Below are positions 1 to 44,068 of a stretch of 44,068 nucleotides of DNA, in pieces. The stretch is from a bacterium (lineage in GTDB: Bacteria; UBA4055): the NCBI GenBank assembly GCA_029559475.1, contig JAKQBN010000064.1:1-44068 (forward strand), written 5' to 3'. Made by a program: the position numbers and the translations under genes. The first letter of the stretch is position 1. Each line of letters starts with the position of its first letter. The notes under the pieces are model-generated. The model saw nothing but the letters and a program-made list of their open reading frames with translations. It was not told the DNA's origin and searched no databases.

Positions 1-1544
1 TGGAGGTCGTTCTGTTCCTTTTCATTCAGAATACGTCGATGCTCGTTTACAGACACGTTTTATTGAATATTCACAACCGGAGAAAGGAGAAGAGGGTCGT
101 GATTTACGGCGCGGGTAAAGCCGGGCAGAAGATAGCTGAAGAATTCTCAGATACGGTTTACAAGGTAAAATTCTTTATAGACGACAATGATAAGGTAAGG
201 CAGAGAACAATTGACGGAGTACCGGTTCTTTCCAAGGAAACGTTCATTGAGCTTTCAGAGTCCAAAAAGATCAGAAAATACGATCTGTTAGTGATCGCGA
301 TGCCTTCACTTGGCGACAGAAAGATGATAAAAAAATTCTTCGAGGAGCTCAGCCCATATTTTTACGAGGTCAGGATCCTGCCGGCGCTCTCCGACATTCT
401 TCAGGATAGGAATTTCTTTACTCAGCTCAGGAACATTGATGTTAAAGACCTTTTAGCAAGACATCCCAAGGATCTGAACGAGGACAGGATCAGAAATTTC
501 ATAAAGGGTAAAAGGATACTTGTAACCGGCGGCGGCGGGAGCATAGGTTCCGAGATATGCAGACAGTGCTGCAAGTACGGTGCGGAACAGGTGATAGTCC
601 TCGACCACAGCGAATTGGACCTTTATATGATAAACGAGGAACTTTCCTGCAAAAAAGTCGTGCCGGTGCTTCAGTCTGTAAGGGACATAATCAGCCTCGA
701 GAAGACTTTCTCTAAATACAGGCCTCAGATAGTGATCCACGCAGCGGCGTACAAGCACGTGCCGATGGTCGAGTACAATGTGATAGAAGGTATTACAAAC
801 AATATAATCGGCACGAAGAACTGTATCGACCTTTCGATCCATTACAAGGCCGAGAAGTTCGTGCTGATCTCGACGGATAAAGCCGTCCGTCCGACCAACG
901 TGATGGGCGCGACGAAGAGGGTATGCGAACTTTACGCCCAGAACTCTAATCACAACGGCACTGAGATCTGCGCGGTGAGGTTCGGCAACGTCCTCGGTTC
1001 GTCCGGTTCTGTGATCCCGAAGTTCACTCAGCAGATAAGAGACGGCGGCCCGATCACCATCACCCATCCCGAGATCACCCGTTATTTCATGCTTATCCCG
1101 GAAGCCTGCCAGCTGGTTCTTCAGGCGGCTTCGATCGGGCGCGGCGGCGAGGTGATGATACTTGACATGGGCGAACCCGTCAGGATCGTCGATCTGGCTA
1201 AGAACATGATCAAGTTAGCCGGACGCCCGGACATCCAGATAGAGTTTACGGGGTTAAGGCCGGGCGAGAAGCTCTACGAGGAGCTTCTGATCGACGACAC
1301 GGACAAGCGGACCGAGTTCGAGTCGATCACGATCGCGAAGGCCGCGAAGTACGACATCGCTCTTCTCAATGGTCAGATCATGGACCTTCTGGCGTGCGAT
1401 GACAAGATCGCAAAGCTGAAAGAGATTGTTCCCGAGTTCAATCATTCTCCGAACGTGACGCCGAAAGAGGATTATTTTAAAGAGCACAAGATGACCGCGC
1501 AGGAGCCCGACCTTTTCAATCAGGGATCCGCAGTCAGAGGCTGA
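1..1544 (+). CDS. CapD/WbpM-type nucleotide-sugar 4,6-dehydratase/epimerase, 5' end outside the window
   Basis: The frame is open to the first base (first full codon at position 3), so the gene is cut by the window edge; the ATG at 39 is internal, because family members have an N-terminal membrane region before the part seen here. Two Rossmann modules are visible: GAGKAGQKIA near 108-137 and TGGGGSIGSE near 525-554. STDKAV at 869-886 and MGATKR at 902-919 form the long-chain SDR active-site region, in which this family has Met where most SDRs have the catalytic Tyr. GLRPGEKLYEEL near 1252-1287 is the usual C-terminal signature. Relatives act on UDP-GlcNAc-type sugars for O-antigen, capsule or glycoprotein glycans; the exact product cannot be told. 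GC content rises sharply along the gene (see findings). Confidence 0.93.
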   Translation, partial: EVVLFLFIQNTSMLVYRHVLLNIHNRRKEKRVVIYGAGKAGQKIAEEFSDTVYKVKFFIDDNDKVRQRTIDGVPVLSKETFIELSESKKIRKYDLLVIAMPSLGDRKMIKKFFEELSPYFYEVRILPALSDILQDRNFFTQLRNIDVKDLLARHPKDLNEDRIRNFIKGKRILVTGGGGSIGSEICRQCCKYGAEQVIVLDHSELDLYMINEELSCKKVVPVLQSVRDIISLEKTFSKYRPQIVIHAAAYKHVPMVEYNVIEGITNNIIGTKNCIDLSIHYKAEKFVLISTDKAVRPTNVMGATKRVCELYAQNSNHNGTEICAVRFGNVLGSSGSVIPKFTQQIRDGGPITITHPEITRYFMLIPEACQLVLQAASIGRGGEVMILDMGEPVRIVDLAKNMIKLAGRPDIQIEFTGLRPGEKLYEELLIDDTDKRTEFESITIAKAAKYDIALLNGQIMDLLACDDKIAKLKEIVPEFNHSPNVTPKEDYFKEHKMTAQEPDLFNQGSAVRG

Positions 1545-1643
1545 TATATAATATTAACACAGTCTACGTGGTATAAATTATAGTATTATATTGTCGTAAT
1601 TAAGACACCTGATATTACTTCATTCAGGATCTCATCATATTAT

Positions 1644-1974
1644 TTTTCGAAGCAGGCTACAACCGGCTGAAGCCGGCATTAATATCACTCGCATATCATC
1701 CTCCAAAAAAATATCCGCATTAATCATATATTAAATTGGAGGTTAACCGTACCGGTACGATCTTTGATATTTTTTCTCCGGATATATGGCTCGTTCAAAC
1801 GACAATACTGGGATGCACCCCCGCTTCTAAAAACATATGACTCGACAGATGACCTCTGCCGGTCAAGGAGCGAGACATAATTCATATCAAAACGGATCCC
1901 GTTACATCTCTTTACCTGCCGGTACGGTAAATACAATAAAGTAGCGATCAGCCTAATGAGGCAGGGTCCGTTTT
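1644..1974. repeat. Dispersed structured intergenic repeat, copy 1
   Basis: This fills most of the 458-bp gap between the convergent genes ending at 1544 and 2003. It shares two blocks with 15167-15476. The first (about 1644-1680) holds TTTTCGAA followed by the hairpin CCGGC-tgaa-GCCGG (1663-1676). The second (1852-1974, about 123 bp) is nearly collinear with 15353-15476 and includes GAGACATAATTCATAT. The second block closes on itself: AAAACGGATCCC (1889-1900) pairs with GGGTCCGTTTT (1964-1974), 8+3 bp with one bulged T, and encloses smaller hairpins (TTTACC/GGTAAA; GCCT-aatg-AGGC). Between the blocks lie a 12-bp palindrome CGTACCGGTACG (1748-1759) and arms CCTCCAA/TTGGAGG (1700-1706, 1736-1742). 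No gene is visible here. Confidence 0.8.
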
Positions 1975-2002
1975 AAGATGAAGTTATTTCTCGCAATTAA
2001 TT

Positions 2003-4129
2003 TTACTGAACGTAACGCTCGATCGAAAGAACGCCCTTGACCCCGAAAAGCTTTTTCCTGAGCTTGATAAAATGATTAATGTTCTTTACTTTGCCGATCA
2101 GGTTGCCGATGACTATGGAATTGTCGGTCTTAAGCTCAAGAAAAGTCAGATTAATATTCAAAGAATTAATGATCTTGATAACTTCATACAGAAGATTCGG
2201 CCTGTCTTCAGCAGCAATTTTAAAACTAACTTCGAACTCCTCGTCTTTGTCCACCTCCCAGACAGTATTAACAAGACTCACGGGATCGGCGGAACCGATA
2301 ACCGGACAGTTAGAAAGATGGATCATAACGGTGTCATCATCGAGCATCTGGCCTACAATAGTATCGCCAGGAAGCGGATGGCAGCAGGTAGCGTATATTA
2401 TCTTTTTCGAATTCTCTTCTTTAATGATCACGTTCTTAGGGCTTTTGATCCTGATCTTCTCGACAAATTTTTCCAGAATACTCTCTTTTTTCAAAGAACT
2501 TAGCTTACGCATAAAATTATTCGGCTTGATCTCGCCGCTGCCCACCGCATAATAAAAATCCTCGACAGCCGTAAACCCGTAGGCTTTAAGAATGGTTTTC
2601 AATGATTGCCTCTCGATCGGAAGATTATATTTCTTAAGCTCATTAATAAAAATATCCCTTCCCAGCTTAACAGTATCGTTATATTCGGTCTTTTTAAGAA
2701 AATGCTTGATCGAAGTCCTGGCCCTCTGACTCTTCGCGAATTTAAGCCAGTTATAGCTCGGATGAGCTTTCGGCGAAGTAATAATCTCGATAATATCGCC
2801 CTTCTCTAGAGTAGTAGAAAGCGGGATAACCTTGCCTCTTCTTTTCGCAGCAATGCACTGATTTCCGATCCTCTCATGGATCTTATAAGCGAAATCAACG
2901 GGTGTTGAGCCTGCCGGAAGTGTCACCATATCCTTTTTAGGCGTAAAAACGAATATCTCGCCGGAGACAAGGTTTATCTTCAGTTCTTCCAGGATCTCTT
3001 TCGGGTTGCTTGCCTCAAAACTCTCCTGCAGTATTGTTCTCAGCTTAAGTATGTACTCATCGATGGCGTGAAGGTCATCATTATTCGACGACTTGTACCT
3101 CCAGTGCGCCGCAAGACCGAATTCCGCGATCTCATGCATTTTTTCCGTTCTGATCTGGATCTCTATCACTCTGTTCTCGAAAAGCACTTTCGTATGGAGA
3201 GACTGATAACCATTCGCTTTAGGTGCGGCGATATAATCGTTGAACATACCCTGTATCGGCATAAAAAGCTGATGAATTATACTCAGAACATTATAGCAGT
3301 CCTCGGTCTCGGGAATAATTATCCTGAGAGCGATAATATCCAGTATCTCCTCGAACGTTTTTTTACGCACATTAATTTTGTTGAAGATCGAATAATAGTG
3401 CTTTATTCTGCCGTTGACAACAGCTTTAATATTCCTCTTTTCAAGCTCGCTCACAATAACAGGAGTGATCCTGTGGATGTATTGATCCATCGAACCTAAA
3501 GAATCCTCGAGCTTTTTTGAGATCGCTTCGTAATTGACCGGATCGAGGATCTCGAAAGACCTGTCCTCGAGCTCGTTTTTAACCTTGAACATTCCCAGCC
3601 TGTAGGCTAGCGGTGCGTAAATGTCAAGGGTCTCGCGCGCTATCTTCTTCTGCTTTTCAGGCTTCATGAACCGGATAGTCCGCATATTATGAATACGGTC
3701 GGCGAATTTAATAAGAATGACACGCAGGTCCTTGATCATGCTCAGAATAAGTTTTCTGTAATTCTCGGTCTGCTTTTCCTCAAAAGTATCGAAATATATC
3801 TCGTTGATCTTCGTAACACCGTTCACGATCTCGAAGATCGTATCGCCGAATTTATTTTTAATCTCAACGCCGGATATTTCCGTATCCTCCACGACGTCGT
3901 GAAGAAGCGCGGCGGCTATAGTAACATCATCCACCTTTAATTCGGACAGGATCTCGGCGACCATAACCGGATGCTCGATGTATGGTTTTCCACTCCGCCT
4001 GAAAACGTTTTTGTGAGCCTGGAACGCGAAATCATAAGCCTGCCTGATAAGATCGGCGTTGACGTTCATTCCCGTCGCCTGAAGCCTTTTTATAATGTTC
4101 TCTATCTGTATCAGATATCGTGACGGCAT
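2003..4129 (-). CDS. Bifunctional (p)ppGpp synthetase/hydrolase, RelA/SpoT family
   Basis: At 708 aa this is a full-length long RSH protein. The N-terminal HD hydrolase domain has the intact HDVVEDT motif (about residues 77-83), so alarmone hydrolysis should be possible. The synthetase domain carries RIKHYYSIFNK, DIIALRI and NGYQSLHTKV, with the catalytic-type EIQIRT motif near residue 325, so synthesis from GTP/GDP and ATP is also expected. TGS (from about 390, beginning IFVFTPKKDMVTLPAGSTP) and C-terminal ACT (from about 640) regulatory domains follow. The gene starts 6 bp after the stop of nnr and is probably cotranscribed with it. It ends beside the dispersed repeat. Role: control of stringent-response alarmone level in the cytoplasm. 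Confidence 0.95.
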   Translation of the reverse strand: MPSRYLIQIENIIKRLQATGMNVNADLIRQAYDFAFQAHKNVFRRSGKPYIEHPVMVAEILSELKVDDVTIAAALLHDVVEDTEISGVEIKNKFGDTIFEIVNGVTKINEIYFDTFEEKQTENYRKLILSMIKDLRVILIKFADRIHNMRTIRFMKPEKQKKIARETLDIYAPLAYRLGMFKVKNELEDRSFEILDPVNYEAISKKLEDSLGSMDQYIHRITPVIVSELEKRNIKAVVNGRIKHYYSIFNKINVRKKTFEEILDIIALRIIIPETEDCYNVLSIIHQLFMPIQGMFNDYIAAPKANGYQSLHTKVLFENRVIEIQIRTEKMHEIAEFGLAAHWRYKSSNNDDLHAIDEYILKLRTILQESFEASNPKEILEELKINLVSGEIFVFTPKKDMVTLPAGSTPVDFAYKIHERIGNQCIAAKRRGKVIPLSTTLEKGDIIEIITSPKAHPSYNWLKFAKSQRARTSIKHFLKKTEYNDTVKLGRDIFINELKKYNLPIERQSLKTILKAYGFTAVEDFYYAVGSGEIKPNNFMRKLSSLKKESILEKFVEKIRIKSPKNVIIKEENSKKIIYATCCHPLPGDTIVGQMLDDDTVMIHLSNCPVIGSADPVSLVNTVWEVDKDEEFEVSFKIAAEDRPNLLYEVIKIINSLNINLTFLELKTDNSIVIGNLIGKVKNINHFIKLRKKLFGVKGVLSIERYVQ

Positions 4130-4135
4130 CGCTTT

Positions 4136-5701
4136 CTACCTGGAAATTTGTTTCGCGCCTAAAGAAGCTACGAGTTTTATGGCGTTATGGATCTCTTTTA
4201 CTACATCTGTTGGAAGGAGGCTGTGCTCGCCGTATTTTTCAGTGGCGTATTCGGCGGCTAAAGCGTGAACGAATATCGCAGTACTGACAGCCTGCTCGAT
4301 ATGGACTTTCTGACCGAGAAGACTGACGATGATACCTCCCAAGATGTCTCCCATTCCACCTACAGCCATCGCAGGATTCTTATTCACGTGAATTAGAACT
4401 TTTCCCGAAGGATATGCAATTATAGTCGGAGTTCCCTTTAGAACGATGTAGCATTTCCATTCAACGGCTTTCTGCGTCGTTACCTCCAGCCTGTTAAGAA
4501 TGAAAAGCTCTTTGCTCATTCCTGTAAGCCTTGCCATTTCGCTGTTGTGCGGAGTTATCACTAAGGGCGAATTGAATTCGTTGAACATCTCGGTCGACTC
4601 GGAAATGATATTTAACGCGTCGGCGTCAAGAACGATAGGTTTGCCCTCAAGTTTCTGAAGAAGTTTTTTTACGACTTTTTTCGTTTCCGGATGAACGGAC
4701 AGACCGGGTCCTACAAGGCAGGCGTCGCACCATTTATATCCTTTTAATACGTCCTTTTCCGCGTTAAGCGAAGTATATCCGGGCTGAGCGTATCCAAGAG
4801 GTATTGTCATGATCTCTGGAAATACTGTAGAAACGGATGCAGATATGTTCATAGGGATCCCGAGTTTTAAAAGACCCGTTCCCGATCTCAGCGCCGCTAT
4901 GGATGATAAAGCGGCTGCTCCGGGCATTGATAATGAGCCTGCGAAATTGAAAACTTTCCCGAAATCTTTTTTATCGGAAATAAGGTCTCTCTTTTTATAT
5001 CCGCCCGCCGCGTCATTAAGCTCGAGAAGGACTCTCGTGTCCAGTATCTCCTCGTCGAGTTCTTTCGGGAATCCAATATCCACCACGTCGATCACGCCGC
5101 TGTGCGTATATCCGTCGTTTATATAAAGCCCTATCTTAGGATATGCGAAAGTCACGGTATGGTCAGCTATTACGGCGATGTCCTCGGAGTTCCCTGTCGT
5201 ACCGTGAATGCAGGACGGGATGTCCACAGAATATACCTTATTGGGAGATTCATTAATTATCTTTATAATATCGTAAAAAATACCTTCGGGATTTGAATTG
5301 AATCCGGTACCGAATATGGCGTCTATTACGATAGAACCTTCTTCAAGAATAAAATCGGAGGTGTTATCAACAAATACCGCGGATTTAACGGATTTAGCCA
5401 TCTTTTTATAAGCTTTTTCAGATTCTTCGGACAGATCAGCCTTTTTCGCAAGGATATATACGCTAACAACAGCTTTAGCATCCGACAGAAGTTTTGCCGC
5501 GTACATTCCGTCACCGCCGTTATTTCCTTTTCCGCAGACTACGGTGAATTTCTTATCTTTAAGTTCACCTTCGTATTTAAGAATTGTGTTAAATACGCCA
5601 TCCGCGGCGTTCTCCATAAGTTTCGAGGCTTTAATGCCGTAATTCGAGACGACTATTTTGTCGAGCTGTTTCATGATCTCTGCGGTGACAAGTTTTTTCA
5701 T
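4136..5701 (-). CDS. nnr: Bifunctional NAD(P)H-hydrate repair enzyme (epimerase + ADP/ATP-dependent dehydratase)
   Basis: The 521-aa protein has the two-domain architecture of Nnr (YjeF). The N-terminal epimerase (residues 1 to about 215) shows VVCGKGNNGGDGMYAAKLL near 53-71 and interconverts R and S forms of damaged NAD(P)HX. The C-terminal ribokinase-like dehydratase (about 230-515) shows VLDADALN, ITPHNSEMARL and NPAMAVGGMGDILGGI, the last being the nucleotide-binding and catalytic Asp signature. It restores NAD(P)H. The ATG is preceded by AGGA with 7 nt spacing. The gene follows radA after a terminator, so it probably has its own promoter in 5702-5847, and it leads the nnr-relA/spoT pair. 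Confidence 0.95.
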   Translation of the reverse strand: MKKLVTAEIMKQLDKIVVSNYGIKASKLMENAADGVFNTILKYEGELKDKKFTVVCGKGNNGGDGMYAAKLLSDAKAVVSVYILAKKADLSEESEKAYKKMAKSVKSAVFVDNTSDFILEEGSIVIDAIFGTGFNSNPEGIFYDIIKIINESPNKVYSVDIPSCIHGTTGNSEDIAVIADHTVTFAYPKIGLYINDGYTHSGVIDVVDIGFPKELDEEILDTRVLLELNDAAGGYKKRDLISDKKDFGKVFNFAGSLSMPGAAALSSIAALRSGTGLLKLGIPMNISASVSTVFPEIMTIPLGYAQPGYTSLNAEKDVLKGYKWCDACLVGPGLSVHPETKKVVKKLLQKLEGKPIVLDADALNIISESTEMFNEFNSPLVITPHNSEMARLTGMSKELFILNRLEVTTQKAVEWKCYIVLKGTPTIIAYPSGKVLIHVNKNPAMAVGGMGDILGGIIVSLLGQKVHIEQAVSTAIFVHALAAEYATEKYGEHSLLPTDVVKEIHNAIKLVASLGAKQISR

Positions 5702-5847
5702 GATCTTTTCCTGAATGTAATATTTTTTTATGTTTCCAGTGAATTGCCCGGATTAAAATAACGGTGTTTCAGATGATCGTGTTCCAAATAAATTTATAAT
5801 GCTTCCGTTTAAAATTTTCCGCGCAATAGACACTTATGTGCAATATA

Positions 5848-5891
5848 AAAACGCAGGGGCTCAAAGTCAAGCGAAAGTTTTTCTGCGTTTT
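5848..5891 (-). terminator. Rho-independent terminator downstream of radA
   Basis: Perfect 9-bp arms AAAACGCAG (5848-5856) and CTGCGTTTT (5883-5891) surround a 26-nt loop. Read on the minus strand, the hairpin starts 9 nt after the radA stop codon and is followed directly by a T-rich stretch (TTTTTATATT). It should end the priA-radA transcript. The rest of the 198-bp gap up to nnr holds nothing else that was recognised. Confidence 0.8.
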
Positions 5892-5899
5892 CGTTACAT

Positions 5900-7258
5900 T
5901 TATGCGATATGGCTCAAAAGTTCCTGTAAGTCCGAAACGCAGATAACGTTCTTATGAAATGTTGTTTTCGTGCGCTGATTCGGTTTGGGGACGAAGATCT
6001 TCTCAAAACCGAGCTTGACGCATTCGGCGATCCTCGCCTCGATACCCGAAACCGCCCTGACCTCTCCGTTAAGCCCGATCTCGCCGCAGAAAACGAATTT
6101 GTGGGGTATCACGATGTTTCTCATCGAAGATACAAGAGATACCGCCACCGACATGTCCGCTCCCGGATCGGTCAGTTTTTCGCCGCCGGTCACATTGAGA
6201 AAGACATCCTGACCGGAAATGTGAAGTCCTATGATCTTGTCGATCACCGCGAGTATCTTGCTAAGTCTTTTTATGTCGAATCCTGCGCAGTTCCTCTGCG
6301 GATTTCCGAATTTAGATTCTGTTACAAGAGCTTGTATCTCGATCAGAAACGGCCTTGTTCCTTCGATCGATGCCGTTACCGATGTTCCCGGATTGCCCGC
6401 AGGATCCGTATTCAGAAAATACTGGGAGGGGTTCTTTACCTCCTCCAGACCTTCTGCTCCCATCTCGAACATTCCGATCTCGTTGGTCGAGCCGAACCTG
6501 TTCTTTACCGTGCGCAGTATCCTGAACCTGTGATATCTGTCGCCTTCAAAATAAAGAACGGCATCCACCATGTGCTCGATCATCTTCGGACCGGCTATAA
6601 ATCCGTCCTTGGTCACGTGACCTATCAGAAAAAGGCAGAGATCCTGTTTTTTTGCAAGCGTGATCAGCTCGGATGAAACGCTTCTCACCTGGCCTACTGA
6701 TCCCGGCGATGATTCGTCGTCTGAAGAATATAAGGTCTGAATAGAATCTATGACGACTATGTCGGGACTGTTTTCATTAATCCATCCCGTTACCGCCGAA
6801 AGATCGTTCTCGCAGAATACCGGCATGCTGTCCTCATCCGCGGCGATCCTTTCAGCCCTGTGCCTGATCTGGTGCGGCGACTCCTCTCCCGAGACGTAAA
6901 GCGTCCGATATCCGGCAGCCTGCATCCCGGAGAGATATTTAAGCATCAGGGTGGATTTACCGATGCCGGGGTCTCCGCCAATAAGCACCGTCATCCCCTT
7001 AAGGAGACCTCCTCCGAGCACTCTGTCCATCTCGGGTATAAGCGATGTGACCCTGCTTTTTTCTTCAGAGTTAATATCTTTTAAAAGAACGGGCGCGCTT
7101 TTTGATGCGGCGCTTATATTGTTTTTATTCTTCGGTCCAGATACCTTAAACTCCTTAAATGATCCCCATGCGCCGCAGGAAGGGCATTTTCCGAGCCATT
7201 TCGGAGCGTCGTACCCGCATTCGGTGCAGACGAAATTCACTTTGTCGTTCTTAGCCAT
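5900..7258 (-). CDS. radA: DNA repair protein RadA (branch-migration ATPase)
   Basis: The length of 452 aa is normal for RadA/Sms. The N-terminal zinc finger has C11-x2-C14 and C25-x2-C28. The RecA-like core has Walker A GDPGIGKST at about 95-103, DIVVIDSIQT as Walker B, and the family-specific KNRFG motif at 252-256. The C-terminal third is the Lon-protease-like domain (GGEKLTDPGADMSVAVSL), without obvious protease function in this family. RadA promotes branch migration and processing of recombination intermediates with RecA. It lies 10 bp after the VWA-like gene and closes the priA block, so two genome-maintenance enzymes bracket two unknown envelope proteins. Confidence 0.96.
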   Translation of the reverse strand: MAKNDKVNFVCTECGYDAPKWLGKCPSCGAWGSFKEFKVSGPKNKNNISAASKSAPVLLKDINSEEKSRVTSLIPEMDRVLGGGLLKGMTVLIGGDPGIGKSTLMLKYLSGMQAAGYRTLYVSGEESPHQIRHRAERIAADEDSMPVFCENDLSAVTGWINENSPDIVVIDSIQTLYSSDDESSPGSVGQVRSVSSELITLAKKQDLCLFLIGHVTKDGFIAGPKMIEHMVDAVLYFEGDRYHRFRILRTVKNRFGSTNEIGMFEMGAEGLEEVKNPSQYFLNTDPAGNPGTSVTASIEGTRPFLIEIQALVTESKFGNPQRNCAGFDIKRLSKILAVIDKIIGLHISGQDVFLNVTGGEKLTDPGADMSVAVSLVSSMRNIVIPHKFVFCGEIGLNGEVRAVSGIEARIAECVKLGFEKIFVPKPNQRTKTTFHKNVICVSDLQELLSHIA

Positions 7259-7268
7259 TTTTTATCCG

Positions 7269-9287
7269 TTATGATAGATCTTTATATTTTCTTAAAGCGA
7301 GTTCCGAAATAAATACAAGAGCCATTATTATGAAAAAGTATTTATTTCCGGTTATGTCCGTGCGCTCTATTTCGGAAATTTCTTCTGTTTTCCCGCGCCT
7401 GAGATCCAAAAATTCTGCAGCACCGCTCAAGGGTACGGCTGTTCCTTTTCTCGATGAAGCGAAGTTCTTAACGAAAGAAGTGTCGGTGCCGATCAGCCTG
7501 GTCTCCAGATCGTTCTCGACGATCCTGAACGGTATAAGCTTTTTTATTTCGCCGCCGCCGTCTTCTTTAACGATAATTTTCGCTGTATATTTGCCGGGTT
7601 TATCGATATACAACTCCGCGAAATAATCTCTCCCGTTGAATATAAGAGGAGCGCTTAATGAACTTTCCGAAATACTCACTACAGCTTCTGCTTTACTTAC
7701 CGGTTCAAGCTTGCTGTCGAGGATAGGTCCTTTAAAGGCCGCTTTTTCGCCGGAATAATACTGTTCTTTCTGAGTATTCACCCTTATTCTGTCAAAGGAT
7801 CTGTCGGCGGAAAGAAGATCAGCTATGTTGAACATCAGATTCGAGAAATGTTCGTCAGGGTCATTGAACGCGGCTTTCCAGAATGAGCTGAAATTAGCCA
7901 GAAGCAGGCATTCCTTGATTCCGTTCTTTTTATAGAGTGCGGCGGTTTTCGATGAAGGCGAGATCAGCAAAAGAGGTCTGTAAGTTTTTTCGTCGGCGAT
8001 GAACATCTGATTGTAAACGATATCAGGAAGACCGTCAAGGATAACAGGCTGTGAAGAGCGCGTAAGAAGATATCCGCCCTCTCCGCCTGTATTTTCAGAT
8101 AACCTGCCTTCTGAATCTGAAAAAGCCCTGAAATCGAATCCTCCGCCTGTGAGAGAGGACAGTTTTATCCTGTCGGTCGATCTTGTAATAAAGAAAAGGC
8201 GGGAAGAGAATTTTTTCATAAGCTCTATTGTACGGGCATCCGCTTTTATTGAAGGAGATCCGATCGCTATCAGAGACCCGAAATCCGATGCTTTGAGAGA
8301 ATCGCCGAACGCATTTTCATACACCGATGTGAATCTGTATCCGCCTATTCTGAGCATCTTTGTTAGAAATGCAAGATCAAAAGATGGTCCTTTCGATACG
8401 ATAAGGATCCTTTCCGCTGCAGGGTCTTTTTTCTGATAAGCGGTCTTTTTGTTATTGTAGGTATTTTTTTCTTCCTTCAGCTTCCCGATCACAAATTCAG
8501 TTTCTCTGGTGCCGTTCTTAAAATCAGGAAGTTCAGTGCGGACAGAGGTAAAACTTCCTTTTTCAGGTATTTTCCCTTTTAGCGTCTTTAATACCTTCCC
8601 GTTTTCCAAAATATCGATCAGGAATTCCTTTTCACTGCTTTGTCCCGTAAATCCAGTCTTAACTGTAAAATATGAATCCTTACCGTCCGGATCGTTCTCA
8701 TATATAAGATCCTCAATATAAATATCGGGATCGTCCGATCTTACGGAGCTATATACGACGTTAACTGGAAGACTGCCTTTTAAGGTAAAATTATCCGCGA
8801 CCGTAAAATTTCCGTCGGTTACGAGAATGATCGATCTGACATTCTGCGATTCCGCAAGATCTTCAGTCATTCTTTCCGTATAACCGTCAGAAATAATTGT
8901 AAAGCTGTCCGCGAAACTGAGATAAGAATCATTTAGTATTTCCGTTGTTTTTCCGAAAGAAGAACTGATAAAAGAATCATCGTTCTTTATGCTTTCATAA
9001 ATATCATTTATCATGACAGTATCGGCAGGGTTGTTAAGTGCCATCGAACGCGAATCGTCGAACATCACAAGATGCCTTTCGGGAACAGTTCTTACGCCTG
9101 TACGGACTATCTCGGGGCTGAATATTAAAAGCGCGATCATTGCGAGGAAAAGAAATTTAAGGGCGAACAGTATCCTTTTCGTCCAGCCTGTCATTCCGTC
9201 GTTAGCTGAGTAAAATCTTACGGCAAAGAAAATGAGAACGATTAAAGCCGCCAGAAATATCCCCGGATATTTGAATTCTATTATCAT
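7269..9287 (-). CDS. Membrane protein with VWA-like domain (BatA-like architecture), function unknown
   Basis: This 672-aa protein has two N-terminal transmembrane helices (about 9-24 and 38-57), then a von Willebrand A-type region with a MIDAS-like DxSxS motif (D77-D78-S79-R80-S81) and a second metal-site-like VTDG at 156-159. A long extracytoplasmic part with beta-rich segments follows, then a last transmembrane helix near 648-665 and a short basic tail. The layout resembles the large VWA/CARDB/glutamine-amidotransferase-like membrane proteins found beside BatA and MoxR genes, but no MoxR ATPase is present here. It lies 22 bp after 9310-10578 and 10 bp before radA. The biological role is not known. 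Confidence 0.8.
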   Translation of the reverse strand: MIIEFKYPGIFLAALIVLIFFAVRFYSANDGMTGWTKRILFALKFLFLAMIALLIFSPEIVRTGVRTVPERHLVMFDDSRSMALNNPADTVMINDIYESIKNDDSFISSSFGKTTEILNDSYLSFADSFTIISDGYTERMTEDLAESQNVRSIILVTDGNFTVADNFTLKGSLPVNVVYSSVRSDDPDIYIEDLIYENDPDGKDSYFTVKTGFTGQSSEKEFLIDILENGKVLKTLKGKIPEKGSFTSVRTELPDFKNGTRETEFVIGKLKEEKNTYNNKKTAYQKKDPAAERILIVSKGPSFDLAFLTKMLRIGGYRFTSVYENAFGDSLKASDFGSLIAIGSPSIKADARTIELMKKFSSRLFFITRSTDRIKLSSLTGGGFDFRAFSDSEGRLSENTGGEGGYLLTRSSQPVILDGLPDIVYNQMFIADEKTYRPLLLISPSSKTAALYKKNGIKECLLLANFSSFWKAAFNDPDEHFSNLMFNIADLLSADRSFDRIRVNTQKEQYYSGEKAAFKGPILDSKLEPVSKAEAVVSISESSLSAPLIFNGRDYFAELYIDKPGKYTAKIIVKEDGGGEIKKLIPFRIVENDLETRLIGTDTSFVKNFASSRKGTAVPLSGAAEFLDLRRGKTEEISEIERTDITGNKYFFIIMALVFISELALRKYKDLS

Positions 9288-9309
9288 ATAAAATTATACC
9301 GCAGCTGTA

Positions 9310-10578
9310 TCAATTGTCCTCTTCAAGAAAATCGAATCCTCTAGAGATCTTTTTTTCTCCGGTAGAAGTGGGTTTGGGATCAAGAAGAGCGTCAGATTTC
9401 GAAGTAGCTTTTTTATCTCCAGAAGAGCTGAAGTCGAGTTCGACAGTATCTTCAATTTCAGGTTTTTCAGCGTTGTCCGAAGTTACTGCAGCGGATTTTA
9501 AGTTGGCCGGTTTTTTTAGTGCCCTTTTCGCTCCGGTCTCGTTTTTTTCTTTCTTTTCCTGGCCGAATTCGAATTTTTCCAACAGGGTTATCATAATTTC
9601 TTCAATGGTCTTGTCGATGTTCCCGCCTTTTGGATCGATCTTTACAAGAGTCGCGATGTCATTAAAAAAAGTCTCGTATTTGGTAAAAAGATCGCCCTTT
9701 TTATTAAAAAGCAGTATGAACAGCAGAAAAAGAATTATAATGCCCATCACTGAAATTATTATAATGTAGATCATGCCTGAGCCGACCTGCTGGACAGAAC
9801 CGGTTTCTACCGGATCCGACGATGCCTCGGTTTCGGCGACAGGAACGACCTTTACCGTATCTGATGCAGTAGTATCCTCCTCTGAAACTTCGGAAATTCC
9901 CGACTTCGGCGAAACCGTGTTGAATTTTGTTGCAGAAACAAGAACATAAAGCTCGTCGATATTACCGCCGGTCGCGCTTTTGTATATAAGGACCTCCTCA
10001 CTGAAATTCTCTTCTTTCGCTGCTTTTACGACAAGTTTATTCAAACCTTTCTTAAAGCTGACGGGATTACCGTTGTTGATTATCAGCACGGAGTTGGGAT
10101 CATCAATCTTTAATCCGTTTACGTTCTTCAAAGCTTCAACGGTAATAGTATCTGTCATAGCGTCAGGCGTAAAGTTTATTCTCGCGTTGTTCGCCCGCAA
10201 TGAGTCGTTTAGAACTACCCTGAGTTCGGGTTTATATACCGCCGATACGGTCAGTCTGTCGGTTTTACCGATATCTTTTTTTGTAAAATTAAATGACGCT
10301 GAATATGTTTTTCCTTCTGCCAGGTCCCCGCTGATAGTTGAAATATCGAAAATGATTTCTATAAGACCGTCATTTAGTTTTTTTAATGTAAATCCGTTCT
10401 TTCTTTCGGACGAATAAGTTAAAGTTTCATATTTGTTCACTTTGAGCGATATTGCGCCGTATTCGCCTTCGCCAAGATAAAAATTTTTCTTTTTCGTAAA
10501 ATCAAGCAGTTCGGCACCCGAAACTGAAAAAATAAATGATGCGGCAAGGATTAATAACAGCATAATAGTTCTTTTCAT
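9310..10578 (-). CDS. Exported single-pass membrane protein of unknown function
   Basis: The 422-aa protein begins with a clear signal peptide (MKRT, hydrophobic stretch to about residue 19, cleavage after VSG-A). The extracytoplasmic part to about residue 205 appears beta-rich. A Ser/Thr/Glu/Val-rich linker leads to one transmembrane helix (about 269-291, followed by FNKKGD), and the cytoplasmic tail of about 130 residues is acidic and lysine-rich with low-complexity stretches. I do not recognise the family. It lies 22 bp after the stop of priA and 22 bp before the VWA-like protein; the common operon and shared envelope location suggest the two may work together (inference). Confidence 0.75.
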   Translation of the reverse strand: MKRTIMLLLILAASFIFSVSGAELLDFTKKKNFYLGEGEYGAISLKVNKYETLTYSSERKNGFTLKKLNDGLIEIIFDISTISGDLAEGKTYSASFNFTKKDIGKTDRLTVSAVYKPELRVVLNDSLRANNARINFTPDAMTDTITVEALKNVNGLKIDDPNSVLIINNGNPVSFKKGLNKLVVKAAKEENFSEEVLIYKSATGGNIDELYVLVSATKFNTVSPKSGISEVSEEDTTASDTVKVVPVAETEASSDPVETGSVQQVGSGMIYIIIISVMGIIILFLLFILLFNKKGDLFTKYETFFNDIATLVKIDPKGGNIDKTIEEIMITLLEKFEFGQEKKEKNETGAKRALKKPANLKSAAVTSDNAEKPEIEDTVELDFSSSGDKKATSKSDALLDPKPTSTGEKKISRGFDFLEEDN

Positions 10579-10600
10579 AAAACATCTCCGTATTTTTTTA

Positions 10601-12976
10601 TTACATTAGATCCGCAGGGTCCACATCAACGTCGGTCCTGACGGAAGAAGAGCATCTGAAGGAGCCGAGAGAATCCGAAACGAGATCTCTGACTTTACTT
10701 CCGCTCTTATCATTAATTATACTCGATTTTATCAGAATATACAACCGAAATATGTTGTTAACTTTATGTATCATTTTATCGACCGGTCTGTAAACTGTAC
10801 AGACCTTATTTTTTCCAGACAGTATGCTGTAGAGTTCATCTGCCGCATTTTTTAATTCGGAGGGTATCTTTGACGATAAAGTGATCTTTATAAGCCTGGA
10901 ATACGGTGGGTAGAACGTAACCTTTCTCACGTTCAGTTCTTCTTTCAAAAACCCCGTGTAATCGTGGGAAAGCGCGAATTTCAAAACCGGATTATTTTCG
11001 TTGAAAGTCTGGATAAGAACAATTCCCGGAATATCCCCCCTTCCGGCTCTACCCGAAACCTGTTCTATAAGCTGTACTGCCTTTTCATCAGATCTGAAAT
11101 CGGGAAAAACGAGCTCGCCGTCAATGTTGACTATACAGACAACGGAGACCTGATGAAAATCCAGACCTTTGGCTATCATCTGCGTTCCGACGAGCACCGC
11201 TGCTCCGGGAAGAGCGAATTTGTCCAGAATTTTCGCGTGGCCGTCTTTCGATCTCGTTGAATCGTAATCCATCCTGTAAACGGGCACGTCTTTAAAAAGC
11301 GATCTGATCTCCTCTTCCACCTGCTCCGTTCCGGTGCCTTTAAAAACCACATTTTCGCTTCCGCATGATGCGCATTTTTCACTTCCTTTTTCATAATAGC
11401 CGCAGTAGTGGCAGATCATTCTGTTCCTGTCAAGATGATAGGTCAGAGAAACCGAGCAGTTGGGACATTTCGCCGGGCTCCCGCACGATCTGCATACGAG
11501 CTGGGACGAATATCCCCTTCTGTTCTGAAGTATCATGATCTTTCTACCGAGATCCAGTTCCCGCCTGAAAACGTCGATAACCGGTTTTTCAAAAAGTCCT
11601 GTGAAGATCTCTTTTTTTACCGTTCTCACTTTTGGAAGAACTGCGTTACTGAATCTGTTCTTTATCTCTAGAAGGGAATATTTTCCCGACATAGCGTTAA
11701 AATAACTTTCCGGTGAAGGTGTCGCGCTGCCCAGGATCACCGGCGCGCCGTTGAAAAATCCCCTCATCACGGCAGAGCTTCTTGCGCAGTATCTCGGTCG
11801 CATTTCGCTCTGTTTATATGACGAATCGTGCTCTTCGTCGACGATAATTACTCCGATGTTCTTTAAAGGGGCGAATATGGCGGATCTAGGCCCTATGACT
11901 ATGGAACATTTACCTTCTCTTATCCTGTCCCAGCTGTCAAGTTTCTCTATATCTGTAAGTCTGCTGTGCAGAATAGCTATCCTGTCGCCAAAATAAGACC
12001 TGAACCTTCTTACGGTCTGAGGGGTAAGAGAGATTTCAGGCACGAGCAAAATGGCATTTTTTCCGAGTGCAAGCGCTTTTTCTATCACGGAGATATAGAC
12101 CATCGTTTTTCCGCTTCCGGTGATACCGTAAAGAAGAAATGTTCTGTGTACGCCTTTTTCAAGCTCTGAACTCACCGCTGCGGCGGATCGGCTCTGCTCT
12201 TCGTTCAGTTCAGGCGGTCCGGCAGGCGCAATGTTCTCTGTAAGTAGTGTTCCTAGATGATCCTTCCTGACGTTTACGGATTCGATCAAACCTGATCCCA
12301 GAGCTTTTTTCACAAGAGCTGGAGTTAAGTTCCTTTCTTTTGATTCTTTTAACAAAATGACACAACGGTCACAAAATATTCTGTCGAGTAGTCTGCCCGT
12401 ATCATCATCTGTTCTTTTTGATCTTTTGTAGGCTTTCAAAAACACTCCGCGCTTTTTTTCGTAAACGGGAGAGCTTTCAACAATTCCCAAACTCCGGTAT
12501 TTTCTCAGCACGGCGCGGGATCTTTCGCCGAAAAGTTTTATTACTTCGGATGTGTTTACAGGCCCGAACTGATCTATGAACCGGTAAATACCGGTTTCAT
12601 TTGCAGGAACGGAATAGTTACTTTGTGAACATGAGAGAGAGATCTGAGCCGGCGACATTATCTGAAGAAGAGAAGGTACTGCAAGTCTGATCACTTCACC
12701 TAAAGGACATAAATAATATTCCGATATCCATCGTATGAATTTCAGCATCTCGGCGGATATTACGGGATGATCATCAAAAAATTCGAGCACTTCACTTAAG
12801 CCCGGACGCGCTTCTTTTTCCGATATAGAGGTCACGAATCCGACGGTAGTTCTTTTATTGAAGATCACGGCGACTCTGTAGCCGACAGGATATTCAGGAA
12901 TCAATTCGCCGTTTTTCGGCGGCAGATATGAAAATTCGCCTTCTACAGGCAGAGGCAGCGTTACGTTCAACAGCAT
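10601..12976 (-). CDS. priA: Primosomal protein N', replication-restart helicase PriA
   Basis: The 791-aa protein carries all PriA landmarks: an N-terminal DNA-binding domain, Walker A GITGSGKT at about 284-291, Walker B DEEH at about 380-383, GSATPSPES, eight zinc-binding cysteines (CRSC, CPNC, CHYC, CASC) in the helicase insertion, and GRAGRGD as motif VI. It reloads replisomes at stalled forks. The start is supported by GGAG five nt before the ATG. It is the first gene of the minus-strand block priA - 9310 - 7269 - radA, and its promoter must lie in the 166-bp divergent gap 12977-13142. Confidence 0.97.
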   Translation of the reverse strand: MLLNVTLPLPVEGEFSYLPPKNGELIPEYPVGYRVAVIFNKRTTVGFVTSISEKEARPGLSEVLEFFDDHPVISAEMLKFIRWISEYYLCPLGEVIRLAVPSLLQIMSPAQISLSCSQSNYSVPANETGIYRFIDQFGPVNTSEVIKLFGERSRAVLRKYRSLGIVESSPVYEKKRGVFLKAYKRSKRTDDDTGRLLDRIFCDRCVILLKESKERNLTPALVKKALGSGLIESVNVRKDHLGTLLTENIAPAGPPELNEEQSRSAAAVSSELEKGVHRTFLLYGITGSGKTMVYISVIEKALALGKNAILLVPEISLTPQTVRRFRSYFGDRIAILHSRLTDIEKLDSWDRIREGKCSIVIGPRSAIFAPLKNIGVIIVDEEHDSSYKQSEMRPRYCARSSAVMRGFFNGAPVILGSATPSPESYFNAMSGKYSLLEIKNRFSNAVLPKVRTVKKEIFTGLFEKPVIDVFRRELDLGRKIMILQNRRGYSSQLVCRSCGSPAKCPNCSVSLTYHLDRNRMICHYCGYYEKGSEKCASCGSENVVFKGTGTEQVEEEIRSLFKDVPVYRMDYDSTRSKDGHAKILDKFALPGAAVLVGTQMIAKGLDFHQVSVVCIVNIDGELVFPDFRSDEKAVQLIEQVSGRAGRGDIPGIVLIQTFNENNPVLKFALSHDYTGFLKEELNVRKVTFYPPYSRLIKITLSSKIPSELKNAADELYSILSGKNKVCTVYRPVDKMIHKVNNIFRLYILIKSSIINDKSGSKVRDLVSDSLGSFRCSSSVRTDVDVDPADLM

Positions 12977-13142
12977 CTGCTCTCCTTTTTCCGGGTAACT
13001 TTTACGATGACAGCTAAATATAACATTTTAAGTCCGAAAACGTAACAGAATTATTACACCGAAATAAATATTTAATTTATATTTGCTTTATGGAATAGAA
13101 AATCTTATTTTATCACTAAGTTACTAAAAATGGAGAAGTTGT

Positions 13143-15143
13143 ATGTCCGATTTAAAAGCGAGCTACAAATTCGGGTTATATGGAAGATGCCCCGTATGCA
13201 AGGATATAACTCAGGAGATATGCGAAGGATGCGGAGCAACGGAATCCTTTACCGATTCCAGCAAACCCGGCATTGTTATATGTACCGAATGTAATCTTGA
13301 ACACAGCATAAGGTGCAGCAAACCCGGATGCGGTAATCAGATAAAGGTACTAAGAACTCCGAAAAACGCTGATGAAAAAACTAGAATAGACGAGTTTATA
13401 TATAGAAAAAAGAACAAAGATATGGACAAAAGGGTTTTCATTATAAAAGAAACCCCGAAGGCTTCTGTCATAAAAGAAGTAAAAGTTCCTGTCTCGGATA
13501 TCAAACAGAAAGAAAGCGAAGATCTTTTAATACTCGATACCAATGTTCATATTCCCCAGGCGGTACTTCCCGGCTCTGGCACGGTCAAGCTGGTCGGTAA
13601 GGAGAGTCCGTTTCAGTCTTCATCTCTTGAGGATATGAAGGAAAGCGTTACACCTGAAATAAAACCTGCTCCCGCAGCGGAGAAACCCGTTACTGCTACA
13701 AAAGCGGAAGAACCTGTAGTGATCTCTTTGAAAGAGGAAACGCAGAAAAAGACCGAAAAGACTCCGTCTTCTTCTCCTTCTCCGGAAGAAAAACAGGAGC
13801 TTGATAAGATCAAGAATTTCTGGAAAACAAAAGAGCTGACGGAAAAAGAGGAGAAAAAAGAAGAAGAGAGAAGGATAGTCAACCAGTTCTATGACGAACA
13901 GGAAGACGATGCTCTGGACAAGAAGATCAATTTTGAGAATATTTATAATGAAACCGTTTATTTCGACTGTAAAGTATGCGGCAAGGAGGAGCAGAAGATA
14001 GTCTGCGATAAATGCGGCCAGTTCAACCAGTTCTCTTTAAACTACGATGCTTTGAGCTGTAAATGCAATAACGAGATCAAAGTTAAGACATGCAGCTGCG
14101 GAGCAAAACACGGCCACAGCGATTTTTTCCTCGTTTCTGACGGTATAAAATGGCAGTATTCAAAATCGAAGAGCTTTTATAATTACAGAAAAGGCAGAAT
14201 GCTCGTTTTTTCGACATGCCCGACTTGCGGTGTTTTTTCAGTAGAGAAATGCAAGGTCTGCGGCAGTAAAGTCAATTTCGGATTTCCGAACAGGAACAAT
14301 GAGGTCTACTGCAAGAACTGCGGTACAGTAAATCAGTTTTTGTGCGAGAACCGCAACTGCAACGATACGGTCAAAGCTCTCAAGAACCCTAATTCAATCG
14401 AGCAGCAGCTTGAATGGCTGAACGAAGTGATGAATTTTAAGACAAGACTTACGAGCGAGAAAGTCAAGTACGCTGAACCCGGTTTTGAAAAGAAGCCCAA
14501 ACCTGCCGCTCAGGAAGTTTCTATCGGGGATGATTCAGCTCCCGATTTTACGAATTCATTTATAGAGGAATTTGATTCTAAGACAAAATCTATTATCACT
14601 TCGTCATTTATATCAGAAGTAGAGGATGAAGTTAAACAGAGACAGAAACTCCAGGATGAGCTTAAGAATTTTAATAAAACTCAAGTAGCTCCGCAGCAGC
14701 CTGCGAAACCGACATTCGGTGCACCGTCAGGTTCAAAACCTGTTCAGGCTCCCGTGGGATTCGGTAATATCAATATGGAAAATGAAAGTTCAGGTCCTTC
14801 TGTTATTTCTTTTGATGATTCAGCTAGCAGTAAGACCAAGTATATTATTATCGGTATAGTAGCGGTCGTTATTATAGCTGCTGCTTACTGGGTTTATTCA
14901 GCTTTCTTATCCGGCGATAAAGGGCAGGTTCCAGCAGTACAGCCTGTTGAAGAGATCTCTCCGGCAGATTCATCCTCAGCTGATACTTTGAAAGCGCTTT
15001 CAAAGGACGAGAAAACGGATAAGAACGCCGCTCAGACAATTATTGATGCTCAGAAGAGTAATATAGATAAGGCAAAGAAAGCGGTCGAGGCTAATCAGAA
15101 AGCCGCAGAGGATCAGGCAAAACAGCTTGAGCAGATCAAGTAA
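13143..15143 (+). CDS. Tail-anchored-like membrane protein with three zinc-ribbon modules, unknown function
   Basis: This is a 666-aa protein without a signal peptide. Cysteine-rich module A (about residues 16-78) and module C (about 362-428) share the same layout: CPxC, CxxC, CxxC and a C-x4-C pair, followed by a similar tail (VLRTPKNAD versus ALKNPNSIE). Module B (about 274-328) is a shorter variant (CKVC, CDKC, CKC, CSC). A Lys/Glu/Pro-rich low-complexity stretch links A and B. A transmembrane helix at about 576-597 is followed by a Ser/Asp- and then Lys/Gln/Ala-rich tail. With no signal peptide, the zinc modules are most likely cytoplasmic. The ATG is preceded by GGAG with 7 nt spacing. 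It is monocistronic. I do not recognise the family. Confidence 0.8.
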   Translation: MSDLKASYKFGLYGRCPVCKDITQEICEGCGATESFTDSSKPGIVICTECNLEHSIRCSKPGCGNQIKVLRTPKNADEKTRIDEFIYRKKNKDMDKRVFIIKETPKASVIKEVKVPVSDIKQKESEDLLILDTNVHIPQAVLPGSGTVKLVGKESPFQSSSLEDMKESVTPEIKPAPAAEKPVTATKAEEPVVISLKEETQKKTEKTPSSSPSPEEKQELDKIKNFWKTKELTEKEEKKEEERRIVNQFYDEQEDDALDKKINFENIYNETVYFDCKVCGKEEQKIVCDKCGQFNQFSLNYDALSCKCNNEIKVKTCSCGAKHGHSDFFLVSDGIKWQYSKSKSFYNYRKGRMLVFSTCPTCGVFSVEKCKVCGSKVNFGFPNRNNEVYCKNCGTVNQFLCENRNCNDTVKALKNPNSIEQQLEWLNEVMNFKTRLTSEKVKYAEPGFEKKPKPAAQEVSIGDDSAPDFTNSFIEEFDSKTKSIITSSFISEVEDEVKQRQKLQDELKNFNKTQVAPQQPAKPTFGAPSGSKPVQAPVGFGNINMENESSGPSVISFDDSASSKTKYIIIGIVAVVIIAAAYWVYSAFLSGDKGQVPAVQPVEEISPADSSSADTLKALSKDEKTDKNAAQTIIDAQKSNIDKAKKAVEANQKAAEDQAKQLEQIK

Positions 15144-15166
15144 TAGTTTTATATCAGTCATATTGT

Positions 15167-15476
15167 TTTTCGAACTTGGCCGCAGCCGGCTAATGCCGGT
15201 ATTAATTAAATCAACATACCCGATATAAATTCATTCCGGATCTCATCCTGCAACCATTAATCTCAATCGCTTCTTTGATAAGGGTGTCGTACCTGCGAAA
15301 AGGAAAATGTAACGGATATCGATCCGTAACGAATTATATCGGGTATTCGGTTACCTTCTGCCGGTGATGCGGCGAGACATAATTCATATAAAAACGGATC
15401 CCGTTACTCCTCTTCACCCGCCGGTGCGGTAAATGCGATAAAATATCGATCAGCCTGATGTGGCAGGGTCCGTTTT
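15167..15476. repeat. Dispersed structured intergenic repeat, copy 2
   Basis: This fills most of the 371-bp gap between the convergent genes ending at 15143 and 15515. The left block has TTTTCGAA (15167-15174) and the hairpin CCGGC-taat-GCCGG (15186-15199). The right block (15353-15476) matches 1852-1974 closely, with the same outer stem AAAACGGATCCC (15391-15402) / GGGTCCGTTTT (15466-15476). Between them, a perfect 13-bp inverted repeat (ATACCCGATATAA at 15216-15228, TTATATCGGGTAT at 15334-15346) encloses another hairpin, ACGGAT-atcg-ATCCGT. The middle part shares little with copy 1 apart from short words such as GGATCTCATC, which occurs at a different place. No coding sequence is seen. Confidence 0.8.
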
Positions 15477-15514
15477 TATATTAACTTATGTCGAGCAATT
15501 GATAATATAAAGAA

Positions 15515-16459
15515 TTATATAAAGACAGAACCGGGTTCAAGTTTGAAACCATTAAGAAAACAGCCTACATCGCTTGCCGGCCTCGAATCGAGCTGAACTC
15601 TTGTAACAGTTAAGGATCCCGAACCTGCGGCGATCCTGATATAACCTTTCCTGCAGTCTGATTCAACAACTGTGCCGGGCTCGAGTCCGGTTGAAATATT
15701 ATCAAAAGCTGTTTTAAGGAATTTAATACGCTTACCATTAATAGAAGTGCATGATCCCGGCTTTGGTGAAAGCCCCCTCACCCTGTTATGAATGCTTTCG
15801 GCGCTCTTTGTCCAGTCTATTATAAAATCATTAGCGAAAAGTTTCGGCGCAAGTTTAGAACTTGAATTCTCCTGTCTGTATGATTTTGCGCATCCTTCCA
15901 GAATATCTGTCACGGCATCCGCCAGAACGTTTTTTCCCATAAAAGAAAGCCTGTCATAAAGTGAGCCGTAATCGTCGTCATTAGTAATAGTCGTACTGAC
16001 CTGTTTAACTATATCGCCCGAATCGACATCGCCGCTGTTAAGAAAGAATACGGTAACTCCGGTCTCTTTTTCGCCGTTAAAAATTGCATGATTTATCGGA
16101 GCGGCGCCTCTGTAATCCGGAAGAAGAGATGCGTGTAGATTGACCGAACCGAGCTTCGGGATCTCAAGAACCCGGGGAGCCAGTATGCGGAAAGCGACGA
16201 CAACGAACAGATCCGCATCCAGGTTCTTTAATTCTTCAATAAATAATGGATCTCTCATCCTTACAGGCTGAAGAACAGGGATATTAAGCTCTAAAGCCTT
16301 TTCTTTAACGGCAGTATAACAGACCTTGAGCCCGCGTCCTCTTTCCTTATCAGGCTGAGTAACAACCGCCTTAATATTTATTCCCCTCTCATAAAGCTCT
16401 ACAAGGGGAGGTACCGCAAAACCCGGCGAACCCATATAGATAATTGACCTTCCGCTCAT
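15515..16459 (-). CDS. fmt: Methionyl-tRNA formyltransferase
   Basis: The length of 314 aa is typical. The N-terminal formyltransferase domain begins IIYMGSPGFAVPPL and contains SLLPDYRGAAPINHAI and a VDSGDIV segment, matching the tetrahydrofolate-binding and catalytic region (Asn-His-Asp type) of Fmt. The C-terminal OB-like domain follows a VRGLSPKPG motif near residue 230. It formylates Met-tRNAi for translation initiation. The start lies 3 bp after the xseB stop, so it is probably translated from the aspS-xseB-fmt transcript. The usual def partner is not next to it in this window. Confidence 0.96.
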   Translation of the reverse strand: MSGRSIIYMGSPGFAVPPLVELYERGINIKAVVTQPDKERGRGLKVCYTAVKEKALELNIPVLQPVRMRDPLFIEELKNLDADLFVVVAFRILAPRVLEIPKLGSVNLHASLLPDYRGAAPINHAIFNGEKETGVTVFFLNSGDVDSGDIVKQVSTTITNDDDYGSLYDRLSFMGKNVLADAVTDILEGCAKSYRQENSSSKLAPKLFANDFIIDWTKSAESIHNRVRGLSPKPGSCTSINGKRIKFLKTAFDNISTGLEPGTVVESDCRKGYIRIAAGSGSLTVTRVQLDSRPASDVGCFLNGFKLEPGSVFI

Positions 16460-16462
16460 CTT

Positions 16463-16666
16463 TTACTTTATTTCCTCGGGGCCGTTCTTTGTTATCTTCA
16501 TTATCTTGCCCTCAGCATCGGTCAGAAGTTTTCTGCAGAATACGATCAGTTTCATACCCTCTTCGTACATCTCAAAAGTCTTATCCAAAGGAACCTGTCC
16601 GGATTCAAGCTTCTCCATTATCTCATTCAGTCTTTTAAGGGCATCTTCATATTTCATTTCTTTCAT
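16463..16666 (-). CDS. xseB: Exodeoxyribonuclease VII small subunit
   Basis: The 67-aa protein is read from MKEMKYEDALKRLNEIMEKL, the conserved XseB opening, followed by the helical LESGQVPLD segment and FEMYEEGMKL. A longer frame reaching 16714 would run into aspS and add 16 residues without family similarity, so the ATG at 16666 was chosen, 13 bp after the aspS stop; the ATG nine bases further in is an alternative. XseB assembles in several copies on XseA to form the single-strand exonuclease. The large subunit xseA is not in this window. Confidence 0.9.
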   Translation of the reverse strand: MKEMKYEDALKRLNEIMEKLESGQVPLDKTFEMYEEGMKLIVFCRKLLTDAEGKIMKITKNGPEEIK

Positions 16667-16679
16667 AGATATATCCGGG

Positions 16680-18428
16680 TTATTTTTTTCTGACCTGTAT
16701 AGAAAGCTCTTCAAGCTGGTTTTCGTCGACTTCAGACGGTGCGTTCATCATCAGGCAGTTCTGATTTTTTGATTTCGGGAAAGCCATAACTTCGCGGATA
16801 GAATCCTCTCCGCAAAGGATCTGAACGATCCTGTCAATACCCGCCGCGATACCTCCGTGGGGAGGGGCGCCGTAGCTGAACGCGTTCAGAAGAAATCCGA
16901 ACTTGTTCTCGATCTCAACATCACTCATACCGAGGATTTTAAAAATGCGCTTCTGAAAATTGCTGTTGTGGATCCTGATACTTCCGCTCGCCAGCTCAAC
17001 ACCGTTCAGAACAAGGTCGTAAAGCTGACCCAGAGCTGAATCGAGTTTATTCTCAATATCATCTGCGTATTCGGTCTTGGGCATAGTGAACATATGATGC
17101 ATAGCCTGCCAGCGCTTCTCTTCTTCATTGAATTCAAAAAGCGGAAAATCTGTGATCCAGCAGAATTTAAATTCGTTCCTGTCATATAGGTTAAGTTCAT
17201 CCCCGAGCCTGTTTCTCAGTGCTCCGAGAACTTTATTTGCCACAGCTTCAGTATCGGCAGCGAAGAAAACGATCCCGTCTTTGGTAAGACCGGCTTTATC
17301 AATAATGCTATTCTGTTCTGTCTCACTCAGATATTTCGTTATTCCGCCGTCAGCTTTTCCCGAGATGATCTTAATAAAGGCCAGCCCTTTTCCGCCTAGA
17401 TGTTTCGCATAATCCTCGTACTCGGCGATCTGCTTCCTGCTCAGATTCTCAAGCCCTTCGACCGAGATAAATTTTACGCAGGCTGCACCTGCAAAGACCG
17501 AAAAACCGCTTCCTCTTGTTTCCGCGGTAATGTTTTTCAGATTTAATCCGAACCGGAGATCAGGCTTATCGACGCCGTACTCGTCCATCGCCTGTCTGAA
17601 AGTAAGCCTTTCAAAAGGGACTGCTATTTTTTTACCCAGAGATTCTTTCATCAGGCGGCTGAACATGCATTCGGTCAGCTCATATATTTCTTCTTCCGAT
17701 GTAAAACTTTTCTCTATATCGATCTGAGTAAACTCCGGCTGCCTGTCCTTACGAGAATCCTCGTCACGGTAGCATCTGGCTATCTGAAAATATTTATCCT
17801 GCCCGCCGACCATCAGAAGCTGCTTGTAGATCTGCGGCGACTGCGGCAGAGCGAAAAAAGTCCCGGGATATAGCCTTGAGGGAACGAGATAATCTCTTGC
17901 GCCCTCAGGCGTACTTTTACTAAAAGTAGGCGTCTCGAACTCGATAAAGCCCTTTTCTGAAAGATAATTTCTAATAGACATACAGACTTTATGCCTTACT
18001 AAAAGGTTTTCGGTCATCTTCGCGCTTCTAAGATCCAAATAACGATATTGAAGCCTGACTTCCTCCTTCGCGTCCGATTTACCGTTCAGAAAATTGAAAG
18101 GGGGAGTAGCGGATTCATTTTCAATAGATATCTGATCAGCTATGATCTCGATCTCGCCGGTAGGAATATTTTTATTTGCTTCAGGTTTGACACTTACGAT
18201 ACCTGATATTGTAACCACGAATTCATTTCTGCACTGAGCAGCTTTATCAATTATTACGGGACTAAGTATTTTTGGATCGAAAACCGCCTGAGTTATTCCG
18301 TAACGGTCACGTATATCAAGAAATATCAGACCGCCGAGGTTCCTGTATTTGTTGATCCATCCGGATATCACTACATTTTTACCGGTGTCATCTTTTCTAA
18401 GCTCTCCGCAATTGTGTGTTCTTTTCAT
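16680..18428 (-). CDS. aspS: Aspartyl-tRNA synthetase, bacterial type
   Basis: The 582-aa class II synthetase has the N-terminal OB-fold anticodon domain (VVISGWINKYRNLGGLIFLD), the QSPQIYKQ segment, motif 2 FQIARCYRDEDSRKDRQPEF, the bacterial GAD insertion in the middle, and motif 3 GGIAAGIDRIVQIL with MAFPKSK close to the C-terminus. It charges tRNA-Asp. Whether it also serves tRNA-Asn (non-discriminating form) cannot be judged from the window. It heads the aspS-xseB-fmt transcript and is divergent from exbB across a 216-bp gap. Confidence 0.97.
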   Translation of the reverse strand: MKRTHNCGELRKDDTGKNVVISGWINKYRNLGGLIFLDIRDRYGITQAVFDPKILSPVIIDKAAQCRNEFVVTISGIVSVKPEANKNIPTGEIEIIADQISIENESATPPFNFLNGKSDAKEEVRLQYRYLDLRSAKMTENLLVRHKVCMSIRNYLSEKGFIEFETPTFSKSTPEGARDYLVPSRLYPGTFFALPQSPQIYKQLLMVGGQDKYFQIARCYRDEDSRKDRQPEFTQIDIEKSFTSEEEIYELTECMFSRLMKESLGKKIAVPFERLTFRQAMDEYGVDKPDLRFGLNLKNITAETRGSGFSVFAGAACVKFISVEGLENLSRKQIAEYEDYAKHLGGKGLAFIKIISGKADGGITKYLSETEQNSIIDKAGLTKDGIVFFAADTEAVANKVLGALRNRLGDELNLYDRNEFKFCWITDFPLFEFNEEEKRWQAMHHMFTMPKTEYADDIENKLDSALGQLYDLVLNGVELASGSIRIHNSNFQKRIFKILGMSDVEIENKFGFLLNAFSYGAPPHGGIAAGIDRIVQILCGEDSIREVMAFPKSKNQNCLMMNAPSEVDENQLEELSIQVRKK

Positions 18429-18532
18429 TATTAATTACTCCGCTGTTTAACGACACTGAATTTAACAATGTTTGGATGTTAAATCAAGATTAAGTTATAC
18501 AAAAATCGCATTAAATTTTGACAAATATTATC

Positions 18533-18561
18533 TTGACAATTTCTGAAAAGAAAAGTAATTT
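18533..18561 (+). promoter_or_regulatory. Predicted sigma70-type promoter of exbB operon
   Basis: TTGACA at 18533-18538 is separated by exactly 17 bp from TAATTT at 18556-18561, about 80 bp before the exbB start. A second TTGACA at 18518-18523 overlaps the same area. The 13 bases TATCTTGACAATT are identical to the -35 region proposed upstream of metG. The untranslated leader contains a possible small hairpin (CTTTATGTGCGGACATAAAG) and ends in a good AAGGAG site. Confidence 0.6.
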
Positions 18562-18644
18562 ACCTGCCTCAACTTTATGTGCGGACATAAAGCGGAAAGC
18601 CTGACAGTAAAAAGGATAGTTAAAATAAAAAAAGGAGTAACAAA

Positions 18645-19262
18645 ATGGTAGAATGGTTCATAGCGGGTGGAGCTTTTATGTGGCCACTTCTGGCAGTAGC
18701 CGTATTTGGTTTAATAGTAGTATTTTACAAGATCTTTACTCTGATGGGCACTGGACTTAATGCTGAAAAACTAATGATCGACGTTAAAAAAGCAATTCAG
18801 ACACAGGGAGTTCCCGGAGCTTTAAAACTCGTTCAGGGAAACAATAAACCGGTAGCTCTGGTTGTAAATGCCGGACTGACCAACGCAAAATATGGAATGG
18901 ACAATGTAGAGAAAGGTCTTATCAATATGGGCGGTATCCAGAATACATATCTTTACAGCGGTATGGTTTGGCTATCAACAGTTGTTGCTCTTGCTCCGAT
19001 GATCGGATTTTTGGGAACAGTGTGGGGAATGATCGCAGCGATGGACGCAATCGCTGCAGCCAATGATATATCTCCTGCCATTGTTGCAGACGGTATCTCT
19101 CAGGCTCTAATCACTACAGCAGCAGGTCTTATCATAGCTGTGACGATCCAGACTTTCCAGAACTTCTTCCAGTCAGTAATCGAAAAACGCGTTCTCGAAA
19201 TGGAAGAGTCAAGTGTTGCTCTGGTCGAAGTTATGATGGACAGCGAATACAAAGACAAATAA
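18645..19262 (+). CDS. exbB: MotA/TolQ/ExbB proton-channel family protein
   Basis: The 205-aa protein has three transmembrane helices (about 10-32, 105-128 and 145-170) and the conserved channel segment from about 105 to 165 containing APMIGFLGTVWGMI and GISQALITTAAGLIIA. AAGGAG lies at good distance before the ATG. With two ExbD-like proteins and TonB directly downstream, it should couple the proton gradient across the inner membrane to TonB-dependent work at the outer membrane. It is the first gene of exbB-exbD-exbD-tonB. Confidence 0.94.
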   Translation: MVEWFIAGGAFMWPLLAVAVFGLIVVFYKIFTLMGTGLNAEKLMIDVKKAIQTQGVPGALKLVQGNNKPVALVVNAGLTNAKYGMDNVEKGLINMGGIQNTYLYSGMVWLSTVVALAPMIGFLGTVWGMIAAMDAIAAANDISPAIVADGISQALITTAAGLIIAVTIQTFQNFFQSVIEKRVLEMEESSVALVEVMMDSEYKDK

Positions 19263-19289
19263 GAAAACAACTAAAGAAAAGGCGATCAA

Positions 19290-19709
19290 ATGTTAAGAAA
19301 ACCCGTTAGAAAAGTAGGGGACTTTAACGCAGCATCAATGGCCGATGTGACTTTCTTGCTTCTTATTTTCTTTATTGTGACCACGACAATATCTTCAGAC
19401 AAAGGTATTAAATTCGTTCTTCCGCCTAAAGTTGACAATACTGAAGGCGTCAAGGTCAAAGGAGTTGTGAACGTTTTCCTTAATGACGACAACGAGGTTC
19501 TTCTCGGTAAAAAAGGTAAAGAGGAAGTCGTAAGCATCGAGCAGGTGAGCAGCAGATTACGGGCTCTGGACAGAGAAATAGCTGCGAACGGAGACTCAAT
19601 TATTGTTTCCATAAAAGTCACTGACGGTTCGCTCTATAAAAATTATCTGGCCATAATAGATCAGATAAAGAGCGCTAAAATTGACAGAATATCTCTGGCT
19701 CAAGAGTGA
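19290..19709 (+). CDS. exbD: ExbD/TolR family biopolymer transport protein (first copy)
   Basis: The 139-aa protein has a short cytoplasmic N-terminus, one transmembrane helix (about 18-35) containing the key acidic residue in MADVTFLLLIFFIVTT, and a periplasmic domain with the usual KVDNTEGVKVKG...SIKVTDGSLYKNYLAIIDQIK layout. It starts 27 bp after exbB. It should form the stator-type channel with ExbB. It is clearly paralogous to the next gene, and the two may form a mixed complex. Confidence 0.92.
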   Translation: MLRKPVRKVGDFNAASMADVTFLLLIFFIVTTTISSDKGIKFVLPPKVDNTEGVKVKGVVNVFLNDDNEVLLGKKGKEEVVSIEQVSSRLRALDREIAANGDSIIVSIKVTDGSLYKNYLAIIDQIKSAKIDRISLAQE

Positions 19710-19732
19710 AAGTTAACAGATAGGAATGTCCA

Positions 19733-20143
19733 ATGATTGAAAAAAAACAAACACCTTCGCAACAGGCAATTTCCACAGCTTCACTGCCGGATATAATCTT
19801 TCTTCTTCTGATATTCTTTATGGTTACAACGGTTTTCGTAGAATACAGAGGAATACCGGTCAAAATTCCCGAGGCTGTAAATTCTGAAAAGATCGACGGA
19901 AAGAGAGCGCTTGTTTACTGCTATCTCGATCTGAACGGAAGAATATGTGTTGATGATCAGATAATTACAAATACCGAACTTATGAACGTGATGTATCTGA
20001 AAAGAACACAGAATCCGAGGCTGATAGTTTCTCTGAAGGTCGATGAGAATTCCAAGAACGGTCTTTTGGATAAAGTACAGAAAGCGCTTCAGGACGCCGA
20101 CGCCAGAAGGGTAATGTATGCCGCGACCACAAAAACAAAATAA
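19733..20143 (+). CDS. exbD: ExbD/TolR family biopolymer transport protein (second copy)
   Basis: The 136-aa protein has the same plan as the preceding gene: a transmembrane helix at about 17-36 with SLPDIIFLLLIFFMVTT including the conserved Asp, then a periplasmic domain with VSLKVDENSKNGLLDKVQKAL. It starts 23 bp after the first exbD. Tandem non-identical ExbD proteins in one TonB operon are known in other FCB bacteria. The divergence between the copies suggests a hetero-oligomer rather than a recent duplication (inference). Confidence 0.92.
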   Translation: MIEKKQTPSQQAISTASLPDIIFLLLIFFMVTTVFVEYRGIPVKIPEAVNSEKIDGKRALVYCYLDLNGRICVDDQIITNTELMNVMYLKRTQNPRLIVSLKVDENSKNGLLDKVQKALQDADARRVMYAATTKTK

Positions 20144-20169
20144 ATTATCAAACTGAACGGGGTTTACAG

Positions 20170-20847
20170 ATGTCTACATATACAGAAGAATTAAGATCCG
20201 TAAGGACTGTAAAGATAGTCGAAGTGTCTACGATCTTATGTCTTGCTTTGTTCACTTTGGGATTTATGTTCTCGAAGACTTTCGAGAAAGAAGTGGTTAT
20301 TGAGCAGACTACTAATATTGCCCAAACCATCGAAGTCGAAAAAGTGGAGATAACAGAGCAGATAAAGAAAGTTGTAAAACCGGCAGTGGTCAGGATCCCG
20401 ATCGCAGTCGAGGACGAGGAAGAGATCGAAGAGGATGTTGAACTCGAGATCGAAACAGCGGATTTTGATATTAAATCAGAACCACCGCCGCCGCCACCGC
20501 CGCCACAGGTAGTGGAAGAAGAGATATTCGACTTCTTCGCTATCCAGGAAAAACCTGAGCTGATGCAGGGTTATGCGCAGAAAATACAGGAATATATTAC
20601 TAAGAACTATCCGCCGCTTGCAAGAAAATCAGGCGTGTCAGGAAAGGTCATCATAAAATTCGTCTGTTCAAAAGAAGGAATACCGACCAACATATCCGTA
20701 ACGATGGAAAAACCGCAGGATATGGGATTCGGCGAAGTCGCGATAAAAGCGATCGAACAGGCAAGATTCAAACCGGGTATGCAGAGGGATAAACCTGTAC
20801 CGGTAAGAATGTCTCAGAAGATCGATTTCAAAACGAACCTGAGATAA
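20170..20847 (+). CDS. tonB: Energy transducer TonB
   Basis: The 225-aa protein has a cytoplasmic N-terminus, one transmembrane helix (about 17-36, ILCLALFTLGFMFSKTFE), a periplasmic acidic linker (EDEEEIEEDVELE), a run of eight prolines near residue 106, and a C-terminal TonB domain (about 138-223) with ITKNYPPLARKSGVSGKVII and FKPGMQRDKPVPVRMS. It should transmit energy from ExbB/ExbD to outer-membrane receptors. None of those receptors is encoded in this window. It is the last gene before a strong terminator. Confidence 0.95.
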   Translation: MSTYTEELRSVRTVKIVEVSTILCLALFTLGFMFSKTFEKEVVIEQTTNIAQTIEVEKVEITEQIKKVVKPAVVRIPIAVEDEEEIEEDVELEIETADFDIKSEPPPPPPPPQVVEEEIFDFFAIQEKPELMQGYAQKIQEYITKNYPPLARKSGVSGKVIIKFVCSKEGIPTNISVTMEKPQDMGFGEVAIKAIEQARFKPGMQRDKPVPVRMSQKIDFKTNLR

Positions 20848-20858
20848 ACCAAAATCGG

Positions 20859-20886
20859 AAAAAGGTCTGAAATTCAGACCTTTTTT
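20859..20886 (+). terminator. Rho-independent terminator of exbB-exbD-exbD-tonB
   Basis: A stem of about 12 bp (AAAAAGGTCTGA / TCAGACCTTTTT) with a 3-nt loop runs into TTTTTTCTTTT. It starts 12 bp after the tonB stop and ends 21 bp before the purD start, so purD must be transcribed by readthrough or from a promoter overlapping this site. Confidence 0.9.
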
Positions 20887-20906
20887 CTTTTAACGGAGAG
20901 AATTAA

Positions 20907-22181
20907 ATGAACGTTCTTATACTCGGTTCCGGGGGAAGGGAACATGCGATCTTCGAAAAGATAAGAGAAAGCAGCAGTGCTGAGAAGATATTCTGCATTC
21001 CCGGTAACGCAGGAATAAACGATTCAGCTATAACGGCTGATATTGCTGTCAGCAATCACAGAGAACTGATAGATTTCGCAAAGTCCAATAACATCGAGCT
21101 AACGATTATCGGACCGGAAAATCCCCTGACAAGAGGGATCGTCAACGATTTCGAAAGCGAGGGACTAACGATATTCGGACCATCCCGCGAAGCTTCCATA
21201 CTAGAGGCCAGTAAAGCATACTCAAAAGAACTGATGCGCAAATACGGCATACCTACTGCTGAATATAAAATATTCACAGATCATACGGATGCTGAAAATT
21301 ATTTGAGGTCTCATACTCATCCGATCGTCGTTAAAGCGAGCGGTCTGGCTGCGGGAAAAGGCGCGAAAGTCTGTACCGATCTTGAACAGAGCCTGAAAGC
21401 TATACGCGAAATTATGGTCGAAAAATGCTTTAAGGATGCAGGCGATGAAGTCGTGATCGAAGAGTTTATGAAAGGGGAGGAAGCCTCCGTATTCGCTATA
21501 TCCGACGGAAATTATTATAAGATATTAGCTCCGGCTCAGGATCACAAAGCTGTTTATGACGGCGACAGAGGACCCAACACCGGCGGAATGGGTTCGTACG
21601 CTCCGGCTCCTTTAATAGATGATAAAATGATGTATATAATCGAACGTTCGATTATAGAACCGACTCTCGAAGCAATGAAGGCGGAAGGAAGACCCTACAA
21701 GGGTGTTCTTTTTGTAGGGTTGATGATCACAGACAGCGGTCCTAAAGTGATCGAATACAACTGCAGGTTCGGCGATCCTGAAACTCAGGTAATACTGCCG
21801 CTTCTTGACGCGGATCTTTTGGAACTTCTGTACGACTCCGCAAAAGGAAGATTCGCTGAGAACGGAATACTTCCGTTAAAAAATAAGCACAGCCTTTGTC
21901 TTGTGCTGGCATCCGGAGGTTATCCTGGTAAATATTTTACAGGATACGAGATAACAGGGCTGGGCAGTATAAGTAATTCAAAAGTACTTCACGCGGGAAC
22001 CGTGCTGGAAAACAATAAAACGGTCACCGGCGGCGGGAGAGTTCTCAACGTAGTATGTACGGCGGATTCTCTGAGAGAAGCAAAAAAGGGAGCTTACAGG
22101 GACGCGGAAAACATCAAATTCAAAGATATGTATTTCAGGAAGGATATAGGTGACAAAGGAGTTAAATATTACGAAAAATAA
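20907..22181 (+). CDS. purD: Phosphoribosylamine-glycine ligase (GAR synthetase)
   Basis: The 424-aa ATP-grasp enzyme has the full set of PurD signatures: NVLILGSGGREHAI at the N-terminus, IGPENPL, KASGLAAGKGA, DRGPNTGGMGSYAP, and EYNCRFGDPETQ in the metal and ATP site. It catalyses the second step of purine biosynthesis. GGAG lies 8 nt before the ATG. No other purine gene is adjacent, although a PNP-like gene occurs about 20 kb away. It is followed by a 102-bp gap with its own promoter-like sequence. Confidence 0.97.
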   Translation: MNVLILGSGGREHAIFEKIRESSSAEKIFCIPGNAGINDSAITADIAVSNHRELIDFAKSNNIELTIIGPENPLTRGIVNDFESEGLTIFGPSREASILEASKAYSKELMRKYGIPTAEYKIFTDHTDAENYLRSHTHPIVVKASGLAAGKGAKVCTDLEQSLKAIREIMVEKCFKDAGDEVVIEEFMKGEEASVFAISDGNYYKILAPAQDHKAVYDGDRGPNTGGMGSYAPAPLIDDKMMYIIERSIIEPTLEAMKAEGRPYKGVLFVGLMITDSGPKVIEYNCRFGDPETQVILPLLDADLLELLYDSAKGRFAENGILPLKNKHSLCLVLASGGYPGKYFTGYEITGLGSISNSKVLHAGTVLENNKTVTGGGRVLNVVCTADSLREAKKGAYRDAENIKFKDMYFRKDIGDKGVKYYEK

Positions 22182-22203
22182 TTTTGGACAAATGAATTAA
22201 AGT

Positions 22204-22232
22204 TTGCAATTAGAATATAAAATATATATATT
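22204..22232 (+). promoter_or_regulatory. Possible promoter of the 22284-23698 gene pair
   Basis: TTGCAA (22204-22209) and TATATT (22227-22232) are 17 bp apart in an AT-rich stretch between purD and the next gene. The -35 element matches only four of six consensus bases, so this is a weak call. Confidence 0.35.
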
Positions 22233-22283
22233 TTGTAAGCGTAGTAACATGAATGATAATTAAACCTTGTAACGGGAGGAAAA

Positions 22284-23195
22284 ATGAAAGTTTTAAAAAT
22301 TGCTTTGATTCTGTTGTTTACAGCAGGGCTTTTTGCCCAGGAAACTTTAACGGAAGAAGAAAAAGCATTTTTCAAAACGAACGTCGTTGTGCCTGTTCCT
22401 TCTGAGATCATAATGGCGCTGGATATACTTTCAGACGTAAACTGGAAAGCAGTAACAGAATATAACCTGAGCGCGAATTATTCCGAGAACTATAAAATAG
22501 CTCTTAATCTGGGCGTAAGAGTAGCCGAAGGATTTATCGCCATTCAGGGTGAGGATAGAAAAAATACCGGTGAAATGTTCAGCGTATGCAGGGATCTCGC
22601 GGAGAATTTCGGTGCTAAAAGCGAGATGTTCGTCGATAAGGAAGAGATATCAAGGCTTTTAAATGAGAACAAATGGCTCGAATTAAGAGGAATACTCGAC
22701 GACATTCAATTGAAGGTCAAGGACGAGATGTATAAGTACGATGCCGATTACGTTGTTCTGGCGAGCGTCGGCGGCTGGATAGAAGGTCTTCATATAGTCT
22801 CAAAAGCTCTGACCCAGAATTATACCGAAGAAGCATCAATGATACTTTATCAACCCGAGCTGATAGATTACTTTACTCAGGAGGTGGGCTACTTAAAGAT
22901 ACTGAATTCAGACAATCCCGAAGTAAAGGAGATAAACAGGATCATGCCGGAAATAAAAAGACTGACAGAAGTAGGCTCAGGCAATCCGATCCCGAAAGAG
23001 AACATAGACGAGCTTTATAAGTTAAGTTCTCAGGCTATAAAAATAATCGTAGCTGAGCCTGAGCGGGAAGAGTCGGCAGAAGCACAGGATGCAGAAAAAA
23101 CCAAAGGATCGGGAATGTGGATAGCGGTCTTCGCCGTACTGGCGACAGTTCTTCTTGTAGTCTTTTTCGTTCTAAGAAAGAAAGGAGGGGAATAA
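22284..23195 (+). CDS. Exported protein with C-terminal membrane anchor, unknown function
   Basis: The 303-aa protein has a signal peptide (MKVLKIALILLFTAGLFA, cleavage before QE), a mostly helical extracytoplasmic region without cysteine-rich or recognisable enzyme motifs, and a C-terminal transmembrane helix (about 275-296) followed by RKKGGE. The positive residues after the last helix put the bulk of the protein outside the cytoplasm. GGGAGGA precedes the ATG. Its TAA overlaps the ATG of the next gene by one base, so the two are translationally coupled. I do not recognise the family. Confidence 0.75.
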   Translation: MKVLKIALILLFTAGLFAQETLTEEEKAFFKTNVVVPVPSEIIMALDILSDVNWKAVTEYNLSANYSENYKIALNLGVRVAEGFIAIQGEDRKNTGEMFSVCRDLAENFGAKSEMFVDKEEISRLLNENKWLELRGILDDIQLKVKDEMYKYDADYVVLASVGGWIEGLHIVSKALTQNYTEEASMILYQPELIDYFTQEVGYLKILNSDNPEVKEINRIMPEIKRLTEVGSGNPIPKENIDELYKLSSQAIKIIVAEPEREESAEAQDAEKTKGSGMWIAVFAVLATVLLVVFFVLRKKGGE

Positions 23196-23698
23196 TGTTC
23201 AACAGGTCAGCTAAATTTTACCTCTTCATTATGCTCACAATGATGCTTGTATCTACCTCATTTCTTTACGCACAGAAGAAGAACGCTCCCTCGTCTGAAG
23301 ATGAAGGAAGCTGGGATGAGAACGAAACAGATATCGAATATCTTTTCGGCGAGTCGAAAAAAGAGATTCTCGCGGCGGGATTTTATACGAACGGCGACAT
23401 TAAATCCGGATATTTGGACGATACCCCGAACGTTTACGCGACCTTCACTCTATACAAAGGGAACTCCTACGCGTTCGTAATAGGCGCGGCGAACAATCTG
23501 AACCCAATTAAAACATCGTTCTACGGGAACAATTTCGTCGATAATCTTTTTTCAGACGAAATAGAAGTCAGTAATTATAAAGTATTCTATATAAACCCGA
23601 TTCACAACGGAACCTATTACCTGAAGATCCAGTCGAGAGGCGAATCCGACGGTGACGGTGAATGGATGTATTACTACGGTTTTAAGCAGAATAAATAA
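23195..23698 (+). CDS. Small exported protein, unknown function
   Basis: The 167-aa protein is read from the ATG at 23195, which has an AGGAGGGG ribosome site just upstream; the frame extends to 23117 but only inside the previous gene. It has a signal peptide (hydrophobic residues about 8-25, cleavage after LYA-Q), an acidic segment, then a beta-rich domain with VYATFTLYKGNSYAFVIGAA and GTYYLKIQSRGE, reminiscent in style of bacterial pre-peptidase C-terminal-like or carbohydrate-binding beta-sandwich domains, but the similarity is too weak to name. It is coupled to the preceding anchored protein, so the two may be partners. Confidence 0.7.
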   Translation: MFNRSAKFYLFIMLTMMLVSTSFLYAQKKNAPSSEDEGSWDENETDIEYLFGESKKEILAAGFYTNGDIKSGYLDDTPNVYATFTLYKGNSYAFVIGAANNLNPIKTSFYGNNFVDNLFSDEIEVSNYKVFYINPIHNGTYYLKIQSRGESDGDGEWMYYYGFKQNK

Positions 23699-23708
23699 GC
23701 CGGAAAGG

Positions 23709-23736
23709 AAAAGACAGGCTGGTGCCTGTCTTTTTT
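23709..23736 (+). terminator. Rho-independent terminator after the exported-protein pair
   Basis: AAAAGACAGGC-tggt-GCCTGTCTTTT forms a stem of about 11 bp and continues into TTTTTTAATTAA. The T-tract ends about 10 bp before the start codon of the MFS transporter gene. Confidence 0.9.
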
Positions 23737-23746
23737 AATTAATGGA

Positions 23747-25039
23747 ATGAAGATTATTAAAAACCTGAATAAAGCGAACGTGAGCTGGGCTCTTTACGAC
23801 TGGGCCAATTCTGCCTACGCGACGACGGTACTCGCAGTATTCTTTCCCGTATTTCTTTCGGAATACTGGAGCGAGGGTGCCGATCCGTCAGTCACAACAT
23901 CAAGGCTCGGCGCGGCAAATTCGCTGGCGGGTCTGATCATTATGGCAGCCGCGCCTGTTCTTGGAACATTATCCGACATATCGCCTGTAAAAAAGAAGTA
24001 TCTAGCTGCGGCTACTATAACTGGCGCTATCTCGACAGCAGCGATGTTCTTCGTTCCCGGGGGGGCATGGATAGCTGCGCTTGCGCTTTTCACACTTTCT
24101 TCTGTTTGTTTCAGCGCCGGAATAATTTTTTATGATGCTCTTATTAACAGCGTGGCCGAAAAGAAGCTTTTAAATTTCGTTTCAGGCGTCGGATATTCAT
24201 TCGGCTATCTAGGAGGCGGTATCCTGCTCGCTGTCAATATCTTTACAGTCACGAATTATGAGTTTTTCGGTCTCTCTTCATCGACAGAGGCAGTAAAATA
24301 TGTATTCGTGAGCGTTGGTGTCTGGTGGATCATTTTCGCCGTCCCGCTTTTTTTGAACGTTAAGGAAAAGCATTCGAATAAAACCGGAAAGCTACCGTTC
24401 ATCAATACTCTTACGAGTAGTCTTAGACAGCTTAAGATAACTCTTAGCCAGATCAAAGAAATTAGAAGCGTCTGGCTTTTTTTAATAGCCTACTGGCTTT
24501 ATATTGACGGCGTGGATACGATCATCAGGATGGCAATGGATTTCGGGCTTTCTATCGGGCTTGAAAGAAACAGCCTGATCACCGCCCTTCTGATCACGCA
24601 GTTCGTAGGCTTTCCCTCAGCTCTCATAACAGGTATAATGTTTAAAGGCGGAAAAGGGGCGAGGACGGGAATATTCATAACTATTTGCGCCTATTTTATG
24701 ATAACCGTTCTCGGCGCAATGATGAGATCGGAACTGCATTTTTATATGCTAGCGGTATCGGTCGGACTCGTACAGGGCGGGATCCAGGCGCTCAGCAGAT
24801 CATATTACGCCTCTATCATACCCGAGAACAAAGAAGGCGAATTCTTCGGCTTCTATAACATGATAGGAAAATTCGCGGTAATACTCGGGCCTCTTTTTAT
24901 AGCCGGCACGAACATTACGGCAAGGCAATTCGGTTTCAGTCAGGACACTGCTTCGAGGTGCGGAGTTCTATCTGTCGCGGTTTTCTTCATACTCGGCGGT
25001 ATAATATTTTACATGTCCGGGAGGGACAGACAGGGATAA
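23747..25039 (+). CDS. MFS transporter, UMF1 / Atg22-like family
   Basis: The 430-aa protein has about twelve transmembrane helices. It opens with NKANVSWALYDWANSAYATTVLAVFFPVF, the hallmark of UMF1 (Atg22-like) transporters, and contains QALSRSYYASIIPENKEGEFFGFYNMIGKF, also conserved in the family. Substrates in bacteria are not established; yeast Atg22 exports amino acids from the vacuole. The start codon has no clear Shine-Dalgarno site (only GGA four bases upstream) and sits directly behind a terminator hairpin, so its expression is hard to read; a downstream start is possible but would remove the conserved opening. Confidence 0.88.
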   Translation: MKIIKNLNKANVSWALYDWANSAYATTVLAVFFPVFLSEYWSEGADPSVTTSRLGAANSLAGLIIMAAAPVLGTLSDISPVKKKYLAAATITGAISTAAMFFVPGGAWIAALALFTLSSVCFSAGIIFYDALINSVAEKKLLNFVSGVGYSFGYLGGGILLAVNIFTVTNYEFFGLSSSTEAVKYVFVSVGVWWIIFAVPLFLNVKEKHSNKTGKLPFINTLTSSLRQLKITLSQIKEIRSVWLFLIAYWLYIDGVDTIIRMAMDFGLSIGLERNSLITALLITQFVGFPSALITGIMFKGGKGARTGIFITICAYFMITVLGAMMRSELHFYMLAVSVGLVQGGIQALSRSYYASIIPENKEGEFFGFYNMIGKFAVILGPLFIAGTNITARQFGFSQDTASRCGVLSVAVFFILGGIIFYMSGRDRQG

Positions 25040-25043
25040 TATC

Positions 25044-25072
25044 TTGACAATTCAGACGCGCTTAATTATTTT
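25044..25072 (+). promoter_or_regulatory. Predicted sigma70-type promoter of metG-yraN
   Basis: TTGACA (25044-25049) and TATTTT (25067-25072) are 17 bp apart and begin 4 bp after the MFS stop codon. The -35 context TATCTTGACAATT is identical over 13 bases to the one upstream of exbB. The start codon of metG lies about 34 bp downstream of the -10 element. Confidence 0.6.
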
Positions 25073-25105
25073 TGACGCTGTTTTATAAAATAAAAGGAAA
25101 ACATT

Positions 25106-26989
25106 ATGAAAACGAAATATCTTACAACGCCCATATATTATGTTAACGGCAAACCTCATCTGGGACACGGATATACAACCATTCTTTGTGATTCCATCAC
25201 AAGATATTATAAGTTATTCGGATATGACGCCGTAATGATCACAGGTGTCGATGAGCACGGACAGAAAGTTTTTGAAGCCGCTCAGGAAAAGAAAATGGAC
25301 ACTCAGGCTTACTGCGACAGCCTGATACCCGCCTTCACCGATCTTTTTAAGAAATGCGATATAAATAATGATATTTTTTTCAGGACTACTTCAGCTTCAC
25401 ATAAGACAAAAGTTCAGAAAATACTTCAGGCACTATACGATAAAGGTGATGTGTATAAAGATCATTACGAAGGAAATTACTGTACTCCGTGCGAGACATT
25501 TTTTACGGAAAAAGACCTTGTTGACGGCAAATGCCCGCAGTGCGGAAGAGAAACTGTAATTATTAAGGAAGAGAACTATTTTTTCAACATGGCTAAATAT
25601 GCAGGTGAATATGAAAAATTTCTAAATGAACACGACGATTTTATATATCCCGCATTCAGAAAAAACGAAGTTCTCGGTATATTAAAGCAGGGATTGAGGC
25701 CGCTGTGCATATCTAGAAAAAAGGAAAAGATGCCTTGGGGCATAGAAATACCTTTCGATAAGGACTACGTTACTTATGTATGGTTCGACGCGCTTTCAAA
25801 TTACATTAACGGTATCGGCTATCTCGAGAATGATGAAAAATTCAAGAAATACTGGCCGACCACCACCCATTTTATGGCAAAAGATATTCTTCTGCATCAC
25901 ACGATCTACTGGCCGACAATGCTTTTAGCTATGGGACTTCCCCTTCCGCAGAACATACTTATTCACGGCTGGTGGATGGGTGAGGGCGGAAAGAAGATGA
26001 GCAAGTCTTTAGGAAACGTGATCGATCCTAACGAGATAATCGATAAATACGGATCCTCTTCCTTCAGGTTTTTCGTATTAAGAGATATGTCATTGGGACA
26101 TGACGGGATATTTTCGATGGATTCGTTTATAAAAAGGCATAACGTTGAGCTGGCCAATGATTTCGGCAATCTTCTTAACCGCGCAAGCCACATGATCCAC
26201 AGAAATTTTGATGGAAAAGTGCCTGCGCCTTCAAAGAAAACTGAATTCTGCGATCCGTTCATAAATGAATTCAAAACGCTTCTTTCGGGGATCGAACCGC
26301 TGATATATGTTTTCGAGCTGAATAAAGCTCTTGACGACATTATGAAGATGATAAGGAACACGAATAAATATCTAGAGGACTGCGCACCGTGGCAGCTTCT
26401 AAAGACAGACAAAGAATTATGCGGTGCGGTTCTTTACAACGCACTTGAAGCTGTGAGGCTGACAAGCGTGCTTCTTTCTCCTGTCATTCCTAAGAAATTC
26501 GAAGAGCTTAAAGATATTTTCAAAGGCGATATAGACATGATTTTAGAGTTCGGCAGTCTCAAGCCGGGTACAGAGATAAACAAGGCTGTCGCGCTTTTTC
26601 CGAAAATCGAGACCGAAGTTAAGTCAGAGAATAAAGCGGAAAGTAAAGCTCCATCGGCAGAAACGGGGATCGACATAACTGATTTCGCTAAAGTCGAGAT
26701 CAAGACAGGCAAGATTATTACCTGCGAGAATGTGGAAGGCAGCGATAAACTTTTAAAGCTGAAGATAGATTTGGGAGGAGGAGATTTCAGACAGATCATA
26801 TCCGGTATAGCGAAATTCTATAAGCCTGAGGAAACCGTCGGTAAGCATGTGCTTGTCGCATCTAATTTAAAGCCGGCGACTCTGATGGGGGTCGAAAGTC
26901 AGGGTATGCTTCTTTCTGTCAAAGCGGGAAAAGACTTAAAGATAGTTGAGATAAACCAAGCTCTGCCTCTGGGCAAGAAGCTGAATTAA
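25106..26989 (+). CDS. metG: Methionyl-tRNA synthetase with C-terminal tRNA-binding domain
   Basis: The 627-aa class I synthetase has the HIGH-type motif (PHLGHGY, about 17-23), a zinc knuckle CTPC...CPQC around residues 131-151, and KMSKS at 297-301. An anticodon-binding helical domain follows. After a charged linker (about 510-525), a Trbp111-like OB domain (DFAKVEIKTGKIITCENVEG to the C-terminus) promotes dimerisation and tRNA binding. It charges initiator and elongator tRNA-Met. yraN begins at the base immediately after its stop codon. Confidence 0.97.
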   Translation: MKTKYLTTPIYYVNGKPHLGHGYTTILCDSITRYYKLFGYDAVMITGVDEHGQKVFEAAQEKKMDTQAYCDSLIPAFTDLFKKCDINNDIFFRTTSASHKTKVQKILQALYDKGDVYKDHYEGNYCTPCETFFTEKDLVDGKCPQCGRETVIIKEENYFFNMAKYAGEYEKFLNEHDDFIYPAFRKNEVLGILKQGLRPLCISRKKEKMPWGIEIPFDKDYVTYVWFDALSNYINGIGYLENDEKFKKYWPTTTHFMAKDILLHHTIYWPTMLLAMGLPLPQNILIHGWWMGEGGKKMSKSLGNVIDPNEIIDKYGSSSFRFFVLRDMSLGHDGIFSMDSFIKRHNVELANDFGNLLNRASHMIHRNFDGKVPAPSKKTEFCDPFINEFKTLLSGIEPLIYVFELNKALDDIMKMIRNTNKYLEDCAPWQLLKTDKELCGAVLYNALEAVRLTSVLLSPVIPKKFEELKDIFKGDIDMILEFGSLKPGTEINKAVALFPKIETEVKSENKAESKAPSAETGIDITDFAKVEIKTGKIITCENVEGSDKLLKLKIDLGGGDFRQIISGIAKFYKPEETVGKHVLVASNLKPATLMGVESQGMLLSVKAGKDLKIVEINQALPLGKKLN

Positions 26990-27364
26990 ATGGTCACTTC
27001 AAAAACAGACAATAAGAAAACGGGAAATATTGGCGAGGATATTGCCGCCCAGTTTTTAGAAGACAAAGGTTTCAGGATCGTTCAGAGGAATTTTCGCTAT
27101 TCTACTTTCGGCGAGATAGATATTATAGCCATGCAGAACGAATACCTCGTTTTTATTGAGGTCAAGACTTACAAGACCGAAGAATTCGGAGAACCTGTGC
27201 TTCTCGTGAATAAAAAGAAGCAGGATAAGATCCGTAAGCTTGCGCAGATATTTATGCTGCAGAAAAAGATCACGGATACGGACTGCAGGTTCGATGTTAT
27301 AGGCATCAGGATAGGAAAGGGCGATTCAGGCAATCTTATAAATCATATAGATAATGCGTTCTGA
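26990..27364 (+). CDS. yraN: YraN family (UPF0102) endonuclease-like protein
   Basis: The 124-aa length is typical. Conserved UPF0102 features are TGNIGEDIAAQFLEDKGF at the N-terminus, then FGEIDIIA and VFIEVKTY, which supply the D...E-x-K nuclease core (EID, EVK). The fold is of the Holliday-junction resolvase / PD-(D/E)xK class; the cellular role is unclear. The ATG follows the metG stop TAA without any gap, so translation is almost certainly coupled. It is the last gene before the 418-bp structured gap. Confidence 0.93.
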   Translation: MVTSKTDNKKTGNIGEDIAAQFLEDKGFRIVQRNFRYSTFGEIDIIAMQNEYLVFIEVKTYKTEEFGEPVLLVNKKKQDKIRKLAQIFMLQKKITDTDCRFDVIGIRIGKGDSGNLINHIDNAF

Positions 27365-27782
27365 GACGTTGTTCAGGCATTGAGCGTTCCGCCTTGCAAA
27401 TAGTGCTGATTTGGAGTGAATGAAAGATTTTTCATACTTTCTTTTTCCTGTCCGCATGATGATTTGAACAGCACTCGACAATTCCGCTATTCTCTGAACT
27501 GATTTTAGGCGGTGAAGATAGAAGAGTTAATAGTTTAAAAGTAGGTGCTGAAACAGCTTATGCGAGCTGACCGTAAAGTGATTTCAGATTAAGGCGTGAG
27601 TGTTTTTTGTCGTTAAGAAAAGGCATCGTTCCGTCCTTTTGGAATATATGAATTTTTTAGACAAAAATACCGTTAGCCCGGAGATCAGCTTTTGGGCAGC
27701 GGTATAAGCTGTTTTAGACTATAGTTCAATAATTTCTGATTTTTGCGCTTGATTATCCGCATAAAATTCATACCTTTCAATT
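27365..27782 (+). other. 418-bp intergenic region with nested inverted repeats; possible structured RNA or leader
   Basis: No convincing gene lies here. The left half contains three nested pairs that could form one long interrupted stem: CCGCCT (27389-27394) / AGGCGG (27507-27512), AGTGCTG (27402-27408) / CAGCACT (27469-27475), GAAAG (27422-27426) / CTTTC (27437-27441). A second composite hairpin follows: CTGAAA (27548-27553) / TTTCAG (27582-27587) around CAGCT-tatgcg-AGCTG (27554-27569). A third is listed separately. It does not match tmRNA, RNase P or SRP RNA signatures that I know; the long stem with interior bubbles recalls 6S RNA in style only. No terminator or promoter stands out. Confidence 0.45.
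27667..27711 (+). promoter_or_regulatory. Hairpin / possible pseudoknot upstream of the GT2 gene
   Basis: ATACCG (27667-27672) pairs with CGGTAT (27700-27705), and inside it GCCC (27676-27679) pairs with GGGC (27694-27697). Loop bases CAGCTT (27686-27691) are complementary to AAGCTG (27706-27711) immediately 3' of the stem. The full stem and this second pairing probably exclude each other; with only the inner 4-bp stem an H-type pseudoknot is geometrically possible. It lies about 70 nt before the glycosyltransferase start, so an attenuation-like switch is conceivable but unproven. Confidence 0.4.
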
Positions 27783-28466
27783 ATGAAAGAAAAAAACTTC
27801 AGAATACTCATACCGGCCTACAATTCCGAAAGATACATTGACGACCTGTTCGACAGGATCGAGAAAATGGGTCTGTTGGATAAAGTCGTAGTCGTGAACG
27901 ACGGTTCAAAAGACAATACGGTCAAAATATGTAATAACCGAGGCGTGACGGTACTTTCAAACGAACGGAACGGCGGTAAAGGATCAGCCTTGAAAAAGGG
28001 TTTCAAATTTATGGTCGAGAACAATGTCGAATTTTTTCTGACGATCGATTCTGATCTTCAGCACGATGTAAAATTCATCCCCGAGTTCATAAAGAAGTAT
28101 GAAGAGACAGGTGCGGACATAATAGTCGGAAACAGGCTGGGAGAAACTTCCACGATGCCGATCGAGCGTGTTTTCTCGAACAGAACCACTTCTTTTATCG
28201 TGTCAATCATATCAGGCTGTAAAATACCCGACAGCCAGTCAGGTTACAGGCTTATAAAAACATCTGCTTTGAATGATCTGACCCTGACCTGCGACAAGTT
28301 CGAGATGGAGTCCGAAATACTCATCAAGGCGGGAAGAAAAGGCAGAAAGATAGACAGTGTTCCCATTTCTGCTCTGTACGAAGGCGCTCACAGCTCGATC
28401 AGCGTTTTCAAAGACACTTACAGATTCATCAGACTAGTGATAAGGTCATTAATAATAAGACACTAA
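27783..28466 (+). CDS. Glycosyltransferase family 2 protein (dolichyl-/polyprenyl-phosphate sugar synthase-like)
   Basis: The 227-aa protein is a bare GT-A domain: FRILIPAYNSERYIDDLF at the N-terminus, VVVVNDGSKDNT, GGKGSALKKGF, and the metal-binding DSDLQHD near residues 87-93. No transmembrane helix is seen, so it resembles the soluble DPM1-like type that transfers a sugar to a polyprenyl phosphate on the inner face of the membrane; donor and acceptor are unknown. It is followed after 13 bp by a WYL regulator on the same strand, with which it is probably cotranscribed. Confidence 0.88.
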   Translation: MKEKNFRILIPAYNSERYIDDLFDRIEKMGLLDKVVVVNDGSKDNTVKICNNRGVTVLSNERNGGKGSALKKGFKFMVENNVEFFLTIDSDLQHDVKFIPEFIKKYEETGADIIVGNRLGETSTMPIERVFSNRTTSFIVSIISGCKIPDSQSGYRLIKTSALNDLTLTCDKFEMESEILIKAGRKGRKIDSVPISALYEGAHSSISVFKDTYRFIRLVIRSLIIRH

Positions 28467-28479
28467 GCGGCGTCGTTAA

Positions 28480-29565
28480 ATGTTCGAAAGAAGCAAGACC
28501 GGAAGAATCGCCTACATGATAAACGAACTCGCGGAAAACGGTTTTTTCACAAAGTCCGGGCTGGAAAAGTATGTTCTGGAATCCACCGGAGAGGTTTTAA
28601 GCGACAGTTCGATCAGAAGGTCGGTCAACGATCTCAGGGATTATTTCGGCCTTTCCGTGATCTACAATAAAAAAGACAACATTTATATAGTTAAAGATAA
28701 AAGATATGGTGTGCCTGATGCTGAGAACTTTATAGACAGGCTTGAAGTGATCAAAAGAAAACCATCCGGGAATCAGGACCTTCTGATCTTCTACAGCTTC
28801 GTAAAAAGTATGATATTCAGCGAATATTATTTTCCTCCGAGACAGAACAGGGACGAATCGGGAAAAGTCCGCGACTACGATGACATACTCAGGATAATCG
28901 AAAGCATTCTTAAAGAAGAATTGTCGGAAAAGGATATAAGGTTGGCAGGCAGGATCGAGTACCACGTTTCCGAACATTACAAAAAAAATCAGAGAATGAA
29001 GTTCAACAGCATGATAAATGCCATTCTTGACTCAATGAGACATGAGTATATGATCAGATTTAAATATCACGGGATAGAAATTCTTACAGAGCCTGTAAAG
29101 ATAATCCATTACAACGGGATATGGTACCTGATGGCGTACGTTTTCAGTTCGCCCAAGCCAGACAGCGTTAAAAAAGTCAGAACCTACAATCTTGCACTGA
29201 TCGAAGGGAACATATTTAAAACGAAAGAGAAGTTTTCGGGCGAAGAGTATCAGATACCTGAATATAAATCTACTTTCGGGATTATTTCAAGCAGCCATAC
29301 TGACACCGCTGTTATCAGATTCTATGGTGAACTTGCGGAAAGGATGAAAGAAGTACTGTGGGTGGATACTCAGACGACTTCTGAAGGCGAAGATCCTGTT
29401 AAAGGCAGATACTGCCAGTACGAGCTTCTATATCCTGTCAAAAACAATTTCGAGCTTATCGGTAAAGTACTCAGCTTTCGCGGTAACGCTGAGATCATCT
29501 CGCCGTCCGAACTCAGAGAGATCTGGGTTGGAACGATAAAAAAAATGTACGACTCGATCAATTAA
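28480..29565 (+). CDS. WYL-domain transcriptional regulator
   Basis: In this 361-aa protein, an N-terminal winged-helix-like region (about 1-75, with DSSIRRSVNDLRDYFG as the likely recognition helix) is followed by a helical middle and a WYL domain that contains the diagnostic GIWYLMAY (about residues 215-222) after HGIEILTEPVKIIHYN. WYL proteins often sense nucleic acids or nucleotides and control DNA-damage or phage-defence genes, but here the only linked gene is the GT2 enzyme. It ends 8 bp from the convergent metallophosphoesterase. Confidence 0.88.
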   Translation: MFERSKTGRIAYMINELAENGFFTKSGLEKYVLESTGEVLSDSSIRRSVNDLRDYFGLSVIYNKKDNIYIVKDKRYGVPDAENFIDRLEVIKRKPSGNQDLLIFYSFVKSMIFSEYYFPPRQNRDESGKVRDYDDILRIIESILKEELSEKDIRLAGRIEYHVSEHYKKNQRMKFNSMINAILDSMRHEYMIRFKYHGIEILTEPVKIIHYNGIWYLMAYVFSSPKPDSVKKVRTYNLALIEGNIFKTKEKFSGEEYQIPEYKSTFGIISSSHTDTAVIRFYGELAERMKEVLWVDTQTTSEGEDPVKGRYCQYELLYPVKNNFELIGKVLSFRGNAEIISPSELREIWVGTIKKMYDSIN

Positions 29566-29573
29566 CAGTTTTC

Positions 29574-30659
29574 TTATTTGAGAGGAAGTAAGTTTAATAC
29601 AACGATCTCATTCTCAGTCAGAACACGCATGAACGGCCCCCAGACTCCCGTTCCAGAAGTTACGTAAAGCTTCATATTACCGATATCGTAGAGTCCGTGC
29701 ATGTATTTGTACCTCATCCGTACGAACAGCCAGAAGGGAAATATCTGGCCGTTGTGGGTATGTCCTGAAAGCATAAGGTCCATACCTTTCGCCTCAGCTT
29801 CATCATAAAGCGCAGGCTCATGGTTCAGAAAAATGTTGAATTTTTTTCTGTCAGTTTCGATATTGTCAAAATAAACAGCCTGCTCGGATCTTTTATTCAT
29901 AACATTATTTCTATTCCATTCAAGTCCGTAAACGGTGATCTCTTCGTTAAAAACATCATACCTGCGGTTATGGTCGAGTGTTGTTACGACTTTACAGTCT
30001 TTAAAAAAATCATCCGTATTCTGAAGATACCTTTCATGATTGCCGGTAATAAAATATGCGGGCGGATTCATTTTCGAAAATAATTTAATATCCTCAGGTT
30101 TCAGATTGTCGTCATCCAGCAGGTCGCCGGTTATAAAAACCAGATCTGGCGAGATATCATTTATTCGAGCAATTATATTTTCAAGAAAATGAAGAGATTC
30201 TGTGCCCAAATGGACATCGGAGATCTGAACGAATTTATAGGGTCTGCTTATTTTTTCCGAAGTAATGTCAATAGTCTTGATATTGAGCTTTGCGGCATTA
30301 TAAAAACCGTGAACAAAAATAAATATAACAGAGACCGTCAGAATTATAAAGTTCAGAGCAGGACTGAAATGGAACGGCAGAGATATCAGCTTTATTATGA
30401 CGGACAGAAATAAAACGTACATGATCAGGACCGCCAGATAAAAGCTGAGATTCCAGAGAAAATTTATATGAAAACCCCTGCCTGAGAACATTAGAACATA
30501 GAATACTGCCAGTACAATTCCTGATACTCCGAAAACATATTTGACCGGAAGCCTTTTCTCAATAAGCACGTTCAGCATCATTACTGTAAAAAAAGTAAAT
30601 AGATAGAAAATAAATGATGCAGTTCCGAAAAAAAGTATGAAAGCTTTAATATTATTCAT
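29574..30659 (-). CDS. Membrane-anchored metallophosphoesterase
   Basis: The 361-aa protein has four hydrophobic helices in the first 125 residues, then a calcineurin-like phosphoesterase domain with all five metal-site blocks: QISDVHLG, VFITGDLLDD, FITGNHE, LNHEP and LSGHTHNGQIFP. The architecture is that of the YaeI/YkuE-like group, whose members act on lipid phosphates such as UDP-diacylglucosamine; the substrate here is unknown. It starts 9 bp after the C25 peptidase stop and is probably cotranscribed with it. Confidence 0.9.
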   Translation of the reverse strand: MNNIKAFILFFGTASFIFYLFTFFTVMMLNVLIEKRLPVKYVFGVSGIVLAVFYVLMFSGRGFHINFLWNLSFYLAVLIMYVLFLSVIIKLISLPFHFSPALNFIILTVSVIFIFVHGFYNAAKLNIKTIDITSEKISRPYKFVQISDVHLGTESLHFLENIIARINDISPDLVFITGDLLDDDNLKPEDIKLFSKMNPPAYFITGNHERYLQNTDDFFKDCKVVTTLDHNRRYDVFNEEITVYGLEWNRNNVMNKRSEQAVYFDNIETDRKKFNIFLNHEPALYDEAEAKGMDLMLSGHTHNGQIFPFWLFVRMRYKYMHGLYDIGNMKLYVTSGTGVWGPFMRVLTENEIVVLNLLPLK

Positions 30660-30668
30660 AATTCAGGC

Positions 30669-33600
30669 CTATTTAATTATAAGCATCCTTTTCGTTCCGG
30701 CGTTCACACCGTTTACGGACAGACTGTAGAAATACAAACCGGAATTCATATTTTCTGCAGAGAATAATACTCTGTGGTTCCCTCTTTGTTCGTTCCCGTT
30801 CACAAGCTCTTTTACAAGTTCGCCTTTAAGGTTATATACGTTAAGGCTAACTTTAGATTCGGATGAGAGCGAATAAACGATCTCAGTCGAAGGATTGAAC
30901 GGATTCGGATAATTCTGATACAGGATATTTTCAACAGGCAGAACGGTCTCATCTTCCTTTATCGATGTAAGGTTTATCATTCCCGGGAACATAATGTTGT
31001 CGATGCGCACGCAGTCTTCGCCCGAATATGCTGAACCGTCTTTTTTGTAGGTCCATTTAAATATGTGTTCGCCTTCGGGTATAGCGAATGTTAAAAATTT
31101 CCAGCCTGAACTAATACCGCTTACTTTTTTAAGAAGAGTTCCGTCCATATAAAATGACAGCGCATCGTAATTAGCTTCTGTAGAAGTCCAGTAGTAGAAT
31201 GACAGGTCGCCGGGGTTGACCACATCGCAAATTGTGTACATCGTTGAGGTCTCGTTATTACTTATCGCGCCTGATCTTGCCGAGTAGCTTCCCGCATAAA
31301 CCTGCGAAGCATCAGATGTCCATGTTTTGTCACCTTCGAAATACCAGTTGAATTTCGTAAAACCTCCCGTCTCGAAATCCTCGCGCTGGGTTCCGATGCT
31401 GATATAAAATCCGTCCTCAAAATCAAATCCACTGTCGCCTGTTGTATTTAAATGAAATTCAGAAGAGTATCCGCTGGATGCATCAGCAGCAGTTACGCTG
31501 AAAATAAGATCGGTCGACTCTCCCGGAAGTATTACGCTGTTCTGTTGAGAATCTGAAGTGATCATGATTCTGTCGTCCGGCGATGAAAGAACTGAGTTAA
31601 GATCTAATGCTTTTCCGTGGCCGTTATTTACTATAGTAACAACGATATCTCCTGATTCGCCGGGATCGAGAACATTGTCTCCACCGGCGGAAACAACTAC
31701 TCCCGTTATTTCAAAAACAGGTCTCATAGCAGTGATTTTTTGAGATCCTGTCCATTCTTTAGTGGCGTCGTAGATCCTTGTGTTAAGTGTAAATTCATAC
31801 ATGTCAGGGATGTTCTCTGCGACATTAAAGCTAAACGCGCTGATAATTTCGGATGAACTTTCTCCGGCTACGTTACCGATAAAGAAAGAAGAATTGTTAA
31901 GGCTGATCATGTCATCTGATTCGGTAATTTCCATACTCAGATCTTCAGCGTCCGTAAGGCCGGCATTTGTAACTGTGACGGATATATCAGCAGTTTCCCC
32001 GAACTCGATCATATCATCGCCGCCTGAATTTACCGACCAGCTGTCAACTATCATATATGCACCGCTGCTTGGAACGATCTCGATTTGATAATTAGTAAGG
32101 ATCGTATTAAGTCCGGAAACGTTCAGCCCAGCTGTGCCGAGAGCATAAGAGTTTTGTAATGTAATAACGGCTACTCCGCTTGAATTTGTTTTAGCGGATC
32201 CTATCAGCTGACCGTTCTGTAAAATCGCGCATCTTATATTCGAGAGAGCTTGATTTCCTGTACCTTTAACAACGACCTGATATGTTGCGTCACCAAATGT
32301 TATCGAGTCGTTTTTCGTAACGGCCAGAGCTTCCGGTTCGTCCGTCCATATGCTCATCAACGGGTCGCCAAGTACGTTGCAGTCGTAAAAGCACCATCTG
32401 ATCGCGCCCTGCTCCCATTGACCGGGGGCTGTTATCCATGGCGCGGTATCATTCTTCGATTCTTTATGTGCCTTACCGATCTCGGCTGTTCTGTCGCCGT
32501 AAAGGGCATCCATGAATTCCCTGTGAATATGAATAGAAGGCCCTTCAGTCTGTCCTTCGTTGAACCATCCGTACCTTGAGTTGCCTACATAAGATACAGC
32601 ACAGTTCTCGATAGCTACGAATCTTTCGCCGATACAATCTGAAGTATCGAATCCTCCACTCATACATCCGGAGGAATAAATATTAGTATAATTGTGCGAT
32701 GTACCGTTAAGACCGCTGAAATTAGTGTTGGTAACATCTCCGTTATCCATTCTCATGTTATAAGTATAATTCGAATGGCCGTCATGATGCACGAAAGGAT
32801 GTCCCGAATTCATTTCGGTCAAAAGCTCAGAAAAGCTCCACTCATATGTTCCTTCATCGTAAAGTTTTACAATATCGTGGGAAAGAGGTATTCCTCTCGT
32901 AACATATCCGTTATCGGTCTTGAATCCGATCAGCATATCCATGTAATCTCCGCCCCACGTTTCAGGATCGTCATAGAGTTTTTCACCGACGAGAAGAGGC
33001 GACCTGAGTTCACCTGTAACCGGGTTTGCCTGATAGTTCATGGTCTTGTTAAGCATATTTCCGAGTTCTGTTGTGTCAGAAAAAGGAAGTCTGGCAACAG
33101 AAACTTCCGGCAGAAGATCATCCTCATCGGGTTCGCCCCATTTGGTGTCTCCGTCGATGTTCCATGTTCCGTCTAGAGATGAGTAATAAATATCCGCAGG
33201 TATAAAATTGTCAGTATAAAGCTCGCTCGACTGTACTTCGCAATAGAAACCTCTGGGCGGGACTATTTCCACGTCACCTCCGAGAAGGACGAATTCTATA
33301 CCGGAATTCTGATACTCGCTTATAACGAAATTTCTAATCTTTTCAGGATTGTCGCTTCCTGTTGATGAAGCATAAATATCCGAGGTCGAAACGATTTTTG
33401 TTTTTAAACCTCTCTGAAGATAGAATTCTGCAAGACCGGAAAAGGAATCTGTATAAGCCGCACCAGTTATAATCAGAAGATCGTATGCTTCACCTTTAGA
33501 AAGTTGCTTTGAGTAAAGTTTCGAATTCATTCCACCGTTATGATCGGCTTTAATTAATGCCTTTTCGATCACATCAGAATTTATAAGGTTCTCAAGAGCG

Positions 33601-34151
33601 GCGGCGGCTTCTTTATCAGGAGCTGAAGTTATTCTTACCGTAACTTTACTGTACAGTGAAAGTTCTTGCGACAGCGGTCTGTATTCTGCAGGGGTAAATG
33701 AAGTTAGAGCGAACGATCTTCCGTTCATAAATTCGGTAATAAGCTGTCCGTTCTTTTCTTCAGGAAAAACCGAATCGTCTGAGTATAATTTTTCGTTTTT
33801 GACAAAAATACCCGAACCGCCTGCTGAATAGGGTCTTACATGCTGCTGCGGATATATATTGTATTTTCCTTCAAGCTCGATCTTATCAGTAGGAAAGATC
33901 TCAACGGAAACGGCTTTTTCGCCGGGAGGCAGCATAAGCGAGACGGAAGCGTAAGGCAGAGCTGGTTCGCCGGTCTTCGCAGTGTTCATCGTTCCGGGCA
34001 GCTGTATTAAATCATAACCATCAGCTGTTCTCATCTGTTTCAGTTCATTAGAGCTGAAATAGTAAGTGTGTTCTGTTACAGCCGCAAAAGTTGCAGCACT
34101 GATTAGAAGAACCGCAATAATCAGATTTGTTTTCTGTTTCATTTTGTTCAT
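30669..34151 (-). CDS. Secreted C25 (gingipain-type) cysteine peptidase with type IX sorting domain
   Basis: The 1160-aa protein starts with a signal peptide (about 1-24), has a propeptide-like region to about 220, then a C25 peptidase domain: DLLIITGAAY, LLGGDVEIVPPR, the His region VHHDGHSNY (455-461; H459 or H456 as catalytic) and SSGCMSGG with C496 as probable nucleophile. Two or three CARDB-like beta-sandwich domains (about 690-900) and a MAM-like/lectin-like domain follow. The last 85 residues hold YPNPFNPST and the rest of a type A T9SS sorting domain ending in GTKRMLIIK. It is expected to be exported, then secreted or surface-attached by a type IX system that is not encoded in this window. 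Confidence 0.93.
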   Translation of the reverse strand: MNKMKQKTNLIIAVLLISAATFAAVTEHTYYFSSNELKQMRTADGYDLIQLPGTMNTAKTGEPALPYASVSLMLPPGEKAVSVEIFPTDKIELEGKYNIYPQQHVRPYSAGGSGIFVKNEKLYSDDSVFPEEKNGQLITEFMNGRSFALTSFTPAEYRPLSQELSLYSKVTVRITSAPDKEAAAALENLINSDVIEKALIKADHNGGMNSKLYSKQLSKGEAYDLLIITGAAYTDSFSGLAEFYLQRGLKTKIVSTSDIYASSTGSDNPEKIRNFVISEYQNSGIEFVLLGGDVEIVPPRGFYCEVQSSELYTDNFIPADIYYSSLDGTWNIDGDTKWGEPDEDDLLPEVSVARLPFSDTTELGNMLNKTMNYQANPVTGELRSPLLVGEKLYDDPETWGGDYMDMLIGFKTDNGYVTRGIPLSHDIVKLYDEGTYEWSFSELLTEMNSGHPFVHHDGHSNYTYNMRMDNGDVTNTNFSGLNGTSHNYTNIYSSGCMSGGFDTSDCIGERFVAIENCAVSYVGNSRYGWFNEGQTEGPSIHIHREFMDALYGDRTAEIGKAHKESKNDTAPWITAPGQWEQGAIRWCFYDCNVLGDPLMSIWTDEPEALAVTKNDSITFGDATYQVVVKGTGNQALSNIRCAILQNGQLIGSAKTNSSGVAVITLQNSYALGTAGLNVSGLNTILTNYQIEIVPSSGAYMIVDSWSVNSGGDDMIEFGETADISVTVTNAGLTDAEDLSMEITESDDMISLNNSSFFIGNVAGESSSEIISAFSFNVAENIPDMYEFTLNTRIYDATKEWTGSQKITAMRPVFEITGVVVSAGGDNVLDPGESGDIVVTIVNNGHGKALDLNSVLSSPDDRIMITSDSQQNSVILPGESTDLIFSVTAADASSGYSSEFHLNTTGDSGFDFEDGFYISIGTQREDFETGGFTKFNWYFEGDKTWTSDASQVYAGSYSARSGAISNNETSTMYTICDVVNPGDLSFYYWTSTEANYDALSFYMDGTLLKKVSGISSGWKFLTFAIPEGEHIFKWTYKKDGSAYSGEDCVRIDNIMFPGMINLTSIKEDETVLPVENILYQNYPNPFNPSTEIVYSLSSESKVSLNVYNLKGELVKELVNGNEQRGNHRVLFSAENMNSGLYFYSLSVNGVNAGTKRMLIIK

Positions 34152-34194
34152 CCTTTTATTTCAATTATTTTTTTTAAACTCTATCGGAATTATG

Positions 34195-34223
34195 AATTTA
34201 TGCAATCCTGTTAATTATTTCAA
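34195..34223 (-). promoter_or_regulatory. Predicted promoter of the C25 peptidase gene
   Basis: On the minus strand, TTGAAA (34223-34218) and TAAATT (34200-34195) are 17 bp apart, about 45 bp before the start codon and inside the 95-bp gap that separates the peptidase from yedK. It matches the -35/-10 style seen upstream of exbB and metG. Confidence 0.5.
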
Positions 34224-34246
34224 TAATAATCGGACTTAGTTTTTCT

Positions 34247-34891
34247 TCAAAAAAGTCTGTTTGTTCTTAATGGTTTAATGCAGTCATCTTTTTCATAACC
34301 TGCGCTGTTGACAGCCTGTGTTACTTCGTGAAATTTTAGAGTCTGAGGGAAGGTGTTTTTGAAAAGATCTAATTTTTCAGCAGTATCTTTATCAGAGCTC
34401 AACCACGAAGACAAGGAAGCTCCGCTTAAGATCAACGGCATTCTGTGATGCAGATCTTTAAGGAAGTCTTCCGAATCTGTAGTAACTACCGAAATTCTGA
34501 TACTTTCATTGTTCCTGACATACACTCCGGCTAGGCATAAAATATCCGACGTATCATAGATATAATACGGCTGACAGCCTTTCCATTCATAGAATCCCGA
34601 TACGGGGATTACGCATCTGCTGGTTATAAGGTTCCGACCGGTGAACGATCCGTTTATAAGGGTATCGAGCCTCGAATTCACCATAAGTGACGGCAGAGGT
34701 TTTCCGTTTATCTCCGAAAATCCCCATTCAGCTTTTTTTAGCTTAAGTGCGCTTTCTTCAGCCATAACGGCATTTACCTTCATTCCCGGCGACATATTAA
34801 ATTTAGGCTGAATTCTTTCTGAAATATCCTCCAGCCTGAATTTGTTCAGTATCTTTGCGTCATCATATACCTGGGCGAATCTGCCGCACAT
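34247..34891 (-). CDS. yedK: Abasic-site processing protein, YedK/HMCES (SRAP) family
   Basis: The 214-aa protein has the SRAP hallmarks: MCGRFAQ, where Cys2 becomes the N-terminal nucleophile after Met removal, VNSRLDT, CVIPVSGFYEWKG with the active-site Glu, and HHRMPLIL with the catalytic His. It forms a covalent thiazolidine link to abasic sites in single-stranded DNA and so shields them. The obligatory Cys2 fixes the start. It lies 4 bp after the second transglutaminase-like gene and in the same direction as umuDC further upstream, giving a damage-response flavour to this cluster. Confidence 0.95.
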   Translation of the reverse strand: MCGRFAQVYDDAKILNKFRLEDISERIQPKFNMSPGMKVNAVMAEESALKLKKAEWGFSEINGKPLPSLMVNSRLDTLINGSFTGRNLITSRCVIPVSGFYEWKGCQPYYIYDTSDILCLAGVYVRNNESIRISVVTTDSEDFLKDLHHRMPLILSGASLSSWLSSDKDTAEKLDLFKNTFPQTLKFHEVTQAVNSAGYEKDDCIKPLRTNRLF

Positions 34892-34895
34892 ATAA

Positions 34896-36755
34896 TTACC
34901 TTAATACGTTGTTTTTTAGAAAAAGCATAGAATCGACAGGTTTCGACATTGTCATTATAAATTCTCTGAACCCAGGATATTTGTCTTTAGGAATCAGCAT
35001 CTCCGGCAGATAAGATTCCCTTGTTATGAAAGCTTTATCTCCGGTTCTTGTAACGGAAATTTTTATATATGCTTCGTCTTTTCCGTTTTTAAATTTCATT
35101 TCTCTGTTTTCCGGACTTATAATATCGTAATCTTTTCCTATGTCTACTACGAATTCATCGACAGTATATGAATTCCCTGATAGGTAAAGATCGTTCTCCC
35201 TGCTTTTTAATGATACGTCAGTCATGCTTCCGCCCGGCAAGGGGAAATAAGAGAAATCTCCCTGAACTGTCAGAGCAGACGGCTTTTTAATTTTATAGCT
35301 GACCGACATGCTTTTGTCATATCGTCCGAAATTGGTAAAAACAGGTCCTTCGAGAAGTTCGGCCGTATTATCGCGGATATACCACTGGAAAAATCTTAAG
35401 GCTCTTTCGCTTTCAGGATATCTTTCAAATTCGCGCATCCAGAAATCGCCTCCGCCTGAAAATTCAGTATCAACGCTGATCAGCAGGTTTTTTCCTTCGA
35501 TTTTATATGTTTGTTTTTTTAAGTGCCAGGGACTTTTCTCTGCTTTATTAATGAACGGTTTTATAGCCGAGGGAGTAATGACGAGATCGTTGGTAGTGCT
35601 TCTAAAGCCTGCATATTTCATTCTTTCGCCGGGTTCAAGTATTTTTCCGTTAGCGAAAACAGCGAGATCTTCAATAGCGTCAAAGAGAACTATTTCGTCG
35701 AGTTTATTTTTTATAAGTTTGAAGTCATTACTCAAAAGAAGCGCTGGTTCGCAGTTCTTAACCCCGGACGCTTCGGCAAGAGCTATGAACAGAGCCGTCA
35801 GATCTCTTGACGAGCCGAACTTTCTAGTAATGGTTTCGGAAAGCTTCTCCGGAGTAAAACCGATCTGGGAAGTATATGAAGTCTTCTCCTGATAATTTTT
35901 TGCAAGATGATCATAGACAGCATCTATCTTTTCCGCATCGGTCTTCAGGTCTTTTGTGATCTCTTTTGCAAGCTGAGTTACTTCAGGTGTTTTTTCAAAA
36001 TCATAAATGTTTTTGAACATTTTTTCATTGAATTCTTTCCAGTCTTTATAGAATGAGAAAAGTACCGGTTTACCTGAATACAGGTATGACGGAGAAGACG
36101 GTTCTTCTTTTATAAGAGGGCTGTTCTTTATTTTCCATCTGAGTCTATTTCTCGAGTCTTCTTTTTTCGTGAAGTTAATCGACGGATGCGCGTCGTATTT
36201 TATTGTCAGGTTTTTTGGATAATTGATGTATAGTGCTTTTTCGAGATACGGATTGCTTTCCTGGAAATGTTCTACTCCGTTAGGCGGCAGCTTTCTGGTA
36301 TTTTTTATCCTGTACTCAAGCACAATATAATATCCCGGCTCCACCTGAGGAAAATTAATGATTTTCTTTCTGTTATGAATGTATTCGGGCGACCATACGG
36401 CGTAATCGGTGTTAAGGTCATAGACCTGATTCTCAGGTACCGGGATCTTCACTTTTTCAGGCGACAGCGAATAATAATCGATAAGTTCCACGGTCTCGTA
36501 ATCAGGATTATATTCGATCTCAACGTCAGAATATCTTATCTTGCCTGAATAATCAAGGATCTTCTTAAGGTAAAACACTTTATGTTCATAGCTGTAATCG
36601 TCATTAATGTCGTAAGTGACTTCGGTATAAATGTTAAGGGCTGTCGCGTTCGGATAAGAAGCTTCCGGATCGAGCGAATCAATCATCTTCTGCACGTCGT
36701 AAGCTCTGAGTACAGATATTATTATCAGGGCTGAAGCTATTATATATTTTCTCAT
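34896..36755 (-). CDS. Exported DUF3857/transglutaminase-like protein with degenerate catalytic triad
   Basis: The 619-aa protein has a signal peptide (about 1-18), a DUF3857 domain (about 30-230) and a transglutaminase-like region (about 255-380). Compared with its neighbour, the catalytic positions are changed: FGSSRDLTALFIAL has S316 where Cys is expected, LFDAI has D359 where His is expected, and LEP has E374 in place of Asp. It is therefore probably inactive as a transglutaminase or protease. Its ATG overlaps the stop of the upstream paralogue by 4 bp, so the two are translationally coupled. A periplasmic or outer-membrane location is inferred. Confidence 0.85.
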   Translation of the reverse strand: MRKYIIASALIIISVLRAYDVQKMIDSLDPEASYPNATALNIYTEVTYDINDDYSYEHKVFYLKKILDYSGKIRYSDVEIEYNPDYETVELIDYYSLSPEKVKIPVPENQVYDLNTDYAVWSPEYIHNRKKIINFPQVEPGYYIVLEYRIKNTRKLPPNGVEHFQESNPYLEKALYINYPKNLTIKYDAHPSINFTKKEDSRNRLRWKIKNSPLIKEEPSSPSYLYSGKPVLFSFYKDWKEFNEKMFKNIYDFEKTPEVTQLAKEITKDLKTDAEKIDAVYDHLAKNYQEKTSYTSQIGFTPEKLSETITRKFGSSRDLTALFIALAEASGVKNCEPALLLSNDFKLIKNKLDEIVLFDAIEDLAVFANGKILEPGERMKYAGFRSTTNDLVITPSAIKPFINKAEKSPWHLKKQTYKIEGKNLLISVDTEFSGGGDFWMREFERYPESERALRFFQWYIRDNTAELLEGPVFTNFGRYDKSMSVSYKIKKPSALTVQGDFSYFPLPGGSMTDVSLKSRENDLYLSGNSYTVDEFVVDIGKDYDIISPENREMKFKNGKDEAYIKISVTRTGDKAFITRESYLPEMLIPKDKYPGFREFIMTMSKPVDSMLFLKNNVLR

Positions 36756-38689
36756 TTTATATCTCCGTCTATTCTGATCATATAAAGGTTTCCGTAGCTG
36801 TCAAGTTCCGAAAGTGCCGATTTAATATCGCGGTAGTCTTCTTTTTTGTAATGTATCTGATCGTTCTCGAAATGATAGTTTATGAAAACCGTATTGCCTT
36901 CGGTTTTCTTATTGAGAGTCGTTTTATAGCCTTTATAGTCAAATGTTCTGATATCGGGAAAGCTGATAGAGCCCGGATCAGATCCGAAGTTGATCTTTAA
37001 ATTAGTGTCGAGGCTGTATTTTCCGCCGGTCTGATAATCGAACTTTCTTTCAGGAAGGCTGAAAGCGTTCATTATGCTTCTATACAGGAAATGCATACCT
37101 AGTTTTGAAGCGTCGAACGGGATAAAAGTATAATTTCCTGTTTTAGATACATAGTCCGATATTTTTAGATCAGCTTCAATGATAATGTCTTTTGAAGTGT
37201 CGGAAGGTTGAGTATAGGAGAATTGTCCGATCTCAATGTCCGGGCTTATTTTTGAAAGATTAGAGATTATAGTGCTTTTAATTTCATGTTCGGTTTTATG
37301 CGAGAACATGCTTCTGAATATTGTATCGGCCATTCCTTTAAGAACATAGCTGACTTTGCCTTCAGCGTCATTGCCGTTTATCTTCAAGTCGATGTTTAAT
37401 GTCGAGTTGTTCTTTTCGGGTGGCGAAACAGGAGTCGTTCTTAAGATGTCACCCTTCTCGCTGGCTACGATATAGCTATTATCCTCTTCGTATTTAGGCA
37501 GAAAATCCTTAGTTGTCTCTGCGGTCGGGTCGAATATGAACTCGGGTTCGCCTTTGTCATCATAAGATACTGTTATCGCGTGATTGAACCAGAGAACAGG
37601 TGCTTCCGGGTTGTGCCTACCGCCTGAAAGTATCAGTATAACATCAGATCCTACTCCTGCAAGTCTGAGCATAGCCGTGAGTAAAGCCGCTTTATCCCTG
37701 CAGACACCGCCTCTCGTATCGAAAGTGAAAGAAACATCATGAGGCTCGAATCCCGGTCTTTCTTTTTCCATATCCACGCCGAGATATCTGATATTCTGCG
37801 CCACCCAGTAGAAAAGCCTCGACGCTTTTTCCTGTCTGGTTTCTGCGCCTTCAATTACTTCAGTTACTTTCTGCTTCATAGCTTCATTAGGCATCATATG
37901 CGGAGCGACGATACCGTAATACCATCTTGATATTTCTTCCCAGTTCCTGACAGTAGTTATTCGAACGTGATGCAATATAAAATTGCTGTCTTCGGAACCG
38001 CTTTCCCAAACCAGTTTCTGCACATTTTTATTATTCCATGAATATACTGTTCGACCGTCTTTGTCTTTCTGAACGAAATCATACTTGATATCTTTTATAT
38101 TCAACTCATGGATATAAAGTTTTATCTTAGAAGGCGCGTCTATTTCGAAATAATCGTTGACTAATGATGTGTAGGACTCAAAGTTGTATGAACTGAAGAA
38201 ATTGTTGTCCATTACGATCTTTTTTGATGCAGTTCTCGATCTTTCGTATATAATGTCGCCCGTATCAATACCGGGTATCTCTCCCGTATAATATTTGGAG
38301 TCATTTGAATAAATATTACTCCATCCCGGAGCGTCCTGCTTTTTCAACAGGACTTTCGGATCGAAACTGATGATCTTTCCGTCTGATTTTATCAGTTTAA
38401 TTTCATCCACGATAAGCGAATCGTAATTCAGATCCTCGCTGAAGAATACCTGACCGCCTCCTTCTTTTCCCTGATCTGTAAGTATCTTGCGGTAGCTTTC
38501 ATTGATTGTTTCAGTGAAACACTTGTCGTCGAGCTTAATAATGATGTTGCTGAGAAAGACCTCGTTGCTGTTCGGAAAATCTTTCGGTGTTGTGTTTTTT
38601 AAAAGCTCAACGGCTTTATCGAACGGAATGTACTCTCCGTAGGCGGTGAGCATCGCGCACATAATTGTGAAGATCAGAATCTTTTTCAT
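36752..38689 (-). CDS. Exported DUF3857/transglutaminase-like protein with intact triad
   Basis: The 645-aa protein is read from the ATG at 38689, which has GGAG 7 nt upstream and opens a signal peptide (MKKILIFTIMCAMLTAYG); an in-frame ATG eight codons earlier lacks such a site. A DUF3857 domain (about 40-240) precedes a transglutaminase-like domain with the complete triad: C330 in GGVCRDKAALLTAML, H370 in WFNHAI, D387 in FDPT. A C-terminal beta-rich domain follows. Substrates are unknown; family members are thought to cleave or cross-link peptides in the envelope. The downstream coupled paralogue lacks the triad, suggesting an active/inactive pair. Confidence 0.88.
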   Translation of the reverse strand: MKKILIFTIMCAMLTAYGEYIPFDKAVELLKNTTPKDFPNSNEVFLSNIIIKLDDKCFTETINESYRKILTDQGKEGGGQVFFSEDLNYDSLIVDEIKLIKSDGKIISFDPKVLLKKQDAPGWSNIYSNDSKYYTGEIPGIDTGDIIYERSRTASKKIVMDNNFFSSYNFESYTSLVNDYFEIDAPSKIKLYIHELNIKDIKYDFVQKDKDGRTVYSWNNKNVQKLVWESGSEDSNFILHHVRITTVRNWEEISRWYYGIVAPHMMPNEAMKQKVTEVIEGAETRQEKASRLFYWVAQNIRYLGVDMEKERPGFEPHDVSFTFDTRGGVCRDKAALLTAMLRLAGVGSDVILILSGGRHNPEAPVLWFNHAITVSYDDKGEPEFIFDPTAETTKDFLPKYEEDNSYIVASEKGDILRTTPVSPPEKNNSTLNIDLKINGNDAEGKVSYVLKGMADTIFRSMFSHKTEHEIKSTIISNLSKISPDIEIGQFSYTQPSDTSKDIIIEADLKISDYVSKTGNYTFIPFDASKLGMHFLYRSIMNAFSLPERKFDYQTGGKYSLDTNLKINFGSDPGSISFPDIRTFDYKGYKTTLNKKTEGNTVFINYHFENDQIHYKKEDYRDIKSALSELDSYGNLYMIRIDGDIK

Positions 38690-38754
38690 TGAAAATCTCC
38701 AATTTAAGATCATTTTTGATGAATAAAATATATAAGGATAAAGAACAACTCAAA

Positions 38755-38780
38755 GAATTTCTGACGAACGGTCGAAATTC
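38755..38780 (-). terminator. Hairpin between umuC and the transglutaminase-like genes, possible weak terminator
   Basis: GAATTTC (38755-38761) and GAAATTC (38774-38780) pair over 7 bp, with an inner GAC/GTC extension and one bulged base. On the minus strand it is followed by TTTGAGTTGTTCTTT, which is not a clean T-tract. It lies 16 bp after the umuC stop and could partly separate umuDC from the downstream genes. Confidence 0.35.
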
Positions 38781-38795
38781 GGGGATGAAATGTAT

Positions 38796-40058
38796 TCATA
38801 TTTTTATCTTTAATATTTCATTCCAGTCTGTAGTGTAATGCGGAGAAACGAACTCGCGCCTCATCGACCATTTCTTTTTAACTCCCGCGCTGGCGATAAA
38901 TATCGAGTTATCCCCCCATTTTCTGTTGACCGAATCCAGAACCTTATCAACTTGAGGATCGGATATTTCAGGAGTGAAAAGATTGTACTGAAAAGAGCCT
39001 GCCGGAACGATCCCGTCAAGAAGCACTCCCGCTTTTTTGTATTTGAAGCCTTTCCTGTAAATGCGTTCGAGGACTTTAAGAGCATACCCGGTAAGTTCAA
39101 GTGTTGAAGAAGTTGGATAAGGGAGTTTATAAGTCATGCTTCCGTTATACTGAGGTTCATCTTCTTTGAATCTGTCTGTCAGGATAAATACCGTAAGGGC
39201 TGAGGCCAGTGAACGCTGACTGCGGAGCTTGTATGAAGCTGTCGAAATATAAGTTGTGACAGCCTGATCAAGACCGTTCAGGTCGCTGATCTTTTCTCCG
39301 AAAGATCTTGAGCTTACGATACTCTGTTTTGGTTCTGTAACCGAATCTAGATCGATGCAGGGCTGTCCTCTAAGCTCCCAGACTGTTCTAAGGCCGGTCA
39401 CACCGCCGAGATTGGCTTTGATCCATCCGTCAGGCATGTTCTTCAGGTCTTTCGCAGTTTTTATATTTTTTCTCGTCAGCTTGATCGTATTCTGCCTGCC
39501 GATGCCCCAGACATCCTCGACCGGCACTTTCTCAAGGAACGTATCAATATCATTAACCGTGTTCAGGTCCAGAACTCCCTCATAAACAGGATTTTTTTTT
39601 GCAATATGGTTCGCCAGCTTGGCAAGGGTCTTGGTTCCGGCTATTCCGACTGATACCGGCACACCGGTATCTTTCATGACTTTAGTACGAATGGTCTTTG
39701 AATACTCCGTTCTGTCAATATCCATGCCTGTCAGGTCAAGGAAAGCCTCATCGATCGAATATATCTCAACACCGGGTGAAAATTCCGACAGAATACTCAT
39801 AACTCTGTGGCTGATATCTCCATAAAGCGAATAATTTGAAGAGAAAACGGAAAGTTTTTCAAGAATGCTTTTTTCGATCTTGAAATATGGGCTTCCGCGC
39901 TTAACGCCGAGGTCTTTTGCCTCTTTTGTCAAAGCAACAACGCAGCCGTCATTGTTAGAAAGTATAACGACAGGCTTATTCTTCAGATCCGGCCTGAAGA
40001 TCCTCTCGCATGAAGCGTAAAAGCTGTTGCAGTCTATGAGCGCGTATATTTTATTCAT
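38796..40058 (-). CDS. umuC: Y-family DNA polymerase V catalytic subunit UmuC
   Basis: The 420-aa length is typical. The N-terminus YALIDCNSFYASCERIF contains the first catalytic Asp and the CNSFYASCER signature of UmuC; SIDEAFLDLTG supplies the second acidic pair. VEDVWGIGRQNTIKL is the helix-hairpin-helix region, and a little-finger domain and UmuC-specific C-terminal tail follow. It copies damaged templates together with processed UmuD. It starts 3 bp after the umuD stop. Confidence 0.96.
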   Translation of the reverse strand: MNKIYALIDCNSFYASCERIFRPDLKNKPVVILSNNDGCVVALTKEAKDLGVKRGSPYFKIEKSILEKLSVFSSNYSLYGDISHRVMSILSEFSPGVEIYSIDEAFLDLTGMDIDRTEYSKTIRTKVMKDTGVPVSVGIAGTKTLAKLANHIAKKNPVYEGVLDLNTVNDIDTFLEKVPVEDVWGIGRQNTIKLTRKNIKTAKDLKNMPDGWIKANLGGVTGLRTVWELRGQPCIDLDSVTEPKQSIVSSRSFGEKISDLNGLDQAVTTYISTASYKLRSQRSLASALTVFILTDRFKEDEPQYNGSMTYKLPYPTSSTLELTGYALKVLERIYRKGFKYKKAGVLLDGIVPAGSFQYNLFTPEISDPQVDKVLDSVNRKWGDNSIFIASAGVKKKWSMRREFVSPHYTTDWNEILKIKI

Positions 40059-40061
40059 ATT

Positions 40062-40502
40062 TTAAAGCTTGTGTATTACGTTGGTGGCGACGCCCCAGAT
40101 CTCGAAATCAGTGCCGTCTTTTATTTCTATCGGCTTATAATTAGGATTTTCGGCTATCAGCTTTATTTTTCCGCTTATCCACGACAGCCTCTTAACTGTA
40201 AAATCACCGTTCACAACAGCCACGACGATCTTTCCGTTCTGAGCCTCAAGTGATCTGTCAACTACCAGAATGTCACCGGAATGAATTCCTGCGCCTATCA
40301 TGGAGTCGCCCTGGATCTCCACGAAAAAAGTTGCTGAAGGGTTTTTTATGAGATGTTCGTTCAGGTCCAGCGATTTTTCGAGATAATCTGTCGCAGGTGA
40401 CGGGAATCCCGCCGAAAGTTTTTCAGTATAAAAAGGCAGTTCGATCTTTTTATCGGTGTTTACAGAGAATATCTTAGATATGTTTCCAGTCTTTTTTACC
40501 AT
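40062..40502 (-). CDS. umuD: UmuD, LexA-like self-cleaving subunit of DNA polymerase V
   Basis: The 146-aa S24-family protein has no helix-turn-helix, so it is UmuD and not LexA. The cleavage site is A31-G32 in LSAGFPSPATDY (E. coli uses Cys-Gly). The catalytic dyad is S67 in QGDSM and K104 in TVKRL; the spacing of 37 residues equals that in E. coli UmuD. RecA-stimulated self-cleavage would activate it. It is divergent from yggS over 110 bp; no clear LexA box (CTGT-N8-ACAG or GAAC-N4-GTTC) is visible there, and the ATG lacks a strong ribosome site. Confidence 0.94.
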   Translation of the reverse strand: MVKKTGNISKIFSVNTDKKIELPFYTEKLSAGFPSPATDYLEKSLDLNEHLIKNPSATFFVEIQGDSMIGAGIHSGDILVVDRSLEAQNGKIVVAVVNGDFTVKRLSWISGKIKLIAENPNYKPIEIKDGTDFEIWGVATNVIHKL

Positions 40503-40612
40503 AACTTAAATATAACTAAAAAATTAACCGGGATGAAATTATTTATAATGAATTTAATTGCCATATCATAAAACTGTATTTATATTTGAAATTAATAAAG
40601 TTAAGGCTGAAA

Positions 40613-41311
40613 ATGGTCAGAGCGAATCTTGAAGCGGTACGGAGCCGGATAGAAAAGGCCTGCAGAAGGGCGGGGAAGAATTCAAAAGACATCTTTCTAA
40701 TATCTGTATGCAAGACTTTTCCGGTATCAGCCAATCTCGATGCGATGAATGCGGGGCAGTACGAATTCGGAGAAAATAAGCTTCAGGAACTTATCAGAAA
40801 AAGATCCTATCTGTATCTGAGCGGCGACAGAAAATCACGATGGCACATGATAGGGCATCTTCAGACGAACAAAGCCAAACAGGCTGTTGTGAACGCAGAT
40901 CTGTTTCACTGCCTGGACAGCACAAAGCTTGCTGAGAAACTGAACGAAGCGTGCGTACAGCTAAACAAGACCTTCGATGTTCTTATCCAGATCAATTCCA
41001 GCGGCGAAGAAACAAAATCCGGTATAAAGCCCGGTGAGCTCAATTTATTCCTTAAAGAACTCAGACAGTTCAAGCAGCTCAGGATACTCGGACTGATGTC
41101 GATCGGTACGTTTCACGAAAACCCGGAGGATTCCAGAGAGGAATTCAAATTCATGAAAGAACTTTTCGATCTTGCGAAAAAACATAACGGGTATAATATT
41201 GATATTAAATACCTTTCTATGGGAATGAGCGGCGATTTTGAGGTTGCCATCGAAGAGGGCGCTAATATTATCAGGGTCGGCACGGCTATTTTCGGGATCA
41301 GAGATAAATGA
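40613..41311 (+). CDS. yggS: YggS/PLPBP family pyridoxal-phosphate homeostasis protein
   Basis: The 232-aa protein is read from the ATG at 40613, preceded by AAGG with 6 nt spacing; the frame extends to a TTG at 40586 without a ribosome site. Motifs are ISVCKTFP with the PLP-binding Lys, FGENKLQEL, WHMIGHLQTNKA, LGLMSIGTF, YLSMGMSGDFEVAI and IRVGTAIFG. It binds PLP in a single TIM-barrel domain and buffers vitamin B6 rather than acting as an enzyme. It heads the yggS-yggT-divIVA cluster; the next gene overlaps by 4 bp. Confidence 0.94.
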   Translation: MVRANLEAVRSRIEKACRRAGKNSKDIFLISVCKTFPVSANLDAMNAGQYEFGENKLQELIRKRSYLYLSGDRKSRWHMIGHLQTNKAKQAVVNADLFHCLDSTKLAEKLNEACVQLNKTFDVLIQINSSGEETKSGIKPGELNLFLKELRQFKQLRILGLMSIGTFHENPEDSREEFKFMKELFDLAKKHNGYNIDIKYLSMGMSGDFEVAIEEGANIIRVGTAIFGIRDK

Positions 41312-41838
41312 TCCAGCTTTTTTTTGACCTTCTTGCCATTTGTATCGTAGCAAGGATACTTCTTTCCCTGACCGGACACAATTTCGGCCGAATTTATCAG
41401 TTCGTATTTACTTTATCGGAAATGATCCTCGGTCCTTTAAGAAAGATACTTCCCAAAACTTCTGTCGACTGGTCTCCTTTCGCGGCGCTGATAATCCTCG
41501 AGATGCTTGGCAAACTTATAAATCCGCTTGTATTCTTCATTGTCAACGGGCAGTACGGCAGGATACTTCCGCTGTTTTACGGAGTATTCCTTTCGATGCT
41601 CTCATCGATTGCCGTAATTCTGATAATAATTTTTATCGTCAAGATAGTGAACGACGTCGTTAAGGGAGATAATTATACGCTTACAAGGGTTCTTGACGCT
41701 ATGACCGAACCGATGATAGTCAGGGTAAAAACAAAGCTTTCTTTCAGGCACAGAAGATTCGCTGTGTGGATAATACTGGCTCTTCTTATTGCAACAGAAG
41801 TTTTTCTAAAATACGAAATGAACAGAATGGACTTATAA
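41308..41838 (+). CDS. yggT: YggT family integral membrane protein
   Basis: The 176-aa protein has two YggT repeats, each with paired hydrophobic helices; the first carries the family motif LGPLRKILPKTSVDWSPFAALIIL (split here as GPLRKILP and DWSPFAAL, about 47-64), the second the related LTRVLDAMTEPMIVRVK. About four to five transmembrane helices are expected. The function is unknown; it is commonly placed next to yggS and cell-division genes. The start overlaps the yggS stop (ATGA), and divIVA follows after 17 bp. Confidence 0.85.
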   Translation: MIQLFFDLLAICIVARILLSLTGHNFGRIYQFVFTLSEMILGPLRKILPKTSVDWSPFAALIILEMLGKLINPLVFFIVNGQYGRILPLFYGVFLSMLSSIAVILIIIFIVKIVNDVVKGDNYTLTRVLDAMTEPMIVRVKTKLSFRHRRFAVWIILALLIATEVFLKYEMNRMDL

Positions 41839-41855
41839 AAGACGGGAGTTTGTAA

Positions 41856-42326
41856 ATGGCTTTAACGAAGGATGAAATAGTAACTAAGAAATTTGCGAAA
41901 TCTATGAAGGGATACGACAGAGCGGAAGTCGAAGTGTATCTTGAATGGATAGGAGAGGAAGTTGAAAAACTTATTAATGAAAATAACGATCTGAAAATAA
42001 AATTCTTAGATATGAATAAAGATTTCGATAATTTTGTTAAAGAAAAGGAAGCGTTCGGTTCAGAGCAGGCTAAAGCAAAATCGGATATAGAAAAGATCAA
42101 AAGAGAGACCGCAAGATACTGCGAACAGTCCAAGCTCGATGCCAGGCTGAGCGCCCAGAACGCGGTGAAAGAATCGTATAAAAAAGCCAAAGATCTAAAA
42201 AAAGACATCGAAAAGCTGCTGGAGATAAAAAACTCGTTCATCAGGCGTTATCAGTCTTATATGAAAGATCAGCTCGAAAGCCTGAAAGCTTTCCAGAAAG
42301 AAAATTATCCCATTGAAAAGAAATAG
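41856..42326 (+). CDS. divIVA: DivIVA-domain coiled-coil protein
   Basis: In this 156-aa protein the N-terminal 60 residues fit the DivIVA lipid-binding domain: a KDEIVTKKFAKSMKGYDRAEVEVYLEWI segment in which GYDRAEVEVYL matches the GYDxxEVDxFL consensus. The rest is a Lys/Glu-rich coiled coil (about 30-150). GGAG lies 7 nt before the ATG. DivIVA proteins mark curved membrane and organise division or polar growth, best known from Gram-positive bacteria; context with yggS and yggT is classical. Its precise task in this diderm is unknown. Confidence 0.82.
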   Translation: MALTKDEIVTKKFAKSMKGYDRAEVEVYLEWIGEEVEKLINENNDLKIKFLDMNKDFDNFVKEKEAFGSEQAKAKSDIEKIKRETARYCEQSKLDARLSAQNAVKESYKKAKDLKKDIEKLLEIKNSFIRRYQSYMKDQLESLKAFQKENYPIEKK

Positions 42327-42337
42327 GGGAGAGATCT

Positions 42338-42862
42338 GTGAAGGCTGTATTTTATCAGGATGCGCTTGAATACATGATAAAGAAGGATGATAAGCACATC
42401 TACATTCCACTTGATCAATACAAGAACAATATTGAGATTTTAAAAGACATGGTAAGTTCGCTAAAAAAAAGCGGAGTTAAAGAGATATTTATAATAGACG
42501 AGTGCGAAGTCTTCGATCCAGAAGTTAAAGAAGAATATTTCATAATAACCGATCACATAAACGCCACCGGCAATAATCCTCTCATAGGCCAGAATGACGA
42601 TAGTGCGGGAGTAAGATTTCCCGACATGACATTTCCGTATTCGGAGAAGCTTTCAGAAGAGATCAAAAAACTTTTTATAGATAAAAAGATCAAATTCAGA
42701 AACACCATTCTATACGGTTCAAAAAAGAATCCCACCAAAGCTGACATAAAAAAACTCATCAGCCTCAATTGTGTTGTCATAAATCTCAACATCATGTGGC
42801 TGGACATTCTGGCTAGACATGCAGGATTAGAAGTCAGCGCGGTAGTAATAAAAAAGAAATAG
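42338..42862 (+). CDS. Shortened purine-nucleoside-phosphorylase-like protein, probably non-catalytic
   Basis: The 174-aa protein starts with GTG behind GGGGAGA. The middle keeps strong PNP similarity: GVKEIFIID, then ITDHINATGNNPLIG, RFPDMTFPYSEKL and near the end DILARHAGLEVSAV. Full PNPs have about 270 residues; here the N-terminal phosphate-binding part is missing. Judged by eye against the PNP consensus, the base- and sugar-binding positions are lost: TNAAGG is DECEV, the FETPAE Glu becomes Pro in KKNPTKAD, VGMSTV becomes INLNIM, and the SxITN Asn is absent because the protein ends in VVIKKK. It follows divIVA by 11 bp. The gene is intact, so it is read as a functional pseudoenzyme rather than a decaying gene. 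Confidence 0.75.
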   Translation: MKAVFYQDALEYMIKKDDKHIYIPLDQYKNNIEILKDMVSSLKKSGVKEIFIIDECEVFDPEVKEEYFIITDHINATGNNPLIGQNDDSAGVRFPDMTFPYSEKLSEEIKKLFIDKKIKFRNTILYGSKKNPTKADIKKLISLNCVVINLNIMWLDILARHAGLEVSAVVIKKK

Positions 42863-42863
42863 T

Positions 42864-43127
42864 TTATTTACGGATCATTTTAAGCGTGGCAGTTTTCCAG
42901 TCATCTGTGTCTTTGATGTAGGGCATTATAAGCTCGAGATATTTTTTTCTTGTGCTGTCGCAGTGCAATCTGTTAAAACCGTTCTTCGATAAAAATTTAT
43001 ATACCAAGCCGGCAGGCACATTTATCAATTCAGGGAATGATGCGTACTCGATCATCCTTCTGATCAGGAAATCATCCGAGAGGTTTTCTTTCCCATCCCA
43101 AAGGTATTTATCTGGAATTTTTAGCAT
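42864..43127 (-). CDS. Small protein coupled to an AbiEii-like gene, possible antitoxin or accessory partner
   Basis: This is an 87-aa protein read from the ATG at 43127 (MLKIPDKYLWDG), which overlaps the end of the upstream gene by 20 bp; earlier starts in this frame (ATG at 43175, TTG at 43184) overlap more. It is helical, with FPELINVPAGLVYKFL and RKKYLELIMPYI, reminiscent of small partner proteins found beside AbiEii nucleotidyltransferases, but I cannot name a family with certainty. No Shine-Dalgarno site is seen, consistent with translational coupling. It ends 1 bp from the convergent PNP-like gene. Confidence 0.65.
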   Translation of the reverse strand: MLKIPDKYLWDGKENLSDDFLIRRMIEYASFPELINVPAGLVYKFLSKNGFNRLHCDSTRKKYLELIMPYIKDTDDWKTATLKMIRK

Positions 43128-43788
43128 ACTCGAACATTTGTCCAATAAGTTTTTCTTTGAAGGTATTAAAATCATTAATGTCAATTTCTTTAATCAACAG
43201 AACTTCACCTTCAAGCGTATTATCTGCAAATACTATCGAAAGCCCTTCATAATCGAGAAGAGTCATTTTTTCCTTCGCCCAGACAGCTGCCTGCTCAAAT
43301 TTAAATTCTTTCATAAGGTAATAAAGGTCAATGAAATCTTTGACTGTTTTACGATCGTAAATTGCTGTAATTTTGTTTGCGCACAGGTTCTGCTTTGTAT
43401 CTACCATGATTTCATTATATTTTTGACGATCACCGATGTTTTTATAATTTTCATAAACAAACTCAATTTTAAGCGGAGTTTTGTCTTTATAAACATAAAT
43501 TCTTTTGAAGTATTCTCTGTCAATTTCTATTTCAACTCTATATTCTTCTGAGATTCTTTTGGAAATCTCCCTGCTCTCAATTGTAAATCCTTCTTTTGAC
43601 CCATTCAAACCGTCATAAAAGAAATCAAGGTCGTCAGAATAGCGATGCTGATAGTAAAATCTGGATAAACATGTTCCTCCGCTAAGGTAAAAATTGTCAT
43701 TTTTAATTATGTGGCATATCTCGTCTTGAAACGGGTACAATATTTCTTCGTAAAATCTGATATTTTCATGCGTTGACATTTTAAGCAT
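43108..43788 (-). CDS. Nucleotidyltransferase of the AbiEii/AbiGii toxin family
   Basis: The 226-aa protein has the nucleotidyltransferase core FYLSGGTCLSRFYYQHRYSDDLDFF split over residues about 32-56: GGT, the Arg-x-Ser pair and the DDLDFF metal motif. Later segments ANKITAIYDRKTVKDFIDLYYL match the AbiEii (DUF1814) family, whose toxins transfer nucleotides to tRNA or other targets in abortive phage infection. AAGGGA lies 8 nt before the ATG. The downstream coupled small gene would make a two-gene module. Order toxin-first differs from classical abiEi-abiEii. Confidence 0.85.
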   Translation of the reverse strand: MLKMSTHENIRFYEEILYPFQDEICHIIKNDNFYLSGGTCLSRFYYQHRYSDDLDFFYDGLNGSKEGFTIESREISKRISEEYRVEIEIDREYFKRIYVYKDKTPLKIEFVYENYKNIGDRQKYNEIMVDTKQNLCANKITAIYDRKTVKDFIDLYYLMKEFKFEQAAVWAKEKMTLLDYEGLSIVFADNTLEGEVLLIKEIDINDFNTFKEKLIGQMFEYAKNSR

Positions 43789-43829
43789 TTAATTGTTCCC
43801 TTAAGAAATTACATATTTAATGATAATAA

Positions 43830-43855
43830 AAAACCGTTGGCTTTGCAACGGTTTT
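43830..43855 (-). terminator. Rho-independent terminator after the RND adaptor gene
   Basis: AAAACCGTTG-gctttg-CAACGGTTTT is a 10-bp stem. On the minus strand it follows the stop of the efflux adaptor after 15 bp and runs into TTTTTTATTATC, so it should end that transcript before the AbiEii-like gene begins. Confidence 0.88.
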
Positions 43856-43870
43856 CTTATCATGAATCTT

Positions 43871-44068
43871 CTATTCCACTATGCTTACTTTACTGCCTTC
43901 TTTCAAGAGCGATCTTCCTTCGGAAATAAGCTTATCGCCTTCAACTAAGCCGTCGGTGACCTCGATCTGATTCCCGATGTTTTTACCGAGCATGACCTGT
44001 TTTTTGACAGCTGTTCCGTTCTGTTCCACATAAACGAAGTCATTTCCGCCTTCGCTGAAATATGAATC
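43871..44068 (-). CDS. C-terminal end of an RND efflux periplasmic adaptor (HlyD/AcrA-type), cut by window edge
   Basis: A reading frame without stop enters from the right edge and ends with TAG at 43871-43873. Its 65 residues include FVYVEQNGTAVKKQVMLGKN, IEVTDGLVEGDKLISEGRSL and LKEGSKVSIVE, which match the membrane-proximal C-terminus of membrane-fusion proteins (consensus VFVV..G...R.V..G......V.GL..GD.VV..G...L.DG..V). The rest of the gene and any RND pump lie outside the window. Confidence 0.85.
   Translation of the reverse strand, partial: DSYFSEGGNDFVYVEQNGTAVKKQVMLGKNIGNQIEVTDGLVEGDKLISEGRSLLKEGSKVSIVE

Follow-up and report, generated by a model that had tools for sequence, protein, structure and literature searches.

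Two gaps between tail-to-tail genes in the window (the whole 44,068-nucleotide stretch of DNA analysed here) hold related sequence, and the locus raises the question of what such a sequence is and why it should recur there. A first-pass annotation had offered a transcript-end element, a mobile non-autonomous element or an RNA; some evidence was obtained for each, and the three options are compatible with one another. The hairpin repeats of ~120 bases that lie dispersed in intergenic regions of Delongbacteria, an uncultured phylum, are a previously undescribed family, and its members, judged from sequence, are best read as retained and spreading gene-end hairpins, most likely acting as RNA.

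Two modular arrays in convergent gaps

The gaps at 1545-2002 and 15144-15514 are convergent and share related sequence as annotated, with more copies than had been reported. The near-gapless alignment of ~123 bp recurs in a blast comparison of 1852-1974 with 15357-15476 (87% identity, E 6e-36), and the gap-free repeat is longer still, covering 1855-2001 and 15357-15503 at 84%. Within it lies a 125-bp imperfect palindrome, designated E1, at 1870-1994 and 15372-15496, the two copies being 87% alike. What had been taken for the outer stem, AAAACGGATCCC/GGGTCCGTTTT, is indeed identical in both copies but forms an inner stem; at its true ends E1 has GCGAGACATAATTCAT ... TTATGTCGAGC in the window copies, and the stops of the minus-strand genes lie 8 bp (copy 1) and 18 bp (copy 2) from the E1 end, not the 28-38 bp given earlier. 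The shared start, TTTTCGAA with a CCGGC/GCCGG hairpin, is likewise present in both gaps (1631-1683 and 15157-15207) but belongs to a separate, truncated module, the left half of E3. The features of the two arrays and their flanks are as follows.

39..1544, plus strand: flanking gene for polysaccharide biosynthesis (Polysacc_synt_2, Pfam PF02719), its tail towards array 1
1606..1636, plus strand: E2 left-arm remnant (ACCTGATATTACTTCATTCAGGATCTCATC); blastn matches 1611-1636 to E2 consensus positions 5-30 at 84%
1631..1683, plus strand: E3 left half (TTTTCGAA and the CCGGC/GCCGG hairpin), E3 positions 1-53 at 86%
1686..1795, minus strand (covariance-model orientation): complete E4, nested inside E3; E4 positions 1-110 at 90%; covariance model R2 matches 1687-1794, minus, E 1e-5
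1800..1843, plus strand: E3 right half, E3 positions 85-128 at 79%
1844..1869, no strand: inter-module linker of the AACCTCTGCCGGTCA type; such linkers stand between modules in most arrays
1870..1994, plus strand: E1, complete hairpin and the central finding (nhmmer; covariance models R1, 129 bits, and R2, 119 bits); arms ~1870-1903 and ~1963-1994, conserved head ~1904-1962
2003..4129, minus strand: flanking RelA/SpoT gene (Pfam), its stop 8 nt from array 1; the matching site in the relative UBA12480 holds E1 and E4
13143..15143, plus strand: flanking gene without assigned function, its tail towards array 2
15157..15207, plus strand: E3 left half of array 2, E3 positions 4-54 at 80%
15218..15344, minus strand: E2, complete hairpin closed by a separate outer stem, ATACCCGATATAA/TTATATCGGGTAT (model R1, 109 bits; alignment A2)
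15345..15371, no strand: E2-E1 linker, from the sequence and comparison with other arrays
15372..15496, plus strand: E1, second window copy (model R1, 122 bits), 87% to the first
15515..16459, minus strand: flanking methionyl-tRNA formyltransferase gene (Pfam Formyl_trans_N/C)

Array 1 therefore reads E2 remnant, E3 left half, E4, E3 right half, linker, E1, and array 2 reads E3 left half, E2, linker, E1. E1 and E2 are one element in opposite orientations and align end to end; E3 and E4 are remoter members with the same layout, which the later covariance model also detects. A convergent gap of just 8 bp at 29565-29574 of the window holds no element, in contrast to the two occupied gaps.

Extent of the family

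The source genome (G000; 2.28 Mb in 83 contigs, about 92% complete) contains 13 near-complete E1 copies by blast, about 30 occupied loci with related modules and 49 matches to covariance model R2, all of these copy counts deriving from sequence searches. The units are 105-130 bp long, intergenic, palindromic, non-coding and multi-copy, in keeping with MITE- or ERIC-like elements in size and form. The first-pass annotation had proposed a search for further copies, and many were found in the source genome and its relatives: copies occur in seven of 13 Delongbacteria genomes (one family of the phylum), spanning four genera. In genomes G005 and G008 the hairpin family is at low copy.

Outside the phylum, none of 277 genomes contained a copy at E 1e-5 or better in a search that used stricter filters, and IMG/VR, PLSDB and phage records likewise yielded none. 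An exact-pattern scan of the collection of genome contigs returned only two assemblies of the same genus, both public metagenome assemblies, and one chance match within a coding region (L118). For the window, Rfam 15 gave no gathering-level match, and a permissive scan only uxuA, at 17.9 bits (gathering 66.8).

Compensating stems around a conserved head

The covariation check proposed earlier revealed massive compensatory change in the stems: across 56 copies, 24 of 25 stem pairs show it on both sides, and pairing cells amount to 88.6%, as against 34-47% after partners are slid by 1-3 columns. The covariation score is 0.631, compared with 0.19 for shuffled and 0.08-0.14 for slid alignments, and was reached by no shuffle; alignment A5 was fitted to the model, and MAFFT alignments that are not model-fitted give the same covariation. 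The top mutual-information pairs are, almost without exception, helix pairs. Covariation on a defined fold thus goes beyond the controls, as is looked for in structured RNAs.

The outer stems are diverse, from GCGAGACATAA, ACCCGATATAA, ACCTTATATAA and GCTGCTCCTGT to CATTTTCAAAATC and GACCGCGCCGG, the complement always standing opposite. The head of ~60 nt is nearly fixed (CCGTTACC.TCTTTACCCGCCGGTACG ... CTCCAAA ... AATTAATG); it is non-palindromic, it is the most conserved part of the element, and no consistent inner pairing was detected in it. The earlier description of conserved stems with variable loops is therefore reversed for the whole family: it is the stems that vary, with compensation, and the apical head that is conserved. 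Because stems change yet still pair, the tip stays constant and some copies are flipped in place, the hairpin fold is probably under selection.

Two other candidates were dropped: a small conserved ORF, since indels in the head are not multiples of three, and a hammerhead-like CTGATGAG in E1, which is missing from other members and for which Rfam returned no hammerhead.

Strand asymmetry

When the arms were paired by dynamic programming for motif counts, 5'-GA-3' faced 5'-GA-3' on the element strand 50 times, in 44 of 78 elements, as in TTCA-GA-TAAAAGC-GA-ACCC ... GGGT-GA-GCTTTTA-GA-TGAA of UBA12480 (L177). TC facing TC, which is GA/GA on the other strand, had a count of 0 in the same 78 elements, as did AG/AG and CT/CT. 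GU wobbles number 40, as against 21 AC pairs. Pairwise changes at orthologous loci comprise 15 between Watson-Crick (WC) and GU, one between WC and AC and 12 compensatory, a 15:1 count that holds one locus three times and falls to about 10 to 1 when collapsed by hand (binomial p about 0.01); the GA and GU counts are, moreover, partly dependent through shared ancestry.

Cruciform formation and palindrome repair are strand-blind, whereas a folded RNA or single-stranded DNA (ssDNA) is not, and the asymmetry fits a folded single strand. The preponderance of GA/GA, 50 to none, together with that of WC-GU over WC-AC, points to the folded single strand of one orientation as what seems to be the selected form.

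Retention and inversion at orthologous sites

Judged by the flanking genes, C15a is occupied at the same place in G002 (C64c, at the RelA 3' end), and so is C15b (G002 C64a). Further shared sites are C4 with C149, C11 with C38b and C42 with C96; C37 (G001 C293, G002 C152) and C56 (G001 C180, G002 C185) are shared in three genomes, C22 is shared with G001 C116, and C55b with G011 C181, in another genus. Both window loci are probably occupied in the relative UBA12480 too, although at C15b the G002 copy could correspond to the E2 and not the E1 module. At the RelA locus, G002 (L030) has E1 and an E4-like module, the outer stem of E1 being GCTTCTTCTGT where G000 has GCGAGACATAA. The stem types GCGAGAC (G000) and GCTGCTCCTGT (G002) each recur at several loci inside one genome, which suggests homogenisation or re-insertion.

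At C37 the element alone separates the convergent genes, and it is kept in three species. Between G000 and G002 the flanks are colinear (86% and 89%), yet the element agrees at 77% inverted as against 44% direct; the comparison of G000 with G001 gives 79% inverted and 48% direct, whereas G001 matches G002 in direct orientation at 83%. The C11a element agrees at 92% inverted as against 55% direct, and its neighbour C11b is not inverted. The copies inverted in place are:

L157:1688-1809, compared with L179:1688-1809 and L165:1698-1818: in-place inverted copies, flanks colinear
L161:1667-1786, compared with L176:1794-1912: in-place inverted copy, flanks colinear

Positions 1667-1932 of L161 hold two members in tandem, in the same orientation, 26 bp apart and with unrelated outer stems; both occur in G002, where one is flipped. 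A degraded copy in G000 (C61; L018 1501-1560) keeps the left arm and head and has apparently lost the right arm. It apparently occupies the same locus as a complete copy in G002 (C32, 73-194), which implies that the loss is tolerated.

Empty sites, nesting and candidate mobilisers

Empty sites were sought by finding orthologous flanks with a chimeric protein query. At C55a the genes abut in G001 (TGGTAATATG), and in G000 about 450 bp with an array lies between them; at C47a, C44a and C52a a relative likewise has the flanks joined with no array between them, so that presence and absence are seen at one site. Relatives without the element exist also for C36, C60, C19, C10 and C47b, where just one flank aligned or the gap is rearranged and no boundary can be drawn. 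Modules are nested as well: a whole E4 lies within E3, between positions 53 and 85, at C15a, C4 (with a short E3 left half), C41, C47c and C47d, and at C22 E3 is interrupted by E2. With a module nested in it, the outer E3 arms simply lengthen the hairpin.

No target-site duplication was detectable, flanking direct repeats being as frequent as in shuffles, and TA..TA ends were present in one of 79 elements. A RAYT-type Y1 transposase (PF01797) is absent from G000, G001 and G002, genomes that are about 91% complete, as is a reverse transcriptase (PF00078). IntI (TIGR02249) is absent above the cut-off in the same three genomes and exceeds it only in G005 and G008. The arms of 79 elements contain no attC cores (R'' RYYYAAC / R' GTTRRRY); the REP tags GTAG and CGTC, which in REPs mark one end of a 20-40 bp palindrome, occur in four of 79 each.

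The IntI genes above the curated cut-off are L238 (G005 C68:9631-10554) and L239 (G008 C155:2-814). Two tyrosine recombinases of G000 (C80:62799-63605 and C44:69171-69974) match the IntI model on both sides of positions about 180-239, which they lack; similar genes are present both in relatives that carry the repeats and in relatives that do not. The two are candidate mobilisers. A tRNA-Sec-like stretch, not called by ARAGORN, lies beside array C52a (L095, about 1800-1950), and array C55a (L093) adjoins a SelB-like GTPase start (MSHFILGTAGH); both are probably coincidence.

Gene context

The 30 loci of G000 comprise 12 convergent, four divergent and 14 tandem gaps, and the background gene pairs of the same stretches 10, 13 and 62, respectively. 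Convergent gaps are thus enriched (12/30 as against 10/85, Fisher p 0.002, on simple ORF calls and a background that includes gapless operon pairs), and the expected preference for them stands, though it is not exclusive: a strictly convergent location was rejected, the first set of loci having comprised eight convergent, four divergent and 11 tandem. The first-pass annotation would have yielded to a lack of further copies, of compensatory changes or of a preference for convergent gaps, and all three are present.

Many elements begin or finish 0-10 nt from a stop codon. Relative to tandem neighbours, however, their strand is random (14 sense, 14 antisense), which weakens a simple reading as cis-acting 3'-UTRs, and 12 elements lie in divergent gaps. 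A T run of an intrinsic terminator (T4 or longer after the 3' end) was seen in three of 79. REPs of other bacteria, too, are concentrated where genes converge or run co-directionally, and a role as RNA is ascribed to them (PMC3733652). In plastids, stem-loops that separate tail-to-tail genes can invert where they stand and, in the cases discussed in PMC6824564, are credited with mRNA stability.

A proposed gene-end hairpin and its rivals

Any explanation must accommodate the observed dispersal, nesting and empty sites, stems that covary round a conserved head, the asymmetry between strands, copies kept at orthologous sites, inversion in place and the preference for convergent gaps. The best explanation of the whole, put forward tentatively and at slightly less than an even chance, is a duplicating non-autonomous unit that is selected as a one-strand fold and serves as an RNA hairpin at gene ends. 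Each element, about 105-130 bp of DNA, would duplicate non-autonomously, and its selected form would be a long hairpin whose stem, with tandem sheared-type G.A pairs, would present the ~60-nt head. The folded strand would be RNA, made as part of the neighbouring gene's transcript in gene-end gaps, where it may shield or bound transcript ends, and the head would probably be bound by a protein supplied in trans. Spread would require some recombinase; the palindromic arms would provide the inverted repeats for flipping, and the positions kept would be those that the 3' ends of genes tolerate.

What favours RNA is that old copies standing alone, each with stems specific to its locus, still pair where they are; per-copy selection for transposition explains this poorly. 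Against RNA stands the random orientation of elements in tandem and divergent gaps, and the choice of RNA over ssDNA is for this reason one that we infer; the divergent-gap elements weigh particularly, since no neighbour would transcribe that strand. The scarcity of T runs also counts against a gene-end RNA, and the conserved head against plain end protection, which alone leaves the head unexplained.

Possible, if on the unlikely side, is that the hairpin is folded ssDNA on which a structure-specific recombinase or transposase acts (compare attC with IntI, and REP with RAYT), all else being a by-product of mobility. Dispersal, nesting and empty sites agree with this, as do the random orientation to genes and inversion in place, and a strand-specific fold is equally expected from ssDNA. 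However, the three element-rich genomes have no RAYT-type Y1 transposase and true IntI is found only in G005 and G008; attC core sites and target duplications were not detected, GTAG and CGTC tags are confined to four of 79 elements each, and compensatory pairing in old solitary copies would hardly be maintained by transposition competence alone.

Palindrome correction yields coordinated changes without selection. The elements would on that account be neutral miniature inverted-repeat elements, their palindromes repaired by template switching and their positions reflecting tolerance at gene ends, a view that we regard as rather improbable. Degraded copies do occur, C61 being apparently a truncated counterpart of G002 C32, and REPs elsewhere are also enriched between convergent genes (PMC3733652). 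Palindrome correction is, however, blind to the strand asymmetry of both the GA/GA and the WC-GU counts, the non-palindromic head is the most conserved part, and the element that is the sole spacer of the C37 convergent genes is retained in three species. Multicopy small RNAs, independently transcribed and acting in trans through the head, would suit the conserved head with its compensating stem, the orientation independent of neighbours and the flips without loss, but are very unlikely, given that several elements start 3-8 nt past coding sequence with scant room for a promoter, and that a terminator-like T run and an Rfam relative are missing.

Relation to known repeats and significance

The gene-end RNA hairpin would work most like REP/BIME or ERIC at gene ends, yet the tests for their tag, their transposase and a target duplication came out negative. 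Bacterial MITE-like intergenic palindromes include ERIC (127 bp), RU-1, NEMIS, YPAL and RUP (review PMC2229807; ERIC and RU-1 being listed together). The Delongbacteria family resembles ERIC-type MITEs in size, imperfect palindromy, intergenic, non-coding and multi-copy nature, presumed non-autonomous mobility and a transcript folding into a long stem. It differs from them in that no target-site duplication or TA ends were detected, in its compensating stems round a conserved head and tandem G.A pairs, and in its orthologous-site copies, nested modular arrays and confinement to Delongbacteria.

Like REP/BIME/REPIN (PMC3116915, PMC3733652), it consists of extragenic hairpins with a preference for convergent and co-directional gaps, forms arrays in which neighbours are inverted and has a strand-specific fold; unlike REP, its units are 125 bp and not 20-40 bp, and they have no GTAG/CGTC tag and no Y1 transposase in G000-G002. 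Integron attC sites are likewise imperfect hairpins of variable sequence, recognised as folded single strands, but attC conserves its ends where the Delongbacteria family conserves its head, and the family has neither R''/R' end motifs nor gene cassettes.

BOX elements of pneumococcus are modular. As intergenic repeats with a predicted structured transcript (PMC3049150) they resemble the present family; compared by description, they differ from it in that here whole hairpins are nested within the heads of other hairpins. Plastid small inversions (PMC6824564) are also hairpins that often lie between tail-to-tail genes, the loop flipping between species and the stem staying; unlike the Delongbacteria family, the cases presented there are single and short, the example loops measuring 5-8 bp, with no dispersed conserved-head family among them.

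Conserved sequence is the mark by which most palindromic repeats of bacteria are recognised, whereas the Delongbacteria family keeps its stem only through compensation and holds the head fixed. Its strand-specific signature is not one expected from neutral repair of palindromes. In-place inversion is here documented at bacterial hairpin elements; in-place hairpin inversion has so far been best known from plastids. It is a speculative and quite unlikely prospect that the family is a new self-spreading class of structured RNA. Such an RNA would be a hairpin with a conserved head, perhaps catalytic or bound by a partner of its own; it would multiply with neither reverse transcriptase nor Y1 transposase, persist at gene ends in several genera of a candidate phylum and be able to flip in place without losing its role. 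The filled, flipped and empty orthologous sites form a comparative system in which to judge whether dispersed hairpins behave as parasites, as transcript-end devices or as RNAs, and, given RNA data, element loss, flipping and insertion could be matched to neighbouring transcript ends.
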